A program made the position numbers and the translations under genes. A DNA stretch of 64,000 nucleotides from Euhalothece natronophila Z-M001 (lineage in GTDB: Bacteria; Cyanobacteriota; Cyanobacteriia; Cyanobacteriales; Rubidibacteraceae), in contig NZ_CP042326.1 in the NCBI RefSeq assembly GCF_007904085.1, forward strand, positions 2,542,001-2,606,000, given 5' to 3'. The notes below the pieces were generated by a model. The model was not told the origin of the DNA. It worked only from the letters and a program-made list of their open reading frames with translations, and ran no database searches. Shown here piece by piece: positions 1-64,000 of the stretch (the stretch's first letter is position 1; every line of letters starts with the position of its first letter).

Positions 1-813
1 TTACACCATTCAGCAGTAACTAGAGTCCAATTAGAAACCGAATTAAGACGGGCTTTAAGATTAAAACAACTTCATGTTTTCTATCAGCCAACAGTGAGTA
101 TTGCTAATGGAAAATTAGTAGGGTTTGAGGCTTTAGTTCGATGGCAACATCCCGAAAAAGGCTTAGTGTCTCCTAATCAGTTTATGCCCTTAGCAGAAGA
201 GTTAGGATTAATTGGGTTTATTGATTGGTGGGTATTAGCTGAGGCTTGTGAAAAGTTAGCAGCTTGGCAACAAATGATTCCCGAAGGAGAATTTCTCTCG
301 ATGAATGTTAACCTATCGGAGAATATGATTAATCAAGTGGGGGTTTTAGAACGATTAGAACAAATTATTAATCGCACTGGAATTGCCCCTAGAAGTCTGA
401 AATTAGAGGTAACAGAAGGAATTATTTTAGAGGGAGAAACAGCAACCCTAGGAATTTTAAAGCAATTACAGCAAATGGGAGTTTTACTTTCTATTGATGA
501 TTTTGGTACAGGATATTCTTCTTTACAACGGTTACATCAATTACCCATTAATACCTTGAAAGTAGATCGCTCTTTTACGAAAAGAATGTTAAAAGCACCA
601 GAAATTATGCAAATTGTCAAGACAATTATTAGTTTAGCTCATAATCTGAATATGGATGTCATAGCAGAAGGGATTGAAACAGAAAGACATTGGGAAACTC
701 TACAAGAGTTAGGCTGTGAATATGGACAAGGATTTCTTTTTGGAAAAGCGTTACCTGAAACAGCAATTCAAGAGTTAATTGTTACTCATCAGACGGATTT
801 AATTATCAAATGA
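1..813 (+). CDS. EAL-domain cyclic-di-GMP phosphodiesterase, C-terminal part
   Basis: The reading frame is open to base 1, so the start lies outside the window; the GTG at 94 is internal. The visible part is a nearly complete EAL domain, the family that hydrolyses c-di-GMP to pGpG. Metal and catalytic landmarks are present: EALVRW, the Asn in NVNLS, EVTEG, DDFGTGYSS, the Lys in LKVDRS and AEGIET. This suggests an active enzyme rather than a degenerate binder. EAL domains of this type usually follow PAS or GGDEF modules, which would lie upstream. The stop overlaps the start of coaE (ATGA), so the two are probably co-transcribed, although their functions are unrelated. Confidence 0.93.
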   Translation, partial: LHHSAVTRVQLETELRRALRLKQLHVFYQPTVSIANGKLVGFEALVRWQHPEKGLVSPNQFMPLAEELGLIGFIDWWVLAEACEKLAAWQQMIPEGEFLSMNVNLSENMINQVGVLERLEQIINRTGIAPRSLKLEVTEGIILEGETATLGILKQLQQMGVLLSIDDFGTGYSSLQRLHQLPINTLKVDRSFTKRMLKAPEIMQIVKTIISLAHNLNMDVIAEGIETERHWETLQELGCEYGQGFLFGKALPETAIQELIVTHQTDLIIK

Positions 814-1391
814 GTCAGCGTATTATTGGGTTAACGGGTGGTATTGGAACAGGAAAAAGCGCGATCGCGCATTATTTAGAAAACTTGTATAATATCCCAA
901 TTTTAGATGCTGATTATTACGCAAGAGAAGCAGTGAGAGAAGATTCACCAATTCTAGAAAGGATTAAAAATCGGTATGGGAATGAAGTGATCAATATAGA
1001 TGACAGCTTAAATCGATCGCGCTTAGGAGAAATTATCTTTAATAATGCAACAGAAAAGCAATGGTTAGAAGAACAAATTCATCCTTATGTGCGTCATCAA
1101 ATTGAAACCGCATTATCCGCAAGTAACGCAAAAATAATCGTTGCCATGATTCCCTTATTATTTGAAGTGAAAATGCAAGATCTAGTGACAGAAACTTGGG
1201 TAGTTTATTGTCCAGAGGAAGAACAATTAAAGAGAATTATGGAACGAGATGGACTCTCCGAAAAAGAAGCGCGATCGCGCATTAATGCCCAAATGTCCCT
1301 TAGTGATAAAATTGCCCTAGCCGATGTTGTAATTGATAACTCTGGGAGTCTCCTCCACTTACAAAAACAGCTTCATCAACTGCTTGCTTAA
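810..1391 (+). CDS. coaE: Dephospho-CoA kinase
   Basis: This 193-residue protein should catalyse the last step of coenzyme A synthesis, ATP-dependent phosphorylation of the 3'-hydroxyl of dephospho-CoA, in the cytosol. The P-loop GLTGGIGTGKS lies at residues 7-17, followed by LDADYYAREAV, the conserved substrate-side region, and the LID-like stretch with ERDGLSEKEA. Length and motif order match bacterial CoaE. The ATG overlaps the stop codon of the EAL gene by four bases (ATGA), which supports both this start and translational coupling. It converges with trpS, leaving only two bases between the stops. Confidence 0.95.
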   Translation: MSQRIIGLTGGIGTGKSAIAHYLENLYNIPILDADYYAREAVREDSPILERIKNRYGNEVINIDDSLNRSRLGEIIFNNATEKQWLEEQIHPYVRHQIETALSASNAKIIVAMIPLLFEVKMQDLVTETWVVYCPEEEQLKRIMERDGLSEKEARSRINAQMSLSDKIALADVVIDNSGSLLHLQKQLHQLLA

Positions 1392-1393
1392 GA

Positions 1394-2401
1394 TCAAAAG
1401 GGAGGAAGATAGCCTAAAGCATCTTTGACGCGAGAAAGCGTTTCCTGCGCGATCGCGCTAGCCTTGTCTTGTCCTTCTTTTAAGATAGAATCTAAGTAAC
1501 CTTTTTCTGTCATTAATTCGTGATATTTTTCCTGAATAGGACGTAAAGTTTCTACCGTTGCTTCCGCTAGTAGAGGCTTAAATTGCCCCCATCCCATATC
1601 CTGACATTCTGTAGCAACAGTTTCTTTAGTTTTCCCAGATAAAAGGGTGTAGAGCATTAAAAGATTATCACATTCAGGACGTTCGGGATCATCAAAAGTT
1701 AAGCCTCGTATGGGATCAGTTTTGCAACGTTTAATTTTCTTTTGAATCACATCTGGGGGATCTAATAAATTAATGCGACTCATTTCAGAGGGATCCGACT
1801 TAGACATTTTTTTCGTCCCATCAAGAAGACTCATCACCCTTGCGCCCTCTGTACGAATTAAAGGTGTCGGAAGTTTCAAAACAGGCTGATCTTTTTTCCC
1901 AAATTGATCATTGACTCGCAGGGCAATATTGCGCGTTAATTCTAAATGTTGTTTTTGATCCTCTCCCACAGGAACTTTATCCGCATCATATAATAAAATA
2001 TCAGCAGCCATTAAAACAGGATAATCTAATAAGCCAGCACTAACATTTTCCCCCTGTTTCATCGCTTTTTCCTTAAACTGGATCATCCGTTCTAGCCAAT
2101 TTAAGGGGGTGATACAATTAAGTAACCAAGCTAGCTCACTATGGGCTGTCACATGAGATTGAACAAAAATTGTCGAGTAGCTTAAATCAATCCCACAAGC
2201 AAGATATAACGCCGCGATTGTATAAGTATCTTGAGCCAGCGTTTCAGGGTTATGGGGAACTGTAATTGCATGAAGATCTACTACGCAAAAGAAGTTCTCA
2301 TAATCAGATTGCGTTTCTACCCAGTTACGAATTGCCCCCAAGTAGTTGCCTAAATGAAGATTTCCCGTCGGTTGAACCCCCGAAAGAATCCGCTGTGCCA
2401 T
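1394..2401 (-). CDS. trpS: Tryptophanyl-tRNA synthetase
   Basis: This 335-residue class I synthetase charges tRNA-Trp. The HIGH-type signature appears as TGNLHLGNYLGA near residues 12-23, and the KMSKS loop is KKMSKSDPS near residues 197-205. LLYDADKVPVGEDQKQHLELTR is the conserved TrpRS block contacting the adenylate. Length fits bacterial TrpRS (about 330 residues). The ATG begins the conserved MAQRILSGVQPTG segment, so the start is secure. It is transcribed alone, converging with coaE. Confidence 0.96.
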   Translation of the reverse strand: MAQRILSGVQPTGNLHLGNYLGAIRNWVETQSDYENFFCVVDLHAITVPHNPETLAQDTYTIAALYLACGIDLSYSTIFVQSHVTAHSELAWLLNCITPLNWLERMIQFKEKAMKQGENVSAGLLDYPVLMAADILLYDADKVPVGEDQKQHLELTRNIALRVNDQFGKKDQPVLKLPTPLIRTEGARVMSLLDGTKKMSKSDPSEMSRINLLDPPDVIQKKIKRCKTDPIRGLTFDDPERPECDNLLMLYTLLSGKTKETVATECQDMGWGQFKPLLAEATVETLRPIQEKYHELMTEKGYLDSILKEGQDKASAIAQETLSRVKDALGYLPPF

Positions 2402-2519
2402 AAAATGTCCTTATCATCACCTTAAAAAATTATACAGCATTCATCAGCCTACTATTGCTGGGTTGTGGATGAAAATTTAACTAAAATGGATTCAAAAAAT
2501 TTTCTAGAAAGATTAAATA

Positions 2520-3266
2520 ATGACTGATTCTTGTTTAACTCAGATCCGCATTGTCTTAGTTGAACCAGCTGGGGCTTTAAACGTGGGCGCGATCGCGCGA
2601 GTAATGAAAAATATGGGGTTAGGGCAATTAATCCTTATCAACCCCCAATGTGATCCTAATAGTGCTGAAGCAAAACAAATGGCAGTGCATGGGAGTGATA
2701 TTTTAGGGAATGCTCAAATTGTCACCTCCTTAGCTGAGGCGCTAGTAGGATGTAAGCTAGCCGTTGCTACAACTGCACGCGATCGCGCTCTTTCCCTCTC
2801 TCTACAATCTCCCACTGATGTTCTTCCCCAACTCCTTAACGTTCCCTCAGCATTGATTTTTGGACGGGAAGATAGTGGTTTAACCAATGAGGAATTAACT
2901 CACGCCCAACATTCCATTTATATTCCAACAGCCTCGACTTATCCTTCTCTCAATTTAGCCACTGCTGTTGCCATTTGTACCTATGAATTACAAAAACTGG
3001 TCACAGCAGACTCCTCAACTTTACCAGAATCGCCAGCGCAAGAAACCGTAACCTTAGATGCCCTAGAAGGGTATTATCAGCATTTAGAACAACTATTATT
3101 AAAAATTGGGTTTTTATATCCCCATACCGCCTCAGCCAAGATGAAAAAATTTCGTCAGCTATTTAATCGTGCTAACCTTACTCCAGAGGAATTAGCCCTA
3201 TTACGTGGCATTTTAAGACAAACGGAATGGGCAATTCACAATTCTGATGTGGTGCATGAGGAATAA
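2520..3266 (+). CDS. trmJ: SPOUT-class RNA 2'-O-methyltransferase, TrmJ-like
   Basis: This 248-residue protein belongs to the SpoU/TrmJ family of knotted methyltransferases that modify the ribose of tRNA position 32. The N-terminal motif 1 is LVEPAGALNVGAIARVMKN, motif 2 is FGREDSGLTNEEL, and motif 3 is YPSLNLATAVAICTYEL; together they form the trefoil-knot SAM site. A C-terminal helical extension (about residues 170-248) is typical of TrmJ rather than TrmL. Target specificity (tRNA versus rRNA) cannot be read from sequence. The next gene starts five bases after its stop, so they may form a two-gene unit. Confidence 0.82.
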   Translation: MTDSCLTQIRIVLVEPAGALNVGAIARVMKNMGLGQLILINPQCDPNSAEAKQMAVHGSDILGNAQIVTSLAEALVGCKLAVATTARDRALSLSLQSPTDVLPQLLNVPSALIFGREDSGLTNEELTHAQHSIYIPTASTYPSLNLATAVAICTYELQKLVTADSSTLPESPAQETVTLDALEGYYQHLEQLLLKIGFLYPHTASAKMKKFRQLFNRANLTPEELALLRGILRQTEWAIHNSDVVHEE

Positions 3267-3271
3267 TTGCT

Positions 3272-4519
3272 GTGGTTTCCCCAAATAGTGTTAAAAACAA
3301 AGATCGTAATCTGAAACAGAAGAAACGTTCAACTGCTTCTAAATCCGTTACTCGTAAGCGCAAATCTGCTCAGAAAAAGGGCAAAAAAGGGGCTTATTCT
3401 GTTACTAAAATGGATCTCTCAGAACGTCGTCGTCGGGCGCGAGAACGGCAAAAACAAGCTAGACAAGCGGAGGATGTGGTCAATCTCTCCTCTCAAAAGT
3501 CTAAGCCCGTAAAAAGAGAAAAACCTCAATCGGGAATAACTCGCTCCTTTTTACTGTTAATACGATTGGTAATTCTGGCTGTAGGTGTAGGCGCGATCTC
3601 AGGAACAATTTTAGCTTTTTTTGCTTCTGAAACTTATTTATCTGATTCTTCTTCAATTAATCCAGAGGAAGCAACGGAAACTGAGCTAACTACTGATACA
3701 GAATCACCACCTCCGCCACCCCCTCTATTGCCTTTGAATCAAGAAATCACTGACCTTAAACAAACCTTTGAACGTTTAGGAAGTGAACAAGACCAACTCA
3801 ACCCAACTGCCTTTATTATTGATGTGGATAGCGGTGAATATGTGGATTTACAGGGTAACACCACTGTTTCTGCTGCCAGTACCATCAAACTCCCGATTTT
3901 AATTGCTTTTTTTTACGCTTGGGAACAAGGAGAGTTAGAACTTGATGAACGCTTAACCATGACCGAAGATGTGAAAGTGGGAGAAGCAGGAAGAATGCAG
4001 TATGATGACGTGGGAACCGAGTATGTTGCCCTTGAAACCGCAACGGAAATGATTCGTATTAGTGATAATACGGCAACGAATATGATCATGAAACGGGTTG
4101 GCGGAAAAGAGGTTTTAAACCAATTATTTGCCCAGTGGGGTTTAGAAAAAACACGGATTCGCGATCAACTCCCAGATGTAGAGGGAACTAATACCACTAG
4201 CCCTAAAGAAATGGTGGAATTGTTAGTGAAACTGGAAAAAGGAGAATTACTGTCAGCGCGATCGCGTGATAAAGTATTTGAAATCCTCCAGACGACTGAA
4301 ACTGATAGCCTACTCCCCCAAGGTTTAGGCGATGGTGCAACCATTGCTCATAAAACGGGTCATATTGGCTCGGTTGTTGGGGATGTGGGGATCATCAATC
4401 GCCCCAATGGTCAACGCTATTTTGCGGCTATTTTGGTAGAACGCCCTCACAATGACAGCCATGCTAATGAGTTAATCCGTAATTACTCTCAGCATACCTA
4501 CCAGTATTTTGAACATTAA
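3272..4519 (+). CDS. Membrane-anchored class A beta-lactamase-fold serine hydrolase
   Basis: Starts with GTG; 415 residues. Residues 1-90 are extremely Lys/Arg-rich, followed by one membrane helix (about 95-120) and a Pro-rich linker (TESPPPPPPLLP), placing the catalytic domain outside the cytoplasmic membrane. The domain carries the SxxK motif as STIK, SDN as ISDNTATN, and KTG as HKTGHIG, so the serine acyl-enzyme machinery is complete. Cyanobacteria encode many such proteins of unknown substrate; cell-wall or D-amino acid amidase/peptidase activity is as likely as antibiotic resistance. The highly basic cytosolic tail is unusual for a secreted hydrolase. The stop overlaps by four bases with the convergent gene. 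Confidence 0.85.
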   Translation: MVSPNSVKNKDRNLKQKKRSTASKSVTRKRKSAQKKGKKGAYSVTKMDLSERRRRARERQKQARQAEDVVNLSSQKSKPVKREKPQSGITRSFLLLIRLVILAVGVGAISGTILAFFASETYLSDSSSINPEEATETELTTDTESPPPPPPLLPLNQEITDLKQTFERLGSEQDQLNPTAFIIDVDSGEYVDLQGNTTVSAASTIKLPILIAFFYAWEQGELELDERLTMTEDVKVGEAGRMQYDDVGTEYVALETATEMIRISDNTATNMIMKRVGGKEVLNQLFAQWGLEKTRIRDQLPDVEGTNTTSPKEMVELLVKLEKGELLSARSRDKVFEILQTTETDSLLPQGLGDGATIAHKTGHIGSVVGDVGIINRPNGQRYFAAILVERPHNDSHANELIRNYSQHTYQYFEH

Positions 4520-5076
4520 AATAATTGTTGCCATAACCAATGCGGATAAGCCGCTGCCTCAGCATCAGTTAGGGTTTCAGGACAATTTTCACTTACCTGT
4601 AGCGCGATCGTATGTAAACTTTCTAGATCGCCAGTGCATTCTAAGCCAAGCGTCCACCACTTTTGATCCTGAACTCGTAAGGCGGTGAGTTCAATATTAC
4701 AAACACTGTCTAGAGAGAGAATAAACTGACGTTGCTGTCGGCTTTTTTCCACTGCTACCCACACTTGATCTTCAGGAGAAAACTCCTTGAGACTTTCTTC
4801 CTCACACAGCCACTTGATCCATTTCTCTGCTACACCTTCCCATTGTTGATGGAGAGAAAATTTGACTAATGCTTGTTGTCGCCACTTCATTTCTAATCGC
4901 CCTTCTCGGAACTTTAGATTCAAATAATTACAAGGCGCGATCGGGCGCAAATACCAGTCAGTACGAGTTTGGGCGGTTCCAAGCCAAGTTCCTGCACAAT
5001 CTCGTTCAAACCATTGGCGTAATGATAAAGGGATTTCTCCCCATTTAAACCATCTCATTTCCAGAGTTTTTAGCAT
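4516..5076 (-). CDS. Conserved hypothetical protein, soluble, Trp-rich
   Basis: I do not recognise a named family with certainty. The 186-residue product has no signal peptide or membrane segment and is strikingly rich in Trp (for example MRWFKWGEIPLSLRQWF near the N-terminus and AYPHWLWQQLF at the C-terminus). It resembles cyanobacteria-restricted small soluble proteins. A second in-frame ATG at residue 7 (MRWFKWGE) could be the true start. It converges with the beta-lactamase-like gene, overlapping it by four bases at the 3' ends. Confidence 0.7.
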   Translation of the reverse strand: MLKTLEMRWFKWGEIPLSLRQWFERDCAGTWLGTAQTRTDWYLRPIAPCNYLNLKFREGRLEMKWRQQALVKFSLHQQWEGVAEKWIKWLCEEESLKEFSPEDQVWVAVEKSRQQRQFILSLDSVCNIELTALRVQDQKWWTLGLECTGDLESLHTIALQVSENCPETLTDAEAAAYPHWLWQQLF

Positions 5077-5198
5077 CTCTCCCTCCTATCAGTTCGTGAT
5101 CAATTATTAATCATTCCTTGTCTGATTTCCATGAGAATCTGCTATCCTTGGAGTTATAACTTATTGAGTTTTATTTGCAATAGATAAATTGAAAGCCC

Positions 5199-5936
5199 AT
5201 GTCACAAGAAGCCGTCTGGATTAGTGTTAGTTCCTCCTTAAAGAAATTCCATCGTCCTCTTCTCAAGTCTCTTTCTTCCGAAATAACTGTCCGTGAGTGG
5301 GAATATCAGCAAGTAGAAGATGAGCCTTCTAACCTTAATATTCCCTTAACTTTACTGCATAATTATCTCAAAAGTACCGATCATCCTTTACACTTAATTG
5401 GACATAGTACCGGTGGGATTGTCGCTTTACTTTATGCTAAACAGTATCCCGAACGAGTCAAATCTCTAAGTTTATTAGGGGTAGGTGTTCATCCCTTAAT
5501 TGACTGGCACGCCCATTATTACACTTATCGCCAGCTTTTGCCCTGTACTCGGGAGATTGTCTTAGCCCAAATGGTACGGGCGTTATTTGGTCGTCAAACC
5601 CAATCTAGAACCAAGACTTTAGTAAAGTTATTAGATGAAGACTTAAAAACAACTCCTTCGCCTCACTCCTTATTTGAACGTAGTACGATGGAACCGAAGC
5701 AAATTGCTTGTCCATTATGGGTAGGTGGCAGTCGGGATGATATGATTGTTGATCCTAGCGCGATCGCGGGATGGAATAATTATCTCAAACCTGATGATCA
5801 GCTTTGGGAATGTTCTCAAGGACATCACTTTTTCCATTATTTTTATCCGCAAGCGGTAAGCCAAGAAATTTTGAAATTCCAGCAAAATATCAACCAACAA
5901 CCAGTTAAACACTCCCTAATTAACCAGCAAACATGA
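5199..5936 (+). CDS. Alpha/beta-hydrolase fold protein
   Basis: This 245-residue protein has the nucleophile elbow LIGHSTGGIVALLYA (GHSTG, Ser near residue 71). A later acidic residue falls in GGSRDDMIVDP (about 180-190) and a candidate catalytic His in GHHFFHYF (about 213-220), completing a Ser-Asp-His triad in the usual order. No signal peptide is visible, so it is cytosolic. The substrate is unknown; esterase, lipase or thioesterase-like roles are possible. It overlaps xth by four bases (ATGA), so the two are likely co-transcribed. Confidence 0.85.
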   Translation: MSQEAVWISVSSSLKKFHRPLLKSLSSEITVREWEYQQVEDEPSNLNIPLTLLHNYLKSTDHPLHLIGHSTGGIVALLYAKQYPERVKSLSLLGVGVHPLIDWHAHYYTYRQLLPCTREIVLAQMVRALFGRQTQSRTKTLVKLLDEDLKTTPSPHSLFERSTMEPKQIACPLWVGGSRDDMIVDPSAIAGWNNYLKPDDQLWECSQGHHFFHYFYPQAVSQEILKFQQNINQQPVKHSLINQQT

Positions 5937-6721
5937 AAATTGCCACTTGGAACGTCAACTCAATTCGGACTCGTAAAGAACAAGTTTTAGATTGGTTAAA
6001 TTACCAAGATGTTGATGTTCTCTGTTTACAAGAAACAAAGGTCATTGATCAAGATTTTCCCCGAACCCCCTTTGAAGAGATGGGGTATGCAGTGGCAGTT
6101 TCTGGTCAAAAAGCCTATAACGGGGTTGCCATTTTTAGTAAACACCCTTTAGAAGCGGTTAGCTGTGGGTTTTCTCCCATTGTTGGGGAGGCAATAACCG
6201 GCAAATTTGATGAACAAAAACGAGTCATTACTGCGGTGGTGGATGGGATTCGTCTTGTTAATGTTTATATTCCTAATGGCAGTAGTGTGGGAAGTGACAA
6301 ATATCAGTATAAACTGCACTGGCTTGAGATTTTAAACCAATACTTGCAACAACTGTTACAAGCAGAAACTAAAATTTGCCTTTGTGGCGATTTTAATGTT
6401 GCCCCAGAAAATCGGGATATTTATGATCCGAAAAAAGGGGACACTAATCATATTATGGCTTCCCCAGAAGAACGAAGCGCGATCGCGCTAATTCAATCTT
6501 TAGGCTTCCAAGATGCATTTCGCAAATTTACAGAGGAAGGAGGGCATTATAGTTGGTGGGATTATCGCACCCGTGCCTTTTCTCGCGATCGGGGGTGGCG
6601 CATTGATCATCACTTTCTTACCCCAGAACTTTATCAAAAAGCAGTTAATTGTTGGATTGATCGCGCCCCTCGCAAACAGGAAAAACCCAGTGATCATACC
6701 CCCGTCATTGTAGAGTTTTGA
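5933..6721 (+). CDS. xth: Exodeoxyribonuclease III / AP endonuclease
   Basis: The 262-residue protein is of the ExoIII/APE1 family, which incises DNA 5' to abasic sites and has 3' exonuclease and phosphatase activity in base-excision repair. Diagnostic blocks are ATWNVNSIR at the N-terminus, LCLQETKV (metal-binding Glu), VNVYIPNGS, LCGDFNVAPENRDIYDP (catalytic Asp/Asn), WRIDHHFLT and the terminal KPSDHTPVI with the catalytic Asp-His. All active-site residues are present and the length is standard. The start overlaps the hydrolase stop. Confidence 0.95.
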   Translation: MKIATWNVNSIRTRKEQVLDWLNYQDVDVLCLQETKVIDQDFPRTPFEEMGYAVAVSGQKAYNGVAIFSKHPLEAVSCGFSPIVGEAITGKFDEQKRVITAVVDGIRLVNVYIPNGSSVGSDKYQYKLHWLEILNQYLQQLLQAETKICLCGDFNVAPENRDIYDPKKGDTNHIMASPEERSAIALIQSLGFQDAFRKFTEEGGHYSWWDYRTRAFSRDRGWRIDHHFLTPELYQKAVNCWIDRAPRKQEKPSDHTPVIVEF

Positions 6722-6904
6722 AAAAATTGTCAAGGGGTTTAAGGTAAAAAGTATTAAAATATAATAATAATTTGATGGTTAGTTAACAATCACGTAAATT
6801 TTTTAATAAAACTAGATAATCTGCCCGAAGTATCACTTAAAATGAACATAAGCTGTATGATTAACGCTGTTTAAGAAAAAAATAAAGAAATTAGGAAAAA
6901 AACG

Positions 6905-7216
6905 ATGAACGACTTACAAAAATACCAATTTAAATGCACCCTTACCTTTGGTGATATTTATGGGCAAATTATTGTCTGGTTAATTGTCATCTTTATTAGT
7001 CTCGCTACCGCTTTAGCCTTATGGAGTAGTGAGCGAGAAATTTATGCTTTTGCCACAGTAGGACTGATTTTAGTGCTTTCTCTCCCTTTTCTACTGTTTG
7101 CCTTTGTTACGACCCTTTTCAATCATATTCAAATGACTCCCATCGAAGAACATGAAACTAGTAAGAAGCGTTCTAAATCTTCCCAAAGTCAACAAAAGCC
7201 AGCCACGCAAACCTAA
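6905..7216 (+). CDS. Small two-helix membrane protein
   Basis: A 103-residue protein of unknown function. Two hydrophobic helices are obvious (about residues 20-42 and 50-72), separated by a short polar turn (WSSEREI), and the C-terminus is Lys/Ser/Gln-rich (KKRSKSSQSQQKPATQT), consistent with a cytosolic tail. The arrangement is like many cyanobacterial small integral membrane proteins. About 180 bases of AT-rich spacer precede it and probably hold its promoter. No operon partner is evident. Confidence 0.75.
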   Translation: MNDLQKYQFKCTLTFGDIYGQIIVWLIVIFISLATALALWSSEREIYAFATVGLILVLSLPFLLFAFVTTLFNHIQMTPIEEHETSKKRSKSSQSQQKPATQT

Positions 7217-7330
7217 GTACAATTATCCCTTCTTTCTTCTCTCTCGCAAGGCATAGTGAAACTGCTAATTTTGTGAGGGAGAGAGCTTCTTTAGCAAAAT
7301 AAGCGAGAATCCTACGACTACAATTTTAAT

Positions 7331-8674
7331 TTAGTCGGTAGATGATTCAAAAGAATTGGGAAGTTGGATTTGAAACCAGGCTCCCCCGGTTTCAGGATGA
7401 TTATCGGCTTTAATACTCCCTCCATGGGCAAGAATAATCTGTTGAGTAATAGATAATCCTAATCCTGTTCCTGAAGGTTGAAATTCTGCATCAACATCAT
7501 AACCATTGTTGTTCTCATGGGAACCATTACCACGATATAACCGATCAAAGACACGGAGGATATCAGTTTGAGATAACCCTTCACCTTGATCAATAATATT
7601 AATTTGGACAACATTTTCTGGGTAATTTTTTTGTTCAGAGCCAGTCACAAAAAAAACTTTCACCCAAATACTGCCTTGAAAAGGGCTATGCTTAATCGCA
7701 TTATCAAAGAGATTCAGGAAAACTTGCGTTAAACGAGCTTGATCAGCTCTAATAAATATATTGGGGTTAGCCTCATTGGATAATTTCAATTGTTTTTGTT
7801 GAGCAAAGGGTTGTAGCGTTTCCCAAGCTGACTCAATTAGAGGGTTGAGGGCAAAAACTTCTCGCTTCAGATGTTGCCGAGGTTGCTTTTCTAACTGGGA
7901 AATCTCTAACCAATCTTCTACAAGACGAATCAAGCGATTCGCCTCTTGTAACATCTGTTCTACCCAACGACTTTCTGGAGGTTCTAGTCGAGAGTGTAGG
8001 GTTTCTGATACAAGACGAATCGAGGTAAGCGGGGTTCTTAATTCGTGAGTGAGATCCGAAAACAGTCGATCAGAACGTTGAGAGAGTTCCACTAAGGCTT
8101 GTCGATCTTCAAGAAAGACTCCCACTTGTTCATTGCAAAGGGGATAACTAAAGCCTTTCAAAGGAATTGATTTAGAGAAGCTTTCCTGGGAAATTAGAGA
8201 AGAAGGATTACTGGGCACTTGCGTTAGGTGAAACGTCCATTCCTTACTCTGTGGTTCCTGGGTTTGGCGAGTTTTTTCAATTAGCTGATCTAGCTCATAA
8301 GAGCGGACTAATTTTAGAAGCAATCGTACCTGATTCGGTTGCCAGTGATCGAGCTTTAAGAGTTCACGAGCCTTTTCATTACACCATAATAGCTGATTTT
8401 CTTGATCAACCTGTAAATAGCCAATTGGGGCAATAGTGAGTAGTTTTTGCCATTTCTCTAAGTTTTGCTGTAACTGATAAGTTTGACTTTGAAGACGACG
8501 AGTTTCACGGCGAACACGATTAATTAAGGGGAGAGAAATGTTGTCCGGCTGATATTGAGTAATTTCACGTAAAAGCTGGCGTAATTTGGTTTCTCGCAAA
8601 CGTTGTTGAATCAAACCAATGATTATCCCTACGCCTAAACCCAGAACAAAAATAAGGACAGTAGTTGCGGTCAT
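7331..8674 (-). CDS. sphS: Sensor histidine kinase, SphS-like
   Basis: A 447-residue kinase with one N-terminal hydrophobic segment (residues 3-22), a helical linker, a PAS-like region (about 75-135, with APIGYLQVDQENQLLWCN), then HisKA with the phosphoacceptor in DLTHELRTPLTSIRL. The HATPase domain shows the N-box FLNLFDNAIKHSP, G1 IDQGEGLS and G2 GTGLGLSIT. Single N-terminal anchor plus PAS plus HK is the architecture of the cyanobacterial phosphate-starvation sensor SphS, and the segment VRLLLKLVRSYELDQL fits my memory of that family; this assignment is from recall. No response regulator lies nearby. Confidence 0.75.
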   Translation of the reverse strand: MTATTVLIFVLGLGVGIIIGLIQQRLRETKLRQLLREITQYQPDNISLPLINRVRRETRRLQSQTYQLQQNLEKWQKLLTIAPIGYLQVDQENQLLWCNEKARELLKLDHWQPNQVRLLLKLVRSYELDQLIEKTRQTQEPQSKEWTFHLTQVPSNPSSLISQESFSKSIPLKGFSYPLCNEQVGVFLEDRQALVELSQRSDRLFSDLTHELRTPLTSIRLVSETLHSRLEPPESRWVEQMLQEANRLIRLVEDWLEISQLEKQPRQHLKREVFALNPLIESAWETLQPFAQQKQLKLSNEANPNIFIRADQARLTQVFLNLFDNAIKHSPFQGSIWVKVFFVTGSEQKNYPENVVQINIIDQGEGLSQTDILRVFDRLYRGNGSHENNNGYDVDAEFQPSGTGLGLSITQQIILAHGGSIKADNHPETGGAWFQIQLPNSFESSTD

Positions 8675-8734
8675 GAGTTGGAGAATAAACTAACCTGTAT
8701 TTAAAGATAACAACGGTCTCAAGGTAAAATTAAG

Positions 8735-9232
8735 ATGAATAAATTAATTACCCTTCCATCTTTAGCTATTTTGGTATGGGCAAATTTAGCAACCACTGTT
8801 ACCGCTCAACCCTTAGATAGCACTGAAATTTGTGATTTGCAGGTTGCAGAGGGATTTCAACCTGGGTTTCAAATTCGCACACAAGAAGAAGAAATTGTTA
8901 GTTCAATAACTCCCTCCCAAACTCAAATGACGATTCCCAGTTTGTGGTGGCCCACACAACAATTAAATTCCCTTTATGGCAATTTAATTAACTATTGGCA
9001 AGCGAATCGTCAGACAAGGGTCATTGATATTATTGTTAGTAATCGTGGTTGGCGACGTTTAAACTATGTGGAACGGTATAGCTTGGTTAACAAGTTTGGT
9101 TCAGTTGCGAGGGGATACCATTACAATTTAGCGATTATGAATCAACAACAAGATTGCCTTGCTGTTTATACTTGTGATTGGGAAGAAACGTCTCCAAAAT
9201 GTGAGCTACAGTTTGACTCTCGACGTAATTAG
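8735..9232 (+). CDS. Putative secreted protein
   Basis: A 165-residue product with a clear signal peptide (MNKLITLPSLAILVWANLAT, probable cleavage after TVTAQ). The mature part has Cys near residues 33, 153, 159 and 164, suitable for disulfides, and contains a conserved-looking block around residues 90-125 (IIVSNRGWRRLNYVERYSLV). I recognise no named domain. It is divergent from the SphS-like kinase gene with only about 60 bases between starts, so both promoters share this gap. Confidence 0.7.
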   Translation: MNKLITLPSLAILVWANLATTVTAQPLDSTEICDLQVAEGFQPGFQIRTQEEEIVSSITPSQTQMTIPSLWWPTQQLNSLYGNLINYWQANRQTRVIDIIVSNRGWRRLNYVERYSLVNKFGSVARGYHYNLAIMNQQQDCLAVYTCDWEETSPKCELQFDSRRN

Positions 9233-9239
9233 GTAATTA

Positions 9240-9384
9240 GTCATTGGTCATTAGTCATTAGTCATTAGGAATCAAAAAATGAGGAGAGAGTAAGTTTAAT
9301 TGCCTATTTTTCTCTCTACTCGTTTCTTAATGATGAGTCATTGCTTTACAAAGGACGAAGGACAAACAACGAAGGACAAAGAAC
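9240..9384. repeat. Short tandem heptamer repeats
   Basis: Bases 9240-9267 are four tandem copies of the heptamer GTCATTR. Bases 9351-9384 hold a second imperfect family built on AAGGACRAA. Such short tandem repeats (STRR-like) are common between genes in cyanobacteria. They fill the gap between the secreted-protein gene and the end of the symporter gene; no terminator is evident between them. Confidence 0.75.
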
Positions 9385-9406
9385 TAACAATAATCCCAAG
9401 ATGAGA

Positions 9407-11212
9407 TCAGTGAAAATGATTTGCTTTTACTTTTTTAGAATTAGCTTTTTCTAAATATTGAAACCAAGTAAAATACAGGGCGATTGAAAGTAATATTAAA
9501 ACCAATAGCAGGATACCAAACTGTTCCCACTGCTTAGTTAAAAACATCATTCCTGTTAGAAATAAGACTAATTGCCAAGGCACAGCAATACAAGTTGCTA
9601 TAATGTCCCGTCGGCTTTCTCGTAGAATTTTAGCTTGTTCAGGAAACGATAACTTATCTCGCATTGGTTGCCAAAAGCCAAAGGGACGGGTCACTTGATA
9701 AAAATTGTCTAAAACTGATTCTTCAGTGGGAGAAGTAACAAATGTGCCAATTAAACAGCCAACTAAAGAGGCACTTGCAGGGATTAAAAAGTTTGCATAT
9801 TCAGGAACATCAAGACCACTGAGTTGATTAATAATTGCGGCTGCCATTCCGGTTAACATTCCCACGGCAAAGCCATAACCATTAAATCGCCACCAATACC
9901 ATCTTAACAGTAAGGGAATAAATAAACCTGAACTAAATCCTATGGTGATCCATCCCCAAATTTCATTAATATTGGCAACAGGAAAACTAAATAATAATCC
10001 TAATAAAACTACAGCCACAGAAGCAATCCGACCTTGAATCACTAGCTGTTGATCATTAGCATTCGGTTGAAGGTAGGCTTGATAAATATCTCTTACCCAA
10101 TAAGCCGCGCTAGAGTTAATAATTGAGTCAAAAGTTGACATGGCTGCAGCAATAAAACAAGCTACAAGTAATCCTTTAATTCCAATAGGAATATATTCTT
10201 CAATGACAGTAGGTAAGACTAATTCGGGATCAGCAATAACGGGATTATTTAATCCATAATGAATGCCTAAAATAGCAAAAGATGTTACTAGGGGCCAACG
10301 AAAAGAGAGTAAGAGAATCCAAAATAGAGAAAGTAACCCCGCAGTGCGATCGCTGTTTGCCGCAAAATAACGTTGACTCATATATCCCCCAGCACCACTA
10401 AAGCCTTCGATACTGGTTTTCATTAAATAGAAAAAGATCGTAATCCCAAAGAGATTATAAGCTGAATATTCTCCTGGTAAATCCATAGTTGCAGGAGGTA
10501 AAAAATCACTCCAATTACTTAAGCTAGTGGGAATGGTTTCAAATTCACCGCCACTAAGCGGAACAGAAACAGAAAATGTTTCAGGAAGTGTCACCATTTG
10601 TAGGGCTAAAACACAAACATAGATAATAACAAAGAAAATTAAAATACCTTGAAAAACATCTGTCCAAATTACCCCATAAAAGCCACTAGCTGCCGTATAA
10701 ATCATGGCAAGGACAATCATAAAAATAGCAGCAAGGCGATCATCAATTCCTAAGAGTTCCCCAAAAAATTTTCCACCACCAACGGCAAAATAGCTAATTG
10801 TCCAAATAGAAATAATTAAATTAGCAATGGCACTCATTAAACGGGCAATATTTCCTTCTCTTCCCTCGCCAAACCGCAAGCGCATCCATTCTGCTAAGGT
10901 CATTACTTGGGCGCGTCTTGTCCATTTGCCCATAAAGATCATGAAAAATGCCATAATCAGGACAATACCGCCTCGAATTTCAATAAAGAACCCTTTCACG
11001 CCAAGGGCATAAATCAGGGCAGTGATAATCATTGTTCCTGCAATATCAGTATTAGAAGCCATTCCTGATGCCCCTAACGCCCACCAGGGCATATTGCGAT
11101 TCCCTAAAAAATAAGCATCAATCCCTTGCGAGGCTTTCCGTTGTAAAATAAAGCCAAAAACAACAATGCTGAGTAAATAAATGACAACAATCAAATAATC
11201 TAGAAACTGCAT
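9407..11212 (-). CDS. Sodium:solute symporter family protein
   Basis: This 601-residue polytopic membrane protein belongs to the SSS (SLC5-like) family. Conserved features include LGNRNMPWWALGASGMASN in TM1-TM2, a long series of about 13 hydrophobic helices, and the NSSAAYWVRDIYQAY segment near residue 370, typical of the family around TM8-TM9. A C-terminal extension of about 100 residues carries two more helices. Substrate cannot be deduced: sugars, acetate, proline and choline carriers share this fold. A short open frame ends three bases before its ATG and may be translationally coupled. Confidence 0.88.
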   Translation of the reverse strand: MQFLDYLIVVIYLLSIVVFGFILQRKASQGIDAYFLGNRNMPWWALGASGMASNTDIAGTMIITALIYALGVKGFFIEIRGGIVLIMAFFMIFMGKWTRRAQVMTLAEWMRLRFGEGREGNIARLMSAIANLIISIWTISYFAVGGGKFFGELLGIDDRLAAIFMIVLAMIYTAASGFYGVIWTDVFQGILIFFVIIYVCVLALQMVTLPETFSVSVPLSGGEFETIPTSLSNWSDFLPPATMDLPGEYSAYNLFGITIFFYLMKTSIEGFSGAGGYMSQRYFAANSDRTAGLLSLFWILLLSFRWPLVTSFAILGIHYGLNNPVIADPELVLPTVIEEYIPIGIKGLLVACFIAAAMSTFDSIINSSAAYWVRDIYQAYLQPNANDQQLVIQGRIASVAVVLLGLLFSFPVANINEIWGWITIGFSSGLFIPLLLRWYWWRFNGYGFAVGMLTGMAAAIINQLSGLDVPEYANFLIPASASLVGCLIGTFVTSPTEESVLDNFYQVTRPFGFWQPMRDKLSFPEQAKILRESRRDIIATCIAVPWQLVLFLTGMMFLTKQWEQFGILLLVLILLSIALYFTWFQYLEKANSKKVKANHFH

Positions 11213-11215
11213 AAG

Positions 11216-11383
11216 CTAAGGGTGATTAGGTAGTTTTTCTTTAATTTCTGGTAATACTGGTTCAGTATCGCAATATTCTGATTCGATTAAAGCGTCTGCT
11301 TCATGGAAATCAAAGATACCATATTGTGAGAGACGAAGGTTGTAACAAAAGTAGGGATATTGCTTCGCTGCACGGAAATTAAT
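11216..11383 (-). CDS. Possible short gene between the PBP and symporter genes
   Basis: An open frame on the minus strand reads NFRAAKQYPYFCYNLRLSQY and on to ALIESEYCDTEPVLPEIKEK, ending with TAG three bases before the symporter ATG. Its composition looks protein-like, but I find no ATG, GTG or TTG in frame between the upstream stop and the coding-looking part; an ATT near 11383 is the only candidate start. It could be a rare-start small protein or the decayed 3' part of a gene. Confidence 0.35.
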   Translation of the reverse strand: MNFRAAKQYPYFCYNLRLSQYGIFDFHEADALIESEYCDTEPVLPEIKEKLPNHP

Positions 11384-13617
11384 TACTGATTAATTGAACC
11401 CATATAGTTTCCCCAAAGTTGGGCGGCTTGGGCACTACTGCCGCGAGTAGGCGTGGGAACATCATTTCCTAACCAAATGCCAGTGGTAATATTACGATTG
11501 GGAAGATAGCCAATAAACCATAAATCCACTGCCCTATTGGTTGTTCCTGTCTTTCCAGCAGCGGTTTCTCCCATTCTTGCTGATCTCCCTGTTCCTTCTT
11601 GAACTGCCCTTTGTAGCCATTGGGTCATAGTTTGAGCAGTAGAAGGAGAAATAACGGCGCGATCGCGCTCTGCATCATTTTCATAATCATAAATTACCCG
11701 ACAAGTATCAGGATCATTGGCATCTTCACAATCAGCCCCATCTAAAATTTTGACAATTCCATGGGGGCGGTTGAGCTTTCCTTCGTGATCAAACGCTGTA
11801 TAAGCCCCAGTGATCTCTAATAAATTGACCTCACTTTGCCCTAAAACTAAGCCGGGAACCGCACTTAAATTAGAATTAATCCCTAACCGTTGTGCCATCC
11901 GAATGACTCGATTTAAGCCCACATCTTGCGCTACCCGTAAAGCGACCGCATTTTCTGACTGAGCAAGACTAAGCCCTAAACTAATATTGCCACCCGTGCG
12001 TTCACAACCGCGATAATTTTGCCCTTGCCAAGTAATAGGAGCGCAGGAATAGGTGCGAGAGGGGGAAATCCCTTGTTCGAGGGCTGCTGCATAAGCAAAT
12101 ACCTTAAAAGTGGAACCCGGTTGACGTTCAGCTTGAGTGGCACGGTTAAATTGACTCTCCTGATAATTTTTCCCTCCAACAAGGGCTAAAATTGCACCAG
12201 TTTGACTATCAAGGGTAACTAATGACCCCTGACTATAACCATAAACGGTTCCTTGACTATTTAGATGCTCCTGCAACCTATTTTCTGCTGTCTCTTGTAA
12301 ATTGAGATCAAGTTCTGTTTCTACAATAAAATTCCCTTCCGCGGCTAACTCAGCACCAAGTAAGTCTCGTAACTCATTTAAAACATGATTATAAAAGTAA
12401 GGGGCGCGAATTTCCGAGAGAATTTGTTGGGCTTCAGGGCTAATTTCAATGCGAGAACGACGGGCACGTTGGGCTTCTTCCCCGCTTACCATCCCTAATT
12501 GTGCCATGCGATTAATCACGCGATCGCGCAATTGTACGGCTCGGTCATAATTTTGTGCAGGATTATAGGCATTCGGGGCAGGTAAAATGGCAACCAGTGT
12601 GGCAGCTTCTGATAAAGTAAGATCACTGGCTGACTTATCAAAATAAAATTGCGCCGCATCTTCAAACCCATAATTTTCCACTCCCAGGAATACGCGATTA
12701 AGATAAGTCAATAAGAGTTTATCCTTGCTGTAAAAGGTTTCTAATTTCAACGACACCATCATTTCCCGAATTTTGCGCCCAGCAGTATTCTCTCGCCCCA
12801 CATATTCTGGGTATAAACTTCGCGCTAACTGTTGTGTAATGGTGCTAGCCCCTTCTCGAATATCCGCGGCGGTTAAATTGACTCGTATCGCCCGTAAAAT
12901 TCCCAAGGGATCAACCCCTAAGTGCCAATAAAAACGAGTATCTTCGGCAGCAATCACTGCATCAGGAAGATAGTGGGAAAAGTCTGATAAGCGATCTAAT
13001 TCTTGATGAGTTCCCCGTTGTCTGGGATTAAGGGGTGCTTGCCCATCTCGTGGATAAACCACCACCGGCCCCCGAACTCCCATGGGTAAAGGATGGACGG
13101 AAAACTGAGTCCATTCCCGAGCAATAAAAATCCCAAGAATCAGAGCAATCACTAATGTTCCATAAAAGAAATAAGATAGCGCTTTTTGCCATTGCGGTGG
13201 CGCATACTGATAGGTAATTTCTACCGCATCTTCTAACTCTGGTGGCCCCAAAGTAAATTTATCACCATGACGGAGAGGGAAAGAGGATTGTTTACGCTTA
13301 CCAAGGTAAATGCCATTGAGAGAGCCTTCGTCTTTAATATAATAATTTCCCCCTTTATCCTGATTAATGGAAAGATGAACTTGACTAATGAGGGGGTTAC
13401 GAACCACAATATCGGAGGCGCGAGAACTGCGTCCGAGAAGATATCGCTCACCAATGAGAGGATGCTTAACGATTTTTTTTTCCCGACCATTTTTAATCTG
13501 TAATTCGGGAACTTTCGCAGTTGGCTTGAGGGTAAGGGCTTGTGCTTGTACCGTTTGGACTGCTTGGGTTACAAATTGGCTAACAGGATTGCCTGCAGTT
13601 TTCTTACGATTCGTCAT
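11383..13617 (-). CDS. Class A penicillin-binding protein (PBP1A type) with N-terminal FHA domain
   Basis: A 744-residue bifunctional peptidoglycan synthase. Residues about 45-135 form an FHA domain (YLLGRSSRASDIVVRNPLIS, then HLSINQ and DEGSLNGIYLG), which binds phosphothreonine peptides. A membrane helix follows (about 148-168). The glycosyltransferase domain has the catalytic Glu in AAEDTRFYWH and the motif EGASTITQQLAR. The transpeptidase has SxxK as GSTFK, SxN as SEN and KTG as AAGKTGTTN. All key residues are intact. The FHA fusion implies control by Ser/Thr kinases (inference). It overlaps lspA by 14 bases, in an apparent bioY-lspA-pbp operon. Confidence 0.93.
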   Translation of the reverse strand: MTNRKKTAGNPVSQFVTQAVQTVQAQALTLKPTAKVPELQIKNGREKKIVKHPLIGERYLLGRSSRASDIVVRNPLISQVHLSINQDKGGNYYIKDEGSLNGIYLGKRKQSSFPLRHGDKFTLGPPELEDAVEITYQYAPPQWQKALSYFFYGTLVIALILGIFIAREWTQFSVHPLPMGVRGPVVVYPRDGQAPLNPRQRGTHQELDRLSDFSHYLPDAVIAAEDTRFYWHLGVDPLGILRAIRVNLTAADIREGASTITQQLARSLYPEYVGRENTAGRKIREMMVSLKLETFYSKDKLLLTYLNRVFLGVENYGFEDAAQFYFDKSASDLTLSEAATLVAILPAPNAYNPAQNYDRAVQLRDRVINRMAQLGMVSGEEAQRARRSRIEISPEAQQILSEIRAPYFYNHVLNELRDLLGAELAAEGNFIVETELDLNLQETAENRLQEHLNSQGTVYGYSQGSLVTLDSQTGAILALVGGKNYQESQFNRATQAERQPGSTFKVFAYAAALEQGISPSRTYSCAPITWQGQNYRGCERTGGNISLGLSLAQSENAVALRVAQDVGLNRVIRMAQRLGINSNLSAVPGLVLGQSEVNLLEITGAYTAFDHEGKLNRPHGIVKILDGADCEDANDPDTCRVIYDYENDAERDRAVISPSTAQTMTQWLQRAVQEGTGRSARMGETAAGKTGTTNRAVDLWFIGYLPNRNITTGIWLGNDVPTPTRGSSAQAAQLWGNYMGSINQ

Positions 13618-14107
13618 GGTGATTTTGTTCTCCTCTTGGGCGTTGAGAACCTTGGAAAAATGGGAAATTAACTAGAATTAAGCAAATAATTCCAATATTA
13701 ATGCAGATATCAGCAACATTAAAAACGGGAAATTGAATTAAGCGAAAATCTAGAAAATCAACGACGTAGCCAAATAAAAATCGATCTAATCCATTTCCAG
13801 CTGCCCCCGCTAATACAAACCCATATCCTAATTGTTCTAATTTAGGTAAACGAGGACTGCGCCAAACATAAACGATTAATCCTATGGTAACAGCTAAAGA
13901 CAGCCAACGCAGCCAAGTACCATTGGTTTCTGCAAAGAGACTAAACGCCGCCCCAGGGTTAATCACGTAAGTCAGGTGAAAAACATTTTCCCAGAGCGCG
14001 ATCGTTTCCCCAAGTTCATCAAAAGAAAGAACAACAATAATCTTTGTTGCTTGATCTAAGAGAAAGCCAATAATTCCAGCTAGCCAAAATAAATGATTTC
14101 TTTTCAT
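13604..14107 (-). CDS. lspA: Lipoprotein signal peptidase (signal peptidase II)
   Basis: The product cleaves prolipoprotein signal peptides in the cytoplasmic membrane. The catalytic aspartates are in GNGLDRFLFGYVVDF and FNVADICIN, with NPGAAFS in the conserved second block, and four membrane helices are visible. I place the start at the ATG at 14107 (MKRNHLFW), giving 167 residues, the usual LspA length. A longer frame to 14191 would add 28 non-membrane residues that merely overlap bioY. The ATG overlaps the bioY stop by one base (TGATG), indicating translational coupling. Confidence 0.93.
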   Translation of the reverse strand: MKRNHLFWLAGIIGFLLDQATKIIVVLSFDELGETIALWENVFHLTYVINPGAAFSLFAETNGTWLRWLSLAVTIGLIVYVWRSPRLPKLEQLGYGFVLAGAAGNGLDRFLFGYVVDFLDFRLIQFPVFNVADICINIGIICLILVNFPFFQGSQRPRGEQNHHDES

Positions 14108-14697
14108 CAATAAAATAAGAGATTTCGTAATCCATACGTTGCCACAGCAACTGCACAAACTAAAGCCAATTGACTGCCTAAAGGTTGCCAAGAATATTCT
14201 AGAATTGCTGGTAACAGTGGCATCGTTACTTCTAAAATAATTAGCTTAAAAAAGTACAACCCTACTAAATAAATTATCCCAACTGTATGAATAATAAGTA
14301 ATCCTAACAAACAACTTAGTCCCAACCATTCCAACTGTTTTTCCTGACGAAAGGCAACAACTCCACAATACCAAGCTCCAGGAATAAAACCGATAATATA
14401 GCCAAAGGTAGGTTGAGTGAGATAGTCTAACCCACCCCCTTGGGCAAATACTGGTAGCCAAGCTAACCCCAGAGTGATATAAGCGACTTGAGATAAAGCT
14501 CCTGCTCGTTTCCCTCCCAGACAAGCTGTAAATAAAACTGCTGCTACTTGGAAGGTAATGCCTAGAGAATGAGCTTTAATTCCTTCTTCCATCCAATACC
14601 AAGGAAAGTTGGTGACAAAGGCTTCTACAAAAGTGCCGCCAATGGTTAAAATTAAACCAATCACTGTCCAGAGTAATTCATTATTTGGAGATGACAC
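14107..14697 (-). CDS. bioY: Biotin transporter BioY (ECF S component)
   Basis: A 196-residue integral membrane protein with six helices. The BioY signature region is present: GITFQVAAVLFTACLGGKRA, then a Gly-rich loop, PTFGYIIGFIPGAWYCG. BioY alone, or with shared ECF A and T subunits, imports biotin across the cytoplasmic membrane; no ECF ATPase is seen here. It heads the apparent operon bioY-lspA-pbp. Confidence 0.88.
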   Translation of the reverse strand: MSSPNNELLWTVIGLILTIGGTFVEAFVTNFPWYWMEEGIKAHSLGITFQVAAVLFTACLGGKRAGALSQVAYITLGLAWLPVFAQGGGLDYLTQPTFGYIIGFIPGAWYCGVVAFRQEKQLEWLGLSCLLGLLIIHTVGIIYLVGLYFFKLIILEVTMPLLPAILEYSWQPLGSQLALVCAVAVATYGLRNLLFY

Positions 14698-14811
14698 AGC
14701 CCATCCTCTTTTAGTGGATATAATGAGGGATTGCAGATAGTTTTATCTACTAATCAACACCTTTGAAGATACTGATGATGAAGCCTTCCGTCAAGCCTGT
14801 CTATTTTTTTA

Positions 14812-14883
14812 TGGGTCGCCTGGGATTCGAACCCAGAACTAATCGGTTAAAAGCCGAGTACTCTACCGTTGAGTTAGCGACCC
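14812..14883 (-). tRNA. tRNA-Lys (anticodon UUU)
   Basis: On the minus strand a 7-bp acceptor stem (GGGTCGC/GCGACCC), a D arm (ACTC/GAGT), an anticodon loop CTTTTAA with anticodon TTT, and a T arm (CTGGG TTCGAAT CCCAG) fold into a complete tRNA. The discriminator base is A; CCA is not encoded. The base pair at the top of the anticodon stem (27-43) is a C-U mismatch in my folding. Confidence 0.95.
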
Positions 14884-15015
14884 GTGCTATTGAACTTTTC
14901 AACGCACAGTGACTTATACTAACACAAGTAAATTTATTATTGCAAGCTTTTTTGGAGGTTAATTTACAGATCAGGTCTATTCACGTGAGACAGCAGAGAA
15001 TTACAAAGGGTTCCC

Positions 15016-15052
15016 GTCATTATCCCTCGATTTGAAATCGAGGGATAATGAC
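15016..15052. repeat. Subterminal hairpin of the TnpB element
   Basis: The arm GTCATTATCCCTCGATT pairs perfectly with AATCGAGGGATAATGAC around the three-base loop TGA, giving a 17-bp stem. It lies 11 bases beyond the stop of the minus-strand mini-gene, so it may serve both as the left-end imperfect-palindrome recognition structure of an IS200/IS605-type element and as a transcription stop for the mini-gene. Confidence 0.8.
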
Positions 15053-15063
15053 ACTTAAAGGCT

Positions 15064-15216
15064 TTAGCCTTCTGTGTCCTTGTAATTCGGCATTTCTAAA
15101 GTATCAATCCAGTCCTCTACTAGCTGAGTCATTGTTTTTCTTTTATGTCTTGCATATAGTCTCAACTTTTCAAGTCTCCCTACTTCTATCCGAATGGAAA
15201 ATTGTTCTTTTTTCAT
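15064..15216 (-). CDS. 50-residue ribbon-helix-helix-like protein of the TnpB element
   Basis: The frame starts MKKEQFSIRIEVGRLEKLRL and continues YARHKRKTMTQLVEDWIDTL, ending at TAA 15064. A beta strand (QFSIRIE) followed by two amphipathic helices is the ribbon-helix-helix (CopG/Arc-like) pattern of small DNA-binding regulators. It is divergent from tnpB, with 57 bases between starts. Small RHH proteins next to tnpB may regulate it (inference from position). The frame is intact although tnpB is not. Confidence 0.7.
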   Translation of the reverse strand: MKKEQFSIRIEVGRLEKLRLYARHKRKTMTQLVEDWIDTLEMPNYKDTEG

Positions 15217-15219
15217 ATC

Positions 15220-15247
15220 TTGTCAATGACTTGATTTATGTTATAAT
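15220..15247 (+). promoter_or_regulatory. Candidate sigma-70 promoter of tnpB
   Basis: TTGTCA (15220-15225) and TATAAT (15242-15247) are separated by 16 bases, 26 bases upstream of the tnpB ATG. It lies in the divergent gap with the RHH mini-gene, where that protein could act as operator-binding autoregulator. Confidence 0.6.
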
Positions 15248-15273
15248 AATTTTAGCATTATTTTAGAACGCCT

Positions 15274-16603
15274 ATGTATGGATGTCAGCAAAATCGAATT
15301 CAACCAAGCTCTGACTTAATTCCTATATTAGAACATATTTGCTATACGGCTAATAATCTCACTAATTGTGGGATATATCTGGCTCGTCAAACTTTCTTTA
15401 ATGAGAAAAGAATCATTGGTAAGTATGAACCAGAAGAAGTCCTAAAACAACAAGTTAACTTCAAAGCTCTCTATTCCCAATGTGCCCAGCAGGTTCTTAG
15501 AAGTGTTGCTGAATCTTTTAAGTCCTATCAAGGATTAAGAGAAGCCTTTTTTGAAGGAACAATTGATAAGTATCCCAAACTTCCAAGTTATAGAGACAAA
15601 GGAGGAATGGCGGTTGCTTCCTACCCAAAACAAGCATTAAAGTTAAAAGATGGTCAAGTTAGGATCCCTTTAGGAAAGACGATTAAGGCTTGGTTTGGTT
15701 TATCAGAGTTCTTTGTTTCTTTCCCTTCTAATCTAGAATGGGACTGCATTAAAGAGTTAAGAATCCTCCCTAGAAACCGAGAGTTTTATATCGAATGGGT
15801 GTATGAAAGACCTGAGATAGATTCCACAGTTGACTCCATAGAAGCGTTGGGAATTGATCCAGGCTTGGATAATTGGTTAACTTGTGTTTCTACTATTGGT
15901 GAGTCTTTCATTATTGATGGGAAAAAAGTTAAATCCCTCAATCAAAATTATAACCGTCGAGTATCTTCTCTTAAGAAAGGAAAACCTCAAGGTTATTGGG
16001 ATGGTGAATTAGCGAGAATCACTGAGAAACGAAATCGTCAGATTCGGGATGCTGTCAATAAAGCAGCGAAAATGGTGATTAACTATTGCCTTAACAAGGA
16101 TATAGGAATCATCGTTTTCGGTTGGAATAAAGGTCAGCGTCAAGGGATCAACATAGGACACCAAAATAATCAAAACTTTGTACAAATTCCCACAGCTAAA
16201 TTAAAAAATCGAATTCAACAGTTAGCAGAAGAACATGGAATTGAGCAACGCTCAAGGCTTGTGAACCCGAACGCGTTCGGGTTCATTCCTTGAGTTTGTA
16301 GAAACTGAGGAATCCTACACATCCAAGTCGAGCTATCTGGATCGTGATTTGCTACCGAAATTCGGTGAAAAACCCGAAAGGTGGAAGCCATCAGGGAAGC
16401 GAGTAGCAAGAGGTTGCTATCAAGATTCGAGAGGAAGAGTCGTTAATGCTGATGCCCAAGCGGCAGCAAACATTCTAAGAAAAGTAGAGATACAGCTAGG
16501 CTTAGTCCTAGCCAAGGTCAGTAGAGCAGCTTTGAGCCTGCCCCAAAGATTTTATCTTTGGAACTCCAAACGAAAAGCGCGAAGCATTATGGCTTTAGCC
16601 TAA
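15274..16603 (+). pseudogene. tnpB: TnpB-family RNA-guided nuclease, frame broken by a 49-bp insertion
   Basis: The first part (15274-16293, 339 codons) carries the RuvC-I region ALGIDPGLDNWLTCVS and the RuvC-II region around IGIIVFGWNKGQRQG. The last part, in another frame to the stop at 16603, carries the RuvC-III block NADAQAAANILRKV. Removing bases 16246-16294 joins GIE directly to FVETEESYTSKSS in one frame, restoring a protein of about 426 residues. This subfamily has TSKSS-type residues where many TnpBs have a CxxC zinc finger. In established systems TnpB uses an omega RNA from the element's right end to cut DNA; here the protein would be truncated before RuvC-III. Confidence 0.9.
16246..16294. 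repeat. 49-bp palindromic insertion inside tnpB
   Basis: The segment contains the perfect 24-base palindrome centred on ACGCGT (16262-16285, arm TGAACCCGAACG), nested in outer arms CTCAAGG and CCTTGAG. It is bounded by the direct repeat TTGAG (16241-16245 and 16290-16294), which looks like a 5-bp target duplication. Its 49-base length shifts the reading frame by one, exactly accounting for the two-frame tnpB. Confidence 0.8.
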
Positions 16604-16621
16604 TGCGAAGCAACGTTTGGA
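16565..16621 (+). ncRNA. Right-end hairpin / candidate omega RNA 3' region of the TnpB element
   Basis: Outer arms TCCAAACG (16565-16572) and CGTTTGGA (16614-16621) enclose an inner stem GCATTA/TAATGC (16584-16589 and 16601-16606) capped by GGC-TTTA-GCC. The tnpB stop codon (16601-16603) lies inside the structure. Omega RNAs of TnpB elements span the end of tnpB and the right end, so this is the expected place; transcription is inferred. Confidence 0.55.
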
Positions 16622-16649
16622 ATCCATGCCGATTTATCGCGTGGAGAGT

Positions 16650-18398
16650 TCAATTAATTGCCGTCTCTAATTGATGCTGTTGCCACAGGGATTGATATAA
16701 TCCATTTTGTTGTAGTAGTTCTTCATGAGTTCCTGTTTGAACAATTTTTCCTTGATCCATTACTAGAAGTTGATCGGCTTTTGAGGCAGCAGAGAGTTGA
16801 TGGGTAATAAAGATGACAGTTTTTCCTTTTACCCCTGCAGATAAGTTACTTAAAATATCGGTTGCAGTGCGATTATCAACGCTAGAAAGGGCATCATCTA
16901 AAATCAGAACTGGCGCATCAATTAATAAAGCCCTTGCTAAGGAAGTACGTTGACGTTGCCCCCCAGAAAGAGTAATTCCTCTTTCTCCAACAATGGTATT
17001 GTAGCTTTGGGGAAAATTAACAATTTCAGGGTGAATTTGTGATTCTTTTGCTGTTGACTCAATTAATAAGGAGTCCGCAAAAGGATCTCCGTAAGCAATG
17101 TTGTTGCCAACGGTGGTACTGAATAAGAAGCTATCTTGGGGAACATACGCGATCGCGCGTCTTAAATCTGCTAACTTTAGCTTAGTAATATCATTTCCAT
17201 CTAAGAATACTTGCCCTTCTTCTACATCTAACAAACGAGGAATCACATGGGCGAGGGTAGATTTCCCGGCACCAATTGATCCCACCACAGCCACTAGTTT
17301 TCCAGGTTCAATACTAAAGTTAATCCCTGCAAGTGCTGGTTCTTGGCTACCAGGATAGGTATAAGTTAAATTTTTCGCTTCAAGATGTCCTTTTACTTCT
17401 TCCACAGGCAACGAAATGGCATCGGGAGAGTCTTGAATGTTTGGTTCAGTTTGAAAAATCGCTTCTACCCGATCTACACTCACTTCTCCCCGTTGATAAG
17501 CGGTAATGGTAAATCCGAGGAGGGCAATGGGGAAAACCAGACGTTGGGCATAAATAATTAAGGCAACAAAATCACCGTTACTAATAATCCCAGCACCAAT
17601 CCCCCGAGAACCAAAACCTAAGAGTAATAGTAAACTAACTGCAGCCAGTGCTTCAATAATCGGGAATAAAAGGTTACGAGTTCGTGCTAATTTTAGGTTG
17701 GCACGCAGGAGATTCTGATTTTTTTCCCCAAAAACTTCACGTTCATTTTCTTCTTGGGAATAAATTTTAATCAGAGACATTCCACTCATATCTTCCTGAA
17801 TTAACTGACTGAGATCAGAAAGATTTTCTTGCACTTGTTGTTGTTGATCACGAAGGTTTTTACTAAATAGTTGTACCGCTACTAAAATGAAGGGATAAGG
17901 CGCGATCGCGAGTAGGGTTAAACGCACATCCACTGACAGCATAAAGGGTAGCGTAATGCCATAGGCAAACACAGTATTCACTAAACTCAATACGGAAAAC
18001 CCCACTAAGCGACGAATATTATCCACATCACTAGTGGCACGGTTAATCAAGTCTCCCGAGGTATTAACGGAAAAATAGCTAGGTTCTAGGCGCAATAAAT
18101 GCTCAAAAATCCTTTGTTTAAGGTCATACTCTACTTCTCGCCCTACGCCAAAAATCCAAACTCGGGAGAGCATCCGAATCCCCCACATGATGGAGGCAAG
18201 AATAACAATCCCGACGACATAAAGCCAAAAGCGATTCGTTTCAAAGGAGTCATCTACACTATCCCGAATTAAAAGCGGGATATATGCGCTAAGTAAGTTA
18301 ACCACTAATAGCGCCCCAATCCCCATAAACATTTTTTTACGGTGAGGGCGGATATAGGAAAGTAAGGTTCGTAAACGTGATTGTGCCATGTTATACAA
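16650..18398 (-). CDS. ABC transporter, fused permease and ATPase (MsbA/MdlB type)
   Basis: A 582-residue half-transporter: six membrane helices (about residues 20-320) followed by a nucleotide-binding domain. Walker A is GSIGAGKST, the signature LSGGQRQR, Walker B VLILDDALSSVD and the H-loop FITHQLS. It acts as a dimer exporting an unknown substrate, lipids, peptides or drugs being typical. The second ATG at 18389 (MAQSRLRTL) may be the true start. It lies about 40 bases after the methyltransferase gene on the same strand. Confidence 0.88.
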   Translation of the reverse strand: MYNMAQSRLRTLLSYIRPHRKKMFMGIGALLVVNLLSAYIPLLIRDSVDDSFETNRFWLYVVGIVILASIMWGIRMLSRVWIFGVGREVEYDLKQRIFEHLLRLEPSYFSVNTSGDLINRATSDVDNIRRLVGFSVLSLVNTVFAYGITLPFMLSVDVRLTLLAIAPYPFILVAVQLFSKNLRDQQQQVQENLSDLSQLIQEDMSGMSLIKIYSQEENEREVFGEKNQNLLRANLKLARTRNLLFPIIEALAAVSLLLLLGFGSRGIGAGIISNGDFVALIIYAQRLVFPIALLGFTITAYQRGEVSVDRVEAIFQTEPNIQDSPDAISLPVEEVKGHLEAKNLTYTYPGSQEPALAGINFSIEPGKLVAVVGSIGAGKSTLAHVIPRLLDVEEGQVFLDGNDITKLKLADLRRAIAYVPQDSFLFSTTVGNNIAYGDPFADSLLIESTAKESQIHPEIVNFPQSYNTIVGERGITLSGGQRQRTSLARALLIDAPVLILDDALSSVDNRTATDILSNLSAGVKGKTVIFITHQLSAASKADQLLVMDQGKIVQTGTHEELLQQNGLYQSLWQQHQLETAIN

Positions 18399-18440
18399 TT
18401 TAACAAATTTTCATAACAACTTCTTGTCCCAAAAGGTTGA

Positions 18441-19358
18441 TCAGGAATTCCGTTCCCAGAAAATTCCCTGTGAGTATCCTTGAATCGAAGCATCAGCTTT
18501 GGCTTGCTGTAATCGTTTCATTGCCCAACAGCAGTATTCCTGATTAATTTCAATTCCAATAAAATGTCGGTTAAGTTTCTTGGCGACTACGGCGGTTGTA
18601 CCACTCCCTAAAAAAGGGTCAAATACTACCTCTTGCTCCTTAGAACTAGCTAAAATCAGTTTAGCGATTAATTTTTCTGGTTTTTGCGTGGGATGATCGG
18701 TATTTTCTGGCATTGACCAAAATGGAATTGTAATATCTGTCCAAATATTCGAGGGATGAGTTAAACGAAAATTACCGTCTTTTTCGGCTTGCCAATCTTT
18801 GGGAGAACCATCAGCTTTGCGATAAGGGGCAATGACTTTTTTCTTTAGTTTTACCGCCTCAATATTAAAAGTATAATCCTTAGAAAGGGTACAAAACCAA
18901 ATATCTTCAGTATTATTTTTCCAATTTCGTTTTGCCCCCCTACCTTTTTCTCGTTCCCAAGTAATGCGATTCTGAATCCAGAAATATTGTTCTAGAATAG
19001 GAGCAATTAAAATTGAAGTTTTCCAATCCGAACAAACATAAATTGTTGCCTTAGGCTTTAAGAGTGGTCTTAAGTTTGATATTACTTGATTAAACCACTT
19101 GGTATAGTTTGATTTATCTTTTTCCTGAAAGTGATTGCCATGATAATTCTTAGAAAGATTATAAGGGGGATCCAAGATGAGAAGATCAATACTCTCTTGG
19201 GGAAAATACTGGATAGCATCAAAAAAATCTTGACATAAAATTTGATTCTTTAGTAAAGCTAATGATTTTGGTGAGTTGGCTACTAGAAGTTTTTTACGAA
19301 AATAATTAATTTCATCTTGATCACAACTTAGGGTGCGATTTCTCGATGCGCGTTTCAT
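18441..19358 (-). CDS. Site-specific DNA methyltransferase (amino-methyltransferase, beta-type motif order)
   Basis: A 305-residue enzyme. The catalytic motif IV DPPYNL comes early (about residue 63), then a target-recognition region, and the SAM-binding FxGxG motif (FDPFLGSGTTAVVAKKL) comes late (about residue 245). This permutation defines the beta class, which makes N6-adenine or N4-cytosine. No restriction endonuclease is adjacent, so it looks like an orphan methylase. Cyanobacteria carry conserved orphan methylases, including a GGCC-specific one, and this could be that enzyme; the specificity cannot be proved here. It may influence the HIP1-rich genome only if its site overlaps GCGATCGC. 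Confidence 0.87.
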   Translation of the reverse strand: MKRASRNRTLSCDQDEINYFRKKLLVANSPKSLALLKNQILCQDFFDAIQYFPQESIDLLILDPPYNLSKNYHGNHFQEKDKSNYTKWFNQVISNLRPLLKPKATIYVCSDWKTSILIAPILEQYFWIQNRITWEREKGRGAKRNWKNNTEDIWFCTLSKDYTFNIEAVKLKKKVIAPYRKADGSPKDWQAEKDGNFRLTHPSNIWTDITIPFWSMPENTDHPTQKPEKLIAKLILASSKEQEVVFDPFLGSGTTAVVAKKLNRHFIGIEINQEYCCWAMKRLQQAKADASIQGYSQGIFWERNS

Positions 19359-19389
19359 TGATACTTTTATGATTAATCAAAATATTTTT

Positions 19390-20748
19390 TTAGATTTCTT
19401 GAGTTTCACAAATTTGGCGTAAACTATCAAAAAAGTCAGGGTAGGAAATAGCAACTGCCTCTGCACCATTAATGGTAGTTTTTCCTTTCGCTTTTAAAGC
19501 CGCGATCGCGCAACTCATAGCAACCCGATGATCATTATAAGCCTCTAATTCTGTTCCTTTTAACTCTCCACCCCCGTTAATTTCTAAACCATCAGGGCGT
19601 TCCGTAATATTTGCCCCCATTTTACTCAGTTGAGAAGCCATTACTGCAATGCGATCACTTTCTTTTACCCGTAATTCTGCCGCATCTTTAATAATTGTTT
19701 TTCCTTGAGCAAAAATAGCCGCAACAGCAATAATTGGAATTTCATCAATCAGTCTGGGAATTAAATCTCCTCCAATTTCTGCCCCTTTTAATTGACCTGA
19801 ACGCACTCGTAAATCTGCCACAGGTTCTCCTGCAATGATCTGTTTATTTTCAATGGTAATATCGGCTTCCATGCGTTCTAAGGCTTCTAAAATGCCTGTA
19901 CGAGTGGGGTTAATGCCAACATTTTCAATAACTAATTCTGAGTCTGGAACAATAATCGCTGCCACTAGCCAAAAGGCTGCGGAACTAATATCACCCGGAA
20001 CAACAATTGTCTGTCCTTTTAAGGTAGGTTTTCCCTCAATTGTGATTGATTTTGCTTCGGGGTCAGTGGTAATATTTGCCCCAAATGCTTCTAACATCCT
20101 TTCGCTATGATCTCGGGATAGAGCCGGTTCAACAACAGTGGTGTTTCCTTCTGCCATTAATCCTGCTAGGAGAACACAAGATTTTACTTGTGCTGAGGCA
20201 ATGGGAGAATGATAAGTAATCGCTTTTAGAGATTCTCCTTGTATCGCTAAGGGGGCTAAAGAATTACGTTGTCTCCCCCAAATTTTTGCGCCCATTTCTG
20301 TTAGGGGTTTAACGACTCGTGACATAGGGCGCGATCGCAGTGAAGCATCTCCACTAATAACAAAAAAACGGCTAGCATGAGAAGCAAGTAAGCCTAACAT
20401 CAAGCGTACTGTTGTACCAGAGTTTCCTGCATCAAGCACTGCACTGGGTTCTTCTAAATTGCCTAATCCCACTCCTTGAATAATCACTTCTTGGGCATTT
20501 AACTCTGAAATTTGCGCCCCCATTGCCCGTAAACAGTGGGCGGTACTGCGAGGGTCTTCTCCTAATAATAACCCCTGAATGCGAGTTTCTCCTAGCGCGA
20601 TCGCGCCAAACATTAACGCCCGATGAGAAATTGATTTATCCCCTGGAATCGTTAAATTTCCTTGTAGAGTTAACCCTTGTTCGGGAGGATTAATGACTAA
20701 TTGTTGTTGAGTCCCAACTGATTGAACGGTGATAATAGAAGGAGGCAT
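19390..20748 (-). CDS. aroA: 3-phosphoshikimate 1-carboxyvinyltransferase (EPSP synthase)
   Basis: A 452-residue enzyme of the shikimate pathway that joins phosphoenolpyruvate to shikimate-3-phosphate. Signature blocks are [14 protein letters not shown] near the N-terminus, [18 protein letters not shown] near residue 105, [13 protein letters not shown] near 185, and [16 protein letters not shown] near 365. The catalytic Asp/Glu context [13 protein letters not shown] is present. Length fits class II-like long bacterial AroA. An alternative start downstream at the conserved MPPSI region was not needed. Confidence 0.96.
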
Positions 20749-20774
20749 TATTATTGGTTATTTATTATTTACTC

Positions 20775-21179
20775 TTATTGCTTACTTTGACAACCGACGG
20801 GGTAGGGAGAATGGTAAGTTTTATCTCTTTTTCCAAAAATTTGATAGCGATGATCTCGAATGTTTTCATAGAGTTTATCGCCTAAGTTTTTCAAACCAGG
20901 AATCTGTCGATATAAATCAATTAAGCCAGTGGCAAGAGGAAGTTTACAAGCTATTTCTTCGGCTGCGTCGCTTCCTTGCCAACGTTGTTTCGGATTGTCA
21001 GCATTAATTAAAATCATCCCTAGTTCGCAGTCTTGTTCCGTAATTCCAAACTGATTTAAAGTTGCTTGATCTTGCATGGGAATATAATCAAACTGCGTTC
21101 CCTGATCAATTTTTTCCATTTGTTGAACTAGAGAAACACAAAGATTACAGTTTCCATCGTAAATGACATGATAGAACAT
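20775..21179 (-). CDS. DCC-family thiol-disulfide oxidoreductase-like protein (DUF393)
   Basis: A 134-residue protein starting FYHVIYDGNCNLCVSLVQ, which contains the DxxCxxC-type motif DGNCNLC that names the family and resembles a thioredoxin-like active site. The remaining sequence is helical (LATGLIDLYRQIPGLKNLGD). No partner is adjacent. The biochemical role of the family is not established. Confidence 0.88.
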   Translation of the reverse strand: MFYHVIYDGNCNLCVSLVQQMEKIDQGTQFDYIPMQDQATLNQFGITEQDCELGMILINADNPKQRWQGSDAAEEIACKLPLATGLIDLYRQIPGLKNLGDKLYENIRDHRYQIFGKRDKTYHSPYPVGCQSKQ

Positions 21180-21237
21180 CGTTAAGAATTAATAATACCA
21201 CTTCTATAAAGTCAACTTAAGGTAAATTCCTCTTTTG

Positions 21238-21268
21238 CCCCCCTTTAGTAAGGGAGGTTGGGGGGATC
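21238..21268. repeat. C-tract/G-tract palindromic repeat
   Basis: CCCCCC, then TTTAGTAAGGGAGG, then GGGGGGATC forms an imperfect palindrome. The same family occurs at 57813-57850, 60534-60577 and 62896-62942. Such C/G-tract palindromes are widespread in cyanobacterial spacers. Confidence 0.75.
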
Positions 21269-21339
21269 GTAGTAGTATAACTAGTTTATCTAAAATAGGA
21301 TAAATAGAACAACCATTAATATTGTAGCTTGATTGGAAA

Positions 21340-24300
21340 CTAATCATTTTCAATCACTGCTTTACGATCTAATAATACTAAATCTCGTAATTGTTCCGTA
21401 TCTAACTGAGTTAACCAGTCTTCTCCTGCATCAACGGTTTGTTCAGCTAATTGTTTTTTACTTTCTATCATCTCATTAATACGTTCTTCTAGGGTTCCCG
21501 TAGAGATAAATTTATGAACTTGCACATTCTGTTTTTGTCCAATACGAAAAGCGCGATCGGTGGCTTGATTTTCTACTGCGGGATTCCACCAACGATCAAT
21601 ATGAAAGACATGATTAGCGCGAGTTAAGTTTAAACCTGTTCCTCCTGCTTTAATCGACAGAATAAAAAATGGAGGTGCATCAGGATCATTTTGAAAGCGA
21701 TCAACCATTTCTTCTCTTTGTTTTTTACGAGTTGCCCCATAAAGAAAAGGAACTTCACAGTTAAATGTTTTCTCTAAATAGGCTTGCAGAAGTTTTCCCC
21801 ATTCCGCAAATTGAGTGAAAATTAAAGCGCGATCGCGCTCGGCTGTCAACTCTTCTAACATCTCAGTTAAACGTAATAATTTTCCTGAACGTTTTGCTTC
21901 AATTAATGCTTCTTCTTTCTTTAACAAAGCAGGATGATTACACAACTGTTTCAGTTTCATTAAGAGCGTTAAAATCTTACCATGACGTTGGATTCCTTCA
22001 GCATCTTCAATGTCTTTTAGTGCCTTATCCACAACCTGCTGATAGAGTTCTGCTTGTTCTTGGGATAAGCCACAATACACATTCATTTCCTGTTTATCAG
22101 GTAAATCTTGAATAATCTCTTTATCCGTTTTAACTCGTCTTAAAATAAAGGGTTGCACTAGAGAGCGGAGAGTTTGCAAAGAATCCTTATCATTATATTT
22201 TTCAATGGGATTCGCAAAGCGCTTTTGGAAAAATTGTAGTGATCCTAAATAACCTGGGTTTAAAAAATCAATAATCGACCATAACTCCGACAGGCGATTT
22301 TCTAAAGGCGTTCCTGTTAGCGCGATCTTGAAATTTGCCTCTAAACTTCGCACAGCTTTAGACTGTTTCGCTTGAGGATTCTTAATGTTTTGTGCTTCAT
22401 CTAAAATTACCCCTTCCCAAGTCACCTTTTCTAAAGTTTTGGCATCCCGTTGGGCTAACGCATAACTGGTAATAATTAAATCATGTTTTTGTGCTTGCTT
22501 AACAAAGGGTTGTCCTTTTTTCCGTTTTTCGCCATGATGAACTAAACAGGAAAGATTAGTGCTAAACCGATGCACCTCTCGTTCCCAGTTTCCTAATACC
22601 GAAGTTGGACAAACTAATAAAGTAGGCGCAGACAGTTCCTCTTGTTCTTTAAGATGTAATAAAAGCGCGATCGTCTGAATCGTATTATGACAAATAATAT
22701 TATTAGCAATAAAGTTATGATGATTCGCTACTTCAAAATCATAGACCCAACCCTCATAGTCAATTTCCTCAATTGATTCAATTTGACAATAGAAGACTTC
22801 TTGATCTAATAAACTTTGGATTTTATCTTTATAGTTACTGATCTTTGGTTTATCTAGTTGTGCATAGGCTTGTAACGTTTTTTCTGTCCAACGAGACTTT
22901 TTCTTCTCGCGGTACACTGTTTCCGATGTTCCATCTAAAACCTGTTCAGTATGACTGACAACTTTTTGTAAACTTTGTCGAGAAAATTGCTGAGAATTAT
23001 TGAGATAAACTGTATTGTGCATTCCGAAATGACGAATTGGTAATTGGCTTACCTCTAACATTTCATTAACCAGAGTAGAAGCAGGGATTCCTTCAATATT
23101 TGTATTTTGATTTCGCTGACAAATTTTTGCTAGTTTGTTTTGCTTGTTTTCTGCGTTAAAGCCAATATAGTCACGAAAAATACGTGCTGAGTTACCACTA
23201 AGAGTTCCTATATAATACATCCTTTTAATTTTTTTGCCATTGGTGGCACACTTTTCTTTTTGATGCCATCTTAACCAAATACCAAAACGTCTTAGTAATA
23301 CAGAAAGTTGCTTCATTAAGGTAAAAGAAGCACTAGAAATTTCAATATTTCCTGTCTTTTCACTTACAGAACCTTCAGCATCGAAATAGTGACGCAAAAA
23401 TAAGCTAATTCCTTTTAAATCAGCATTCATTATGAAATCAGGAATAACTTTATCCTTAGATCGTTGTCCCCATTTATATCCTTTATCTTCTAGAAAACTT
23501 TGATAGCTTCTGCTACAGAGAGAGAGACAAGGCGTTCTACTAAGACCATTACGTAAATCGCATTTTTTATGATTAATTTTTGGCGAATTAGTTTTAAATT
23601 GATACCTTGATCCCAAAGAATTAAAGAGATTATAAAGTCGATTTAAGGTTGTTATACTATTCTGACTAATAGATAATCTTGCATCTTGATGATGTTCATA
23701 TCCTTCAGCAATTTGCCACGCTAAAAACTCTACTAATTCAGAATCAACTGATTTTCCTTGCCAAAAATACTTAGCAGGAACTGCTACATAATCCCCTACT
23801 CGTAATTGGTTTGTCCATCCTTCCGATGTTAATAATTTATGCTTTTGAGTAATCGTGATGGTTTCCCCATCTTTTAAATGAATTTTGCGTAACTTTTCTT
23901 GAACCTTCTGACGATAAAGCCGAATCATTGAGGCGGGAACAATTTTGCCGCTAGAATTATCAATAGCATTGACCCATAAAGACTGGGAAGGTTTTGCCCA
24001 AACCCCTTCTCCATCCTCGATCTCTTCAACAGCAAACTGATTCCAAATCTCTTCAGCTGCCCGTAAATTGCCATTAACAAAAACCAAAGTTTTGGGAGAA
24101 ACACATTTCCCCAAACCCATATCATCTGCTAAACAAGCCCCTAAGCCCCATCTTTGCAAAAATGCTAACCAACCCACTCCCCGTGCTTGATAAGGGCGTA
24201 ATTCCCCACGAAATCCCTCTGGCGGTTCAATGGGCGTTAACGCTTGATTACCACTTAAATTAGTAATTAACTCTTGTAGCGCCCCTGAAGCCTCAAAATC

Positions 24301-25818
24301 CACAATGGGGAGTTTTCCCATAGTCTGAGTTTCCCCACTACTGAGACGCACCGCATCCTCTACAGAAAAATCCATGGTTTCATTACTAGCTTGTAAGAGA
24401 TTTTGCGCGGCTTTAACATCACTGGGTTGAAGGGCTAACCATTTCCCATTTACTTCCACCAGAGGCGACTGCTGATCTAATAATTGCTTAAACTCAGCGG
24501 GGGATAATGTTTCCTCATCCACTGCCAATTCCCACTTATAATTGAGTAGGCTTTGTAAGCCTAATTTTTGCCCTTTCTTGGGGGCTTGCGCTTTCACTTT
24601 TACCCCTAATCGTCTTTCCCCTTCTCCAGGGGTTAAACCAGGGGGTAAAATAATACCAAAGCCATTTTCTGAAAGTCGCCAGGCACTAGCCCGAATAAAT
24701 TCGTAAGCCTGAATGGGATCAAGAGAAGATCCTGTAGGAGTTGAGGTTTGTAAACTCTCCTGAATTGGCGGATATAAACGCAGAGCTAATCCTAATCCTT
24801 GTAATAAGGTTTCTTGAGGCTGAGTGACGCTTCTCCCTTGAAAAATTACTTCTTCTGTGGCTGTATTCCAAATGGTTTGGGCATTGAGAAAACAGTCTTG
24901 ATCATCACGGGCTTGTAAACCATATTCTAAAAACCAATTTTCCTTGCTTTCAGAAGGAGGAAGAAGACGAAAACAAGGGCGAAAGGGATGTTGTCCAATG
25001 GAATTTAATAAATTATGCCCGAGATAGTCTTGGATGGGTTCTGTCCATAAGGTTAAAGCCTTTTCAAGGCGGCGTAAACTCATGCCCTCTGCTGAGAAGC
25101 TAGACTCTTGACTCGAAAGGGCAAGGAACCATTGTTTAAGGAGAGGAGTGGTTACAGCAGGAAAAGTTTGAATGGAATAGAGACGAATTTTAGTATCAAG
25201 GAGGGTACTGAGAAAGTCGATAATTAGGGCTTGGGGAGAATCATCTAAGTCATGGGCGCGACAACTATTCGGCATCTGTTGGGCAAAGGTTTGTAAGCGG
25301 GTTTGATCACTAGGCGCATCAAAAAGTGGTTGCCAAACAGTGGTAGTCTTTCCAGCTTGTTGCGATTGTAGCGTTGGTAAAAATTTTGATCGTCCTAATA
25401 ATTGATTAACCCAAACATATAAATGTGACCAAAATCGTAAACTGCCACTTGTTTCTAGGGAAAGATGGTCTAAGAAATGAAGGGCTATTTCAGGGGAGAG
25501 GTAGTAACCAGAAACGCGCCACGGTTTCAGGGAAATATTTTTGGTATCCTCTGGGGTTTGTTGCGAGAGAAGTGGTAGAAATTTTTTGGCAGTAACTTGT
25601 TGGCTTGGTAAGGTGAGGGTTTTTGTAATCCAATGATTGAGTTGATCTTCAGGAATGGCGTATTCTGTCAAAACTGAGGCGAGTTCATGTTCACTTAGGG
25701 TTAGGGGATGGGAGGAAGGCGTTTTTTTGAGCATTACCCCCCCATGAGTGCGCCACATTTCTCCCCAAATAAAAAGCCCTTTACTTTCTGACAGCCAAAT
25801 CCCTTGTAACTTGGTCAT
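21340..25818 (-). CDS. SNF2-family DNA helicase precursor interrupted by an intein
   Basis: The 1492-residue precursor is a SWI2/SNF2 ATPase with an in-frame intein; the extein is 1018 residues. Residues 1-about 520 form the N-terminal region common in bacterial long SNF2 proteins. Walker A DDMGLGK-T is split after Lys571. The second lobe has the Walker B-like ILDEAQNIKN (DEAQ), ALTGTPLENRLSELW, LIFTQFAEWGKLL and RWWNPAVENQATDRAFRIGQ. The protein translocates on DNA and probably aids repair or remodelling. Protein splicing is required before ATP binding is possible, because the P-loop is interrupted. It has no clear operon partner. Confidence 0.95.
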   Translation of the reverse strand: MTKLQGIWLSESKGLFIWGEMWRTHGGVMLKKTPSSHPLTLSEHELASVLTEYAIPEDQLNHWITKTLTLPSQQVTAKKFLPLLSQQTPEDTKNISLKPWRVSGYYLSPEIALHFLDHLSLETSGSLRFWSHLYVWVNQLLGRSKFLPTLQSQQAGKTTTVWQPLFDAPSDQTRLQTFAQQMPNSCRAHDLDDSPQALIIDFLSTLLDTKIRLYSIQTFPAVTTPLLKQWFLALSSQESSFSAEGMSLRRLEKALTLWTEPIQDYLGHNLLNSIGQHPFRPCFRLLPPSESKENWFLEYGLQARDDQDCFLNAQTIWNTATEEVIFQGRSVTQPQETLLQGLGLALRLYPPIQESLQTSTPTGSSLDPIQAYEFIRASAWRLSENGFGIILPPGLTPGEGERRLGVKVKAQAPKKGQKLGLQSLLNYKWELAVDEETLSPAEFKQLLDQQSPLVEVNGKWLALQPSDVKAAQNLLQASNETMDFSVEDAVRLSSGETQTMGKLPIVDFEASGALQELITNLSGNQALTPIEPPEGFRGELRPYQARGVGWLAFLQRWGLGACLADDMGLGKCVSPKTLVFVNGNLRAAEEIWNQFAVEEIEDGEGVWAKPSQSLWVNAIDNSSGKIVPASMIRLYRQKVQEKLRKIHLKDGETITITQKHKLLTSEGWTNQLRVGDYVAVPAKYFWQGKSVDSELVEFLAWQIAEGYEHHQDARLSISQNSITTLNRLYNLFNSLGSRYQFKTNSPKINHKKCDLRNGLSRTPCLSLCSRSYQSFLEDKGYKWGQRSKDKVIPDFIMNADLKGISLFLRHYFDAEGSVSEKTGNIEISSASFTLMKQLSVLLRRFGIWLRWHQKEKCATNGKKIKRMYYIGTLSGNSARIFRDYIGFNAENKQNKLAKICQRNQNTNIEGIPASTLVNEMLEVSQLPIRHFGMHNTVYLNNSQQFSRQSLQKVVSHTEQVLDGTSETVYREKKKSRWTEKTLQAYAQLDKPKISNYKDKIQSLLDQEVFYCQIESIEEIDYEGWVYDFEVANHHNFIANNIICHNTIQTIALLLHLKEQEELSAPTLLVCPTSVLGNWEREVHRFSTNLSCLVHHGEKRKKGQPFVKQAQKHDLIITSYALAQRDAKTLEKVTWEGVILDEAQNIKNPQAKQSKAVRSLEANFKIALTGTPLENRLSELWSIIDFLNPGYLGSLQFFQKRFANPIEKYNDKDSLQTLRSLVQPFILRRVKTDKEIIQDLPDKQEMNVYCGLSQEQAELYQQVVDKALKDIEDAEGIQRHGKILTLLMKLKQLCNHPALLKKEEALIEAKRSGKLLRLTEMLEELTAERDRALIFTQFAEWGKLLQAYLEKTFNCEVPFLYGATRKKQREEMVDRFQNDPDAPPFFILSIKAGGTGLNLTRANHVFHIDRWWNPAVENQATDRAFRIGQKQNVQVHKFISTGTLEERINEMIESKKQLAEQTVDAGEDWLTQLDTEQLRDLVLLDRKAVIEND
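22684..24105 (-). other. Intein (474 residues) with LAGLIDADG homing endonuclease
   Basis: The intein occupies residues 572-1045 of the SNF2 precursor. Block A starts with Cys (CVSPKTLVFVNG). Block B has TITQKHKLLTSEGW with the expected Thr and His. The endonuclease motifs are LVEFLAWQIAEGY and LFLRHYFDAEGSV, each retaining its acidic residue. Block F is VYDFEVANHHNFIANNI and block G ends CHN, followed by +1 Thr. All splicing residues (Cys1, penultimate His, terminal Asn, Thr+1) are present, so splicing and homing could both be active. The insertion point between Lys and Thr of the P-loop is a classic conserved intein site. Confidence 0.96.
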
Positions 25819-25979
25819 TATTATTACATTCTATTCATTACCATCACAACAAACGCCAAGGTTTTCCCTCAGACATCTGTTTATTTCGTACTTTCTACCT
25901 TACCGCGAAAAGCAATGGGTCGATCATTTTCTTGATCAGCGATCGCGCAACTTTAGTGTTCTAAGATAGAGAAGATAGC

Positions 25980-27410
25980 TCATGAATTGATAGAACGCAA
26001 GAAACCAAACAGCTTCCGTAAAGTATTCTGTAGCTGAGTATTTTTAGCGTAATTCCGTTTCTTCAACTGTAACGCTGCTTTACTATTCACCTCAGACAGA
26101 GTGGGATAAATATGAATTATTCCCGTTAAGGCTGACACAGGTAAGTTATGCTTCATCGCCATGATTACTTCATGGATAATTTCTCCAGCAGAAGAACCCA
26201 CAATATGCGCTCCCAGAATTTCCCCTTTCCCAGTAGTGATAATTTTAGCAAAGCCTTCTGTTGCCCCTTCTGCTTGAGCGCGATCCACATCTGCAAACTC
26301 TTGCTTGAGAATCTCTACATCATCCCCATAACGGTCTCTCGCCTGTTTTTCAGTTAATCCCACACGGGCTAATTCTGGTTCAGTAAAGGTAGCCCAGGGA
26401 ACTACCCGATAGTCTGCTTTAGCTGAAGGGAAAAATAGGGCATTTTGCACCACTACCCCTGCTTCATAACCTGCGACATGAGTAAACTGATAGCCACCGA
26501 TAACATCACCACAGGCATAAATGCGGTTATTGGAGGTTTGCAGTTTTTCATTAACTTCTATCCCTTGCTCATTATATTTCACCCCTGCAGCTGCTAAATT
26601 CAGGGAATGCACATTGGGAACACGCCCAGAAGAGATTAAAATTTCATCAACAACCACTTCCTCATCGCCAACCCAGAGATGTTTTTTGCCGTCGATTACC
26701 TCGACTTTTTGCGCTCGTGCGCCTCGCAGAAGGTTAATCCCATCCGCTTCTAACTGTTTCTCTACCACTAACGCCGCTTCTGGGTCTTCTTTTGGTAGAA
26801 TATGGTCACGGCTGGATACCATGGTGACTTGTGAGCCTAAGCGATGAAATGCCTGTCCTAATTCACATCCGATGGGGCCTGCGCCAATGACGGCTAAAGA
26901 CTCGGGACGTTCTTTTAGGGAAAAGACTTGTTCATTGGTTAAAAAGCCAGCTTCTTCAAGGCCTTCAATGGGGGGAACTTTCGGGCGAGACCCTGTGGAA
27001 ACTACAAAAGCACGGGCTTTTAAGTCACGCCCATTAACGCTAAAGGTTTTCTCATCCTTAAATTGACCTTCCCCAAAAATCACTTCTACCCCTAGACTTT
27101 CAAACCGTTCTGGGGAATCATGGGGTTGGATGGTACTAATAACTTTCTGCACATGACCCGTAGCTTCGACAAATTGAATATCAGGGGGTGTAGTATAAAT
27201 GCCAAATCGTGAGCTATTTTTTACTTCATGGGCGACTCTCGAAGCGTGTAATAATGATTTACTGGGAACACAACCAAACCAGAGACAGTCTCCCCCTAAA
27301 CGGTCTTTTTCCACTAGGGCTACCTTGGCGTTTAACTGCGCTGCGGCACTGGCAACCACTAGCCCACCAGAACCACCGCCGATAATTACGATATCATAAT
27401 CTACTGCCAT
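25980..27410 (-). CDS. FAD-dependent pyridine nucleotide-disulfide oxidoreductase, MerA/Lpd-like
   Basis: A 476-residue flavoprotein. The FAD-binding GGGSGG motif opens it (VIIGGGSGGLVVASA), the redox disulfide is GGDCLWFGCVPSKSL, the NAD(P)H fold is AVIGAGPIGCELGQAF, the second FAD motif is RIYACGDVIGG, and the C-terminal base is IIHIYPTLSEV. Close cyanobacterial relatives are annotated mercuric reductase, but the paired C-terminal cysteines that deliver Hg(II) in true MerA are absent (the tail is LRKLFGFLRSINS), and no merR or merT is nearby. Mercury reduction is therefore doubtful; disulfide or quinone reduction is possible. Confidence 0.88.
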   Translation of the reverse strand: MAVDYDIVIIGGGSGGLVVASAAAQLNAKVALVEKDRLGGDCLWFGCVPSKSLLHASRVAHEVKNSSRFGIYTTPPDIQFVEATGHVQKVISTIQPHDSPERFESLGVEVIFGEGQFKDEKTFSVNGRDLKARAFVVSTGSRPKVPPIEGLEEAGFLTNEQVFSLKERPESLAVIGAGPIGCELGQAFHRLGSQVTMVSSRDHILPKEDPEAALVVEKQLEADGINLLRGARAQKVEVIDGKKHLWVGDEEVVVDEILISSGRVPNVHSLNLAAAGVKYNEQGIEVNEKLQTSNNRIYACGDVIGGYQFTHVAGYEAGVVVQNALFFPSAKADYRVVPWATFTEPELARVGLTEKQARDRYGDDVEILKQEFADVDRAQAEGATEGFAKIITTGKGEILGAHIVGSSAGEIIHEVIMAMKHNLPVSALTGIIHIYPTLSEVNSKAALQLKKRNYAKNTQLQNTLRKLFGFLRSINS

Positions 27411-27495
27411 TGTTATTATCTCTAAATGATCTCGACTTGTTTAATTTTCATTGAAGAGGATGAAACTTAGCCCTTCCTGATAATTAACTAAAAGA

Positions 27496-27529
27496 GCGAT
27501 TAGGTTCCGCCTATGTTTCGCGATCGCGC
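27496..27529. repeat. Double-hairpin repeat inside a HIP1 site (TAGG-CCTA subtype)
   Basis: GCGAT is followed by TAGG-TTCCG-CCTA, a second small hairpin TG-TTTCG, then CGATCGC. The same layout appears at 28513-28548, 50207-50240, 52302-52335 and 56889-56922. It lies in the 240-base spacer between the flavoprotein gene and the Rpn gene, which otherwise holds only HIP1-rich filler. Confidence 0.6.
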
Positions 27530-27651
27530 TACTCCCCCTCATCCCAAAAACTAATCGCGCTTCCCCCTTCATCTCAAGTAGCGATTAACTTTATTATGGC
27601 TAGAGGTGTGATAACCTAAAACGATAATTAACTGCTACTAAATCCAAGAAG

Positions 27652-28443
27652 TTGAAGACAGACAGCCTTTTTTACCGATTGTTCCAAATACGACCGCAAT
27701 TATTTTTTGAACTCCTTTCTGGTTCATCTCAAGCTGATTGCAATTATCAGTTTACCTCCGTAGAAGTTAAGCAATTAGCATTTCGCATTGACGGTATCTT
27801 TTTTCCTAGCAGTGGCAACAAAAAAGACCCATTTTATGTGGTAGAAGTGCAGTTTCAACCTGATGAGCAACTTTATTCTCGCATTTTTTCTGAACTTTTT
27901 CTATACATCAAACAATATCAGCCTGTGCATCCTTGGCGAGTAGTAGTGATTTATCCGACTCGCAGTGTAGAAAGAAATAGTGAGCCTCATTTCCAACCGT
28001 TGTTAAATTTGGAGCAAGTGAGGCGAATTTATCTTGATGAATTAGAGGAAGGGGAAAATAGTCCTTTGGGGGTGCGCTTAGTGAAATTAATTACTTCAAA
28101 AGAAACGGAAGTTTCACAACAAGCGCAAATGCTATTAGAGTCAGTTTCTAGAGAGGTAAACGAGACAAAACTTAGAAGTGATATCATAGACTTAATCGAG
28201 AGTATTATGGTTTATAAGTTTCCAAAAATGAGTCGGAAGGAGATTGCTGCCATGTTAGGGGTAGATGATTTAAAACAAACAAGATTTTATCAGGAAGTAT
28301 TTACGGAAGGGAAACAGGAAGGAAAACTAGAGGCAGTGTCAAGAATGCTAGACTCTGGTGTTGAGTTAAATACGATCGCGCAGTGGTTGGATTTACCTCT
28401 AGAGATGGTAAAAAAGGAGGCTAACAAGAAAAAAACATCTTAA
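27652..28443 (+). CDS. Rpn-family PD-(D/E)XK nuclease (DUF2887)
   Basis: A 263-residue protein starting at TTG. The nuclease core includes LAFRIDGIFFPS and FYVVEVQFQPDEQLYSRIF, giving the D...ExQ pattern of PD-(D/E)XK enzymes. Residues about 190-263 add the helical tail IAAMLGVDDLKQTRFYQEVF and EGKQEGKLEAVSRMLDSG, typical of Rpn/recombination-promoting nucleases. These proteins are widespread in cyanobacterial accessory DNA; roles in recombination or phage defence have been proposed. A near-identical second copy at 53322 is interrupted by a group II intron, and this intact copy defines the splice product. Confidence 0.88.
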   Translation: MKTDSLFYRLFQIRPQLFFELLSGSSQADCNYQFTSVEVKQLAFRIDGIFFPSSGNKKDPFYVVEVQFQPDEQLYSRIFSELFLYIKQYQPVHPWRVVVIYPTRSVERNSEPHFQPLLNLEQVRRIYLDELEEGENSPLGVRLVKLITSKETEVSQQAQMLLESVSREVNETKLRSDIIDLIESIMVYKFPKMSRKEIAAMLGVDDLKQTRFYQEVFTEGKQEGKLEAVSRMLDSGVELNTIAQWLDLPLEMVKKEANKKKTS

Positions 28444-28512
28444 CCTAGGCTTAACCACGATTGCTGCAGAGACTCTCGCAGAGCAACATTGCGCCTTCCC
28501 ACTCATCCCAAA

Positions 28513-28548
28513 CCCGTTTGTGTAGCATAGACGGTAGCCTAATCGCGC
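28513..28548. repeat. Double-hairpin repeat (TAGG-CCTA subtype)
   Basis: Opposite orientation to the copy at 27496. GTTTGTGTAGCATAGACGG then TAGCCTAATCGCGC keeps the imperfect stem and the terminal HIP1 half-site. It fills the gap after the Rpn gene. Confidence 0.55.
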
Positions 28549-28570
28549 TACTATCGGAGGAAATGGTGCT

Positions 28571-28801
28571 TTACTTTAATATAGTTTGATAAATATTCAT
28601 CATTTGCTGATAGTTAATTTCAGGGGTATATTTTTGTTGATAAACCTGACGGGCTTTTTTCCCCATCTTTTCCATTTGCATAAGATGATTGCCACTCCAT
28701 CTCAAGGCTTCAACCCAACTCTGCATTGCATTATGAGGAATGAGAATTGATTTTTTGGTTGGTAGCCGAGAAAATGAACATTGCTGAGAGCGCGATCGCG
28801 C
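28571..28801 (-). pseudogene. C-terminal remnant of a glycosyltransferase
   Basis: About 76 codons in one minus-strand frame read QQCSFSRLPTKKSILIPHNA, then EALRWSGNHLMQMEKMGKKA and YQQKYTPEINYQQMMNIYQT before TAA. This is the helical C-terminal tail of a GT4-type (group 1) glycosyltransferase. The N-terminal catalytic domains are missing, and a HIP1 site lies at the truncated end. The tail resembles that of the intact gene immediately upstream, so it may be a relic of a tandem or neighbouring transferase. Confidence 0.75.
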
Positions 28802-28804
28802 TTT

Positions 28805-29944
28805 TTACCTTAATATAGTATGGTATTGTTGAATTACTTTTTCAGGCAAATGCTGTTCAATGGGATAAGTGGGAATTTTTTGTTTTGATAGGGTATCAAT
28901 GATCTGTTCAGCAATGACTTGCGGATCGCGACTGCTCACAACAAAATCAGGACAATGGCACATAAATTCTGGAATATTTGGAGGAAGCAAAGTAGGGCGT
29001 TTTAAGGCTAAGGCTTCTAAACTAGAACGACCAATTGACTCATTAGGAGATAAATTAATACACAAGCTAGCACCAGCCATTAAGTTTAAGATATCCTTTC
29101 GGTTACGGTTGCCAACATAATGAACATTTTCAGATTGCAGTAAGTTAAGAATTTTTGGATTGGTTGTTTTGATATAGCCAGCTAGCACTAATTTAATGTC
29201 AGGCTGCTTTGGATGAACAAATTGAGTAAAGGTTTCTAGGAGTAAGTCAATGGCTTTAATTTCTTTGATCATCCCTGCATAAAAGATATAAGGCGTTTGA
29301 TCTAGCCCTAATTCCGTCAACAAGTTTTCAACTTCTACGGAATTAACAGAAATGGTTTCTTGGGGAATGGGAATATAAGTAATTTTTTCTTGATTTAAGC
29401 CTCCTGAGATGAGAAGCTGGCGAACATTTTCGGAACAAGCAATGACTTGATCATATTGGGATAGATATTTAACCTGTTTGAGGGGTAGCAAAACATCTCT
29501 AACATCAGCAATATATTTTTGTTTAGATTGTTTCTGCGCGATCGCGCGTTTCATGACTTGTGGAAAGATACCAGGTAAATTATAGAAGCTGGTGTGAACT
29601 AACACAGCATTAGACTGTTTTTTTTGAACAATACTGGGTAGTTTTAAATATTGTAAGTTCTGCCAAGCATAGCCAATTAAATCTCTAATTAATTGTTTCT
29701 TTTTTCCAGTACGACTTGGAAATAACCCAAGGTATTCACCATTGTCAAAATTAATCGGAAGGTTCGCCTTTTCACTTATAATGGTTAAATCAATGCCTTG
29801 ATGCTGTAAACCTTCTGCTAAGAGATAGTAGTAAGTTGCAGCACCAGTACCACTACCGAACAAAATAGGAGTAATGATAATAACTTTATAAGAATAAAAT
29901 ATAAAATTGTTAAAAGGATTGTTATAATGTAAATATGAGTTCAT
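28805..29944 (-). CDS. Glycosyltransferase, group 1 (GT4-like)
   Basis: A 379-residue GT-B fold enzyme. The N-lobe has ILFGSGTGAATYYYLLAEGL, the donor-side glycine-rich entry, and the C-lobe has PYIFYAGMIKEIKAIDLLLE and the E-x7-E-like block SIGRSSLEALALKRPTLLPP. It probably transfers a sugar from a nucleotide donor to a lipid-linked or polysaccharide acceptor on the cytosolic face. It is the last intact gene of a minus-strand cluster; its start is one base from the stop of the next gene upstream. Confidence 0.87.
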   Translation of the reverse strand: MNSYLHYNNPFNNFIFYSYKVIIITPILFGSGTGAATYYYLLAEGLQHQGIDLTIISEKANLPINFDNGEYLGLFPSRTGKKKQLIRDLIGYAWQNLQYLKLPSIVQKKQSNAVLVHTSFYNLPGIFPQVMKRAIAQKQSKQKYIADVRDVLLPLKQVKYLSQYDQVIACSENVRQLLISGGLNQEKITYIPIPQETISVNSVEVENLLTELGLDQTPYIFYAGMIKEIKAIDLLLETFTQFVHPKQPDIKLVLAGYIKTTNPKILNLLQSENVHYVGNRNRKDILNLMAGASLCINLSPNESIGRSSLEALALKRPTLLPPNIPEFMCHCPDFVVSSRDPQVIAEQIIDTLSKQKIPTYPIEQHLPEKVIQQYHTILR

Positions 29945-30861
29945 TATAAGCTCAATATTCTCTTAATTTTTCTAATTGCTCTAGGTAATAATCCAAATAT
30001 TTTTTTATTTCGGAAATTATCAGCTTTAGTATTAGGAATAATGAAAGGTGGGTGTTGAAGAGGAAAACTAATCGGTTGTGTTGGCAAATTAGCAATTGGG
30101 CTTTTGACATCAGTCGTGTGGGTACTTGTTGAAGAAAAACCAATATTTGATACTAAATTTTGATTAGGAATAATAATTAGTCCATTTTGTATCCAACAAG
30201 AAAATGTCCAAAGATAAGCCCAGCTATCTATTTTTTTATCATAAACAGATTGCAATTTATGTTTTCTGTATTGAATTAGCCAAAAATCATTGTTCAATAT
30301 ATCTTTTAACCAACCTCCATTTCGTATTTCTTCCCATAATTTCATATTATGATCATAATATTGCCAAGCTCTATCCCATGTTGCCCACCCCCAACAATCA
30401 TTGAAACGTGAGAAGTAATAACTATAATTTGTTCTTTTACGTCCAAATTGAAAATTGTCACCAGAGATAGCCATAATTCGCTTATCATCGCGATATTTTT
30501 CCAGTAATTCTTGGCAAAATGGAAAGAATGTGGAATCAGGTAAACAGTCATCTTCAAGTATGATTGCTTCATCTACTAGACTAAAAGCCCAATCTAAACC
30601 ACTAGAAACCCTTTTTCTACAACCTAAATTAACATCAGAGTAATTTTTAAGCACTTCACAATCCCAATCAACTGTATCAATTATGGCACGCACCGCAGCA
30701 CATTTTTCTGCTTCTCCTTCTTTATCAGAACGTGCCCCATCTGCAACTACTAATAGCTTCTTAGGCTTGGCTTGGCGGATGGCTTCAAAGACTTTGGCGG
30801 TGGTGTCTGGTCGGTTGAATATTATAAAAATAACTGGTGTTTCTAAGTGGTGATTATTCAT
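29944..30861 (-). CDS. GT-A fold glycosyltransferase (GNT-I/HlpA-like)
   Basis: A 305-residue protein beginning with TPVIFIIFNRPDTTAKVFEA, the entry strand of this family, followed by the DxD-like metal site EAIILEDDCLPDSTF and GCRKRVSSGLDWAF. Unlike the classic GT2 enzymes, the family resembles eukaryotic GNT-I and is often named hemolytic protein HlpA-like. Substrate is unknown. It sits within a run of transferase genes of one strand and overlaps its downstream neighbour by one base. Confidence 0.82.
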   Translation of the reverse strand: MNNHHLETPVIFIIFNRPDTTAKVFEAIRQAKPKKLLVVADGARSDKEGEAEKCAAVRAIIDTVDWDCEVLKNYSDVNLGCRKRVSSGLDWAFSLVDEAIILEDDCLPDSTFFPFCQELLEKYRDDKRIMAISGDNFQFGRKRTNYSYYFSRFNDCWGWATWDRAWQYYDHNMKLWEEIRNGGWLKDILNNDFWLIQYRKHKLQSVYDKKIDSWAYLWTFSCWIQNGLIIIPNQNLVSNIGFSSTSTHTTDVKSPIANLPTQPISFPLQHPPFIIPNTKADNFRNKKIFGLLPRAIRKIKRILSL

Positions 30862-30908
30862 TTTACAGAAAAAATATTTCTTAATTATAAGTAAGAGTAA
30901 TTAAGTTA

Positions 30909-31799
30909 TTACTGTGTAAATAGTAATTGTTTCATATATTCTTTACCCATAACGAATTTTAACATTATAGCAATATAGACAACTTTTAGCTTCTTAAAAC
31001 TTCCCAGAATTTCAGATGATATAAAAATAATAAAAATTTTTTCAATAGGAGGACTCATATATTTAAGCCCTCGCAAAAACTTTAGAAAAAAAGCGCGATC
31101 GCGATTCAAGTCATAAACTCCTATTGCAATTCTTTTAGATTTATTTAAAGCATCTTCTAAAGATGATCGAGCTGGATGATCTACACAAGCATTTTCAGCG
31201 TATATTTGTCTATATCCTGTTGCAAAAACTCGCTGTCCCCATTCTAAGTCTCCTCTGGATTGAAGTTTTTCATTAAATTTTCCTACAGTTTCAATGACAG
31301 ATTTATAAGTAAATAGATTAGCAGTTGCACCGAATTGAAAACGCTTAATATATTTTTCTTGAGGAAATGCTGTTACTTTTTCATAAATTTCAAAATCTGT
31401 AGGAAAACTAGAATTTTTATAAAATATGTTAATTTTTCCAGCAACTAAACCACAATTTAAGGTACTAACTAATTGGAAAACTCCTTGTTCAAGCCAATTT
31501 TGATCGGGAATACAGTCAGAGTCAGTGAATGCTATAATTTCCCCTCTAGAATTTTTAATCCCTTTATTCCGAGCGGCATAACTTCCTAATTTTGGCTCTT
31601 TGAATAATCGTACATTATTTTTTTCAATTTTATAAGGAGGCTCATCTTCAGGACTATTATTCACAACAATAATCTCGAAATTCTCTATCTGATAAGTCTG
31701 ATTGGAAAGTGCTTCTAAACAAATTTTTAATCGTTCCCAATCGTGATAGGTAGGAATAATCACAGATACAAAAGGTGTTTTTTCAGTATCAGCTATCAT
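30909..31799 (-). CDS. Glycosyltransferase family 2
   Basis: A 296-residue GT2 enzyme: FVSVIIPTYHDWERLKICLE at the N-terminus, the nucleotide-binding acidic pair in EIIAFTDSDCIPDQNWLEQG, and the acceptor-side RGDLEWGQRVFATGY. The C-terminal region has hydrophobic stretches compatible with a membrane-associated tail. The gene overlaps its upstream neighbour by four bases (ATGA type), a sign of one polysaccharide operon. Confidence 0.9.
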   Translation of the reverse strand: MIADTEKTPFVSVIIPTYHDWERLKICLEALSNQTYQIENFEIIVVNNSPEDEPPYKIEKNNVRLFKEPKLGSYAARNKGIKNSRGEIIAFTDSDCIPDQNWLEQGVFQLVSTLNCGLVAGKINIFYKNSSFPTDFEIYEKVTAFPQEKYIKRFQFGATANLFTYKSVIETVGKFNEKLQSRGDLEWGQRVFATGYRQIYAENACVDHPARSSLEDALNKSKRIAIGVYDLNRDRAFFLKFLRGLKYMSPPIEKIFIIFISSEILGSFKKLKVVYIAIMLKFVMGKEYMKQLLFTQ

Positions 31800-32887
31800 G
31801 GATAATTAACCTCATAATCATTATTCAGGCGAGTAGCTTCATAAATCCGAGCTGAGGAAGTTGTAGTATCTGCCGAATTATTGAGCATCAAATTTTTAGT
31901 TTTATGATCGTAAGTTTTTTCCACTTGAGTAGTTATCCATTTTTGGCAGTAATCCTTACCTAGATCGAATGCTTCCCCACAAAATGCTAGTTCCAATCCT
32001 GGCGGATTATAGGGCCAGCTGTAATCACTTTGGTCTAATTGGGTTCTAAAGATAGGTTCTTTAGTAATGTCCAGCATTTTTTGCATTTTGCTGGATGACC
32101 AAAACTTATGCTTCGGAAAGTGTTTTTTTAGAATTGCAAAGGCATAAAGGTTAAAGCTGTGGTAACCAACTGATTTGCTATACAGAGAGCGACGATTGCG
32201 CTTACTTTTCACGATTCTTTTGATTGCCATAGTAATGTTACTGAGAGAGTTGAGGTCTTTCAATTTAGTTTTACCTAGTGGTGAATTATGGAAAATTACA
32301 CCATTCTGATAATTGTCTACATTAGTACCAATTTGATCAAGAAATTGATATACCTTATCAGTTGCTTCTTGATCTCTTAGTTCAGCTCCAATAGCAGCAA
32401 ACCAAAGCTGATGATTAAATGTTCTATCAGGGGTTAGATAGTTTCCCTCAGCGGCAACTCGTTGCCAAATAGCTCGATTTTCTAGAAAAGGATGGAGTTC
32501 AAATACTTCCTTGGCAGTTGTATAGGCATCTTCCCGCTTTAAGGTACGAGCAGCACAAATAAGCCCTTCTATAGCCCAAGCCTGTCCTATCAGTCCATTA
32601 CAGGAATCTTTTTTAGGATTTTTGCGACAAAAAAAGCTAGCTTCTTGAGGTCGCGCTTCAGCACTTAATAGATAATTGGTTGCTTTATTAGCGGCATGAA
32701 ACAAACGCTGGTCTTGGGTTTGCTCATAGATATGACAGAAGGTGACGAGCCAGTGAGCTGTATTACGAACAGGTGTTTCTGGATCATGGTATGGACCATT
32801 ATGCCCTGAGGGCATAGAACCATCAGGTTGCTGAATTTCTAGTGCCTGAAGTGCGCTAGCTTCTAATACTTGAATTAGAGAAGGCAT
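31796..32887 (-). CDS. Alpha/alpha-toroid (six-hairpin glycosidase-like) protein
   Basis: A 363-residue protein of repeated helical hairpins (for example VRNTAHWLVTFCHIYEQTQD, LIGQAWAIEGLICAARTL, FNHQLWFAAIGAEL). The pattern of paired helices with aromatic-acidic loops is that of (alpha/alpha)6 barrels found in glycoside hydrolases and epimerases acting on polysaccharides. I cannot name the family or the reaction. It sits between glycosyltransferase genes and overlaps the GT2 gene by four bases, suggesting a role in trimming or modifying the product. Confidence 0.75.
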   Translation of the reverse strand: MPSLIQVLEASALQALEIQQPDGSMPSGHNGPYHDPETPVRNTAHWLVTFCHIYEQTQDQRLFHAANKATNYLLSAEARPQEASFFCRKNPKKDSCNGLIGQAWAIEGLICAARTLKREDAYTTAKEVFELHPFLENRAIWQRVAAEGNYLTPDRTFNHQLWFAAIGAELRDQEATDKVYQFLDQIGTNVDNYQNGVIFHNSPLGKTKLKDLNSLSNITMAIKRIVKSKRNRRSLYSKSVGYHSFNLYAFAILKKHFPKHKFWSSSKMQKMLDITKEPIFRTQLDQSDYSWPYNPPGLELAFCGEAFDLGKDYCQKWITTQVEKTYDHKTKNLMLNNSADTTTSSARIYEATRLNNDYEVNYP

Positions 32888-33102
32888 ACAATCATTAAAA
32901 ATATTTCAATTGAAATTAACTATTTTTATATTTATATATAGCATTTCCTAAGCTGGTAAGCTACAAGGTTATTAGTTTAGGAAATAGGAGACAGGGAACA
33001 CAGCGTGTAGTTAATGGGAGTGAAAAATGCTATAAATTATGCTACTAAATAGCTATTAGCCCCATTGACATTAGAGATAAATAACTAACATAGATGTTTT
33101 CA

Positions 33103-34190
33103 TTAAGAACTATAATTGCTATTGACAATTTTTTTTATAGTAGATTGAATCCGATCTACATGGATATCCCACGAGTTTAAATCGTACCATTTTGTATTAT
33201 CTATAATAACTTGACCAGGTGAAAAATTATTATTTAATCGTTTCATCATTCGGTTCAATGCTGAAACAGCAGATTCAATATTTCCAGGCTCATAAACCTC
33301 ATACCATTCCCAGCCTTTAGCTTGTTCTTGAAAATTTCCTAAATTTGGAAAAACTACAGGTTTTCCATAAGATATTCCAAGAGCAAGTACTCCAGAATTG
33401 ATTCCATCTAAATGACCCAAAAAAACTACGTCAGATGCGGCCATTATTTCAGGAATTTCGGAAGGAAGTATGGATTTGTGAAAAATTCTCTTATTTTCAG
33501 AAGCAAAAAACTTCTGCTTTAAAATACTATAATTTTGGTAAAGTGTTGGAGTAGCTTTCTCAGTTTTTTCTTCAAATTTAGCTAATATATTTTTGTGTTG
33601 AGATGGTCCAACTGAGAAAAAACAATGTTGCTTATTTTTAAAATTTTGAAATACGCTTCCAGCAAAATTTACTCCTTTATTTTTTCGCATTCTACCAAAA
33701 AATAGGAATGAAAATTTTTGATTCGGGATTTTGTATTTTTGTCTAGCACCTTGGCTAGAATAAGGAATTTTAGTATATGGCCCATGGGGACAAATTATAT
33801 GTTTTGATTTTGTTGTTGCTGGAAATTCTTCTTTAATAAGTTTAATTGAGTTTTCTCCATGGTGAACAATTATGTCGGCTTCTCCATATATAAGTTCATA
33901 AGCTCTCTGATCAAATTTTGATGGATTTGAATGTGGTAATTTATTATGAAATGTACAAACAATTGGAACCTTATTCGTTTTGTAATATTCCAACCTTTCA
34001 GATAAGAGTGTAAGCGTACACTCCTCCATAGGAAGCTTGTGTCGCCATTTATAAATAGCCTCTGGCCACTGAATATGCAAAAAGGTTGGAAGGAAATCAG
34101 AAAATAAAAAGTTCTGTACATCTAAAATCACACTATAACCTTTACGCGAGTAGGCTTTAGCTAAAAGCTCTACATATTCATTTGCAGAAT
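33103..34190 (-). pseudogene. Glycosyltransferase (GT4-like), 5' end removed at an IS630 element
   Basis: From the ATG at 34131 the frame gives 342 residues with the GT-B C-lobe SFLFFGRMRKNKGVNFAGS, ASDVVFLGHLDGINSGVLA and GKPVVFPNLGNFQEQ. The same frame continues upstream as NNSANEYVELLAKAYSRKGY, which is normal N-lobe sequence, up to the IS630 terminus at about 34191. The natural start codon has therefore been lost. A shortened product from 34131 lacking the first Rossmann strand is unlikely to be active. It is the most upstream gene of the minus-strand polysaccharide cluster. Confidence 0.75.
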
Positions 34191-34192
34191 TA

Positions 34193-35309
34193 TTAATCCG
34201 TGCGCTAAATAGTTAACATGGGAAAGTGAAGTACGGCAGTTTTCTATATGCAATTAAAAGACGCTCGGAGTTTACCCCCTCAAGCTCAACAAGCAATCCG
34301 TAAAAGGGCGGTCATGGCAGTGATTGAGAACAAACGTTCTCAAGGAGAAGTGGCCCAAGAGTTTGGAGTTACTCGTACAGCAGTTAATCAGTGGGTGCAA
34401 CGTTACCGTCGTGGGGGTGAGACAGCTCTCAAAGCTTGTAAACAAGGTCGTCGTGAGCATCCTACCTTGGCGCGATCGCAGGTAACGACAATTACTCGTC
34501 TCATTCGGGATTACAGCCCAGAACAACTACAACTGCCATTTACTCTCTGGACTCGACAAGCCGTATCTCAGCTCATTGAACAATGTTGGGGAATTACTCT
34601 TTCTCAAACGACGATTGGTCGTTATCTGCGTCGTTGGGGACTGTCTCCACAAAAGCCTGCCAAATGCGCTCGTGAGCAATGTCCTCACCAGCTTCAGCAT
34701 TGGTTAACTCATGAATATCCAGCGATTCACAAGCGAGCACAGCAGGAAGGAGCTGAGATTCATTGGGGTGATGAAATGGGATTGCGTTCGGACCATCAAG
34801 CAGGGACTTGTTGGTCTGAGGTAGGGAAAACGCCAATTGTAGAAGGAACTGGGCAACGTTTCAGTTGCAACTTAATTTCCGCCCTGACCAATCGAGGAAC
34901 CCTACGCTTTCAAGTATTTCAAGGGGGATTTAATAGCGATGTCTTTTTGGAATTTTTACGCCGATTAATTCGCTCCAGGGAAAACAAAGTTTTTTTGATT
35001 GTAGATCGCCACCCAGTACATCGCTCCCGTAAAGTTCAACAATGGGTAGCTCAACATCAGGATGAATTGGAACTGTTTTATCTTCCCCCCTACAGCCCAG
35101 AACGAAATCCCGATGAATTTCTCAATCAGGACATTAAAAGCAATGCTATGAGACGACAAAGACCCCGTAATCGTAATGAACTCATGAAAAGGGTTCGCTC
35201 TTATTTATACAGTCTTCAGAAATGTCCCGAACGTATTAGTCGTTATTTTTGGGCTCAGCCAGTTCAATATGCTGGCCTTTAGGTGTTAACTATTTCCTGC
35301 ACGGATTAA
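34193..35309 (+). mobile_element. IS630-family insertion sequence
   Basis: Terminal inverted repeats begin TTAATCCGTGC and continue, after three mismatches, with AAATAGTTAACA at both ends. TA dinucleotides flank both ends (34191-34192 and 35310-35311), the expected IS630 target duplication. The body is 1117 bp and carries one transposase gene. The flanking genes on either side are different truncated genes. Confidence 0.85.
34248..35282 (+). CDS. IS630-family transposase
   Basis: A 344-residue transposase. The N-terminal helix-turn-helix is SQGEVAQEFGVTRTAVNQWV, followed by a second winged-helix region. The DDE catalytic residues are in EIHWGDEMGLRSDH, VFLIVDRHPVHRS and PPYSPERNPDEFLNQDIK, which also contains the family-specific SPxxNPxE-type motif. 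The gene is full length with no frameshift, and appears functional. Confidence 0.93.
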   Translation: MQLKDARSLPPQAQQAIRKRAVMAVIENKRSQGEVAQEFGVTRTAVNQWVQRYRRGGETALKACKQGRREHPTLARSQVTTITRLIRDYSPEQLQLPFTLWTRQAVSQLIEQCWGITLSQTTIGRYLRRWGLSPQKPAKCAREQCPHQLQHWLTHEYPAIHKRAQQEGAEIHWGDEMGLRSDHQAGTCWSEVGKTPIVEGTGQRFSCNLISALTNRGTLRFQVFQGGFNSDVFLEFLRRLIRSRENKVFLIVDRHPVHRSRKVQQWVAQHQDELELFYLPPYSPERNPDEFLNQDIKSNAMRRQRPRNRNELMKRVRSYLYSLQKCPERISRYFWAQPVQYAGL

Positions 35310-35369
35310 TAATGTAGATTTACCAGCTGCAACCTCACCATCTAACTCAATAGTGATTTTGTTCATCAT
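35310..35369 (-). pseudogene. First 20 codons of a P-loop protein cut off by the IS630 element
   Basis: Reading from ATG 35369 or 35366, the frame gives NKITIELDGEVAAGKSTL and then runs into the IS end. A GxxxxGKST Walker A right after an N-terminal beta strand is typical of small nucleotide kinases or GTPases. The rest of the gene is not on the other side of the IS, where a glycosyltransferase frame begins. Confidence 0.6.
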
Positions 35370-35425
35370 TATTTAACTTGTTTTGATTAAGTAGCGTGAT
35401 TGGACTCCGTCCATGCTTCACGAAG

Positions 35426-35599
35426 TTAATTTAGACTCCTTGCCATCCTCATAAACTCCTCATTCCGATCGTGCAACTCCTCATAAGTTCCCTCATCGAC
35501 CACCTTCCCTCGCTCCATAAAGTATAAACAATCACAATTTTTAACCGTTGTCAAGCGATAAGCAATCATAATCAACGTTTTCTTCCCTCTTGACACTTG
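35426..35599 (-). pseudogene. C-terminal remnant of an ABC transporter ATPase
   Basis: About 57 codons read SRGKKTLIMIAYRLTTVKNC and CLYFMERGKVVDEGTYEELH to TAA. This is the H-loop (IAYRL) and the C-terminal tail of an ABC exporter ATPase, with everything before the D-loop missing. It is a different, more divergent paralogue from the fragments at 37904 and 40176. Confidence 0.8.
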
Positions 35600-35786
35600 A
35601 TTTTTAGGTAGTTGTCACAAAGTTTCTAAATACTGAAACTTGATGATTTACCATGCTAATAATTATCCATTAAAGGTTTAACGTACCCAAGCAAAAATTT
35701 CTGTGGGGGAAGAGTTAGTGCCATAGAAGTAGGAGTACACTTTTATCGACCCGAAAAATGCCTAAGGCGCGATCGCACTTCCTCAT

Positions 35787-36095
35787 TTAGTTCTGTTTTA
35801 ACCAAGTTTCTAAATCTTGCACAGTCGAAAAGTCTAGCAATTCCTCGGCTAGAGCTTCCAGTTGTTCCACTGATAACCTTTGAATTTGCTGTTGAAGACC
35901 TTTATCTAAAACTCCAAAACGACGCTTTAACAAGCGTAAAACTAATTGTACTTCTCCTTCTTGTCGTCCTCCTTGTATCCCTTCTTTCAGAATTTGCTGA
36001 TACCAAGGAGACTCTCTTAAGACTGCCATATCCCACCTCATAATTTGCTGTATTACTGGTAGTTCTAACACAAACGAAGCAAAAAATGATAACAA
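35787..36095 (-). pseudogene. C-terminal fragment of an Rpn-family protein (DUF4351 tail)
   Basis: The 102-codon fragment contains FVLELPVIQQIMRWDMAVLR, then EGIQGGRQEGEVQLVLRLLK and the DUF4351 block RLSVEQLEALAEELLDFSTV. DUF4351 is the C-terminal domain of many cyanobacterial Rpn nucleases; the catalytic N-terminal part is absent, with only disrupted, frame-shifted traces upstream to about 36150. A nearly identical tail is fused to a PIN toxin at 37165. A HIP1-type octamer followed by CTTCCTCAT lies just after the stop, as at 37147. Confidence 0.8.
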
Positions 36096-36204
36096 TGGTT
36101 CCGCCCCCTCTCATTTTCCCTCATATTGAGCCAGAGAGCTGAGTGGTACATTAGTTAGGGCTTGCTGAAAAAAGCGCGATCAGTGCGCCTTCAAAATATT
36201 GCCC

Positions 36205-36906
36205 TTAGGCTTCGGGATCAATTCCTAAAGCTCTTAATTGTTCCGCTAAACGTTCGGCCCGTTGAGACTCCTGTTGCGCCCGTTGAGACTCCTGTTCGGC
36301 ACGTTGGGACTCCTCTTCAGCTTGTTGAAAGGCTCGCTGGCGTTCTTGTTCTAGCTCTAGAGAAGATAGAAACCTTCTGCCATCAGGACGATAAATTTTT
36401 AGTGTTTCTGAGGTGAGAGTAAATTGAATCCCTAAACGGGGGCTAATCCAGTTATTGATTTCTTCGACTAACTGCAAACTTCCGTCTTGTCGTTGTAGCC
36501 CTTCTAATTCATTACTATCAGGATCATAAATATAATATTCTTCTACCCCATAGCGTTCATAAAACTGTAACTTGCGAGTCATTTCCTTAACTCGGTTTCC
36601 TGGGGAGAGAATTTCAAATACCACTTGTGGCGCAATATTGTCTTCTTCCCATTGCCGATAAGAACCTCGGTCTCCTTTTGGTCGCCCAAACACCACCATC
36701 GCATCAGGGGCAACTCGAATTTCAGGGTGACCTTCTACTGGATACCATAGCAAATCACCAGCCACAAACACATCTGGATTATCAGCAAATAGCAGTTCCA
36801 AATTTTCCTTGATTAAGACAATCCAACGGAACTGCTTCGTATTGTCTGCCATGGGTTGACCATCACTGTCAGGGTAAATAATTTTTTGGCTAGTTGAAAC
36901 ACTCAT
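36205..36906 (-). CDS. Uma2-family (DUF820) PD-(D/E)XK endonuclease-like protein
   Basis: With the start at ATG 36906 the protein is 233 residues (MSVSTSQKIIYPDSDG). The core has EIRVAPDAMVVFGRPKGDRG, PQVVFEILSPGNRVKEMTRK and YEEYYIYDP-type sequence, the PD-(D/E)XK scaffold of Uma2. The C-terminus is a coiled coil of ESQRA repeats. The frame continues 38 codons upstream (to 37020) with YETDYHLWVLETKLVTLNN, which looks like the beginning of a DUF29 protein fused by rearrangement rather than a native N-terminus. Uma2 genes are abundant in cyanobacteria; function is unproven. Confidence 0.85.
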   Translation of the reverse strand: MSVSTSQKIIYPDSDGQPMADNTKQFRWIVLIKENLELLFADNPDVFVAGDLLWYPVEGHPEIRVAPDAMVVFGRPKGDRGSYRQWEEDNIAPQVVFEILSPGNRVKEMTRKLQFYERYGVEEYYIYDPDSNELEGLQRQDGSLQLVEEINNWISPRLGIQFTLTSETLKIYRPDGRRFLSSLELEQERQRAFQQAEEESQRAEQESQRAQQESQRAERLAEQLRALGIDPEA

Positions 36907-37164
36907 CTCATCAAGTCTCCTTTTTAAATTGTTCAAGGTAACCAGTTTTGTTTCCAACACCCAAAGATGATAATCGGTTTCATAAAGTTGTTTTGGCTTT
37001 TCCTGTGATTCTGTTAACATTTTTAGTTTGAAAAGGAAAACTTTATCAATTTTTGCGGGTTAACCTGAGCTTAGGGTTTTATGGCAATCTGATCCCATTT
37101 TTAAAATGTAGCTTAATTTGGGATCTCCTTGAAACACAGCTAAAGCGCGATCGGGCTTCCTCAT

Positions 37165-37494
37165 TTAGTTCTGTTTTAACCAAGTTTCTAGATCTTGCAA
37201 AGTGGAAAAGTCTAGCAATTCCTCGGCTAGAGTTTCCAGTTTTTCCACTGATAACCTTTGAATTTGCTGTTGGAGACCTTCATCTAACACTCCAAAACGA
37301 CGCTTTAACAAGCGTAAAACTAATTGTATTTCTCCTTCTTGTCGTCCTTCTTGTATCCCTTCTTTTAGAATTTGCTGATACCAAGGAGACTCTCTTAAGA
37401 CTGCCATATCCCACCTCTGTTTCAGCCTAGTTTGAGTGCCAGTTTCTCCTTTAATAAAGTCGCTGATCACACAAGTATCTAATAAGTATCGCAT
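37165..37494 (-). pseudogene. Chimera: N-terminal PIN (VapC) stub fused to Rpn DUF4351 tail
   Basis: The first 26 codons, MRYLLDTCVISDFIKGETGT, are the beginning of a PIN-domain toxin with its first catalytic Asp. From RWDMAVLRESPWYQQ onwards the sequence is almost identical to the Rpn tail at 35787. The PIN domain has thus lost three of its four acidic residues and cannot be a working ribonuclease. The antitoxin gene directly upstream remains intact, with its stop touching this start. Confidence 0.85.
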
Positions 37495-37739
37495 TAAAAT
37501 AGATTGGGTTCACTCGGGGAAAGCAGGTCTTCACGGTAGGATTCAAAGGAGGGAAAATCAGGAATTCCTTCATGGGATAAAATAATATCTGACCATTGGG
37601 AACTATCACTATCAGAGGGAGATTGAGCTAGCTGACGCAGGGCTTGCAGCACTAGAGTTTGCAGGGGAATGTTGGATTGCGCTGCCTGATGGATTAAGTC
37701 TTGTTCTAAATCGGGAGGTAATTCGATTGTGATTTGCAT
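37494..37739 (-). CDS. VapB-like antitoxin (orphaned)
   Basis: An 81-residue protein opening with MQITIELPPDLEQDLIHQAA, the ribbon-helix-helix type beta strand and helix of many antitoxins, and ending with an acidic tail that would wrap the toxin (PDFPSFESYREDLLSPSEPN). Its stop overlaps the start of the truncated PIN gene, the usual antitoxin-toxin coupling. The cognate toxin is replaced by a chimera, so only DNA-binding autoregulation or cross-talk could remain. Confidence 0.8.
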   Translation of the reverse strand: MQITIELPPDLEQDLIHQAAQSNIPLQTLVLQALRQLAQSPSDSDSSQWSDIILSHEGIPDFPSFESYREDLLSPSEPNLF

Positions 37740-37903
37740 TTTTTCCGATTAATACTAGATTCTTAGCTCTGTTTTCAAGTTTTTTTCTATTATATTTCAT
37801 AGCAAGAAACCGCACTAATATTGTGATTCTAGCTCAAATCTAAGCGCAATCGCTGCGCCTCCTACTCCTGCATTTCTCACAAAAAGCGCGATCGCGCATC
37901 CCT

Positions 37904-38455
37904 TTAAGTAACCTGACTGGATTGACTTTCTGATTGTAAACGCCAATAGTCTAAATACTTACCCCCTTGATTTAATAAGGCTTCATGGCTTCCCTGTTCC
38001 ATCACTTCCCCATTCTCTAAGACAATAATTTGATCAGCATTGACAATTGTTGATAACCGATGAGCAATCACTAATACTGTTCGATCGCGCTGAAATTCCT
38101 TTAATGCTTCCTGTACTAGGTATTCCGAATGACTGTCTAAGGCACTGGTAGCCTCATCTAAAATTAAAATATCTGGTTCTTTGAGTATGGCACGGGCTAA
38201 GGCAATTCGCTGTCGCTGTCCCCCTGAGAGACGATATCCTCGCTCACCCACCACAGTATCATATCCTTGCGGAAACTCTCGAATAAACTGATCCGCTTGC
38301 GCCGCGATCGCGCTTTTTCTTACTTCTTCTTCCGTGGCACTAGGTTTACCATACCGAATATTATTCCCAATTGTGGTATTAAAAATAAATGTATCTTGAC
38401 TCACCACACCAAGGCGCGATCGCGCCTCCCCTAGAGTGTACCCAACGATCTCCAC
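37904..38455 (-). pseudogene. ABC-exporter ATPase fragment (copy A of the 40633 gene's 3' end)
   Basis: From SRLGVVSQDTFIFNTTIG to the stop, the 170-residue sequence is nearly identical to the C-terminus of the full transporter at 40633-42504, including the signature RLSGGQRQRIALA and Walker [13 protein letters not shown]. Upstream it ends exactly at the HIP1 octamer 38416-38423, where homology to the full gene stops. Walker A is absent, so the product cannot bind ATP properly. A second HIP1 octamer (37888-37895) lies just beyond the stop codon. Confidence 0.87.
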
Positions 38456-38848
38456 TGAGATAACATTTGCTGTAATTAGCGAGATCAGCGAGGCTCTACG
38501 GCTCGATCTCCAATCTACGCGCTTTTCCTTACATCTTACCCAGTCAAGCAGCGATCGCGCAGAGGCAAAACTCCAATTGAGGCTATTTTTGGCAAACCCA
38601 GTCCTTGTGCTGTCTGTCTCCCAGCGCGATCGTCTGTTTTTCTTCTTTTCTTGCCTTTTTAGATAACAACCGAAGCGCGATTGCCTCTGGCAGCGAGCTT
38701 CGCTCGATCGGCTGGTAAATAACTTAAAGAGCGCGATCGCGCTTCTTTTCTTACTTTACCCATCTCTTGCCCCTTACCCAACACGGCTAACCAACCTTGT
38801 AAAATCAATCTTAGAACCTTCCCCACATCATCCGAGCGGTTAACCCTT
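38456..38848. other. 393-base spacer rich in HIP1 and hairpin repeats
   Basis: No gene is supported. It contains at least three HIP1-type octamers and the double-hairpin element at 38677-38710. Short minus-strand open frames here lack protein-like composition. The Uma2 promoter is probably at its right edge. Confidence 0.6.
38677..38710. repeat. Double-hairpin repeat inside a HIP1-like site (TGCC-GGCA subtype)
   Basis: GCGAT, then TGCC-TCT-GGCA, then CGAGC-TTC-GCTCG, then ATCG. This matches the layout of the elements at 52422, 53164 and 50264, but with compensated changes in the second stem (CGAGC/GCTCG instead of GTAGC/GCTAC), evidence that pairing is conserved. Confidence 0.65.
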
Positions 38849-39427
38849 ATGACGACTACCACCCTCAACCTCAACCCCATCATCAAGTTAAGCAAAGAGC
38901 AATTTTACACCCTATGTGCAACCAATCCTGACACGAAGTTAGAACTTAACGCCAACGGAGAATTAATTGTTATGTCTCCTACCGGTGGAGAAACCAGTGC
39001 TTGGAATGCTGAACTAATCATTGATTTAGGTGTATGGAATCGCCAAACTGGCTTAGGAAAAACCTTTGATTCTTCTGGTGGATTTTCTTTGCCCAATGGT
39101 GCACAGCGTTCTCCTGATGCCGCTTGGATTCGGTTAGAAAAATGGAATGCTCTAACCTCAGAGGAAAAAAAGGGATTTTTACCATTATGCCCCGATTTTG
39201 TCATCGAACTGCTTTCACCCTCCGATTCTTGGAAACAAGGAACTGAGAAAATGGAAGAATATAAGGAAAATGGTTGTCGCTTAGGTTGGTTACTTGAACC
39301 ACGAAACAAGCGTGTTGCCATCTACCGTGCTAAACAAGCTGTAGAAATTTTAGAAGCTCCCAATTTTCTTTCTGGGGAAGATGTCTTGAAGGGATTTAAC
39401 TTAAATCTAGCCAAAATCTGGCGGTAA
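38849..39427 (+). CDS. Uma2-family (DUF820) endonuclease-like protein
   Basis: A 192-residue, apparently complete Uma2 protein. It has KLELNANGELIVMSPTGGET, then GAQRSPDAAWIRLEKWNALT, then FVIELLSPSDSWKQGTEKME and YKENGCRLGWLLEPRNKRVA, the conserved order of PD-(D/E)XK Uma2 proteins with the Asp in SPDAAW and the Glu in VIELLSPSD. A 39-base relic resembling its MSPTGGETSA region occurs at 45328. It is the only plus-strand gene between IS630 and 45 kb. Confidence 0.9.
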   Translation: MTTTTLNLNPIIKLSKEQFYTLCATNPDTKLELNANGELIVMSPTGGETSAWNAELIIDLGVWNRQTGLGKTFDSSGGFSLPNGAQRSPDAAWIRLEKWNALTSEEKKGFLPLCPDFVIELLSPSDSWKQGTEKMEEYKENGCRLGWLLEPRNKRVAIYRAKQAVEILEAPNFLSGEDVLKGFNLNLAKIWR

Positions 39428-39443
39428 AAGTAAATTAAAAAAA

Positions 39444-39854
39444 CTAAGGTACACAGATAATTCCTAAACCTGACATTTGATAGATATGTTTGTCAAAAGT
39501 GAAAACTTCAAAAACTTGTAGTCGATGAGCCATCACTAATAAAGAACAATCTGTATAACTCCATTTCTTATCATCATATTTGCAAAAAGTTTTCCAAATA
39601 TTTTCCTCATCCTGATCTGAAATATGAACGTAGTGGTGTTCTGTTCTCAAAACTTTACCTACTTCAACTGATGATTGGCTAGAAACACGAGTCCGAATCC
39701 AAGTAACTGTTTCATTAAATACCGTTTCTAAAATAATCCATTTTTGGTGAGGATGCTTAAAGATATAGTTTTTAGCAGTTTGATGATGAGTTTCAGAGCT
39801 TACTAAAAAAGCAATTAATGCTGATGTATCAATAATGATTTCTGATCCTGCCAT
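39444..39854 (-). CDS. PIN-domain ribonuclease toxin (VapC-like)
   Basis: A 136-residue PIN protein. The acidic residues of the active site appear in EIIIDTSALIAFLVS, ETVFNETVTWI, KWSYTDCSLLVMAHR and FTFDKHI, so it is intact. VapC toxins cut RNA, often tRNA, until bound by their antitoxin. It starts two bases after the stop of the antitoxin gene at 39857, the standard antitoxin-first order. Confidence 0.87.
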   Translation of the reverse strand: MAGSEIIIDTSALIAFLVSSETHHQTAKNYIFKHPHQKWIILETVFNETVTWIRTRVSSQSSVEVGKVLRTEHHYVHISDQDEENIWKTFCKYDDKKWSYTDCSLLVMAHRLQVFEVFTFDKHIYQMSGLGIICVP

Positions 39855-39856
39855 TT

Positions 39857-40078
39857 TTAGTAGATATCTTGATCAATATTTTCAGCATAGTTTGTCTCAC
39901 TTGTATCATAATCACTCACTTTTAAACTACCACATAATTCCCATGTTTTACTTTTAACAAGTTCTTTTTGTTCCAAATAGTTATTGATTGCCTCAACTAA
40001 TACTTTTTCTAAAGGTTCCCCCTGCTGATTAATTTTATGAAGAATTTCATTTGGTATTTCTAAATTAATTTTAGTCAT
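39857..40078 (-). CDS. Antitoxin partner of the PIN toxin
   Basis: A 73-residue protein, MTKINLEIPNEILHKINQQG and so on, with a beta strand plus helices and an acidic Tyr-rich tail (SDYDTSETNYAENIDQDIY) suited to toxin neutralisation. I choose the ATG at 40078 because the purine run GGAAAAAA lies correctly upstream of it; a GTG 12 bases earlier would place that run within the coding region. It directly precedes the toxin gene. Confidence 0.78.
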   Translation of the reverse strand: MTKINLEIPNEILHKINQQGEPLEKVLVEAINNYLEQKELVKSKTWELCGSLKVSDYDTSETNYAENIDQDIY

Positions 40079-40175
40079 CGTTTTTTCCACAAATTAAAAA
40101 GCAAACATTAAGGCTATAAAAGCATTTCAAGGTGAGCTATAATCGTCACTAGAATGCTCGATACCATGCTAGCAC

Positions 40176-40583
40176 TTCTCTAACACAATAATCTGATCCG
40201 CATTGATAATCGTTGATAACCGATGAGCAATCACTAGAACCGTCCGATCGCGCTGAAATTCCTTTAACGCCTCTTTTACTAAATGCTCAGAATGACTGTC
40301 TAAGGCGCTGGTGGCTTCATCCAAAATCAGAATTTTCGGTTGCTTCAGAATTGATCAAGCTAACGCCAAACGCTGACGTTGACCGCCAGAAAGCCGATAA
40401 ACCCGTTCGCCCACAACTGTATGATAACCATGAGGTAGGTTTTGAATAAACTGATCTGCTTGCGCCGCCACTGCGCTTTCTCTCACTTCCGCCTCCGTTG
40501 CATCCAGTTTCCCATAGCGAATGTTTTCGAGGATATTTTCATTAAAGATAAATGTATCTTGGCTAACCACACCGAGGCGCGAT
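40176..40583 (-). pseudogene. ABC-exporter ATPase fragment (copy C, diverged)
   Basis: A third, more diverged copy of the same ATPase end. The part from 40570 reads VSQDTFIFNENILENIRYGK and RLSGGQRQRLALA, followed by an in-frame stop at 40355-40357 (after ALA), then resumes as homologous nucleotide sequence to about 40176, before the end of the domain. Homology to the intact gene stops upstream at GCGAT (40579-40583), the same HIP1 position where copy A stops. Confidence 0.82.
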
Positions 40584-40632
40584 TATCCCCTCATTTGATT
40601 CACTGAACCCGTAGTTCGATCGCGCTTCCTCA

Positions 40633-42504
40633 TTAAGTAACCTGACTGGATTGACTTTCTGATTGTAAACGCCAATAGTCTAAATACTTACCCCCTTGAT
40701 TTAATAAGGCTTCATGGCTTCCCTGTTCCATCACTTCCCCATTCTCTAAGACAATAATTTGATCAGCATTGACAATTGTTGATAACCGATGAGCAATCAC
40801 TAATACCGTTCGATCGCGCTGAAATTCCTTTAATGCTTCCTGTACTAGGTATTCCGAATGACTATCTAAGGCACTGGTAGCTTCATCTAAAATTAAAATT
40901 TCTGGTTCTTTGAGGATAGCACGGGCTAAGGCAATTCGCTGCCGCTGTCCCCCTGAGAGACGATACCCTCGCTCACCCACCACAGTATCATATCCTTGGG
41001 GAAACTCTCGAATAAACTGATCCGCTTGCGCCGCGATCGCGCTTTTTCTTACTTCTTCTTCCGTGGCACTAGGTTTACCATACCGAATATTATTCCCAAT
41101 TGTGGTATTAAAAATAAATGTATCTTGACTCACCACACCAAGGCGCGATCGCCAGCTGGTCATATTATACTCATTTAAATCTTCCCCATCGACTAAAATT
41201 ACTCCTGAAGTTGGTTGATATAATCCCACCAACAAATCAGCAATTGAGGATTTTCCTGCTCCTGAACCTCCCACTAAAGCCGTTACCTTCCCCTTTTCTA
41301 ACACAAAAGAAACATCTTTAAGAGCCAGTTTTTGTTCTTCTGAATATTGCAAGGAAATATGATCAAACTTAATTTCCTTCTTAAGCCCATTAAATACTTT
41401 CCCCCCAACGCGACTAAATTCTTTTCCTTCTGGCTCTAAAATTTCTCTTAAGCGATTAAAATCTCCTGCATTTTCTGCTAATCGATTATTTTTTTCAGTT
41501 ACTCCATTTAAGTGCATTGAAAGACGATTCAGCACGGCTAAAAATGTAACAAGTGAAGGTAATACGGCAGCAGAGTCTCTCAACATGAAATACCCAATAA
41601 TGAGTAAAGTAGCAATAGTTATTAGCGTTAATGTATTTCCTAATGGCTTGGTTAATCTAGACAAACGGCTTTGATATTCTAGCTTGGGGACTAAGTGTCT
41701 TTGTAACTCATGTACCTGTTGACGAGCTTCCAATTGCCGACCAAAGATATGAATAACTCGTAACGCTTGTAAACTTTCAACAATTTGTTTATAAACATTG
41801 GCACGTACTTGGGCAACTTGTTTAGCCGTTCGTTTAATTCTAGGAATTAGTGATTTTTGAAGGAGTAAAGCAATGGCGCAAATAATTATAGTAACTCCTG
41901 ATAAACCTGGAGAAATGGTAAACAATACGACTGCTTGAGCAATAATAGTTAAAATAGTAACGAAAATAATATCAATATAATAAATTTGTCTTTGAATGGT
42001 ATAAGCAGTTTGATTAATATAAGTCACTAAATCTCCAACTTTATAACTACTCGCACAGGAAAAAGTAAAAGACATAATCTGTGCAAATATACGTTCTACC
42101 ATCTGGGCTTGAATACGAGCAGATAAATAATCAGAACTAACTGCCCCAATATATTCAAAACTATGGCGAAGAAACTGCATGAAAACTGCTAATACAATTA
42201 ATCCAATAAAGAGTTGCCCTTGTGTGAATTCGTGTAAGAAACTTGATAAGAAAGTATTAGCAATAATCGGATGATTGAGAAGAGAATCAACTTGATCATC
42301 TTGTAATACTTGCAGAGCTAGATAAATACTGCCAAATGTCGTTCCCTCAAAGGCAGCAGCTAATAAATTGGCATGGATATTAAGAAGGATTAATAGACGA
42401 TGGTGATTAATGGTGGCAAAAATTACTCGATAGGCAGGATTTTCTAGGAAGGAGGAAAAGTATTTTTTCCATCTGGCTTTGAAATTAGTCAGTTGACGTT
42501 GCAT
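40633..42504 (-). CDS. ABC exporter, fused permease and ATPase (HepA/MsbA-like)
   Basis: A 623-residue half-transporter: N-terminal extension, about six membrane helices (residues 35-340), then the ATPase with Walker A LVGGSGAGKSSIADLL, signature RLSGGQRQR, Walker [13 protein letters not shown] and H-loop VIAHRLS. Such cyanobacterial exporters (HepA-like) are linked to polysaccharide or glycolipid export, in keeping with the flanking polysaccharide genes (inference). It is the source or closest relative of the truncated copies at 37904 and 40176. Confidence 0.9.
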   Translation of the reverse strand: MQRQLTNFKARWKKYFSSFLENPAYRVIFATINHHRLLILLNIHANLLAAAFEGTTFGSIYLALQVLQDDQVDSLLNHPIIANTFLSSFLHEFTQGQLFIGLIVLAVFMQFLRHSFEYIGAVSSDYLSARIQAQMVERIFAQIMSFTFSCASSYKVGDLVTYINQTAYTIQRQIYYIDIIFVTILTIIAQAVVLFTISPGLSGVTIIICAIALLLQKSLIPRIKRTAKQVAQVRANVYKQIVESLQALRVIHIFGRQLEARQQVHELQRHLVPKLEYQSRLSRLTKPLGNTLTLITIATLLIIGYFMLRDSAAVLPSLVTFLAVLNRLSMHLNGVTEKNNRLAENAGDFNRLREILEPEGKEFSRVGGKVFNGLKKEIKFDHISLQYSEEQKLALKDVSFVLEKGKVTALVGGSGAGKSSIADLLVGLYQPTSGVILVDGEDLNEYNMTSWRSRLGVVSQDTFIFNTTIGNNIRYGKPSATEEEVRKSAIAAQADQFIREFPQGYDTVVGERGYRLSGGQRQRIALARAILKEPEILILDEATSALDSHSEYLVQEALKEFQRDRTVLVIAHRLSTIVNADQIIVLENGEVMEQGSHEALLNQGGKYLDYWRLQSESQSSQVT

Positions 42505-42734
42505 AATAATTGGGAATGATCCCTTTCCTTGCTAGCTACTGCAAAAACAGCGTTTCTGCTCAATCCAATTTTGAGATCAGGGTAAAAAAATGTACTCTTC
42601 TACAGTGTACCCGCTAATATGTCTTAATCAGGCAAGTAGGAAAACAAATAGAAGAAGGACTACTGCAAGCTCTGACAAAACTTCTTCGATATCCCTTGCA
42701 CTAACAGCACCATGTTAATCTCCTCTTTATCGCC

Positions 42735-43196
42735 TTATTCTTCATGTTTCGATAATAAAGCTCTAATTACTTGATCGGAGATGCGGAAATTTGTTTCTAA
42801 AATTTGATCAATAATTGGCTTGAGTTCATTCAGATATCCTTCAGCCCTAGCTTTACTAATGACACCTAATGTTCCTGTAAAAACAAGATTGAACTTTCTA
42901 GCCACTTTGCGAGCCTTTAAATCATCTAAGATCATCAGGGAATCAGGATATTCCATTGCTAGAGCAATACTAGAAGCCTCTCCCGTATCTAATTCCCCTT
43001 CCAGAAACTTCTGTTGTTCTTGGTTGCTCGCATTTTCCACTCGAACCCAAGCTGGTAAAGTTTCACCATATTCAGATTCAACTTCTGAAGTAATCGTAAT
43101 TTCACTATAAACAAATTGTAAAAGCTCCAGTCTTCCAATTTTTTTGAAAACAATCAGGGAACTGGTATCAGCAATGACAAATTCAGGCGTTTTCAA
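42735..43196 (-). CDS. PIN-like toxin (DUF3368)
   Basis: A 153-residue protein with VIADTSSLIVFKKIGRLELL, the PIN first strand and Asp, then EVESEYGETLPAWV, EGELDTGEASSIALAMEY and LMILDDLKARKVARKFNLV, which supply the other acidic residues. This is the DUF3368 branch of PIN domains, paired with UPF0175 proteins. Its start overlaps the upstream antitoxin gene by 14 bases. Confidence 0.88.
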   Translation of the reverse strand: MKTPEFVIADTSSLIVFKKIGRLELLQFVYSEITITSEVESEYGETLPAWVRVENASNQEQQKFLEGELDTGEASSIALAMEYPDSLMILDDLKARKVARKFNLVFTGTLGVISKARAEGYLNELKPIIDQILETNFRISDQVIRALLSKHEE

Positions 43197-43410
43197 TGTC
43201 CAATTCTAACTCTTCAACGGATGTACTAAAGAGGGAAATCTGATAATCACCTAGAATTTCAATAAATTCTCGCTTGCTTAACCCTGCCACTGCTGCTGCT
43301 TGACCTGAGCTTAGGGTGCCATTCTCGTATAACTTAGCCGCAATTAGCAATCGCAGTTCTTCATCAGTTTCTTCAATTGTATTAGGAATATTTAATTCTA
43401 AAGTTCGCAT
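43183..43410 (-). CDS. UPF0175-family antitoxin
   Basis: A 75-residue protein. The helix-turn-helix region TLSSGQAAAVAGLSKREFIE and the tail GDYQISLFSTSVEELELDIE are characteristic of UPF0175, the DNA-binding antitoxin that accompanies DUF3368 toxins. Antitoxin-first order and a 14-base overlap indicate translational coupling. Confidence 0.9.
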   Translation of the reverse strand: MRTLELNIPNTIEETDEELRLLIAAKLYENGTLSSGQAAAVAGLSKREFIEILGDYQISLFSTSVEELELDIENA

Positions 43411-43569
43411 AGTTAGGTGTTCCTACACTTTGATCGGCTTTACCCCTTATTATAGTGATACGATCGCGCTAACCAAAAAGCCTTCTACTCCTCTCAAGCA
43501 CTCATTCTTTCTGGCTCTAATTAATAATCCTTCCTAGCCATACTGACTCTACTGAGCGCGATCGGAAGG

Positions 43570-44304
43570 CTAAACTTCATCAGGATCAACTCCCAACTCC
43601 CGCAACTTTGCAGCTAAACGTTCCGTTCTTTCTTGCTCCTGTTGTTTCTGTTCAGTCAGTGTGGGTAGCCAATTTCCATCTCGATCAAACCAACGTAACC
43701 ATTGGCGATTAATCCCTTGATACATTCCTTGCCATAACCCGAAACCTAGCTCAATGCTGTCAATCCAAAAACAAGACGCTTCTAGTGTCTGTTCTGCATA
43801 ACGATCACCTTGAAGCATAAAAACTCGGAGATGGTCAGTATAGCGGTCAAAAACTGCGTAATAGGGAACTTTCAAAATTCGCTCATAAACTTCCCACTTC
43901 GTTGGCGGTTGATTCACCTCCCGTAACGTCTGACCTAAATCTTCCTTTTCAGTTCCTGGAGATAATAACTCAACGACAATAAACGGATCAACGCCTTCCT
44001 GCCACAGCACATAGCTCAGACGCAAATCTTGCTCTTCATATAATTGTGAGACCCCTAAGACCGCAAACCAATCAGGACGCTTATACCATTGCGGATTGTG
44101 GGGATCATAATACACATTCAAATCAGTCCCCATGAAAATCTGATCAGGGGGATAACCAACTGGATGAAACGTTTCTTCTAACAATCGAGGCTGATAAATA
44201 TGAAATTGGTCAGAGCCTCCCAGTTCCTCAGGATCTTCGCTAGGGAGATCATACATTGTCGGGAGCACTTCTTTCGGGGGTCTAGGGGGATCAGTTTGAT
44301 ACAT
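43570..44304 (-). CDS. Uma2-family (DUF820) protein
   Basis: A 244-residue Uma2 protein with KRPDWFAVLGVSQLYEEQDL, DPFIVVELLSPGTEKEDLGQ and WEVYERILKVPYYAVFDRYT in the right order, and a charged C-terminal helix (EQERTERLAAKLRELGVDPD) like the one in the 36205 gene. PD-(D/E)XK acidic positions (PDWFAV and VVELLSPGT) are retained. It stands alone between a TA pair and a decayed dehydrogenase gene. Confidence 0.87.
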   Translation of the reverse strand: MYQTDPPRPPKEVLPTMYDLPSEDPEELGGSDQFHIYQPRLLEETFHPVGYPPDQIFMGTDLNVYYDPHNPQWYKRPDWFAVLGVSQLYEEQDLRLSYVLWQEGVDPFIVVELLSPGTEKEDLGQTLREVNQPPTKWEVYERILKVPYYAVFDRYTDHLRVFMLQGDRYAEQTLEASCFWIDSIELGFGLWQGMYQGINRQWLRWFDRDGNWLPTLTEQKQQEQERTERLAAKLRELGVDPDEV

Positions 44305-44339
44305 AACAAATTAGTTTAACGCTTCTTATATCTTAAAGA

Positions 44340-44750
44340 CTAAATAATTTTCTCACTTCTGTCTCTGATACTTTGGGAAGCAATCTCTAAAGCGCGATCG
44401 CGCTCTACTTCTACAATGCCAGCTAAAGCAATAAAATGAGTTTCAAAATTAAATTCTTTTGCTTTCCATTCTAAATAGTGTGGATCAATAGGAATGCAAT
44501 GTCCGCCTACCCCTGGACCGGGTAGAAATGGCATAATCCCAAAAGGTTTCGTGTGAGCAGCTTCTAATACTTCCCAAACATTTAATTCAGCGCGATCGCA
44601 GAGTAACGCCAACTCATTTACTAAAGCAATATTAACTGCTCGAAAAGTATTTTCAAAAACTTCGACTAATTCAGCCGCTTTAGCACTACTAACAGGGACG
44701 ATTTCTTGAATTGTTTGTTTGTAAAAAAAGTGGCAATTTCTAAACCTAAA
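44340..44750 (-). pseudogene. Nucleotide-sugar dehydrogenase remnant (UDP-ManNAc/UDP-Glc DH type)
   Basis: The frame reads EIVPVSSAKAAELVEVFENT, FRAVNIALVNELALLCDRAE, TKPFGIMPFLPGPGVGGHCI and PIDPHYLEWKAKEF, the central domain of WecC-like dehydrogenases (with the catalytic-Cys block GPGVGGHCIPIDP). Both the N-terminal Rossmann domain and the C-terminus are missing, and the frame is uncertain upstream of a T7 tract (44722-44730). It is probably a relic of the polysaccharide locus that continues at 45.4 kb. Confidence 0.85.
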
Positions 44751-44752
44751 AT

Positions 44753-45184
44753 TTAATTCTGCTCTGTTTTAATATACTCTAGAGCCGTTGCTAAAACTTT
44801 CTGAGAGTCAATTTTATCAGCAATTTCAGCTTCTGTACACTGCCCTTCAAATGCTTCTAAGGCTGCTTTTTTGATAGCGGTATCAAAGGCATCGGCTAAA
44901 GTTTCTTTTAATTCGGTATCATTGGCATAGTAACCTCCAGATTGGCGACGTTTATTCACTCGCCGAATTTCTTTGCTTGCATTATAAATGGAAAAGTCCC
45001 AAGAACGAGTGCTTCTTTCTTCTGCTGCTTGTTTAATCAGATGAAGGAGGAGAATAACGGCATAGCTATAAATTTTATTGAGTTTATCTTCTTTAGACAT
45101 CTCCTCCATTTCTGCAATTAATTCTAGAGCTTTATTATAGTTTTGTTCTTGAATATATTGTCGTAAAGTTAATAATTCTTCCAT
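44753..45184 (-). CDS. DUF29-like protein
   Basis: A 143-residue soluble helical protein. The stretch VILLLHLIKQAAEERSTRSW followed by ASKEIRRVNKRR resembles the core of cyanobacterial DUF29 proteins, though the N-terminus is atypical. Function unknown; such genes are frequent beside mobile and TA genes. Confidence 0.7.
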   Translation of the reverse strand: MEELLTLRQYIQEQNYNKALELIAEMEEMSKEDKLNKIYSYAVILLLHLIKQAAEERSTRSWDFSIYNASKEIRRVNKRRQSGGYYANDTELKETLADAFDTAIKKAALEAFEGQCTEAEIADKIDSQKVLATALEYIKTEQN

Positions 45185-45327
45185 CTTTAGTTGACTCGTT
45201 TTTTTATCTCTTCTTATTTACACTTTTAATTCAATTAGAGGAAGGGTCAAGTCCTTACTTAAATTTGAATTTAATTTTGTCTTACTATTTTAGAAGACTT
45301 TGCTAACCTGAGATAAGTTGACTAAAA

Positions 45328-45366
45328 TTAATTGTTATGCCTCCTATCAGTAGCGAAACCAGTGCA
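45328..45366 (+). pseudogene. 39-base relic of a Uma2 gene
   Basis: The segment TTAATTGTTATGCCTCCTAT continuing to GAAACCAGTGCA matches bases about 38963-39001 of the intact Uma2 gene with few changes. It is too short to code but shows that a Uma2 copy once lay upstream of the WecG-like gene. The rest of the 224-base spacer holds nothing I recognise. Confidence 0.6.
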
Positions 45367-45408
45367 AGGCGAAATAGCGTTCTGTGTAAGGCGCAGGGGT
45401 AGGGAAAA

Positions 45409-46158
45409 TTGAAACAAAAAATTATTAAAACTCTTGTGAGTATTACTAGCTATAAAAATGCTTGTGATTGGATTGAAACTTGGGTAAACAATCAAACGTC
45501 TTGTTATATTATCGCAGCTAATGTTCATGTGGTGATGACAGGATTTTGGCAACCTAGTTATCAAACCATTATTAATCAAGCTGCCTTAGTTACCCCTGAT
45601 GGAATGCCCCTTGTTTGGGCAATGCGTTGGTTGGGGGTGAAAGAGCAAACTCGGGTTTATGGTCCTGATTTAATGTTAGCTTGCTGCGATCGCGCTACCT
45701 ACAAGCAGATTCCCATTTATCTTTACGGAAGCACTCAATCTACTTTAGAACAACTCCAGCATCAACTGCAACAAAAGTTTCCTAATTTAATCATAGCAGG
45801 AAGCCATGCTCCACCCTTTCGCCGCTTAACAGAGGCTGAAGAAACAGAAGATAGACAGCGCATTCAGGCTTCTGGTGCAAAAATTGTTTTTGTTAGTTTA
45901 GGTTGCCCAAAACAAGAACAATGGATGGCAAGACAACAAGGGAAATTAAAGGCAGTGATGATAGGAGTAGGAGCAGCGTTTAGTTTTCACAGTGGGGAAG
46001 TGTCTCAAGCACCGCGTTGGATGATGAAGTTAGGATTAGAATGGCTTTATCGGTTGACTCAAGAACCGCAACGATTATGGAAACGCTACTTTATTAATAA
46101 TCCTACCTTTTTAGTTTTACTTGCCCGACAAGTTTTCTTGGAGAAAAAATCAAATTAA
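45409..46158 (+). CDS. WecG/TagA/CpsF-family glycosyltransferase (GT26)
   Basis: A 249-residue enzyme starting at TTG, with AGGG six bases upstream as ribosome-binding site. Family motifs are CYIIAANVHVVMTGF, LVTPDGMPLVWAMRWLG, YLYGSTQSTLEQLQ, IVFVSLGCPKQEQWMARQ and AVMIGVGAAFSFHSGEV. GT26 enzymes such as TagA and WecG add N-acetylmannosamine or its uronate to undecaprenyl-linked GlcNAc in the cytosol. It heads a plus-strand run with the sugar transferase and ligase genes. Confidence 0.92.
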   Translation: MKQKIIKTLVSITSYKNACDWIETWVNNQTSCYIIAANVHVVMTGFWQPSYQTIINQAALVTPDGMPLVWAMRWLGVKEQTRVYGPDLMLACCDRATYKQIPIYLYGSTQSTLEQLQHQLQQKFPNLIIAGSHAPPFRRLTEAEETEDRQRIQASGAKIVFVSLGCPKQEQWMARQQGKLKAVMIGVGAAFSFHSGEVSQAPRWMMKLGLEWLYRLTQEPQRLWKRYFINNPTFLVLLARQVFLEKKSN

Positions 46159-46240
46159 TTGTTACTTCATATCATCATTGTGGGAACAATAAATCTAGGC
46201 TCTTTGGTGAGGAGAATAGATACTCCTTCGGATATAAGGT

Positions 46241-47689
46241 ATGGATGAGATTGTGAGTAATCAAAACCGTCGTTGGGGAAAAACAACTGATATTCGCGCT
46301 CCAGAAAAGCTCAAACTTTCTAAACTTCTAGAATGGTCATGGTCGCGGATATTGGCTTTATTAATCAGTGACTTATTGGCGATCGCGATCGCGTGGCAGT
46401 TTGCCCGTTACTTCAATCAATTTTACTCTCCGATACCATCACAATTAGTCTGGTGGACATGGTTAGGAATACCGAGTCCATTTTGGCTTTTTTTCGCCGT
46501 TACTATTTTATGCTTTACCCAAGCAGGCTTATATAGTTCCTCGACAGAGTGGAAAAATTACTGGAAAGTGGGACAAATTACCACCTTAATTTACTTGGGA
46601 ACTTTAGTTTTAAGCTATTTTTATGATCCCCAACTCAATCCACCGCGATCGCTGTTTGTAACAGCCTGGTTTAGCAGTGTTTTTCTCCTTGTCGGATTAC
46701 GGCTGATCACAACTTTAATCCTCAAACAATGTCAAGCCACCACCTCACCCACGCCAATTTTTCTCATTGCTGATTCCCAAGCCAGAAACCGCCTCTCACA
46801 AAGCATTCCCCAACGCTCTCCCTATCAAATTATAGGAGTTGCTGATACCAGCAGCATTAACAAACCTGAAACCTTCAAAGCCATTATTAAAACAAACCCA
46901 AAAGAAGTTTTAGTGGCTGATTTACCTGAAAGCGAGTTAGCCTCAAGGTTATATTGGAAGCTACGTCGTCGGGGGATTGCCTTACGTTTAATTCCCTCCA
47001 GTCGTGAAACCCTTTATCGCCGTGGTGTTCCTGAAATTTTTGCAGGGATTCCGACTCTCAGGGTAGAACCGCCCACTATGGGAGGCTGGGAATATCGTTT
47101 AAAACGCTATCTCGACATAATTGGTGCTTCATTGGGACTGATCATGTTGTCTCCCCTATTCATCAGTTGCGCGATCGCGATTTACCTCTCTTCACCTGGA
47201 AATCCCTTTTTTCGCCAGAAACGAGTGGGACTTCATGGCAAAACTTTCTATATGTGGAAATTCCGCACCATGGTTCCCAACGCGGAAGCCTTACAACCCC
47301 AATTAGAACAGCAAAACCAAACCGACGGGGTTTTATTTAAAGTTCAAGACGATCCTCGTATTATTCCCATTGGGAAATTTTTACGTCGCACCAGCATTGA
47401 TGAATTACCCCAACTGTTCAATGTTTTAAGCGGAGAAATGAGTTTAGTGGGACCGCGTCCTCTTCCCTTAAGAGATGTGAAAAAATTTAACTCTTGGCAT
47501 CACACCCGTCATAATGTTGTTCCTGGCATTACAGGATTATGGCAAATTTCAGGGCGATCTGATCTCGAAGAATTTAATGATATTGCCCGTCTTGATCTGT
47601 ACTACATTGATAATTGGTCAATCAACTTAGATTTAGAAATTTTAGTCGAAACCTTTAGAATTGTCTTATTTGCGAAAGGGGCTTATTAA
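46241..47689 (+). CDS. Polyprenyl-phosphate sugar phosphotransferase (WbaP/CpsE type)
   Basis: A 482-residue initiating transferase. Four N-terminal helices and a nucleotide-binding-like middle region (GVADTSSINKPETFKAII) precede a helix and the catalytic domain: FFRQKRVGLHGKTFYMWKFR, TDGVLFKVQDDPRIIPIGKF, RRTSIDELPQLFNVLSGEMS and LVGPRPLP. It puts the first sugar-phosphate on undecaprenyl phosphate at the cytosolic face, starting the polysaccharide repeat unit. It lies six bases upstream of the ligase-like gene. Confidence 0.94.
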   Translation: MDEIVSNQNRRWGKTTDIRAPEKLKLSKLLEWSWSRILALLISDLLAIAIAWQFARYFNQFYSPIPSQLVWWTWLGIPSPFWLFFAVTILCFTQAGLYSSSTEWKNYWKVGQITTLIYLGTLVLSYFYDPQLNPPRSLFVTAWFSSVFLLVGLRLITTLILKQCQATTSPTPIFLIADSQARNRLSQSIPQRSPYQIIGVADTSSINKPETFKAIIKTNPKEVLVADLPESELASRLYWKLRRRGIALRLIPSSRETLYRRGVPEIFAGIPTLRVEPPTMGGWEYRLKRYLDIIGASLGLIMLSPLFISCAIAIYLSSPGNPFFRQKRVGLHGKTFYMWKFRTMVPNAEALQPQLEQQNQTDGVLFKVQDDPRIIPIGKFLRRTSIDELPQLFNVLSGEMSLVGPRPLPLRDVKKFNSWHHTRHNVVPGITGLWQISGRSDLEEFNDIARLDLYYIDNWSINLDLEILVETFRIVLFAKGAY

Positions 47690-47694
47690 ATGCC

Positions 47695-50154
47695 ATGACA
47701 GAATTAGAATCCTCTTCCCAGCGTTCAGCCGGTCAACTGTTGGCGTTACTGACTGCTGCTTTTTACACCCTTTTTACGCTCCTTCCCGATAGCCATAGCC
47801 TAATGGTGGCTTGGCCCTGGGTTTTAATTTGGCAAGTCGCCCTAATTTGTCCCATTTTATGGTTACTTGCCATACTCTTCAATACCAAACAATTTCCACA
47901 GTTGGGAAACAAAATTGATTTTTGGGTCGGGTTAGTCGTCATTGCTTTAATTATTAGCACGTTAGGGGCTGAACTTCCTAATCAAGCCCGATGGTACAGT
48001 TGGGCAGCTTTTGGATTTATAGCAGCTTTATATGCCCTGAATGATTGGTTAGCCTTGCCACAACGATGGTATCGCTTATTAGTGTTTCAGGGGGGTCTCG
48101 CTGTTGCATTCATTCTGGTCAGTCTTTCTCTCTGGAGTTTTCAAACCTTATTACCCGAATTAGATCGCCTTGCTGCGTTAAGTGATTATGGGGTAGAGGG
48201 AGGATTTGATTTTTCGGTATTAGAGTTACGGAATTGGGCCCCTTTCGGACATCAAAATTATGTCGCAGGATATTTGGTGTTAACTTTGCCCCTATTGATG
48301 AGTTTGGCAATCGTTGAATCAGGTTGGCGACGGTGGCTATGGTTCGGCAGTTTTGCCGTAGGATTAGTTGATCTATATACCACGAGTTCTCGCGCAGGTT
48401 GGTTGGGCTTATTTGTGGTTGGTTTAGTGGCTTTAGCAGTAGGGTTCATCCGTAGTTCTCTGCCCAAATTGTGGTTATTGCTAAGTGCTGCGACCATGAT
48501 GGGATTATTTTTGTTGCTCATTTTGACCAATAATCGCCTACGCGGTTTTTTTATTGGAATTTTCACTGGAGAAGGAGGGGGGCAACTTTCTTATCGCGTC
48601 ATTACCATGACAACAGGTTGGGAAATGGGAATTGCTCATTGGTTAACAGGCGTTGGGTTAGGAAATGTTCCCTTTTTGTATCAGGAGTATCTTCCCCCTT
48701 GGGCTGGCACAGAAGCAGAAATGATTTATCAGTTGCACAGTACCCCTGCCCAACTTTGGGCTGAGTTAGGGCTTTGGGGAATTATGATCCAAGTGGGGGC
48801 AATTTTCGTTTGGGGAATTCTCTGCTGGCGAGTTTTGACTCAGGAATTAGCAAGGAAAGACTTTATTCTTGCTGTAGGAATGCTGTGTGCTGTTGGCGGT
48901 TATTTTGCCGTTAGTGTAACGGATTATCAGTTAGATAATATGGGGATTAGTGGAATATTGGTCATTTATTTCGCGATCCTAGCAACGATTTTCCGCCAGC
49001 AAGCCTTTATTTCGTTACGAATGGCTAAAGGTTTGGCATGGGGGGGATTTGCTTTTTTAATGGCAGTTGTTGTCTGGTTGATTCCGATTCATCGTGCTTG
49101 GCAAGTTTCCACAGAAGGATTTATGGCTTTAGCGGAGGAAGAAGTAGATATATTTCAAGAAAAACTGACTCAAGCCTATGAATTAACTCCTTGGAATCCT
49201 TATTATGCTTATCAATTGGGTTGGAATTTAGGAGATTTGGGATTACGTTCCCAGCAAGAGGAATTATTGCAAGAAGGGATCACTTGGTTTGAGCGAGGAT
49301 TAGAAGTAGGGCGCGATCGCGAATTTGGTTATAGTAATCTAGGTTGGTTACAGTTTTATTCGGGAGATGTTACCGCTGCCAGTGAGTCTTTTACCCAAGC
49401 AGCAGAATTACTCCCTGCTAAAAAAGGGGTGTTTTATGGATTAGGGTATAGTTTATTACGGCAAGATCAACGCGAGGCGGCGATTAGGGCTTTAACTTTA
49501 GAAGTGTTACGGCATCCCATTTTCATCACTAGCCCAGTTTGGGAATTGTCTGATTTACAGTCAGTGTATCCTGACGTGTTAGAAAGCGCGATCGCGCAGT
49601 GTGATGAATTCTTAGACAACAATTCCCTCTCCAATTATTGTCATCGCACTCGTGGCATTTTATTGTGGTGGCAAGGAGATTTTGACGTAGCCAAGGAAGA
49701 TTTAAGGGAATATGGTAATGCTTTAAGCCAACTGGTTTTAGAGATTAGCCTCGGAAAAGACATCGCTGCCGTACAAGATGAGGCTTCCTCACCAGAGATA
49801 AAGCAACTGCTTTCAGCTTGGTTAAATCAGGATCAACGTCCACAACTCTTACAAGAAGCCTTTGTCATTGCTAGGGAAGAATTTCCCCAACAACAACACT
49901 TAGAAAACTTAATTAACACAATGGCAACCTCAGAAAATTTTGTACAATGGCTGAAAGACAATGCCCCTACTTGGCAATATCGTCACCAAAGATCAGGATT
50001 TTCGGTTAATCTGCGACAAATGGGGGGAGCCGTTCCCTCAGACTACTATCGCGTTTATGAGAACATTCCGATCAATGTTTGGTTTTCTTCCTTGTTTCCC
50101 AGTTCCTCCTATTTTCCCGAATTAGATTCAAAGTTAAATCAAAAACGTTTCTGA
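47695..50154 (+). CDS. O-antigen ligase/polymerase-like membrane protein with TPR tail
   Basis: An 819-residue protein. Residues about 15-470 contain around 11 helices and the Wzy/WaaL core (YTTSSRAGWLGLFVVGLVAL and GVGLGNVPFLYQEYLPPWAG with LHSTPAQLWAELGLWG). The C-terminal 350 residues are TPR-like (GWNLGDLGLRSQQEELLQEG, then YSNLGWLQFYSGDVTAASES). It likely polymerises or transfers lipid-linked polysaccharide at the outer face of the cytoplasmic membrane. Its position right after the initiating transferase supports this. Confidence 0.88.
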   Translation: MTELESSSQRSAGQLLALLTAAFYTLFTLLPDSHSLMVAWPWVLIWQVALICPILWLLAILFNTKQFPQLGNKIDFWVGLVVIALIISTLGAELPNQARWYSWAAFGFIAALYALNDWLALPQRWYRLLVFQGGLAVAFILVSLSLWSFQTLLPELDRLAALSDYGVEGGFDFSVLELRNWAPFGHQNYVAGYLVLTLPLLMSLAIVESGWRRWLWFGSFAVGLVDLYTTSSRAGWLGLFVVGLVALAVGFIRSSLPKLWLLLSAATMMGLFLLLILTNNRLRGFFIGIFTGEGGGQLSYRVITMTTGWEMGIAHWLTGVGLGNVPFLYQEYLPPWAGTEAEMIYQLHSTPAQLWAELGLWGIMIQVGAIFVWGILCWRVLTQELARKDFILAVGMLCAVGGYFAVSVTDYQLDNMGISGILVIYFAILATIFRQQAFISLRMAKGLAWGGFAFLMAVVVWLIPIHRAWQVSTEGFMALAEEEVDIFQEKLTQAYELTPWNPYYAYQLGWNLGDLGLRSQQEELLQEGITWFERGLEVGRDREFGYSNLGWLQFYSGDVTAASESFTQAAELLPAKKGVFYGLGYSLLRQDQREAAIRALTLEVLRHPIFITSPVWELSDLQSVYPDVLESAIAQCDEFLDNNSLSNYCHRTRGILLWWQGDFDVAKEDLREYGNALSQLVLEISLGKDIAAVQDEASSPEIKQLLSAWLNQDQRPQLLQEAFVIAREEFPQQQHLENLINTMATSENFVQWLKDNAPTWQYRHQRSGFSVNLRQMGGAVPSDYYRVYENIPINVWFSSLFPSSSYFPELDSKLNQKRF

Positions 50155-50206
50155 CTTGTTTGCCTACTGATTGATGCGCGATCGCGCCTCCCCCCTTATA
50201 CCAAAT

Positions 50207-50296
50207 CCGATTAGGCTCCGCCTATGCTTCGCAAACGCGCTTTCCCTCTCATCCCAAAAACCCCGATTGCCGTAGGAAAGTAGCTTTGCTACATCG
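50207..50296. repeat. Pair of HIP1-associated double-hairpin repeats
   Basis: CGATTAGGCTCCGCCTATGC-type element (50207-50240) followed by a degenerate TGCC-GTA-GG and TAGC-TTT-GCTA element (50264-50296), separated by the common filler CCTCTCATCCCAAAA. The IS4-type element is inserted immediately after, in the CGTGCTTCCCTC tail of this repeat. Confidence 0.6.
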
Positions 50297-50306
50297 TGCT
50301 TCCCTC

Positions 50307-51592
50307 CTCACGGGGTGACAATCGTGTTGTAATCGCCTCAAGCGCTGACGTAGATAGCCTTTTATAATAAACAGATCAGGCTGCGCGATCACGCTAACTG
50401 TGCGATCGCAGAAACCAAAATGAACTTAAAAAATGCTACCAAAATTATATCGCAATCACCTTGCTAATCGACTCACTCGTGCCCAATTATTAAGCCTAGA
50501 AATCTGGGTATGGCTGTTACAAGTTCATAAAAATGTGAAAATCGAAAAACTAGCTGCGTACTATCCTTTACCGATTAAGTATGAAAGTCGTCGCCGTCGT
50601 CTTCAAAGATTTCTAGTGCTTCCTTCCCTGTCCATGGCCCTAATTTGGTTTCCAATCATTAAAGAAATTATTAAACTCATTCACCCAAGTAATCAACCTC
50701 TTTACTTAGCTTTAGACAGAACGCAGTGGCAAGATAAAAACTTGTTTGTTGTCGCCTTCATTCATCAGAAACGAGCTCTTCCCATTTATTGGCAATTTTT
50801 ATCAAAGAAAGGAGCCAGTAATTTAAAAGAACAAAAAGCTTTACTCAAACCGATTTTGAAACTTCTGAGAGGTTATCGATTAATCATTTTAGGAGACCGT
50901 GAATTTCATAGCATCGAGCTGGCTAAATGGTTACGGAGAGAGAAAGTGGGCTTTGTTCTGCGTCAGAAAAAAGACCGAAACATTCAAGTCAAAGGAAAAG
51001 ATTGTCAATCTCTTAGTTGCTTCGACTTTCAACCAGGAGACTCTCATTTCTTTCCTAATATAAAAGTGGGTAAAAACGGATTCGGTCAATTTTCTGTTGC
51101 CGTTAAATGGAAAAAGAAATACCGAGGAAGTGTCGAAAAAGAGCCTTGGTATCTTCTGACTAATCTTCCCGATCTCGACTCGGCAATCAAAGCTTATCAA
51201 AAGCGTATGGGAATCGAAGCCATGTTTAAGGATTGTAAGATCGGAGGTTATAATTTAGAAGGCTCTAAGGCTTCAGTCAAAAGACTAAGTAATTTGGTTT
51301 TGTTGTGCGCGATCGCGTACACGGTCTCCAGTTTAAAGGGGCAATCCATTCGGTTCAAAGGTCAACAAGAATATCTTGGTCGTCTGAGAACAGTGAAGCA
51401 AAAAATGACGAAAAATAGTAATTTCTTAATCGGCTTATATGGTCAAACTTGGATCATCACTCAGATTTTTGTCAAAGATTGGGTAGAAGAATTGATGAGT
51501 CTTAATCGCAATAAGTTTCCCTTTTATCAGAAAGGGTTAAGAGCTATGGAACTTATACAGCAAGGGGCTTAAGCCAGTCGTCACCCCTTGAG
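50307..51592 (+). mobile_element. IS4-type insertion sequence with 9-bp target duplication
   Basis: Terminal inverted repeats CTCACGGGGTGACAA and CTCAAGGGGTGACGA (read inward) bound 1286 bp. The 9-bp direct repeat GCTTCCCTC flanks it (50298-50306 and 51593-51601). It carries one intact transposase gene. The target is a HIP1-repeat filler rather than a gene. Confidence 0.87.
50433..51572 (+). CDS. IS4-family transposase
   Basis: A 379-residue DDE transposase. The first Asp is in LYLALDRTQWQDKNL, the second in LIILGDREFHSIELAK, and the Glu with the YREK-like signature in YQKRMGIEAMFKDCKIGGYN. The C-terminal region KRLSNLVLLCAIAYTVSSLK is the usual IS4 tail. The gene is intact, and the target duplication is perfect, pointing to recent movement. 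Confidence 0.93.
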   Translation: MLPKLYRNHLANRLTRAQLLSLEIWVWLLQVHKNVKIEKLAAYYPLPIKYESRRRRLQRFLVLPSLSMALIWFPIIKEIIKLIHPSNQPLYLALDRTQWQDKNLFVVAFIHQKRALPIYWQFLSKKGASNLKEQKALLKPILKLLRGYRLIILGDREFHSIELAKWLRREKVGFVLRQKKDRNIQVKGKDCQSLSCFDFQPGDSHFFPNIKVGKNGFGQFSVAVKWKKKYRGSVEKEPWYLLTNLPDLDSAIKAYQKRMGIEAMFKDCKIGGYNLEGSKASVKRLSNLVLLCAIAYTVSSLKGQSIRFKGQQEYLGRLRTVKQKMTKNSNFLIGLYGQTWIITQIFVKDWVEELMSLNRNKFPFYQKGLRAMELIQQGA

Positions 51593-51668
51593 GCTTCCCT
51601 CCCCATATCTTCCAAAACAGCGATTGTTCCTTATCTTGATGCGATGTTTTCCCATGGATTGATTTCGA

Positions 51669-51787
51669 TATAATATGAAAAGGCAGAGGTTTATGCCGAT
51701 ATTATCGTTAATCGACAACAAAAAGGAAAACCAATTGAAGTAATGGATGCTATGATTGCTTCCATTGCGCTGCTTAAAACAGCAATC
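51669..51787 (+). pseudogene. Collapsed FitAB-like operon: promoter fused to a VapC/FitB fragment
   Basis: A -10 TATAAT (51669-51674) and ATGAAAAG match the promoter of the intact operon at 56089, then jump straight into toxin codons GGCAGAGGTTTATGCCGATA to KGKPIEVMDAMIASIALLKT, identical to 56610-56715. The antitoxin and the first 70-odd toxin codons are gone. The junction falls at ATGAAAAG, which occurs at both places in the intact copy. Confidence 0.8.
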
Positions 51788-51824
51788 AAAACTCTTGCGC
51801 TAACATTCTTCAGTTACAATTAAT

Positions 51825-52040
51825 TTAAGCTGAGGCAATAAAACCTATGGGCAGAGACTGAGTTTCTAGACGGTTTAAATCAACAACTTGACTAGCGTGA
51901 TCGATGTCGATCCCGACTAAGTTTCCATCTTCATCAAAGTCTAAAACAATATTTTGGGAGGCTTCTTGGGAATTGGCACTAGGACGATTTGATAAATTAA
52001 TATAAAGAGAATCTGTGTCAGGGTAATAATTAAATTGCAT
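51825..52040 (-). CDS. DUF2283-family protein
   Basis: A 71-residue protein beginning MQFNYYPDTDSLYINLSNRP, with NIVLDFDEDGNLVGIDIDHA, the hallmark of DUF2283. I start at ATG 52040 because AAGGAG lies nine bases upstream; ATG 52046 would be only three bases from it. DUF2283 genes regularly follow a small DUF4258-type gene, as here; the pair behaves like a TA-like module, function unknown. Confidence 0.88.
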   Translation of the reverse strand: MQFNYYPDTDSLYINLSNRPSANSQEASQNIVLDFDEDGNLVGIDIDHASQVVDLNRLETQSLPIGFIASA

Positions 52041-52046
52041 ACTCAT

Positions 52047-52223
52047 TTACTCCTTAAAATTGCGGTCGGGGAAAGCGTTATTAATGGTTTCTCCGTCATC
52101 TAAAGTAACTACTCGCAAGTATTTGTCTAACTCAGGTATATATTGCCAGTAGCGGATTCTTCCATTCTCTTGTATTTTTTTTTTTAGCAAAACTTGCTCT
52201 TCAAAATAAGGAGTCGTTTTCAC
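52047..52223 (-). CDS. Short DUF4258-like partner of the DUF2283 gene, probably internally deleted
   Basis: A 58-codon frame from GTG: VKTTPYFEEQVLLKKKIQEN, then IRYWQYIPELDKYLRVVTLD and DGETINNAFPDRNFKE. The C-terminal half has the RVVTLxDGxTxxNAFPDRxF pattern typical of the DUF2283 partner, which is usually about 90 residues long. The gap falls at an A11 tract encoding the LKKK stretch, suggesting slippage or deletion. Stop and DUF2283 start are nearly contiguous. Confidence 0.6.
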   Translation of the reverse strand: MKTTPYFEEQVLLKKKIQENGRIRYWQYIPELDKYLRVVTLDDGETINNAFPDRNFKE

Positions 52224-52301
52224 TTGAATGGATTTTTTATCGCTACTTTAAATTTATCACATTATTTAATCTGATTTGCCTCTCTCCCTCACCCAAACAC
52301 C

Positions 52302-52335
52302 CGTTTGCGAAGCATAGGCGGTAGCCTAATCGCGC
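52302..52335. repeat. Double-hairpin repeat (TAGG-CCTA subtype)
   Basis: GTTTGCGAAGCATAGGCGG then TAGCCTAATCGCGCC, minus orientation relative to the copy at 27496. It lies in a 295-base gene-free spacer (52224-52518) made of repeat units and filler. Confidence 0.65.
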
Positions 52336-52421
52336 CTTCCCCTCTCATCCCAAAAACACTCGATCGCGCTTTCTTCCCCATCCCCAACCCCCGATCGCGC
52401 TTCCCCCTTCATCCCAAAACA

Positions 52422-52456
52422 GCGATTGCCGTAGGCAAGTAGCTTCGCTACATCGC
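52422..52456. repeat. Double-hairpin repeat inside a HIP1 site (TGCC-GGCA subtype)
   Basis: GCGAT, TGCC-GTA-GGCA, A, GTAGC-TTC-GCTAC, ATCGC. The halves GCGAT and ATCGC are those of HIP1, so it reads as a 27-base double hairpin inserted in GCGATCGC. A same-sequence copy lies at 53164. Confidence 0.7.
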
Positions 52457-52518
52457 GCTACTTCCTCCCTCATCCCAAAAACAGCGATTCTTATGAAGTG
52501 ATCATCTTCTTGGAGACC

Positions 52519-52866
52519 CTACTTTAAATCAAATACTTTGACTAAAGTTTGGTTAAGAAGATTGAGTTGTTGTTCGCCTAATTTTCCTAAGCGTCGCCTT
52601 AATAATTTCCGTTCAAGGGTTATAATTTTTGAAACTTTAACTTTTGAGGTGAGTTTGAGTCCTGTTAGAGAAAATTCTGGATCGTTTGAATTGATAACAA
52701 ATTCATCGTCACTGGTTTCGGAAAGAGATTGAGAGGAAATAAAGCAAAGCGTTACGTCCTGTCCTTTAAAATCAACCCATAAAATTACTGCAGGTCGGAG
52801 TTTAGTTTGAGTAAAGTCAGAAAAAGGAAAAGGGACAAGCACAATATCACCTTTACTCAGTTGCAT
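52519..52866 (-). CDS. MazF/PemK-family toxin
   Basis: A 115-residue protein with KGDIVLVPFPFSDFTQTKLR and PAVIL, the conserved beta barrel entry of MazF endoribonucleases, and KLTSKVKVSKIITLERKLLR, the conserved strand with the substrate-contacting Ser/Thr. The protein cuts RNA. It overlaps its upstream antitoxin gene by 14 bases. Confidence 0.9.
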   Translation of the reverse strand: MQLSKGDIVLVPFPFSDFTQTKLRPAVILWVDFKGQDVTLCFISSQSLSETSDDEFVINSNDPEFSLTGLKLTSKVKVSKIITLERKLLRRRLGKLGEQQLNLLNQTLVKVFDLK

Positions 52867-53071
52867 TGATAGGTTCTCCGTCCTCAGAGGTATATATGTC
52901 GGGTTCTTCTGCTAGAAAGTCTAAACTATTACTATAAAGACTTAATGCAATTAAATCATTGGTTGAAGGGTAAGTATCTTCAAAAAAAAGCTTTTCTTCT
53001 AGCATTGCTTGTTCCTCTTGAGACAGTGAACGAATAGCTTGAATAAGAGATTCAATAAGTTGGGTGTTCAT
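52853..53071 (-). CDS. Antitoxin of the MazF-like pair
   Basis: A 72-residue acidic protein: LIESLIQAIRSLSQEEQAML forms an N-terminal amphipathic helix, and the tail SLDFLAEEPDIYTSEDGEPI is acidic and likely disordered, as in antitoxins of MazF. I recognise no DNA-binding fold with confidence; the assignment rests on position, size and overlap with the toxin gene. Confidence 0.75.
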   Translation of the reverse strand: MNTQLIESLIQAIRSLSQEEQAMLEEKLFFEDTYPSTNDLIALSLYSNSLDFLAEEPDIYTSEDGEPINATE

Positions 53072-53163
53072 TAGTCATTGCTTAATTGTTTCAACTTGAT
53101 GATGTGCTTTGCTATCTACTTTAACAAAAGACTAATCGCGCTTCCCCCTTCATCCCCAAAACA

Positions 53164-53198
53164 GCGATTGCCGTAGGCAAGTAGCTTCGCTACATCGC
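53164..53198. repeat. Double-hairpin repeat inside a HIP1 site (TGCC-GGCA subtype)
   Basis: Sequence as at 52422: GCGAT, TGCC-GTA-GGCA, GTAGC-TTC-GCTAC, ATCGC. It sits between the MazF-like operon and the second Rpn gene, in a 250-base spacer otherwise made of filler. Confidence 0.7.
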
Positions 53199-53321
53199 GC
53201 TACTTTCTCTCATCCCAAACCCTAATCGCGCCTCCTTCTCATTCCAAGTAGCAATTAACTTCATTATGACTAAAGGTGTGATAACCTAAAACGATAATTA
53301 ACTGCTACTAAATCCAAGAAG

Positions 53322-55162
53322 TTGAAGACAGACAGCCTTTTTTACCACCTCTTCCAGATACGGCCACAATTATTTTTTGAACTTCTTTCTGACTCATCTC
53401 AAGCTGCTTGCAATTATCAGTTTACCTCGGTAGAAGTTAAGCAATTAGCGTTTCGCATTGACGGTATCTTTTTTCCTAGCAGTGGCAACAAAAAAGACCC
53501 ATTTTATGTGGTAGAAGTGCAGTTTCAACCTGATGAGCAACTTTATTCTCGCATTTTTTCTGAACTTTTTCTATATATCAAACAATATCAGCCTGTGCAT
53601 CCTTGGCGAGTGGTAGTGATTGATCCGACTCGCAGTGTAGAAAGAAATAGTGAGCCTCATTTCCAGCCGTTGTTAAATTTAGAGCAAGTGAGGCGAATTT
53701 ATCTTGATGAATTAGAGGAAGGGAAAAATAGTCCTTTGGGGGTGCGCTTAGTGAAATTAATTACTTCAAAAGAAACGGAAGTTTCACAACAAGCGCAAAG
53801 CCTATTAGAGTCAGTTTCTAGAGAGGTAGAGGAGACCAAACTTAGAAATGATATCATAGACCTAATCGAGAGTATTATGGTTTAGTGCGACCTGAACTGG
53901 TCGGTTAAAACGGTGTAACCTTTACACCACAGGGTTTTCCACCCCTGTCCTTCGTGGAAAGCTCTCCTCATTTGGAGAGTGGCGACGCTCTTAGTAAGTA
54001 ATGAACGGAGTGGAATGCACGCCCCTAACGCAACGGTTGCTGGCAGGGATTAACTGGTTTCCGTGCTAGAAGGAGAATTGGAAGGATGAACATAGTCTAA
54101 GCTGATGATTAAACTGCGTTATAGAACAAACAGCCAAATTATCCCTGACAGGCTGTGACCAAAAGGTAAGAAGGGGGTCTGTACGTTTAATCCTCGTATA
54201 GACGTGGAAACAAACCCCTTCCGCAGAAAAGTCAGCCATCCTAACCAATTCGTATGTTTAGCCGATACAACAGGGTAAGCCCTACTAGGTCTTCAAGAAG
54301 GTCGGTTCTTGGAGTAGGGAGGAGGTAACAAATCCACAATTCCTAGGAGGGTAAAAGATGAGGCAAAAAGCGAGTGCGTAATTCTGGGGTTTCCCCAGAA
54401 TGTAAGACGCACTCAAGACGCGAATGCCAATCTGTAATGGGTTGGATAGAGGTTGAAACATTACCTCTGAGCGAAAGCAATAGCCGACTTGCCTTGGGTC
54501 TTATACGAAAGAGAAGTTTACAAGGGTAACGAACCCAAGAAGAAGTTAGATGTCAAATCCAAGTTTGACAAATGGACTAAGGGGACAGATTACAGATTGG
54601 GGTCAGATCAACTGGCGTAAGGTCAAAAGGTTCTAAATACGAGCAAGTAGCCAAGATGCAAAAGCATAAATGTCCTATCTGTGGTGATAGCCTCTATAAC
54701 GGAGAAGAAATCGAAACCCACCACATAGTACCTGTGAAGGAAGGTGGCTCAGACGACGTTGAGAATCTAGTCCACTTGCACAAAGCGTGCCATAAACAGG
54801 TACACAGTACGAAAACCAAGACAAAGGCTGGAAGTAAGAGCCTCAGCGGTATGATTGGAAACAGTCACGTACCGTTCTTAGGGGAGGGGAGAGAGGCGAC
54901 TCTCGAACCTTACCCGATTAAGTTTCCACAGATGAGTCGGAAGGAGATTGCTGCCATGTTAGGGGTTGATGATTTAAAACAAACAAGATTTTATCAAGAA
55001 GTATTTACGGAAGGGAAACAGGAAGGAAAACTAGAAGGGAAACAGGAAGGAAAACTAGAGGCAGTATCAAGAATGCTAGACTCTGGTGTTGATTTAAATA
55101 CGATCGCGCAGTGGTTGGATTTACCTCTAGAGATGGTAAAAAAGAGCGATCAAACAAACTAG
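53322..55162 (+). CDS. Rpn-family nuclease gene, second copy, split by a group II intron (join 53322..53884, 54919..55162)
   Basis: Exon 1 (563 bases) and exon 2 (244 bases) join to an 807-base frame of 268 residues, collinear with the intact copy at 27652. At the junction the spliced product reads IMVY-KFPQMSRKE, where the intact gene has IMVYKFPKMSRKE, so the exon boundary is exact. Without splicing, translation stops at 53885 (TAG), leaving 187 residues with the nuclease core but no tail. Exon 2 carries an extra tandem EGKQEGKL unit. The start is TTG as in the other copy. Confidence 0.85.
54550..54636 (+). pseudogene. N-terminal remnant of the group II intron-encoded protein
   Basis: From ATG 54550 the frame reads MSNPSLTNGLRGQITDWGQI and NWRKVKRF before TAA. 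The WxxINWRKV segment is the standard opening of cyanobacterial intron-encoded reverse transcriptases. The whole reverse transcriptase and maturase (over 400 codons) that should follow is absent. Confidence 0.75.
54656..54918 (+). pseudogene. HNH endonuclease domain remnant of the intron-encoded protein
   Basis: The frame has KHKCPICGDSLYNGEEIETH, HIVPVKEGGSDDVENLVHLH and KACHKQVHS: the HNH core with CxxC zinc ligands, normally the C-terminal domain of group II intron proteins. It is in a different frame from the N-terminal stub. In unspliced RNA the frame runs on into exon 2, ending at 55162, which could make an HNH-Rpn tail fusion of 168 residues. Confidence 0.82.
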
Positions 55163-55210
55163 CAATAACTCAGTTAAAATAATTTAAGTGACCACAAAAC
55201 GGGTAAAAAA

Positions 55211-55658
55211 TTGGGGTATAGATTGTATTTAGATGTTTGTTGTCTAAACCGCCCTTTTGATAATTGGCAACAAGAGCGAATCAGGCTAGAAGGAGAGGTT
55301 ATCTTAACGATCATTGATCGGTTTCGTCTTCAACAGTGGCAATTGGTTACTAGTGAAGCCGTAGAAGTAGAATTAGAAAAACTCAATGATATGGATAAAC
55401 GGAAAAAGTTTTGAGGCTTTTAGAATTGAGTACAATTCAAGTCAACTTGAACGTTCCCAAGAGTTAGAAAAATTAGGTTTTGGGTTATACGATTCTTTTC
55501 ACATCGCTTGTGCAGAAGTAGCTGAAGCGGATTTCTTACTAACTACTGACGACCGTTTGCTTAAAAGAGCCATTAGCTATAAGAGCCGTTTAAATGTCGT
55601 TGTGGATAATCCAGTAACTTGGTTAATGAAAGTGTTTCAGCAAAAAGGAGAAACTTAA
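55211..55658 (+). pseudogene. PIN-domain toxin with internal deletion and frameshift
   Basis: From TTG 55211 the frame gives GYRLYLDVCCLNRPFDNWQQ and ends at 55414; a second frame continues EAFRIEYNSSQLERSQELEK, YDSFHIACAEVAEADFLLTT and DDRLL to 55658. The intact homologue at 57043 has about 20 extra residues at the junction, so this copy has a deletion plus frameshift. The first and last acidic motifs (LYLDVC and TTDDR) are in separate frames; no functional PIN can be made. Confidence 0.85.
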
Positions 55659-55659
55659 A

Positions 55660-55806
55660 ATGATACCAACTGAACTTAGACAACAAGGATATCAAGCCCT
55701 CATTGATCGCTTAGGTGCAGTCAATGCCATTCGGTTTCTACAAGATGTTGGTGGAGGAAGTGGTGACTATAGTGAATGGTACTATCGACTAAATCAAAGA
55801 TTGTAG
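55660..55806 (+). CDS. Small partner protein of the PIN toxin (shortened copy)
   Basis: A 48-residue protein, MIPTELRQQGYQALIDRLGA then VNAIRFLQDVGGGSGDYSEW, starting two bases after the PIN pseudogene. It is homologous to the 67-residue protein at 57515 (LGAxxAIRFLQxxxxGxGDY in both) but lacks its acidic C-terminal tail. In both copies the small gene follows the PIN gene, the reverse of the usual antitoxin-first order. Confidence 0.75.
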   Translation: MIPTELRQQGYQALIDRLGAVNAIRFLQDVGGGSGDYSEWYYRLNQRL

Positions 55807-56129
55807 TCGTAGCTTCTTTTGATCCTTTAACCAGACCAAAACCGCCATTCTCGGTTGAATCTAGGGACTTTTGCCATAGATCCACTGGAGATGATTTCTC
55901 TCCCCAGTCAAACTGTCGTACTAGCCAATCAAAGTGGAAGTCGTACAGATACTCTAATTATAGCACACTACTGGTCTCGCTAACTACCGACCAAATCGGA
56001 TATTGTGGTCGTAGGATGCGCGAGACCCTTACTCAAACAGTGATTACTACTTATTCAGTACCATCTTTGCCCATCGGTTGATTACCGATATAATATGAAA
56101 AGAATGAAGATTAATTAAAGACCAAACTA
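55807..56129. other. 323-base spacer with a possible gene relic
   Basis: A 42-codon stretch in one frame (55855-55983, LGTFAIDPLEMISLPSQTVV then LANQSGSRTDTLIIAHYWSR, stop TAA) has protein-like composition but no upstream start region and no family I recognise. The right end contains the promoter of the FitAB-like operon. Confidence 0.45.
56067..56094 (+). promoter_or_regulatory. Promoter of the FitAB-like operon
   Basis: TTGCCC (56067-56072) and TATAAT (56089-56094) are separated by 16 bases, 35 bases before the antitoxin ATG. The same -10 and flanking bases survive at 51669 in front of the collapsed copy. Confidence 0.6.
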
Positions 56130-56387
56130 ATGTCTAATTTAAGCCTGAGTAATCTTGACCCTGATTTAGAGAAGCGACTTCAAATTATAGCATCTCATCA
56201 TGGTCGTTCGATTGAGGAAGAAGTAAAAGTAATTTTAGAAGAGATGCTTATGGCGAGAGATCAGGTTGATAATCTTGCTGACTTAGCAAGGTATTGGTTT
56301 GGAAACGATGGTGTTGAATTGGAGACACATCCGTCAGTGTTTCCTCAAACAGAAGCAGAATTAGACTGTGATTATTTTAGACACTAA
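56130..56387 (+). CDS. FitA-like ribbon-helix-helix antitoxin
   Basis: An 85-residue protein. SNLSLSNLDPDLEKRLQIIA and HHGRSIEEEVKVILEEMLMA make the RHH strand-helix-helix of FitA-type antitoxins; the tail VELETHPSVFPQTEAELDCD is acidic and would neutralise the toxin. It overlaps the toxin gene by 20 bases, indicating coupled translation. Confidence 0.85.
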   Translation: MSNLSLSNLDPDLEKRLQIIASHHGRSIEEEVKVILEEMLMARDQVDNLADLARYWFGNDGVELETHPSVFPQTEAELDCDYFRH

Positions 56388-56799
56388 TGTTATTTCTGAG
56401 ATGATGCGTCCTCAGCCAAATTTTCAGGTAATGTCTTGGTTAAGAGGATTTCCTGTGGAAGAGTTAGCAATTACTGCGGTTAGTATAGCTGAAATTTCTT
56501 ATGGTTTAAAACGTTTACCAGAAGGTCGTCGCCGTGATTCCCTTCAATGGCGATTTCAGATGTTTATCGCTCAAGGATTTAGTAATCGTATTTTTCCTTT
56601 TGATGAAAAGGCGGCAGAGGTTTATGCCGATATTATCGTTAATCGACAACAAAAAGGAAAACCAATTGAAGTAATGGATGCTATGATTGCTTCCATTGCG
56701 CTGCTTAAAACAGCAACTTTGGCAACTCGTAATGTTTCTGATTTTCAAAACTGTGGTTTAGAATTGATCAATCCGTGGGAATCTTCCAGTGAAATTTAA
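56368..56799 (+). CDS. FitB/VapC-like PIN toxin
   Basis: A 143-residue PIN protein starting with GTG (MIILDTNVISEMMRPQPNF). Catalytic acids are in LDTNVISEMM, TAVSIAEISYGLKRL, PIEVMDAMIASIALL and ATRNVSDFQNCGL. All are present, so it should be an active ribonuclease. A deleted copy of the same operon lies at 51669. Confidence 0.92.
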   Translation: MIILDTNVISEMMRPQPNFQVMSWLRGFPVEELAITAVSIAEISYGLKRLPEGRRRDSLQWRFQMFIAQGFSNRIFPFDEKAAEVYADIIVNRQQKGKPIEVMDAMIASIALLKTATLATRNVSDFQNCGLELINPWESSSEI

Positions 56800-56803
56800 T
56801 CTT

Positions 56804-56922
56804 GATCGCGCTTCCCTCACCCAAAACCCGATCGCGCCTCCTCCCTCATCTCAAAACCCCGATCGCGCCTCCCTCCCTCACCCTAAACCCGTTTGCGTAG
56901 CATAGGCGGTAGTCTAATCGCG
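56804..56922. repeat. HIP1-filler array ending in a double-hairpin repeat
   Basis: Three units of GATCGCGCYTCC-CTCA-CCCAAAACCC type (56804-56888) are followed by GTTTGCGTAGCATAGGCGG and TAGTCTAATCGCGC (56889-56922), the TAGG-CCTA element. It lies immediately after the FitB-like stop. Confidence 0.6.
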
Positions 56923-56978
56923 CTTTAAGAATCACTAATTTGGTAAAATTTACACAATAAATTGAGAAAAATTGAATT

Positions 56979-57062
56979 ATGTCCACCTCTAACCCCAAAA
57001 TTAAATCAGAAATTCTTTTTGAAGTGACTCTTTCTTTTAAAGATGCCATTTCCGAATTATAA
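56979..57062 (+). CDS. Possible 27-residue peptide or antitoxin remnant
   Basis: MSTSNPKIKSEILFEVTLSF then KDAISEL, ending inside the next gene's start (20-base overlap with 57043). The overlap resembles TA operon coupling, so it may be the truncated remnant of an antitoxin or an unrelated small frame. Weak evidence. Confidence 0.25.
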   Translation: MSTSNPKIKSEILFEVTLSFKDAISEL

Positions 57063-57528
57063 AATTTACTTAGATGCCTGCTGTTTGAACCGCCCTTTTG
57101 ATGATTTCAGACAAACTCGAATTTATCTAGAAGCAGAAGCAGTAATGATAATTCTACAAGAATGTCAACTGGGAAAATGGCAGCTCATTAATAGTACAGC
57201 TCTCAATGCTGAATTGAATCAAATTCGTGATTTAGAGAAGTTAAAAGCAATTCAAAAAATTTTGGAAATTGCTACAATCCAAGTAACTCATGATAATCAA
57301 ATTTATCAGAGAGCTTTCCAATTTCAAGAAATGGGATTCACAGCCTATGATGCGTTTCATTTGGCTAGTGCAGAAAGCAGTAAAGCTGATATATTTTTAA
57401 GCACGGATGATCGATTAATTAAGAAAGCAAGAAGATACACTCAAAAGATACAGGTTGCAGTTGACAACCCTACACAATGGTTAAGTCAAGTTATGCAAAA
57501 GGAGCAAAATAATAATGATGAAAACTAA
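57043..57528 (+). CDS. PIN-domain toxin (CCLNRPFD-type)
   Basis: A 161-residue PIN protein, intact homologue of the broken copy at 55211 (YLDACCLNRPFDDFRQTRIY, STALNAELNQIRDLEK, YDAFHLASAESSKADIFLST and DDRLIKKA). It contains acidic residues at the PIN positions (YLDAC, ALNAEL, AYDAFH and STDDR). Its start ATG lies within a small upstream frame, and its end overlaps the next gene by 14 bases. Confidence 0.87.
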   Translation: MPFPNYKIYLDACCLNRPFDDFRQTRIYLEAEAVMIILQECQLGKWQLINSTALNAELNQIRDLEKLKAIQKILEIATIQVTHDNQIYQRAFQFQEMGFTAYDAFHLASAESSKADIFLSTDDRLIKKARRYTQKIQVAVDNPTQWLSQVMQKEQNNNDEN

Positions 57529-57718
57529 AGAAGAAATCCTTCGAGAAGGTTATAGTGCTTTAATAGGGTCTCTAGGTGCAACTGATGCGATACGTTTCCT
57601 TCAGCATTTTCGTTCTGGTCAAGGGGATTATACAAAAGAACGCCGCCAATGGTTGGATAATAAGTCTTTAATGGAAGTTTGGGAGGAAATGGAACAAGTT
57701 TCCAATGAGCCAAAATAA
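57515..57718 (+). CDS. Small partner protein of the PIN toxin
   Basis: A 67-residue protein: EEILREGYSALIGSLGATDA, IRFLQHFRSGQGDYTKERRQ and an acidic tail LMEVWEEMEQVSNEPK. I recognise it only by its recurrent pairing with CCLNRPFD-type PIN genes, with toxin first and a 14-base overlap. It is the likely antitoxin of an unusual order; the family has no name that I can assign. Confidence 0.78.
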   Translation: MMKTKEEILREGYSALIGSLGATDAIRFLQHFRSGQGDYTKERRQWLDNKSLMEVWEEMEQVSNEPK

Positions 57719-57744
57719 TTGCGCTTCCCCCCTTACCTCAAAAA

Positions 57745-57850
57745 CCCGATCGCGCTTTCCCCCTATCCCAAAACCCGATCGCGCTTTCCCCCTATCCCAA
57801 AACAGCAAGTCTGATCCCCCCCTTCAAAAAAAGGGGGGTTAGGGGGGATC
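57745..57850. repeat. Tandem 29-bp HIP1 units and a C-tract palindrome
   Basis: Two exact 29-base units (57745-57773 and 57774-57802, beginning CCCGATCGCGC) are followed by GATCCCCCC (57813) and GGGGGGATC (57850), a palindromic C/G-tract repeat. They occupy the spacer between the TA pair and the ISAzo13 copy. Confidence 0.75.
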
Positions 57851-57977
57851 TAACCCATCGCGCCTCCCCCTTCATCCCAATAGCGCAAAAAATTTTCCCA
57901 AGGGTGATCACTTTCTTGATCAATCTGGGTAAGTTACCACTAACGAGATAAATAACATCCCTCGAAACAAGACATTA

Positions 57978-59267
57978 GGGACTTGCGAAAAAATGAATTA
58001 CCCAGGAAACTAGAAGAGATGATATTGGTAAAAAGAGGATGCAAGAGTTAAACGAACAGTTCAAAAGAACTCTTAAAGATGCAGCGAGAAAATTAACAGG
58101 AGAGAAAAAACGAGTGTTTGTCGCTCAGGTGTGCCTTGACTACTTTCAAGGTTCAGCCCGTCGGACAGAAAGGCAAATGGGTTGGGGGAGAGTGTGTGTT
58201 CAAAGAGGTCTTGACCATCTGGAAAGGGGAATCTCCTATCAGGACAAGTATCAGGAGCGGGGTCGGAAAAAAAGCGAAGAAAACTTGCCCAATTTAGGAA
58301 AGGAGATTCGCGACCTAGTAGAGGAACAATCTCAAGCCGACCCAAAATTCCAAACCACATTTCAGTATAGCCGCATGAGTGCTCAAGCGGTGAGAAATGC
58401 TCTGATTAGGGAAAAAGGATACAGCGATGAACAATTACCAACCCGACAAACAATTGGAGCAATGTTAAATCGCCTCGGCTACCGTTTAAAAAAACCTTAA
58501 AAACCAAGCCATTGAAGAAAATCCCTGAAACTGATGCTATTTTTGAACAAGTGGCAACAGCTAATCAAGCGGCCGATGATGACCCAACCGTCTTACGCAT
58601 CTCAATTGACTCGAAAGCCAAAGTCAAACTAGGAAACCTCTCACGGGGTGGGAAAGACCGTCGCCAAGCTCCCCCTCAAGCCGATGACCATGATACTCAA
58701 TGGCACACGACTCTACTTCCCTTTGGGATTCTTAACCTCCGTACAGACAACTTAGCTCTTTACATGAGTGAGTCCCCTGAAACCTCAGATTTCATTGTTG
58801 ATTGTCTAGAGCACTGGTGGAAAAGCAATCAAGGAAACTTTCCCGAGGTTAACACCTTAGCCATTAACTTGGATGGCGGCAGTGCTACCCGTTCCAATCG
58901 CACTCAGTTCATCAAAAGGATTGTAGAATTTTCTCGTCATTACCAGCTCCAGATTCGCTTAATTTACTATCCTCCCTATCATAGTAAATACAATCCCATT
59001 GAGCGTTGTTGGGCTGCCCTTGAACAATTCTGGAACGGAGCGATTCTGGACTCTATTGACACGGCTCTGAGATGGGCAAGTAAGATGAGTTGGAAAGGTT
59101 CTCAGCCTGTGGTTCACCATGTCACTAAGCTTTATCAAACTGGTGTCAAAGTTGACCCTGAGTCTTTAGCAGACTATCGGGTTGATTGGTATCCTTCAGA
59201 ATCTCTGCCCAAATGGTCAGTTACTGTTGGTTCGTTCTGATGGGTATTCTTTTTTCTTGCAAGTCCC
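57978..59267 (+). mobile_element. ISAzo13-family insertion sequence, copy 1
   Basis: Inverted ends GGGACTTGCGAAAAAATGAA and GGGACTTGCAAGAAAAAAG bound 1290 bp, flanked by the 3-bp repeat TTA (57975-57977 and 59268-59270). It is identical to copy 2 at 60912-62201 in length and, as far as I read it, sequence. It sits 27 bases upstream of the first pilin gene's ATG, between that gene and its probable promoter. Confidence 0.87.
58039..59240 (+). CDS. ISAzo13-family transposase, two frames joined by a probable -1 frameshift
   Basis: Frame one (58039-58500, 153 codons) has HTH-like sequence (RRTERQMGWGRVCVQRGLDH) and ends GYRLKKP. Frame two (58512-59240, -1 relative) has the DDE domain: LRISIDSKAKVKLGNLSRGG, NTLAINLDGGSATRSNR and YYPPYHSKYNPIERCWAALE. 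The junction sequence CGT TTA AAA AAA CCT has the slippery heptamer T TTA AAA; slipping back one base gives a continuous protein (KKTLKTKPLKKIPETDAIF). Both copies share this exact arrangement, favouring programmed frameshifting over decay. Confidence 0.85.
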
Positions 59268-59294
59268 TTAACGCTCATCAAGAGGAAATTTGCT

Positions 59295-59783
59295 ATGAAA
59301 ACGAACTTACAAACAAAACTTCTGCAACTTCTTAACCAGAAAAATCGCCAGAAAGGTTTTACCCTCATTGAACTCCTAGTTGTCATCATTATTATTGGTG
59401 TTCTTTCTGCAGTTGCTCTCCCCACCTTCTTAGACCAAGCTGGACGAGCCAGACGAGCTGGCGCTGAATCTATCATTGGTGCAGTTAACCGTGCTCAACA
59501 AGCCTATCGGGTTGAAAACACAACATTTGCAGGGGCGTTTAGTGATTTAGAACTAGGTTATGATAGTGATAACCCCCCAGAAGCTGAAGGCTATGAAGGG
59601 TTTGGTATAACTGGTGATACGGATGCCGGAGGGGTTATCGCAGTAAGCGCCAGTGTAGCTGATCAGCGTAGCGTCTGTGGTGTTGCTACTACTACAACTA
59701 CAGCTATTTTCACTTGTGGCGATACTGATGATGCCGGCGACACTGGTAATCCCCCTAATTCACTACCTACTGAGGATAGTTGA
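59295..59783 (+). CDS. Type IV pilin-like protein (PilA family)
   Basis: A 162-residue prepilin. The leader is 21 residues (MKTNLQTKLLQLLNQKNRQK + G) and the cleavage site is G/FTLIELLVVIIIIGVLSAVA with the invariant Glu5. The mature part has the cyanobacterial PilA block DQAGRARRAGAESIIGAVNR and a C-terminal Cys pair region (RSVCGVATTTTTAIFTCGDT). AGAGGAAA lies upstream of the ATG. The ISAzo13 element is in its leader, which may separate it from its promoter. A terminator follows. Confidence 0.92.
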   Translation: MKTNLQTKLLQLLNQKNRQKGFTLIELLVVIIIIGVLSAVALPTFLDQAGRARRAGAESIIGAVNRAQQAYRVENTTFAGAFSDLELGYDSDNPPEAEGYEGFGITGDTDAGGVIAVSASVADQRSVCGVATTTTTAIFTCGDTDDAGDTGNPPNSLPTEDS

Positions 59784-59823
59784 AACTAATTAAAAATTAG
59801 CTAATTGCTTAGGAAATATGTAG

Positions 59824-59852
59824 AAGCAGGGCTTTTTCGCACCCTGCTTTTT
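59824..59852 (+). terminator. Rho-independent terminator after the first pilin gene
   Basis: AAGCAGGG (59824-59831) pairs with CCCTGCTT (59842-59849) around a 10-base loop, followed by a T run. It lies about 40 bases beyond the pilin stop. Confidence 0.85.
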
Positions 59853-59930
59853 AAGTAATATGATTTCATTTTAACTCTAGGATTGAGATATATAGCAAGA
59901 TCAAGATAGAAGCTAAGAGAACTAATCGCC

Positions 59931-60371
59931 ATGAAATTCAAATTACTGTATCTAACTGGCATCAGTCATTCTCAGCAAAATAAAGGGCTTACCATAATTG
60001 AGCTTTTAGTTGTTATTATTATGATGAGCATTATCTCCGCACTAGCTTGGCCGATTTATCTGTCCCAAGCTGGTAGAGCAAGAGAGTCAGCAGCGCGAAG
60101 TCTCATCGGTAAAGTTAATCGTTCCCAACAAGCTTACCGTCTCGTTAATGGCACTTTCACAGAAGACTATTCTCAATTAGAAGATTTTGAAACCCTTCCT
60201 GATCCTGACGGTTATTCTTTTGCTGAAACTATGGAAGTAACAAATGATCAAGCAATTGTCGAGGTAGAAAGCAATGATACAGCTTCTCAACCTCATCTAT
60301 GTGGAATTGCTACTTTTACGAGTACAGAAATTCAAGAAAATAGTACATTTGGTAATGGAAACTGCCCTTAA
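59931..60371 (+). CDS. Type IV pilin-like protein, second copy
   Basis: A 146-residue prepilin with cleavage motif NKG/LTIIELLVVIIMMSIISA, so Leu rather than Phe is the first mature residue. It shares the block SQAGRARESAARSLIGKVNR with the first pilin and also has a C-terminal Cys pair (HLCGIATFT and NGNCP). It is likely a minor or regulatory pilin. It comes after a terminator, so it probably has its own promoter. Confidence 0.88.
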   Translation: MKFKLLYLTGISHSQQNKGLTIIELLVVIIMMSIISALAWPIYLSQAGRARESAARSLIGKVNRSQQAYRLVNGTFTEDYSQLEDFETLPDPDGYSFAETMEVTNDQAIVEVESNDTASQPHLCGIATFTSTEIQENSTFGNGNCP

Positions 60372-60533
60372 AAATAACAGGGTCGTTTCATTTTCCTCAA
60401 ATTACAGTCAGGTGGCGAGATGGGGAGACAAAAGCCCTTTCCAGCTTAGTTTACGCTTCGTTCTAGACTTTAGGAAAAGAAAGCAATTTCGCAGTTTTTT
60501 TTATAACATTTTGATAAATTATTGCTAATATAC

Positions 60534-60577
60534 GATCCCCCCAACCCCCCTTAGTAAAGGGGGGCGAAGGGGGGATC
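60534..60577. repeat. Nested C/G-tract palindromic repeat
   Basis: GATCCCCCC, AA, CCCCCC, TTAGTAAA, GGGGGG, CGAA, GGGGGGATC: two nested stems with perfect outer arms GATCCCCCC/GGGGGGATC. Confidence 0.8.
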
Positions 60578-60613
60578 TACTGTAACCTAACTTTTTGAAA
60601 ATGGTATTACTAA

Positions 60614-60649
60614 GGGGAAGCCTTCGGCACGGCTTTCAGCCTACGCAAG
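60614..60649 (+). repeat. 36-base double-hairpin repeat
   Basis: GGGGAAGCC-TTC-GGC followed by AC and GGCT-TTC-AGCC, then TACGCAAG. The exact reverse complement is at 62865-62900, so the two copies are inverted around the IS-disrupted gene. Confidence 0.75.
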
Positions 60650-60911
60650 TTCAGTTCCCTTTTACAAAGGATATCGTATTGCCGTATTGCTATAATTAAT
60701 ACAGAATAAACCAAAAATTATTTGTAAAATGTTTTAACTAATATGGTGAGTCTGTCTAAACAAGTTATTAATAGCACAGTCACAATAACCATCGCTACGT
60801 TTTCTTTTTTAGGGGTTATTTTCTTACAACTTAACTTATTAAGAAATGGAGAAACGGATCAAACCACCCTCAGCTATTCTCAACAAGAAGACTGGGAAAG
60901 AACGCAATTAA

Positions 60912-62201
60912 GGGACTTGCGAAAAAATGAATTACCCAGGAAACTAGAAGAGATGATATTGGTAAAAAGAGGATGCAAGAGTTAAACGAACAGTTCAAAA
61001 GAACTCTTAAAGATGCAGCGAGAAAATTAACAGGAGAGAAAAAACGAGTGTTTGTCGCTCAGGTGTGCCTTGACTACTTTCAAGGTTCAGCCCGTCGGAC
61101 AGAAAGGCAAATGGGTTGGGGGAGAGTGTGTGTTCAAAGAGGTCTTGACCATCTGGAAAGGGGAATCTCCTATCAGGACAAGTATCAGGAGCGGGGTCGG
61201 AAAAAAAGCGAAGAAAACTTGCCCAATTTAGGAAAGGAGATTCGCGACCTAGTAGAGGAACAATCTCAAGCCGACCCAAAATTCCAAACCACATTTCAGT
61301 ATAGCCGCATGAGTGCTCAAGCGGTGAGAAATGCTCTGATTAGGGAAAAAGGATACAGCGATGAACAATTACCAACCCGACAAACAATTGGAGCAATGTT
61401 AAATCGCCTCGGCTACCGTTTAAAAAAACCTTAAAAACCAAGCCATTGAAGAAAATCCCTGAAACTGATGCTATTTTTGAACAAGTGGCAACAGCTAATC
61501 AAGCGGCCGATGATGACCCAACCGTCTTACGCATCTCAATTGACTCGAAAGCCAAAGTCAAACTAGGAAACCTCTCACGGGGTGGGAAAGACCGTCGCCA
61601 AGCTCCCCCTCAAGCCGATGACCATGATACTCAATGGCACACGACTCTACTTCCCTTTGGGATTCTTAACCTCCGTACAGACAACTTAGCTCTTTACATG
61701 AGTGAGTCCCCTGAAACCTCAGATTTCATTGTTGATTGTCTAGAGCACTGGTGGAAAAGCAATCAAGGAAACTTTCCCGAGGTTAACACCTTAGCCATTA
61801 ACTTGGATGGCGGCAGTGCTACCCGTTCCAATCGCACTCAGTTCATCAAAAGGATTGTAGAATTTTCTCGTCATTACCAGCTCCAGATTCGCTTAATTTA
61901 CTATCCTCCCTATCATAGTAAATACAATCCCATTGAGCGTTGTTGGGCTGCCCTTGAACAATTCTGGAACGGAGCGATTCTGGACTCTATTGACACGGCT
62001 CTGAGATGGGCAAGTAAGATGAGTTGGAAAGGTTCTCAGCCTGTGGTTCACCATGTCACTAAGCTTTATCAAACTGGTGTCAAAGTTGACCCTGAGTCTT
62101 TAGCAGACTATCGGGTTGATTGGTATCCTTCAGAATCTCTGCCCAAATGGTCAGTTACTGTTGGTTCGTTCTGATGGGTATTCTTTTTTCTTGCAAGTCC
62201 C
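60912..62201 (+). mobile_element. ISAzo13-family insertion sequence, copy 2
   Basis: 1290 bp with the same inverted ends as copy 1, flanked by TAA (60909-60911 and 62202-62204). It interrupts the TPR-like gene in its 57th codon. The coding content is identical to copy 1, so one copy probably derives from the other recently. Confidence 0.9.
60973..62174 (+). CDS. ISAzo13-family transposase (copy 2, frameshifted)
   Basis: The two frames (60973-61434 and 61446-62174) have the same sequences as in copy 1, including the slippery T TTA AAA near 61424. See copy 1 for the domain description. The identity makes gene conversion or very recent transposition likely. Confidence 0.85.
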
Positions 62202-62864
62202 TAAACACTCTTGCTAACGCTCCGACTTTTGGGTTTGATAATATGGTTGCTAACTGGGCTTATTTACGCTCTCTACAATACTTTGGAGATAAGCCAGCAC
62301 GACGTGAAACAGGATACTCCTTATTACCAAAATATCTAGAAGTAATTGCCAAACAAGACCCCCAATTTATACAAGCCTATCGTTTTATTGCCCCCGTTAG
62401 CTCAATTTATGCAGGTCGTCCCCAAGAAACTATACACTGGTTAGAGCGTGCCCTAGAAGAAATGTCTCCAGAAGCTCCCTTAGCTTATGTGGTATGGGTT
62501 CATAAAGCCCACGATGAACTCTTATTCCTTGGAGATGCTCAAGCTGCATCTAAATCCTACAAAATGGCTGCGGAATGGGCTAGCAAGAATCCTGATACTG
62601 AAAGAAATGCAAATAGTCTCCGCCGAACTGCTGAATTTATAGAAGAAAACCCAACCAGTCCCATTCCAAAAATCGGCTCTTGGGGGATGGTGTTAAGACA
62701 TACCCCTGATCAAGAAGTACAAGAAATTGCAATTGAAAATATCCAAGAGTTAGGAGGTGATGTGATAGTGGATGAGCAAGGAAGAGTGCAAATTGAGTTT
62801 CCTGAAGAAGATTAAAATAATTAGTAATATAGCAATATGATCTCATTAGTAAAAAGTAGTTTAA

Positions 62865-62942
62865 CTTGCGTAGGCTGAAAGCCGTGCCGAAGGCTTCCCC
62901 CCTAACCCCCCTTAGTAAGGGGGGAATTAAAGGGGGAATCCC
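62865..62942. repeat. Inverted copy of the 36-base repeat followed by C-tract palindrome
   Basis: Bases 62865-62900 are the reverse complement of 60614-60649. Bases 62896-62942 are CCCCCC, TAA, CCCCCC, TTAGTAA, GGGGGG, AATTAAA, GGGGG, the same palindrome family as at 60534. The 290-base spacer holds no gene. Confidence 0.75.
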
Positions 62943-63106
62943 AACTAAAAATTTACAACTATAGTCGTTCCAATTCAGTTCCGTAGTGCAGCCATCTTGG
63001 CTGCTACTAGGGAGCAAGATGCTCCCACTACTTTTAAGCTGCTGTTTTTTATTTGGAATCACTATAATTTAGGATTGCTATAGCATTTTTAATAAGTAAA
63101 ATGGTG

Positions 63107-64000
63107 TTATCCTTCTGCTAAAGCGTTACAAATTTTTTCAGCATCTTCAATTACTTGCTCTTTATAACTTGCTAACCATTTTTCTGCTTTCTCTTCAGAA
63201 ACTTCTTTATTAAGCAAATAGTTTTTGAGATTTGTTAATTGTAATGGTAAGTTTTTATTAACACTAAATTTGCCTAAACGTTCAAGTTTTTGCGTCAAGA
63301 ACTTTTGAAGCAATAACTGCAAATCAACAGGCATCAAATCTTCGCGATCAGGAAACTGATTTCTAAACCATTGAGTATATAAATTATTCATTTTTGTTCC
63401 TAATTCGTTATTAGGATCATTGGCACCATAATAAAGTAAATAATATAAATCTAGAAAAATATAATTTTTCTCAGACCATTCCCAATCAACAATAACGATT
63501 TCTCCTTCATCAGTTATTAGACAATTCTCTAAGCCCATATCTCCATGAATCCAAGACACAGGAAGGAGTAATTGGCTATTATAGATCATTTTAGTTGTGT
63601 TTAATATAATTTCAGCTTCTGATTTCGACCATCCATGAGAGACCAATATATCTTCTGTTAAATTAGCAAAATGGGAAATAAAACGAGCTGGCGTTTCTAA
63701 CTCCACTCCATTAGCATCATACCAAGATAATAACGGTTCAAATAGATCAGCACTTCTATCTTCTCCCACTTTTGGCTTTTTTCCTATAATTTGCTCATAC
63801 CACACCACTGGCGTATCTGAAATAGGACTATCATTAGAATGATCAACAATAATTTTAGGAACTCGAAATAAATTTAGTTTTTCTGCTTGTCGGATGGCTA
63901 CCACTTCATTTTCAACAAGAGTTTTACCTTGTTGTTTATAATAAATTTTACAAATAACCTTCTCTTCTGGATAAAAAGCCAGAATATTATAGGAAATCCT
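63107..64000 (-). CDS. Phosphotransferase-fold kinase (APH/choline-kinase-like), N-terminus off the edge
   Basis: The frame is open to base 64000; GTG 63904 is internal. Recognisable kinase motifs are the beta-3 Lys region (VICKIYYK), the catalytic loop SWIHGDMGLENCLITDEG (HGDxxxxN), and the metal-binding DWEWSEKNYIFLDLYYLLYY. This is the aminoglycoside/choline kinase superfamily, with unknown small-molecule or lipid substrate. It is the only gene at this edge, and its neighbour to the left is the pilin locus. Confidence 0.82.
   Translation of the reverse strand, partial: RISYNILAFYPEEKVICKIYYKQQGKTLVENEVVAIRQAEKLNLFRVPKIIVDHSNDSPISDTPVVWYEQIIGKKPKVGEDRSADLFEPLLSWYDANGVELETPARFISHFANLTEDILVSHGWSKSEAEIILNTTKMIYNSQLLLPVSWIHGDMGLENCLITDEGEIVIVDWEWSEKNYIFLDLYYLLYYGANDPNNELGTKMNNLYTQWFRNQFPDREDLMPVDLQLLLQKFLTQKLERLGKFSVNKNLPLQLTNLKNYLLNKEVSEEKAEKWLASYKEQVIEDAEKICNALAEG

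Follow-up and report, generated by a model that had tools for sequence, protein, structure and literature searches.

The window, by which we mean the whole stretch of 64,000 nt analysed from the genome of Euhalothece natronophila Z-M001 (3.5 Mb, 5 contigs), contains one uninterrupted Rpn nuclease gene (copy 1) and another (copy 2) into which a group II intron has inserted. We refer to the intron copy of the window as W, to its relatives in the same genome as A, B, C, and D, and to the copies in the congener G001 as G1x. The features of the locus are the following:

27652..28416, + strand: uninterrupted Rpn copy 1 (empty site)
53322..53884, + strand: exon 1, encoding the nuclease part of Rpn copy 2 (DUF2887; PF11103, E 1.1e-70; TIGR01784, E 4.6e-16)
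53885..54918, + strand: group IIB intron W, 1034 nt, with GTGCG...CCCGAT ends
54122..54127, + strand: EBS2 (TAGAAC), 5/6 pairs with IBS2 at 53872-53877 (GTATTA)
54188..54193, + strand: EBS1 (TAATCC), 5/6 pairs with IBS1 at 53879-53884 (GGTTTA)
54229, + strand: EBS3 (A), pairing with T54919, the first base of exon 2
54370..54419, + strand: 50-nt hairpin insert, which none of the other 10 aligned copies has; it is a repeat dispersed in the genus
54550..54636, + strand: RT stub, 28 codons plus stop (TAA)
54624..54629, + strand: deletion junction at a short direct repeat, which in copy B reads CAAAA
54629..54838, + strand: HNH domain remnant (PF01844, E 4.9e-12), out of frame with the stub
54656..55162, + strand: open frame leading from the HNH across D5-D6 to the Rpn tail, with no stop before exon 2
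54844..54877, + strand: domain V, first pair C.C
54881..54915, + strand: domain VI, with the branch-point A (54912) 7 nt from the 3' end
54919..55162, + strand: exon 2, the Rpn C-terminal tail, with an SD-like AAGGAG at 54941-54946 and an ATG at 54956-54958

That the interruption is a group II intron with domains V and VI, as a first-pass annotation had proposed from the letters alone, was borne out by a covariance match to RF00029 at 54842-54918, which match, at 47.7 bits, exceeded the gathering score of 40 (cmscan). Group II introns begin with GUGYG, end with AY, and bear in domain VI a bulged branch-point adenosine at a characteristic position; W, with its GTGCG...AT termini and A54912, conforms to that rule, and the ends GTGCG and GAT are those originally assigned. 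The exon junction, for its part, proved as exact as had been claimed: joining 53884 to 54919 produces one frame, identical to copy 1 at 245/263 positions and free of indels at the junction, the sole gap in that alignment—of 8 residues—lying further downstream, inside the tail repeat. In Rpn copies 1 and 3 the empty site reads ATGGTTTATAAG, uninterrupted, where copy 2 carries W; no base has been gained or lost at the junction relative to those copies, the codon phase is 2 on both sides of the intron, and both exon frames are open.

The consensus fold of D1-D3 comprises 153 pairs over 11 aligned copies, an alignment in which W itself is included, so that the pair counts lean towards W; the domain names other than V-VI follow what we take to be the usual group II layout. 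W keeps 152/153 of those pairs and the ten relatives keep 96-99%, while a two-sided change was found in some copy at 31/153. In domain V, W exhibits a private two-sided change from G-U to U-A along with a C-G to G-C change common to W and A. The first D5 pair, C.C in W, we counted against our main reading, despite the full-length copies G1d and G1f having the same; a C at the first D5 position was also considered as the sign of a dead ribozyme, which interpretation we rejected upon encountering the same C in those two copies. As judged from the sequence, the fold in W is as well kept as in the relatives, and the ribozyme RNA is apparently sound. These comparisons bear directly on the possibility that W is the fossil of a dead intron, which would no longer splice and would leave Rpn copy 2 broken, with copies 1 and 3 covering for it. 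The redundancy of a host gene present in three copies, the lost RT, the inserted hairpin, and the mismatches in the EBS would all agree with such a fossil; the private substitutions of W in D1-D3, however, number 15, within the range of 9-22 in the other ten copies, and that figure, together with the single pair lost and the exon frames still open, leads us to regard a dead intron as unlikely.

A DNA search uncovered in the same genome four related introns with widely separated 5' and 3' parts: A (2359 nt), B (2365 nt), C (2357 nt), and D (3547 nt, broken by other sequence). B and C encode intact RT-HNH proteins of 558 and 555 residues, respectively, both of which exceed the cut-off of TIGR04416 (the NCBIfam group II intron RT/maturase); the genome search for a full-length RT-bearing relative that had been proposed along with the first-pass annotation thus yielded two. 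The ORF of A contains an in-frame stop after 91 codons, and that of D retains the C-terminal part. Seven more copies were found in congener G001, one of which appeared in the searches without a 3' end and one without a 5' end. Excluding the hairpin, W is 86-87% identical to A-D over the 5' part; for the 3' part the figure is 90-93%.

Against A, B, and C the loss of the RT from W, likewise claimed at the outset, becomes evident. Measured on B, the deletion amounts to ~1380 nt between two CAAAA stretches, and a tblastn of the B protein against W recovered residues 1-27 and 486-558 only. The comparison shows that a deletion between short repeats within the ORF removed most of the RT-HNH coding region. 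The N-terminal RT stub is present as described, except that its length is 28 codons plus the stop and not 29, and the HNH domain is retained, as also described, in a frame that differs from that of the stub.

The guide sequences of W pair with their exon partners at 5/6 positions for EBS1-IBS1, 5/6 for EBS2-IBS2, and 1/1 for EBS3-IBS3, the one mismatch in each of the two longer guides being counted against our main reading. The EBS1 columns were chosen visually on copies B and C, with all the copies being scored afterwards, and the EBS2 offset was one of several scored, chosen as being common to most of the relatives. The EBS1-IBS1 pairing is 6/6 in 7/11 copies and 5/6 in the remaining 4/11, W included; at the EBS2 offset of W, W itself reaches 5/6 and copy A only 4/6; and the EBS3 column is Watson-Crick complementary to the exon-2 base +1 in all 10/10 copies with both ends known, among them W. 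The guides of W score 11/13 against its own exons versus 2-7 against nine other exons, and the own exon was the best fit for each one of the ten introns scored (G1b was left out, its guides being the same as those of G1a). Under thresholds set to the values of W itself (5/6, 5/6, and 1/1), 21 of 127,958 window positions on both strands fit, the true site included. Since the guides fit their own exons specifically, the insertion of W looks like a real guide-directed event, with a splice site that appears still readable.

That fit might also be expected if W were an active element mobilised in trans, in which circumstance the protein of B or C would have inserted W after the RT had been deleted; indeed, the ORF-less introns of T. 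elongatus are reported to have proliferated in this manner (PMC2882425). The fit is accounted for equally well, however, if a full-length parent inserted at the site and the deletion then occurred there, and W has but one copy in its own genome. Furthermore, no copy with the same deletion was detected in 5 congeners (with 40/43 candidates scored in G001) or among the matches listed for 243 genomes of the order (own and congeners included, two candidates scored per genome), at least 84 of which gave some match. We accordingly consider trans-mobilisation improbable, and the assertion of the first-pass annotation that W can spread only in trans is not upheld by these distributions and becomes a possibility rather than a finding. 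Within the genome, domain V matches number 16, of which 15 are above the cut-off, and RT matches 12; by coordinates, an RT match lies no more than 4 kb upstream from 10/16 domain V sites and is missing from that interval at 6/16, with W among those six. Another of the six (L106; G000:C1, 3118225) has a D1 match ~120 nt before D5, which probably makes it a further ORF-less intron, belonging to a different subfamily.

The HNH segment of W is open and free of indels. Its dN/dS ratio is 0.10-0.31 against eight relatives, compared to 0.10-0.32 in six pairs of relatives, and its private changes are 2 silent and 1 replacement, small counts with little power. The HNH shows no decay, and the dN/dS values and private counts fit continued selection and recent loss alike. 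Relatives of the segment, at up to 83-88% identity, occur in Okeania and Planktothricoides records.

A scan of contigs based on two HNH peptide patterns only gave 73 HNH loci, of which 48 had an RT upstream, 12 were too short, and 13 lacked the RT at a threshold of 150 covered residues. Those 13 consisted of five distant matches from clostridia that had no D5-D6 match, seven loci with D5-D6 but without a D1-D3 match, and one (L138, 1866 to ~3287, in the MAG of Calothrix sp. MO_192.B10) with the 5' end of the family, a partial D1-D3 match, and D5-D6, in which locus thumb/X and HNH share one open frame and nothing matches residues 1-327. Since L138 resembles W in having apparently lost the RT and kept the HNH, such a deletion appears to have happened at least twice. 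The open frame of L138 has an ATG after a short stretch.

Might W, then, be a homing intron that moves by means of its HNH endonuclease, in the manner of the group II introns that bear a LAGLIDADG? An open HNH without indels, its dN/dS values in the range of those between relatives, and the occurrence of a further, apparently RT-deleted, HNH-keeping intron in the Calothrix MAG would be in keeping with that notion. The HNH of W is nevertheless out of frame with the stub, its own stop is missing, and no Shine-Dalgarno site is visible in the sequence upstream from the ATG at 54656, while the constraint may wholly predate the deletion; we thus judge HNH-driven homing to be extremely unlikely. The retention of the HNH is probably incidental, since the segment adjoins D5, is out of frame with the stub, and has no visible Shine-Dalgarno at its ATG. 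The read-through of the HNH frame into the Rpn tail was also considered as a special adaptation, which idea was discarded: the variant that removes the stop (AGAGCCTCAGC before D5) is present in the full-length G1d and G1f as well, so that the meeting in frame with exon 2 becomes a one-in-three matter.

We consider it probable, in view of the foregoing, that W is an ORF-deleted cyanobacterial group IIB intron within one of three Rpn genes, and that it splices with the aid of a helper. The splicing of W is in itself likely: the pre-mRNA would be spliced at 53884/54919 through the usual two transesterifications, with A54912 as the branch point, and would thereby yield the full-length Rpn. The base of domain IV serves for maturase binding, and the maturase of the intact relative B or C would most likely assist by binding that base, which is retained in W. 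In this scheme the HNH segment would be a non-functional remnant and W would now be mainly a splicing element. Help in trans from B or C is probable; still, W differs from A-D at 13-14% of the 5' positions, so that their maturase might not recognise it.

Splicing in trans by the protein of a relative is on record for a cyanobacterium (PMC4424553; PMC2882425), and ORF-less introns with helper relatives are already known from Thermosynechococcus and Trichodesmium (PMC2882425, PMC4649490). The TeI3 introns of Thermosynechococcus elongatus are similar to W in that the RT ORF was lost by a ~1.5-kb deletion in domain IV that left remnants of both ends of the ORF, N- and C-terminal, with helper proteins in the genome; they differ in having 17 copies versus the one of W, which intron for its part keeps the HNH part and has a hairpin repeat inserted (PMC2882425). 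The ORF-less introns of Trichodesmium erythraeum are also cyanobacterial, are located in protein genes, and lack the ORF, this being absent in 10/17 introns documented to splice; there, splicing has been demonstrated, whereas in W it is predicted from sequence (PMC4649490). The LAGLIDADG-bearing introns combine, like W, a ribozyme with an endonuclease sequence in the absence of an RT, but their endonuclease is expressed from a separate gene, while the HNH of W is an out-of-frame remnant (PMC4424553). The same review describes bacterial ORF-less introns as rare and as occurring almost always alongside related introns (PMC4424553), and a survey counts 888/13,041 bacterial group II introns without an intron-encoded protein (PMC8919778). 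Having a deleted RT ORF, a conserved ribozyme, and an intact related protein in the same genome, W belongs in the ORF-less class; the spread of copies after the deletion that is seen in TeI3, which the class does not require, was not found for W in its own genome or in the 5 congeners. Among the titles listed for a few sets of terms in the open-licence literature, none concerns an intron in an Rpn gene or a group II intron with an HNH but without an RT.

If the preferred reading is correct, W would constitute a clean natural case of a self-mobile intron turned into a splicing-only intron that depends on the protein of a relative, and a change of this kind has been invoked to explain how spliceosomal introns arose. 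A single genome contains the empty sites, the relatives with an RT, and the deletion junction, so that the helper dependence is directly testable.

As to the host gene, the genome contains three DUF2887 copies with exon-1 DNA 95-96% identical among them, and in 14 control genomes DUF2887 was found in Synechococcus elongatus only. With TIGR01784, copy 1 scored 98.6 bits and exon 1 of copy 2 59.5 bits, the cut-off being 52.1. The unspliced RNA would encode a nuclease part of 187 residues, whose TAG stop is formed at the border by the TA of the exon and the G of the intron. W sits at the boundary between nuclease and tail, with the junction 37 nt before the ATG at 54956, and the arrangement of AAGGAG, 9 nt, and ATG (54941-54958) has the same letters in all three Rpn copies of the genome. 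This SD-preceded ATG resembles the internal antitoxin start of the E. coli Rpn genes. According to a preprint on those genes, the Rpn tails are separately translated antitoxins that block the full-length protein, and changes of K240, E241, and M244 at the ribosome-binding site and internal start abolish the separately made tail, RpnAS (PMC10327210). The likeness to these toxin-antitoxin genes lies in the Rpn nuclease, the variable tail, and the internal ribosome-binding site and start codon; here, by contrast, the gene is of the DUF2887 branch and interrupted by an intron, and the translation of the tail is predicted from sequence (PMC10327210).

The first-pass annotation had raised the idea of a splice-dependent switch in the Rpn gene, whereby the full-length nuclease would come from the spliced RNA only and a tail protein from both forms. 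The location of W at the nuclease-tail border, just ahead of a start codon with its AAGGAG, and the separately translated tails of E. coli (PMC10327210) would accord with that proposal, whose evidence is one of position; the fit of the guide sequences, however, already explains the site, nothing on DUF2887 proteins as toxin-antitoxin pairs turned up in the literature consulted, and a PADLOC scan of Rpn copy 1 found nothing, all of which renders a switch very unlikely. We would assign a similarly slight chance to the more specific idea that W acts as a gate between the Rpn nuclease and an intragenic antitoxin, such that the nuclease would need splicing and hence the maturase of another intron. 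Were that gate real, the tail protein from the ATG at 54956 could be made from spliced and unspliced RNA, and without the helper the tail plus a tail-less nuclease fragment would remain. Should the Rpn tail be an antitoxin, like those of E. coli, the output of a defence gene would be tied through the intron to another selfish element. Relative to copy 1, the tail of copy 2 contains at 55010-55057 an extra 8-residue repeat, EGKQEGKL, and tail repeats that vary are also reported in E. coli Rpn (PMC10327210). In a congener (G002:C1:67886-73273; L113, L115-L119), six Rpn-like stretches occur in tandem at a spacing of roughly 1 kb.

The hairpin at 54370-54419 folds as RNA at -25.6 kcal/mol, with a z of -5.45 for the 60-nt stretch around it, despite a repeat-pair search on the hairpin having returned no pair, and GCGA is found at both its borders. 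Following what we take to be the usual domain layout, we placed the hairpin in the D3 region, and its presence there was counted against our main reading. Near-identical stretches occur in G001 (100% identity across 53 nt), in G003 (98% across 54 nt), and also in G004, all of the same genus, and these matches, along with its absence from the other aligned copies, led us to reject the idea that the intron inherited the hairpin, which has the look of a small, dispersed palindromic element. The adjacent intron stretch at 54420-54478 matches Acinetobacter plasmids, with 28 Acinetobacter records and, among the matches listed, 91.5-93.2% identity over 59 nt.

With respect to the insertion neighbourhoods of the relatives, no match in codon phase between the flanks was found for D, G1b, G1d, and G1e, and Pfam gave nothing above the cut-off for B on either flank piece or for G1a on the downstream one. 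In B, G1a, and G1f the longest frames on the two flanks have the same codon phase; those of A and C disagree, and a reading of their flanks by eye gives matching phases of 0 and 2. The flank of A matches IS605 OrfB (E 5.9e-11), and that of C matches the same family below the threshold (E 0.062). The downstream flank of the full-length G1f (L102 542-2894, G001), in the same codon phase on both sides, matches HTH_3 (E 3.7e-5), and this part of the interrupted gene, read by eye, resembles a HigA-type antitoxin.
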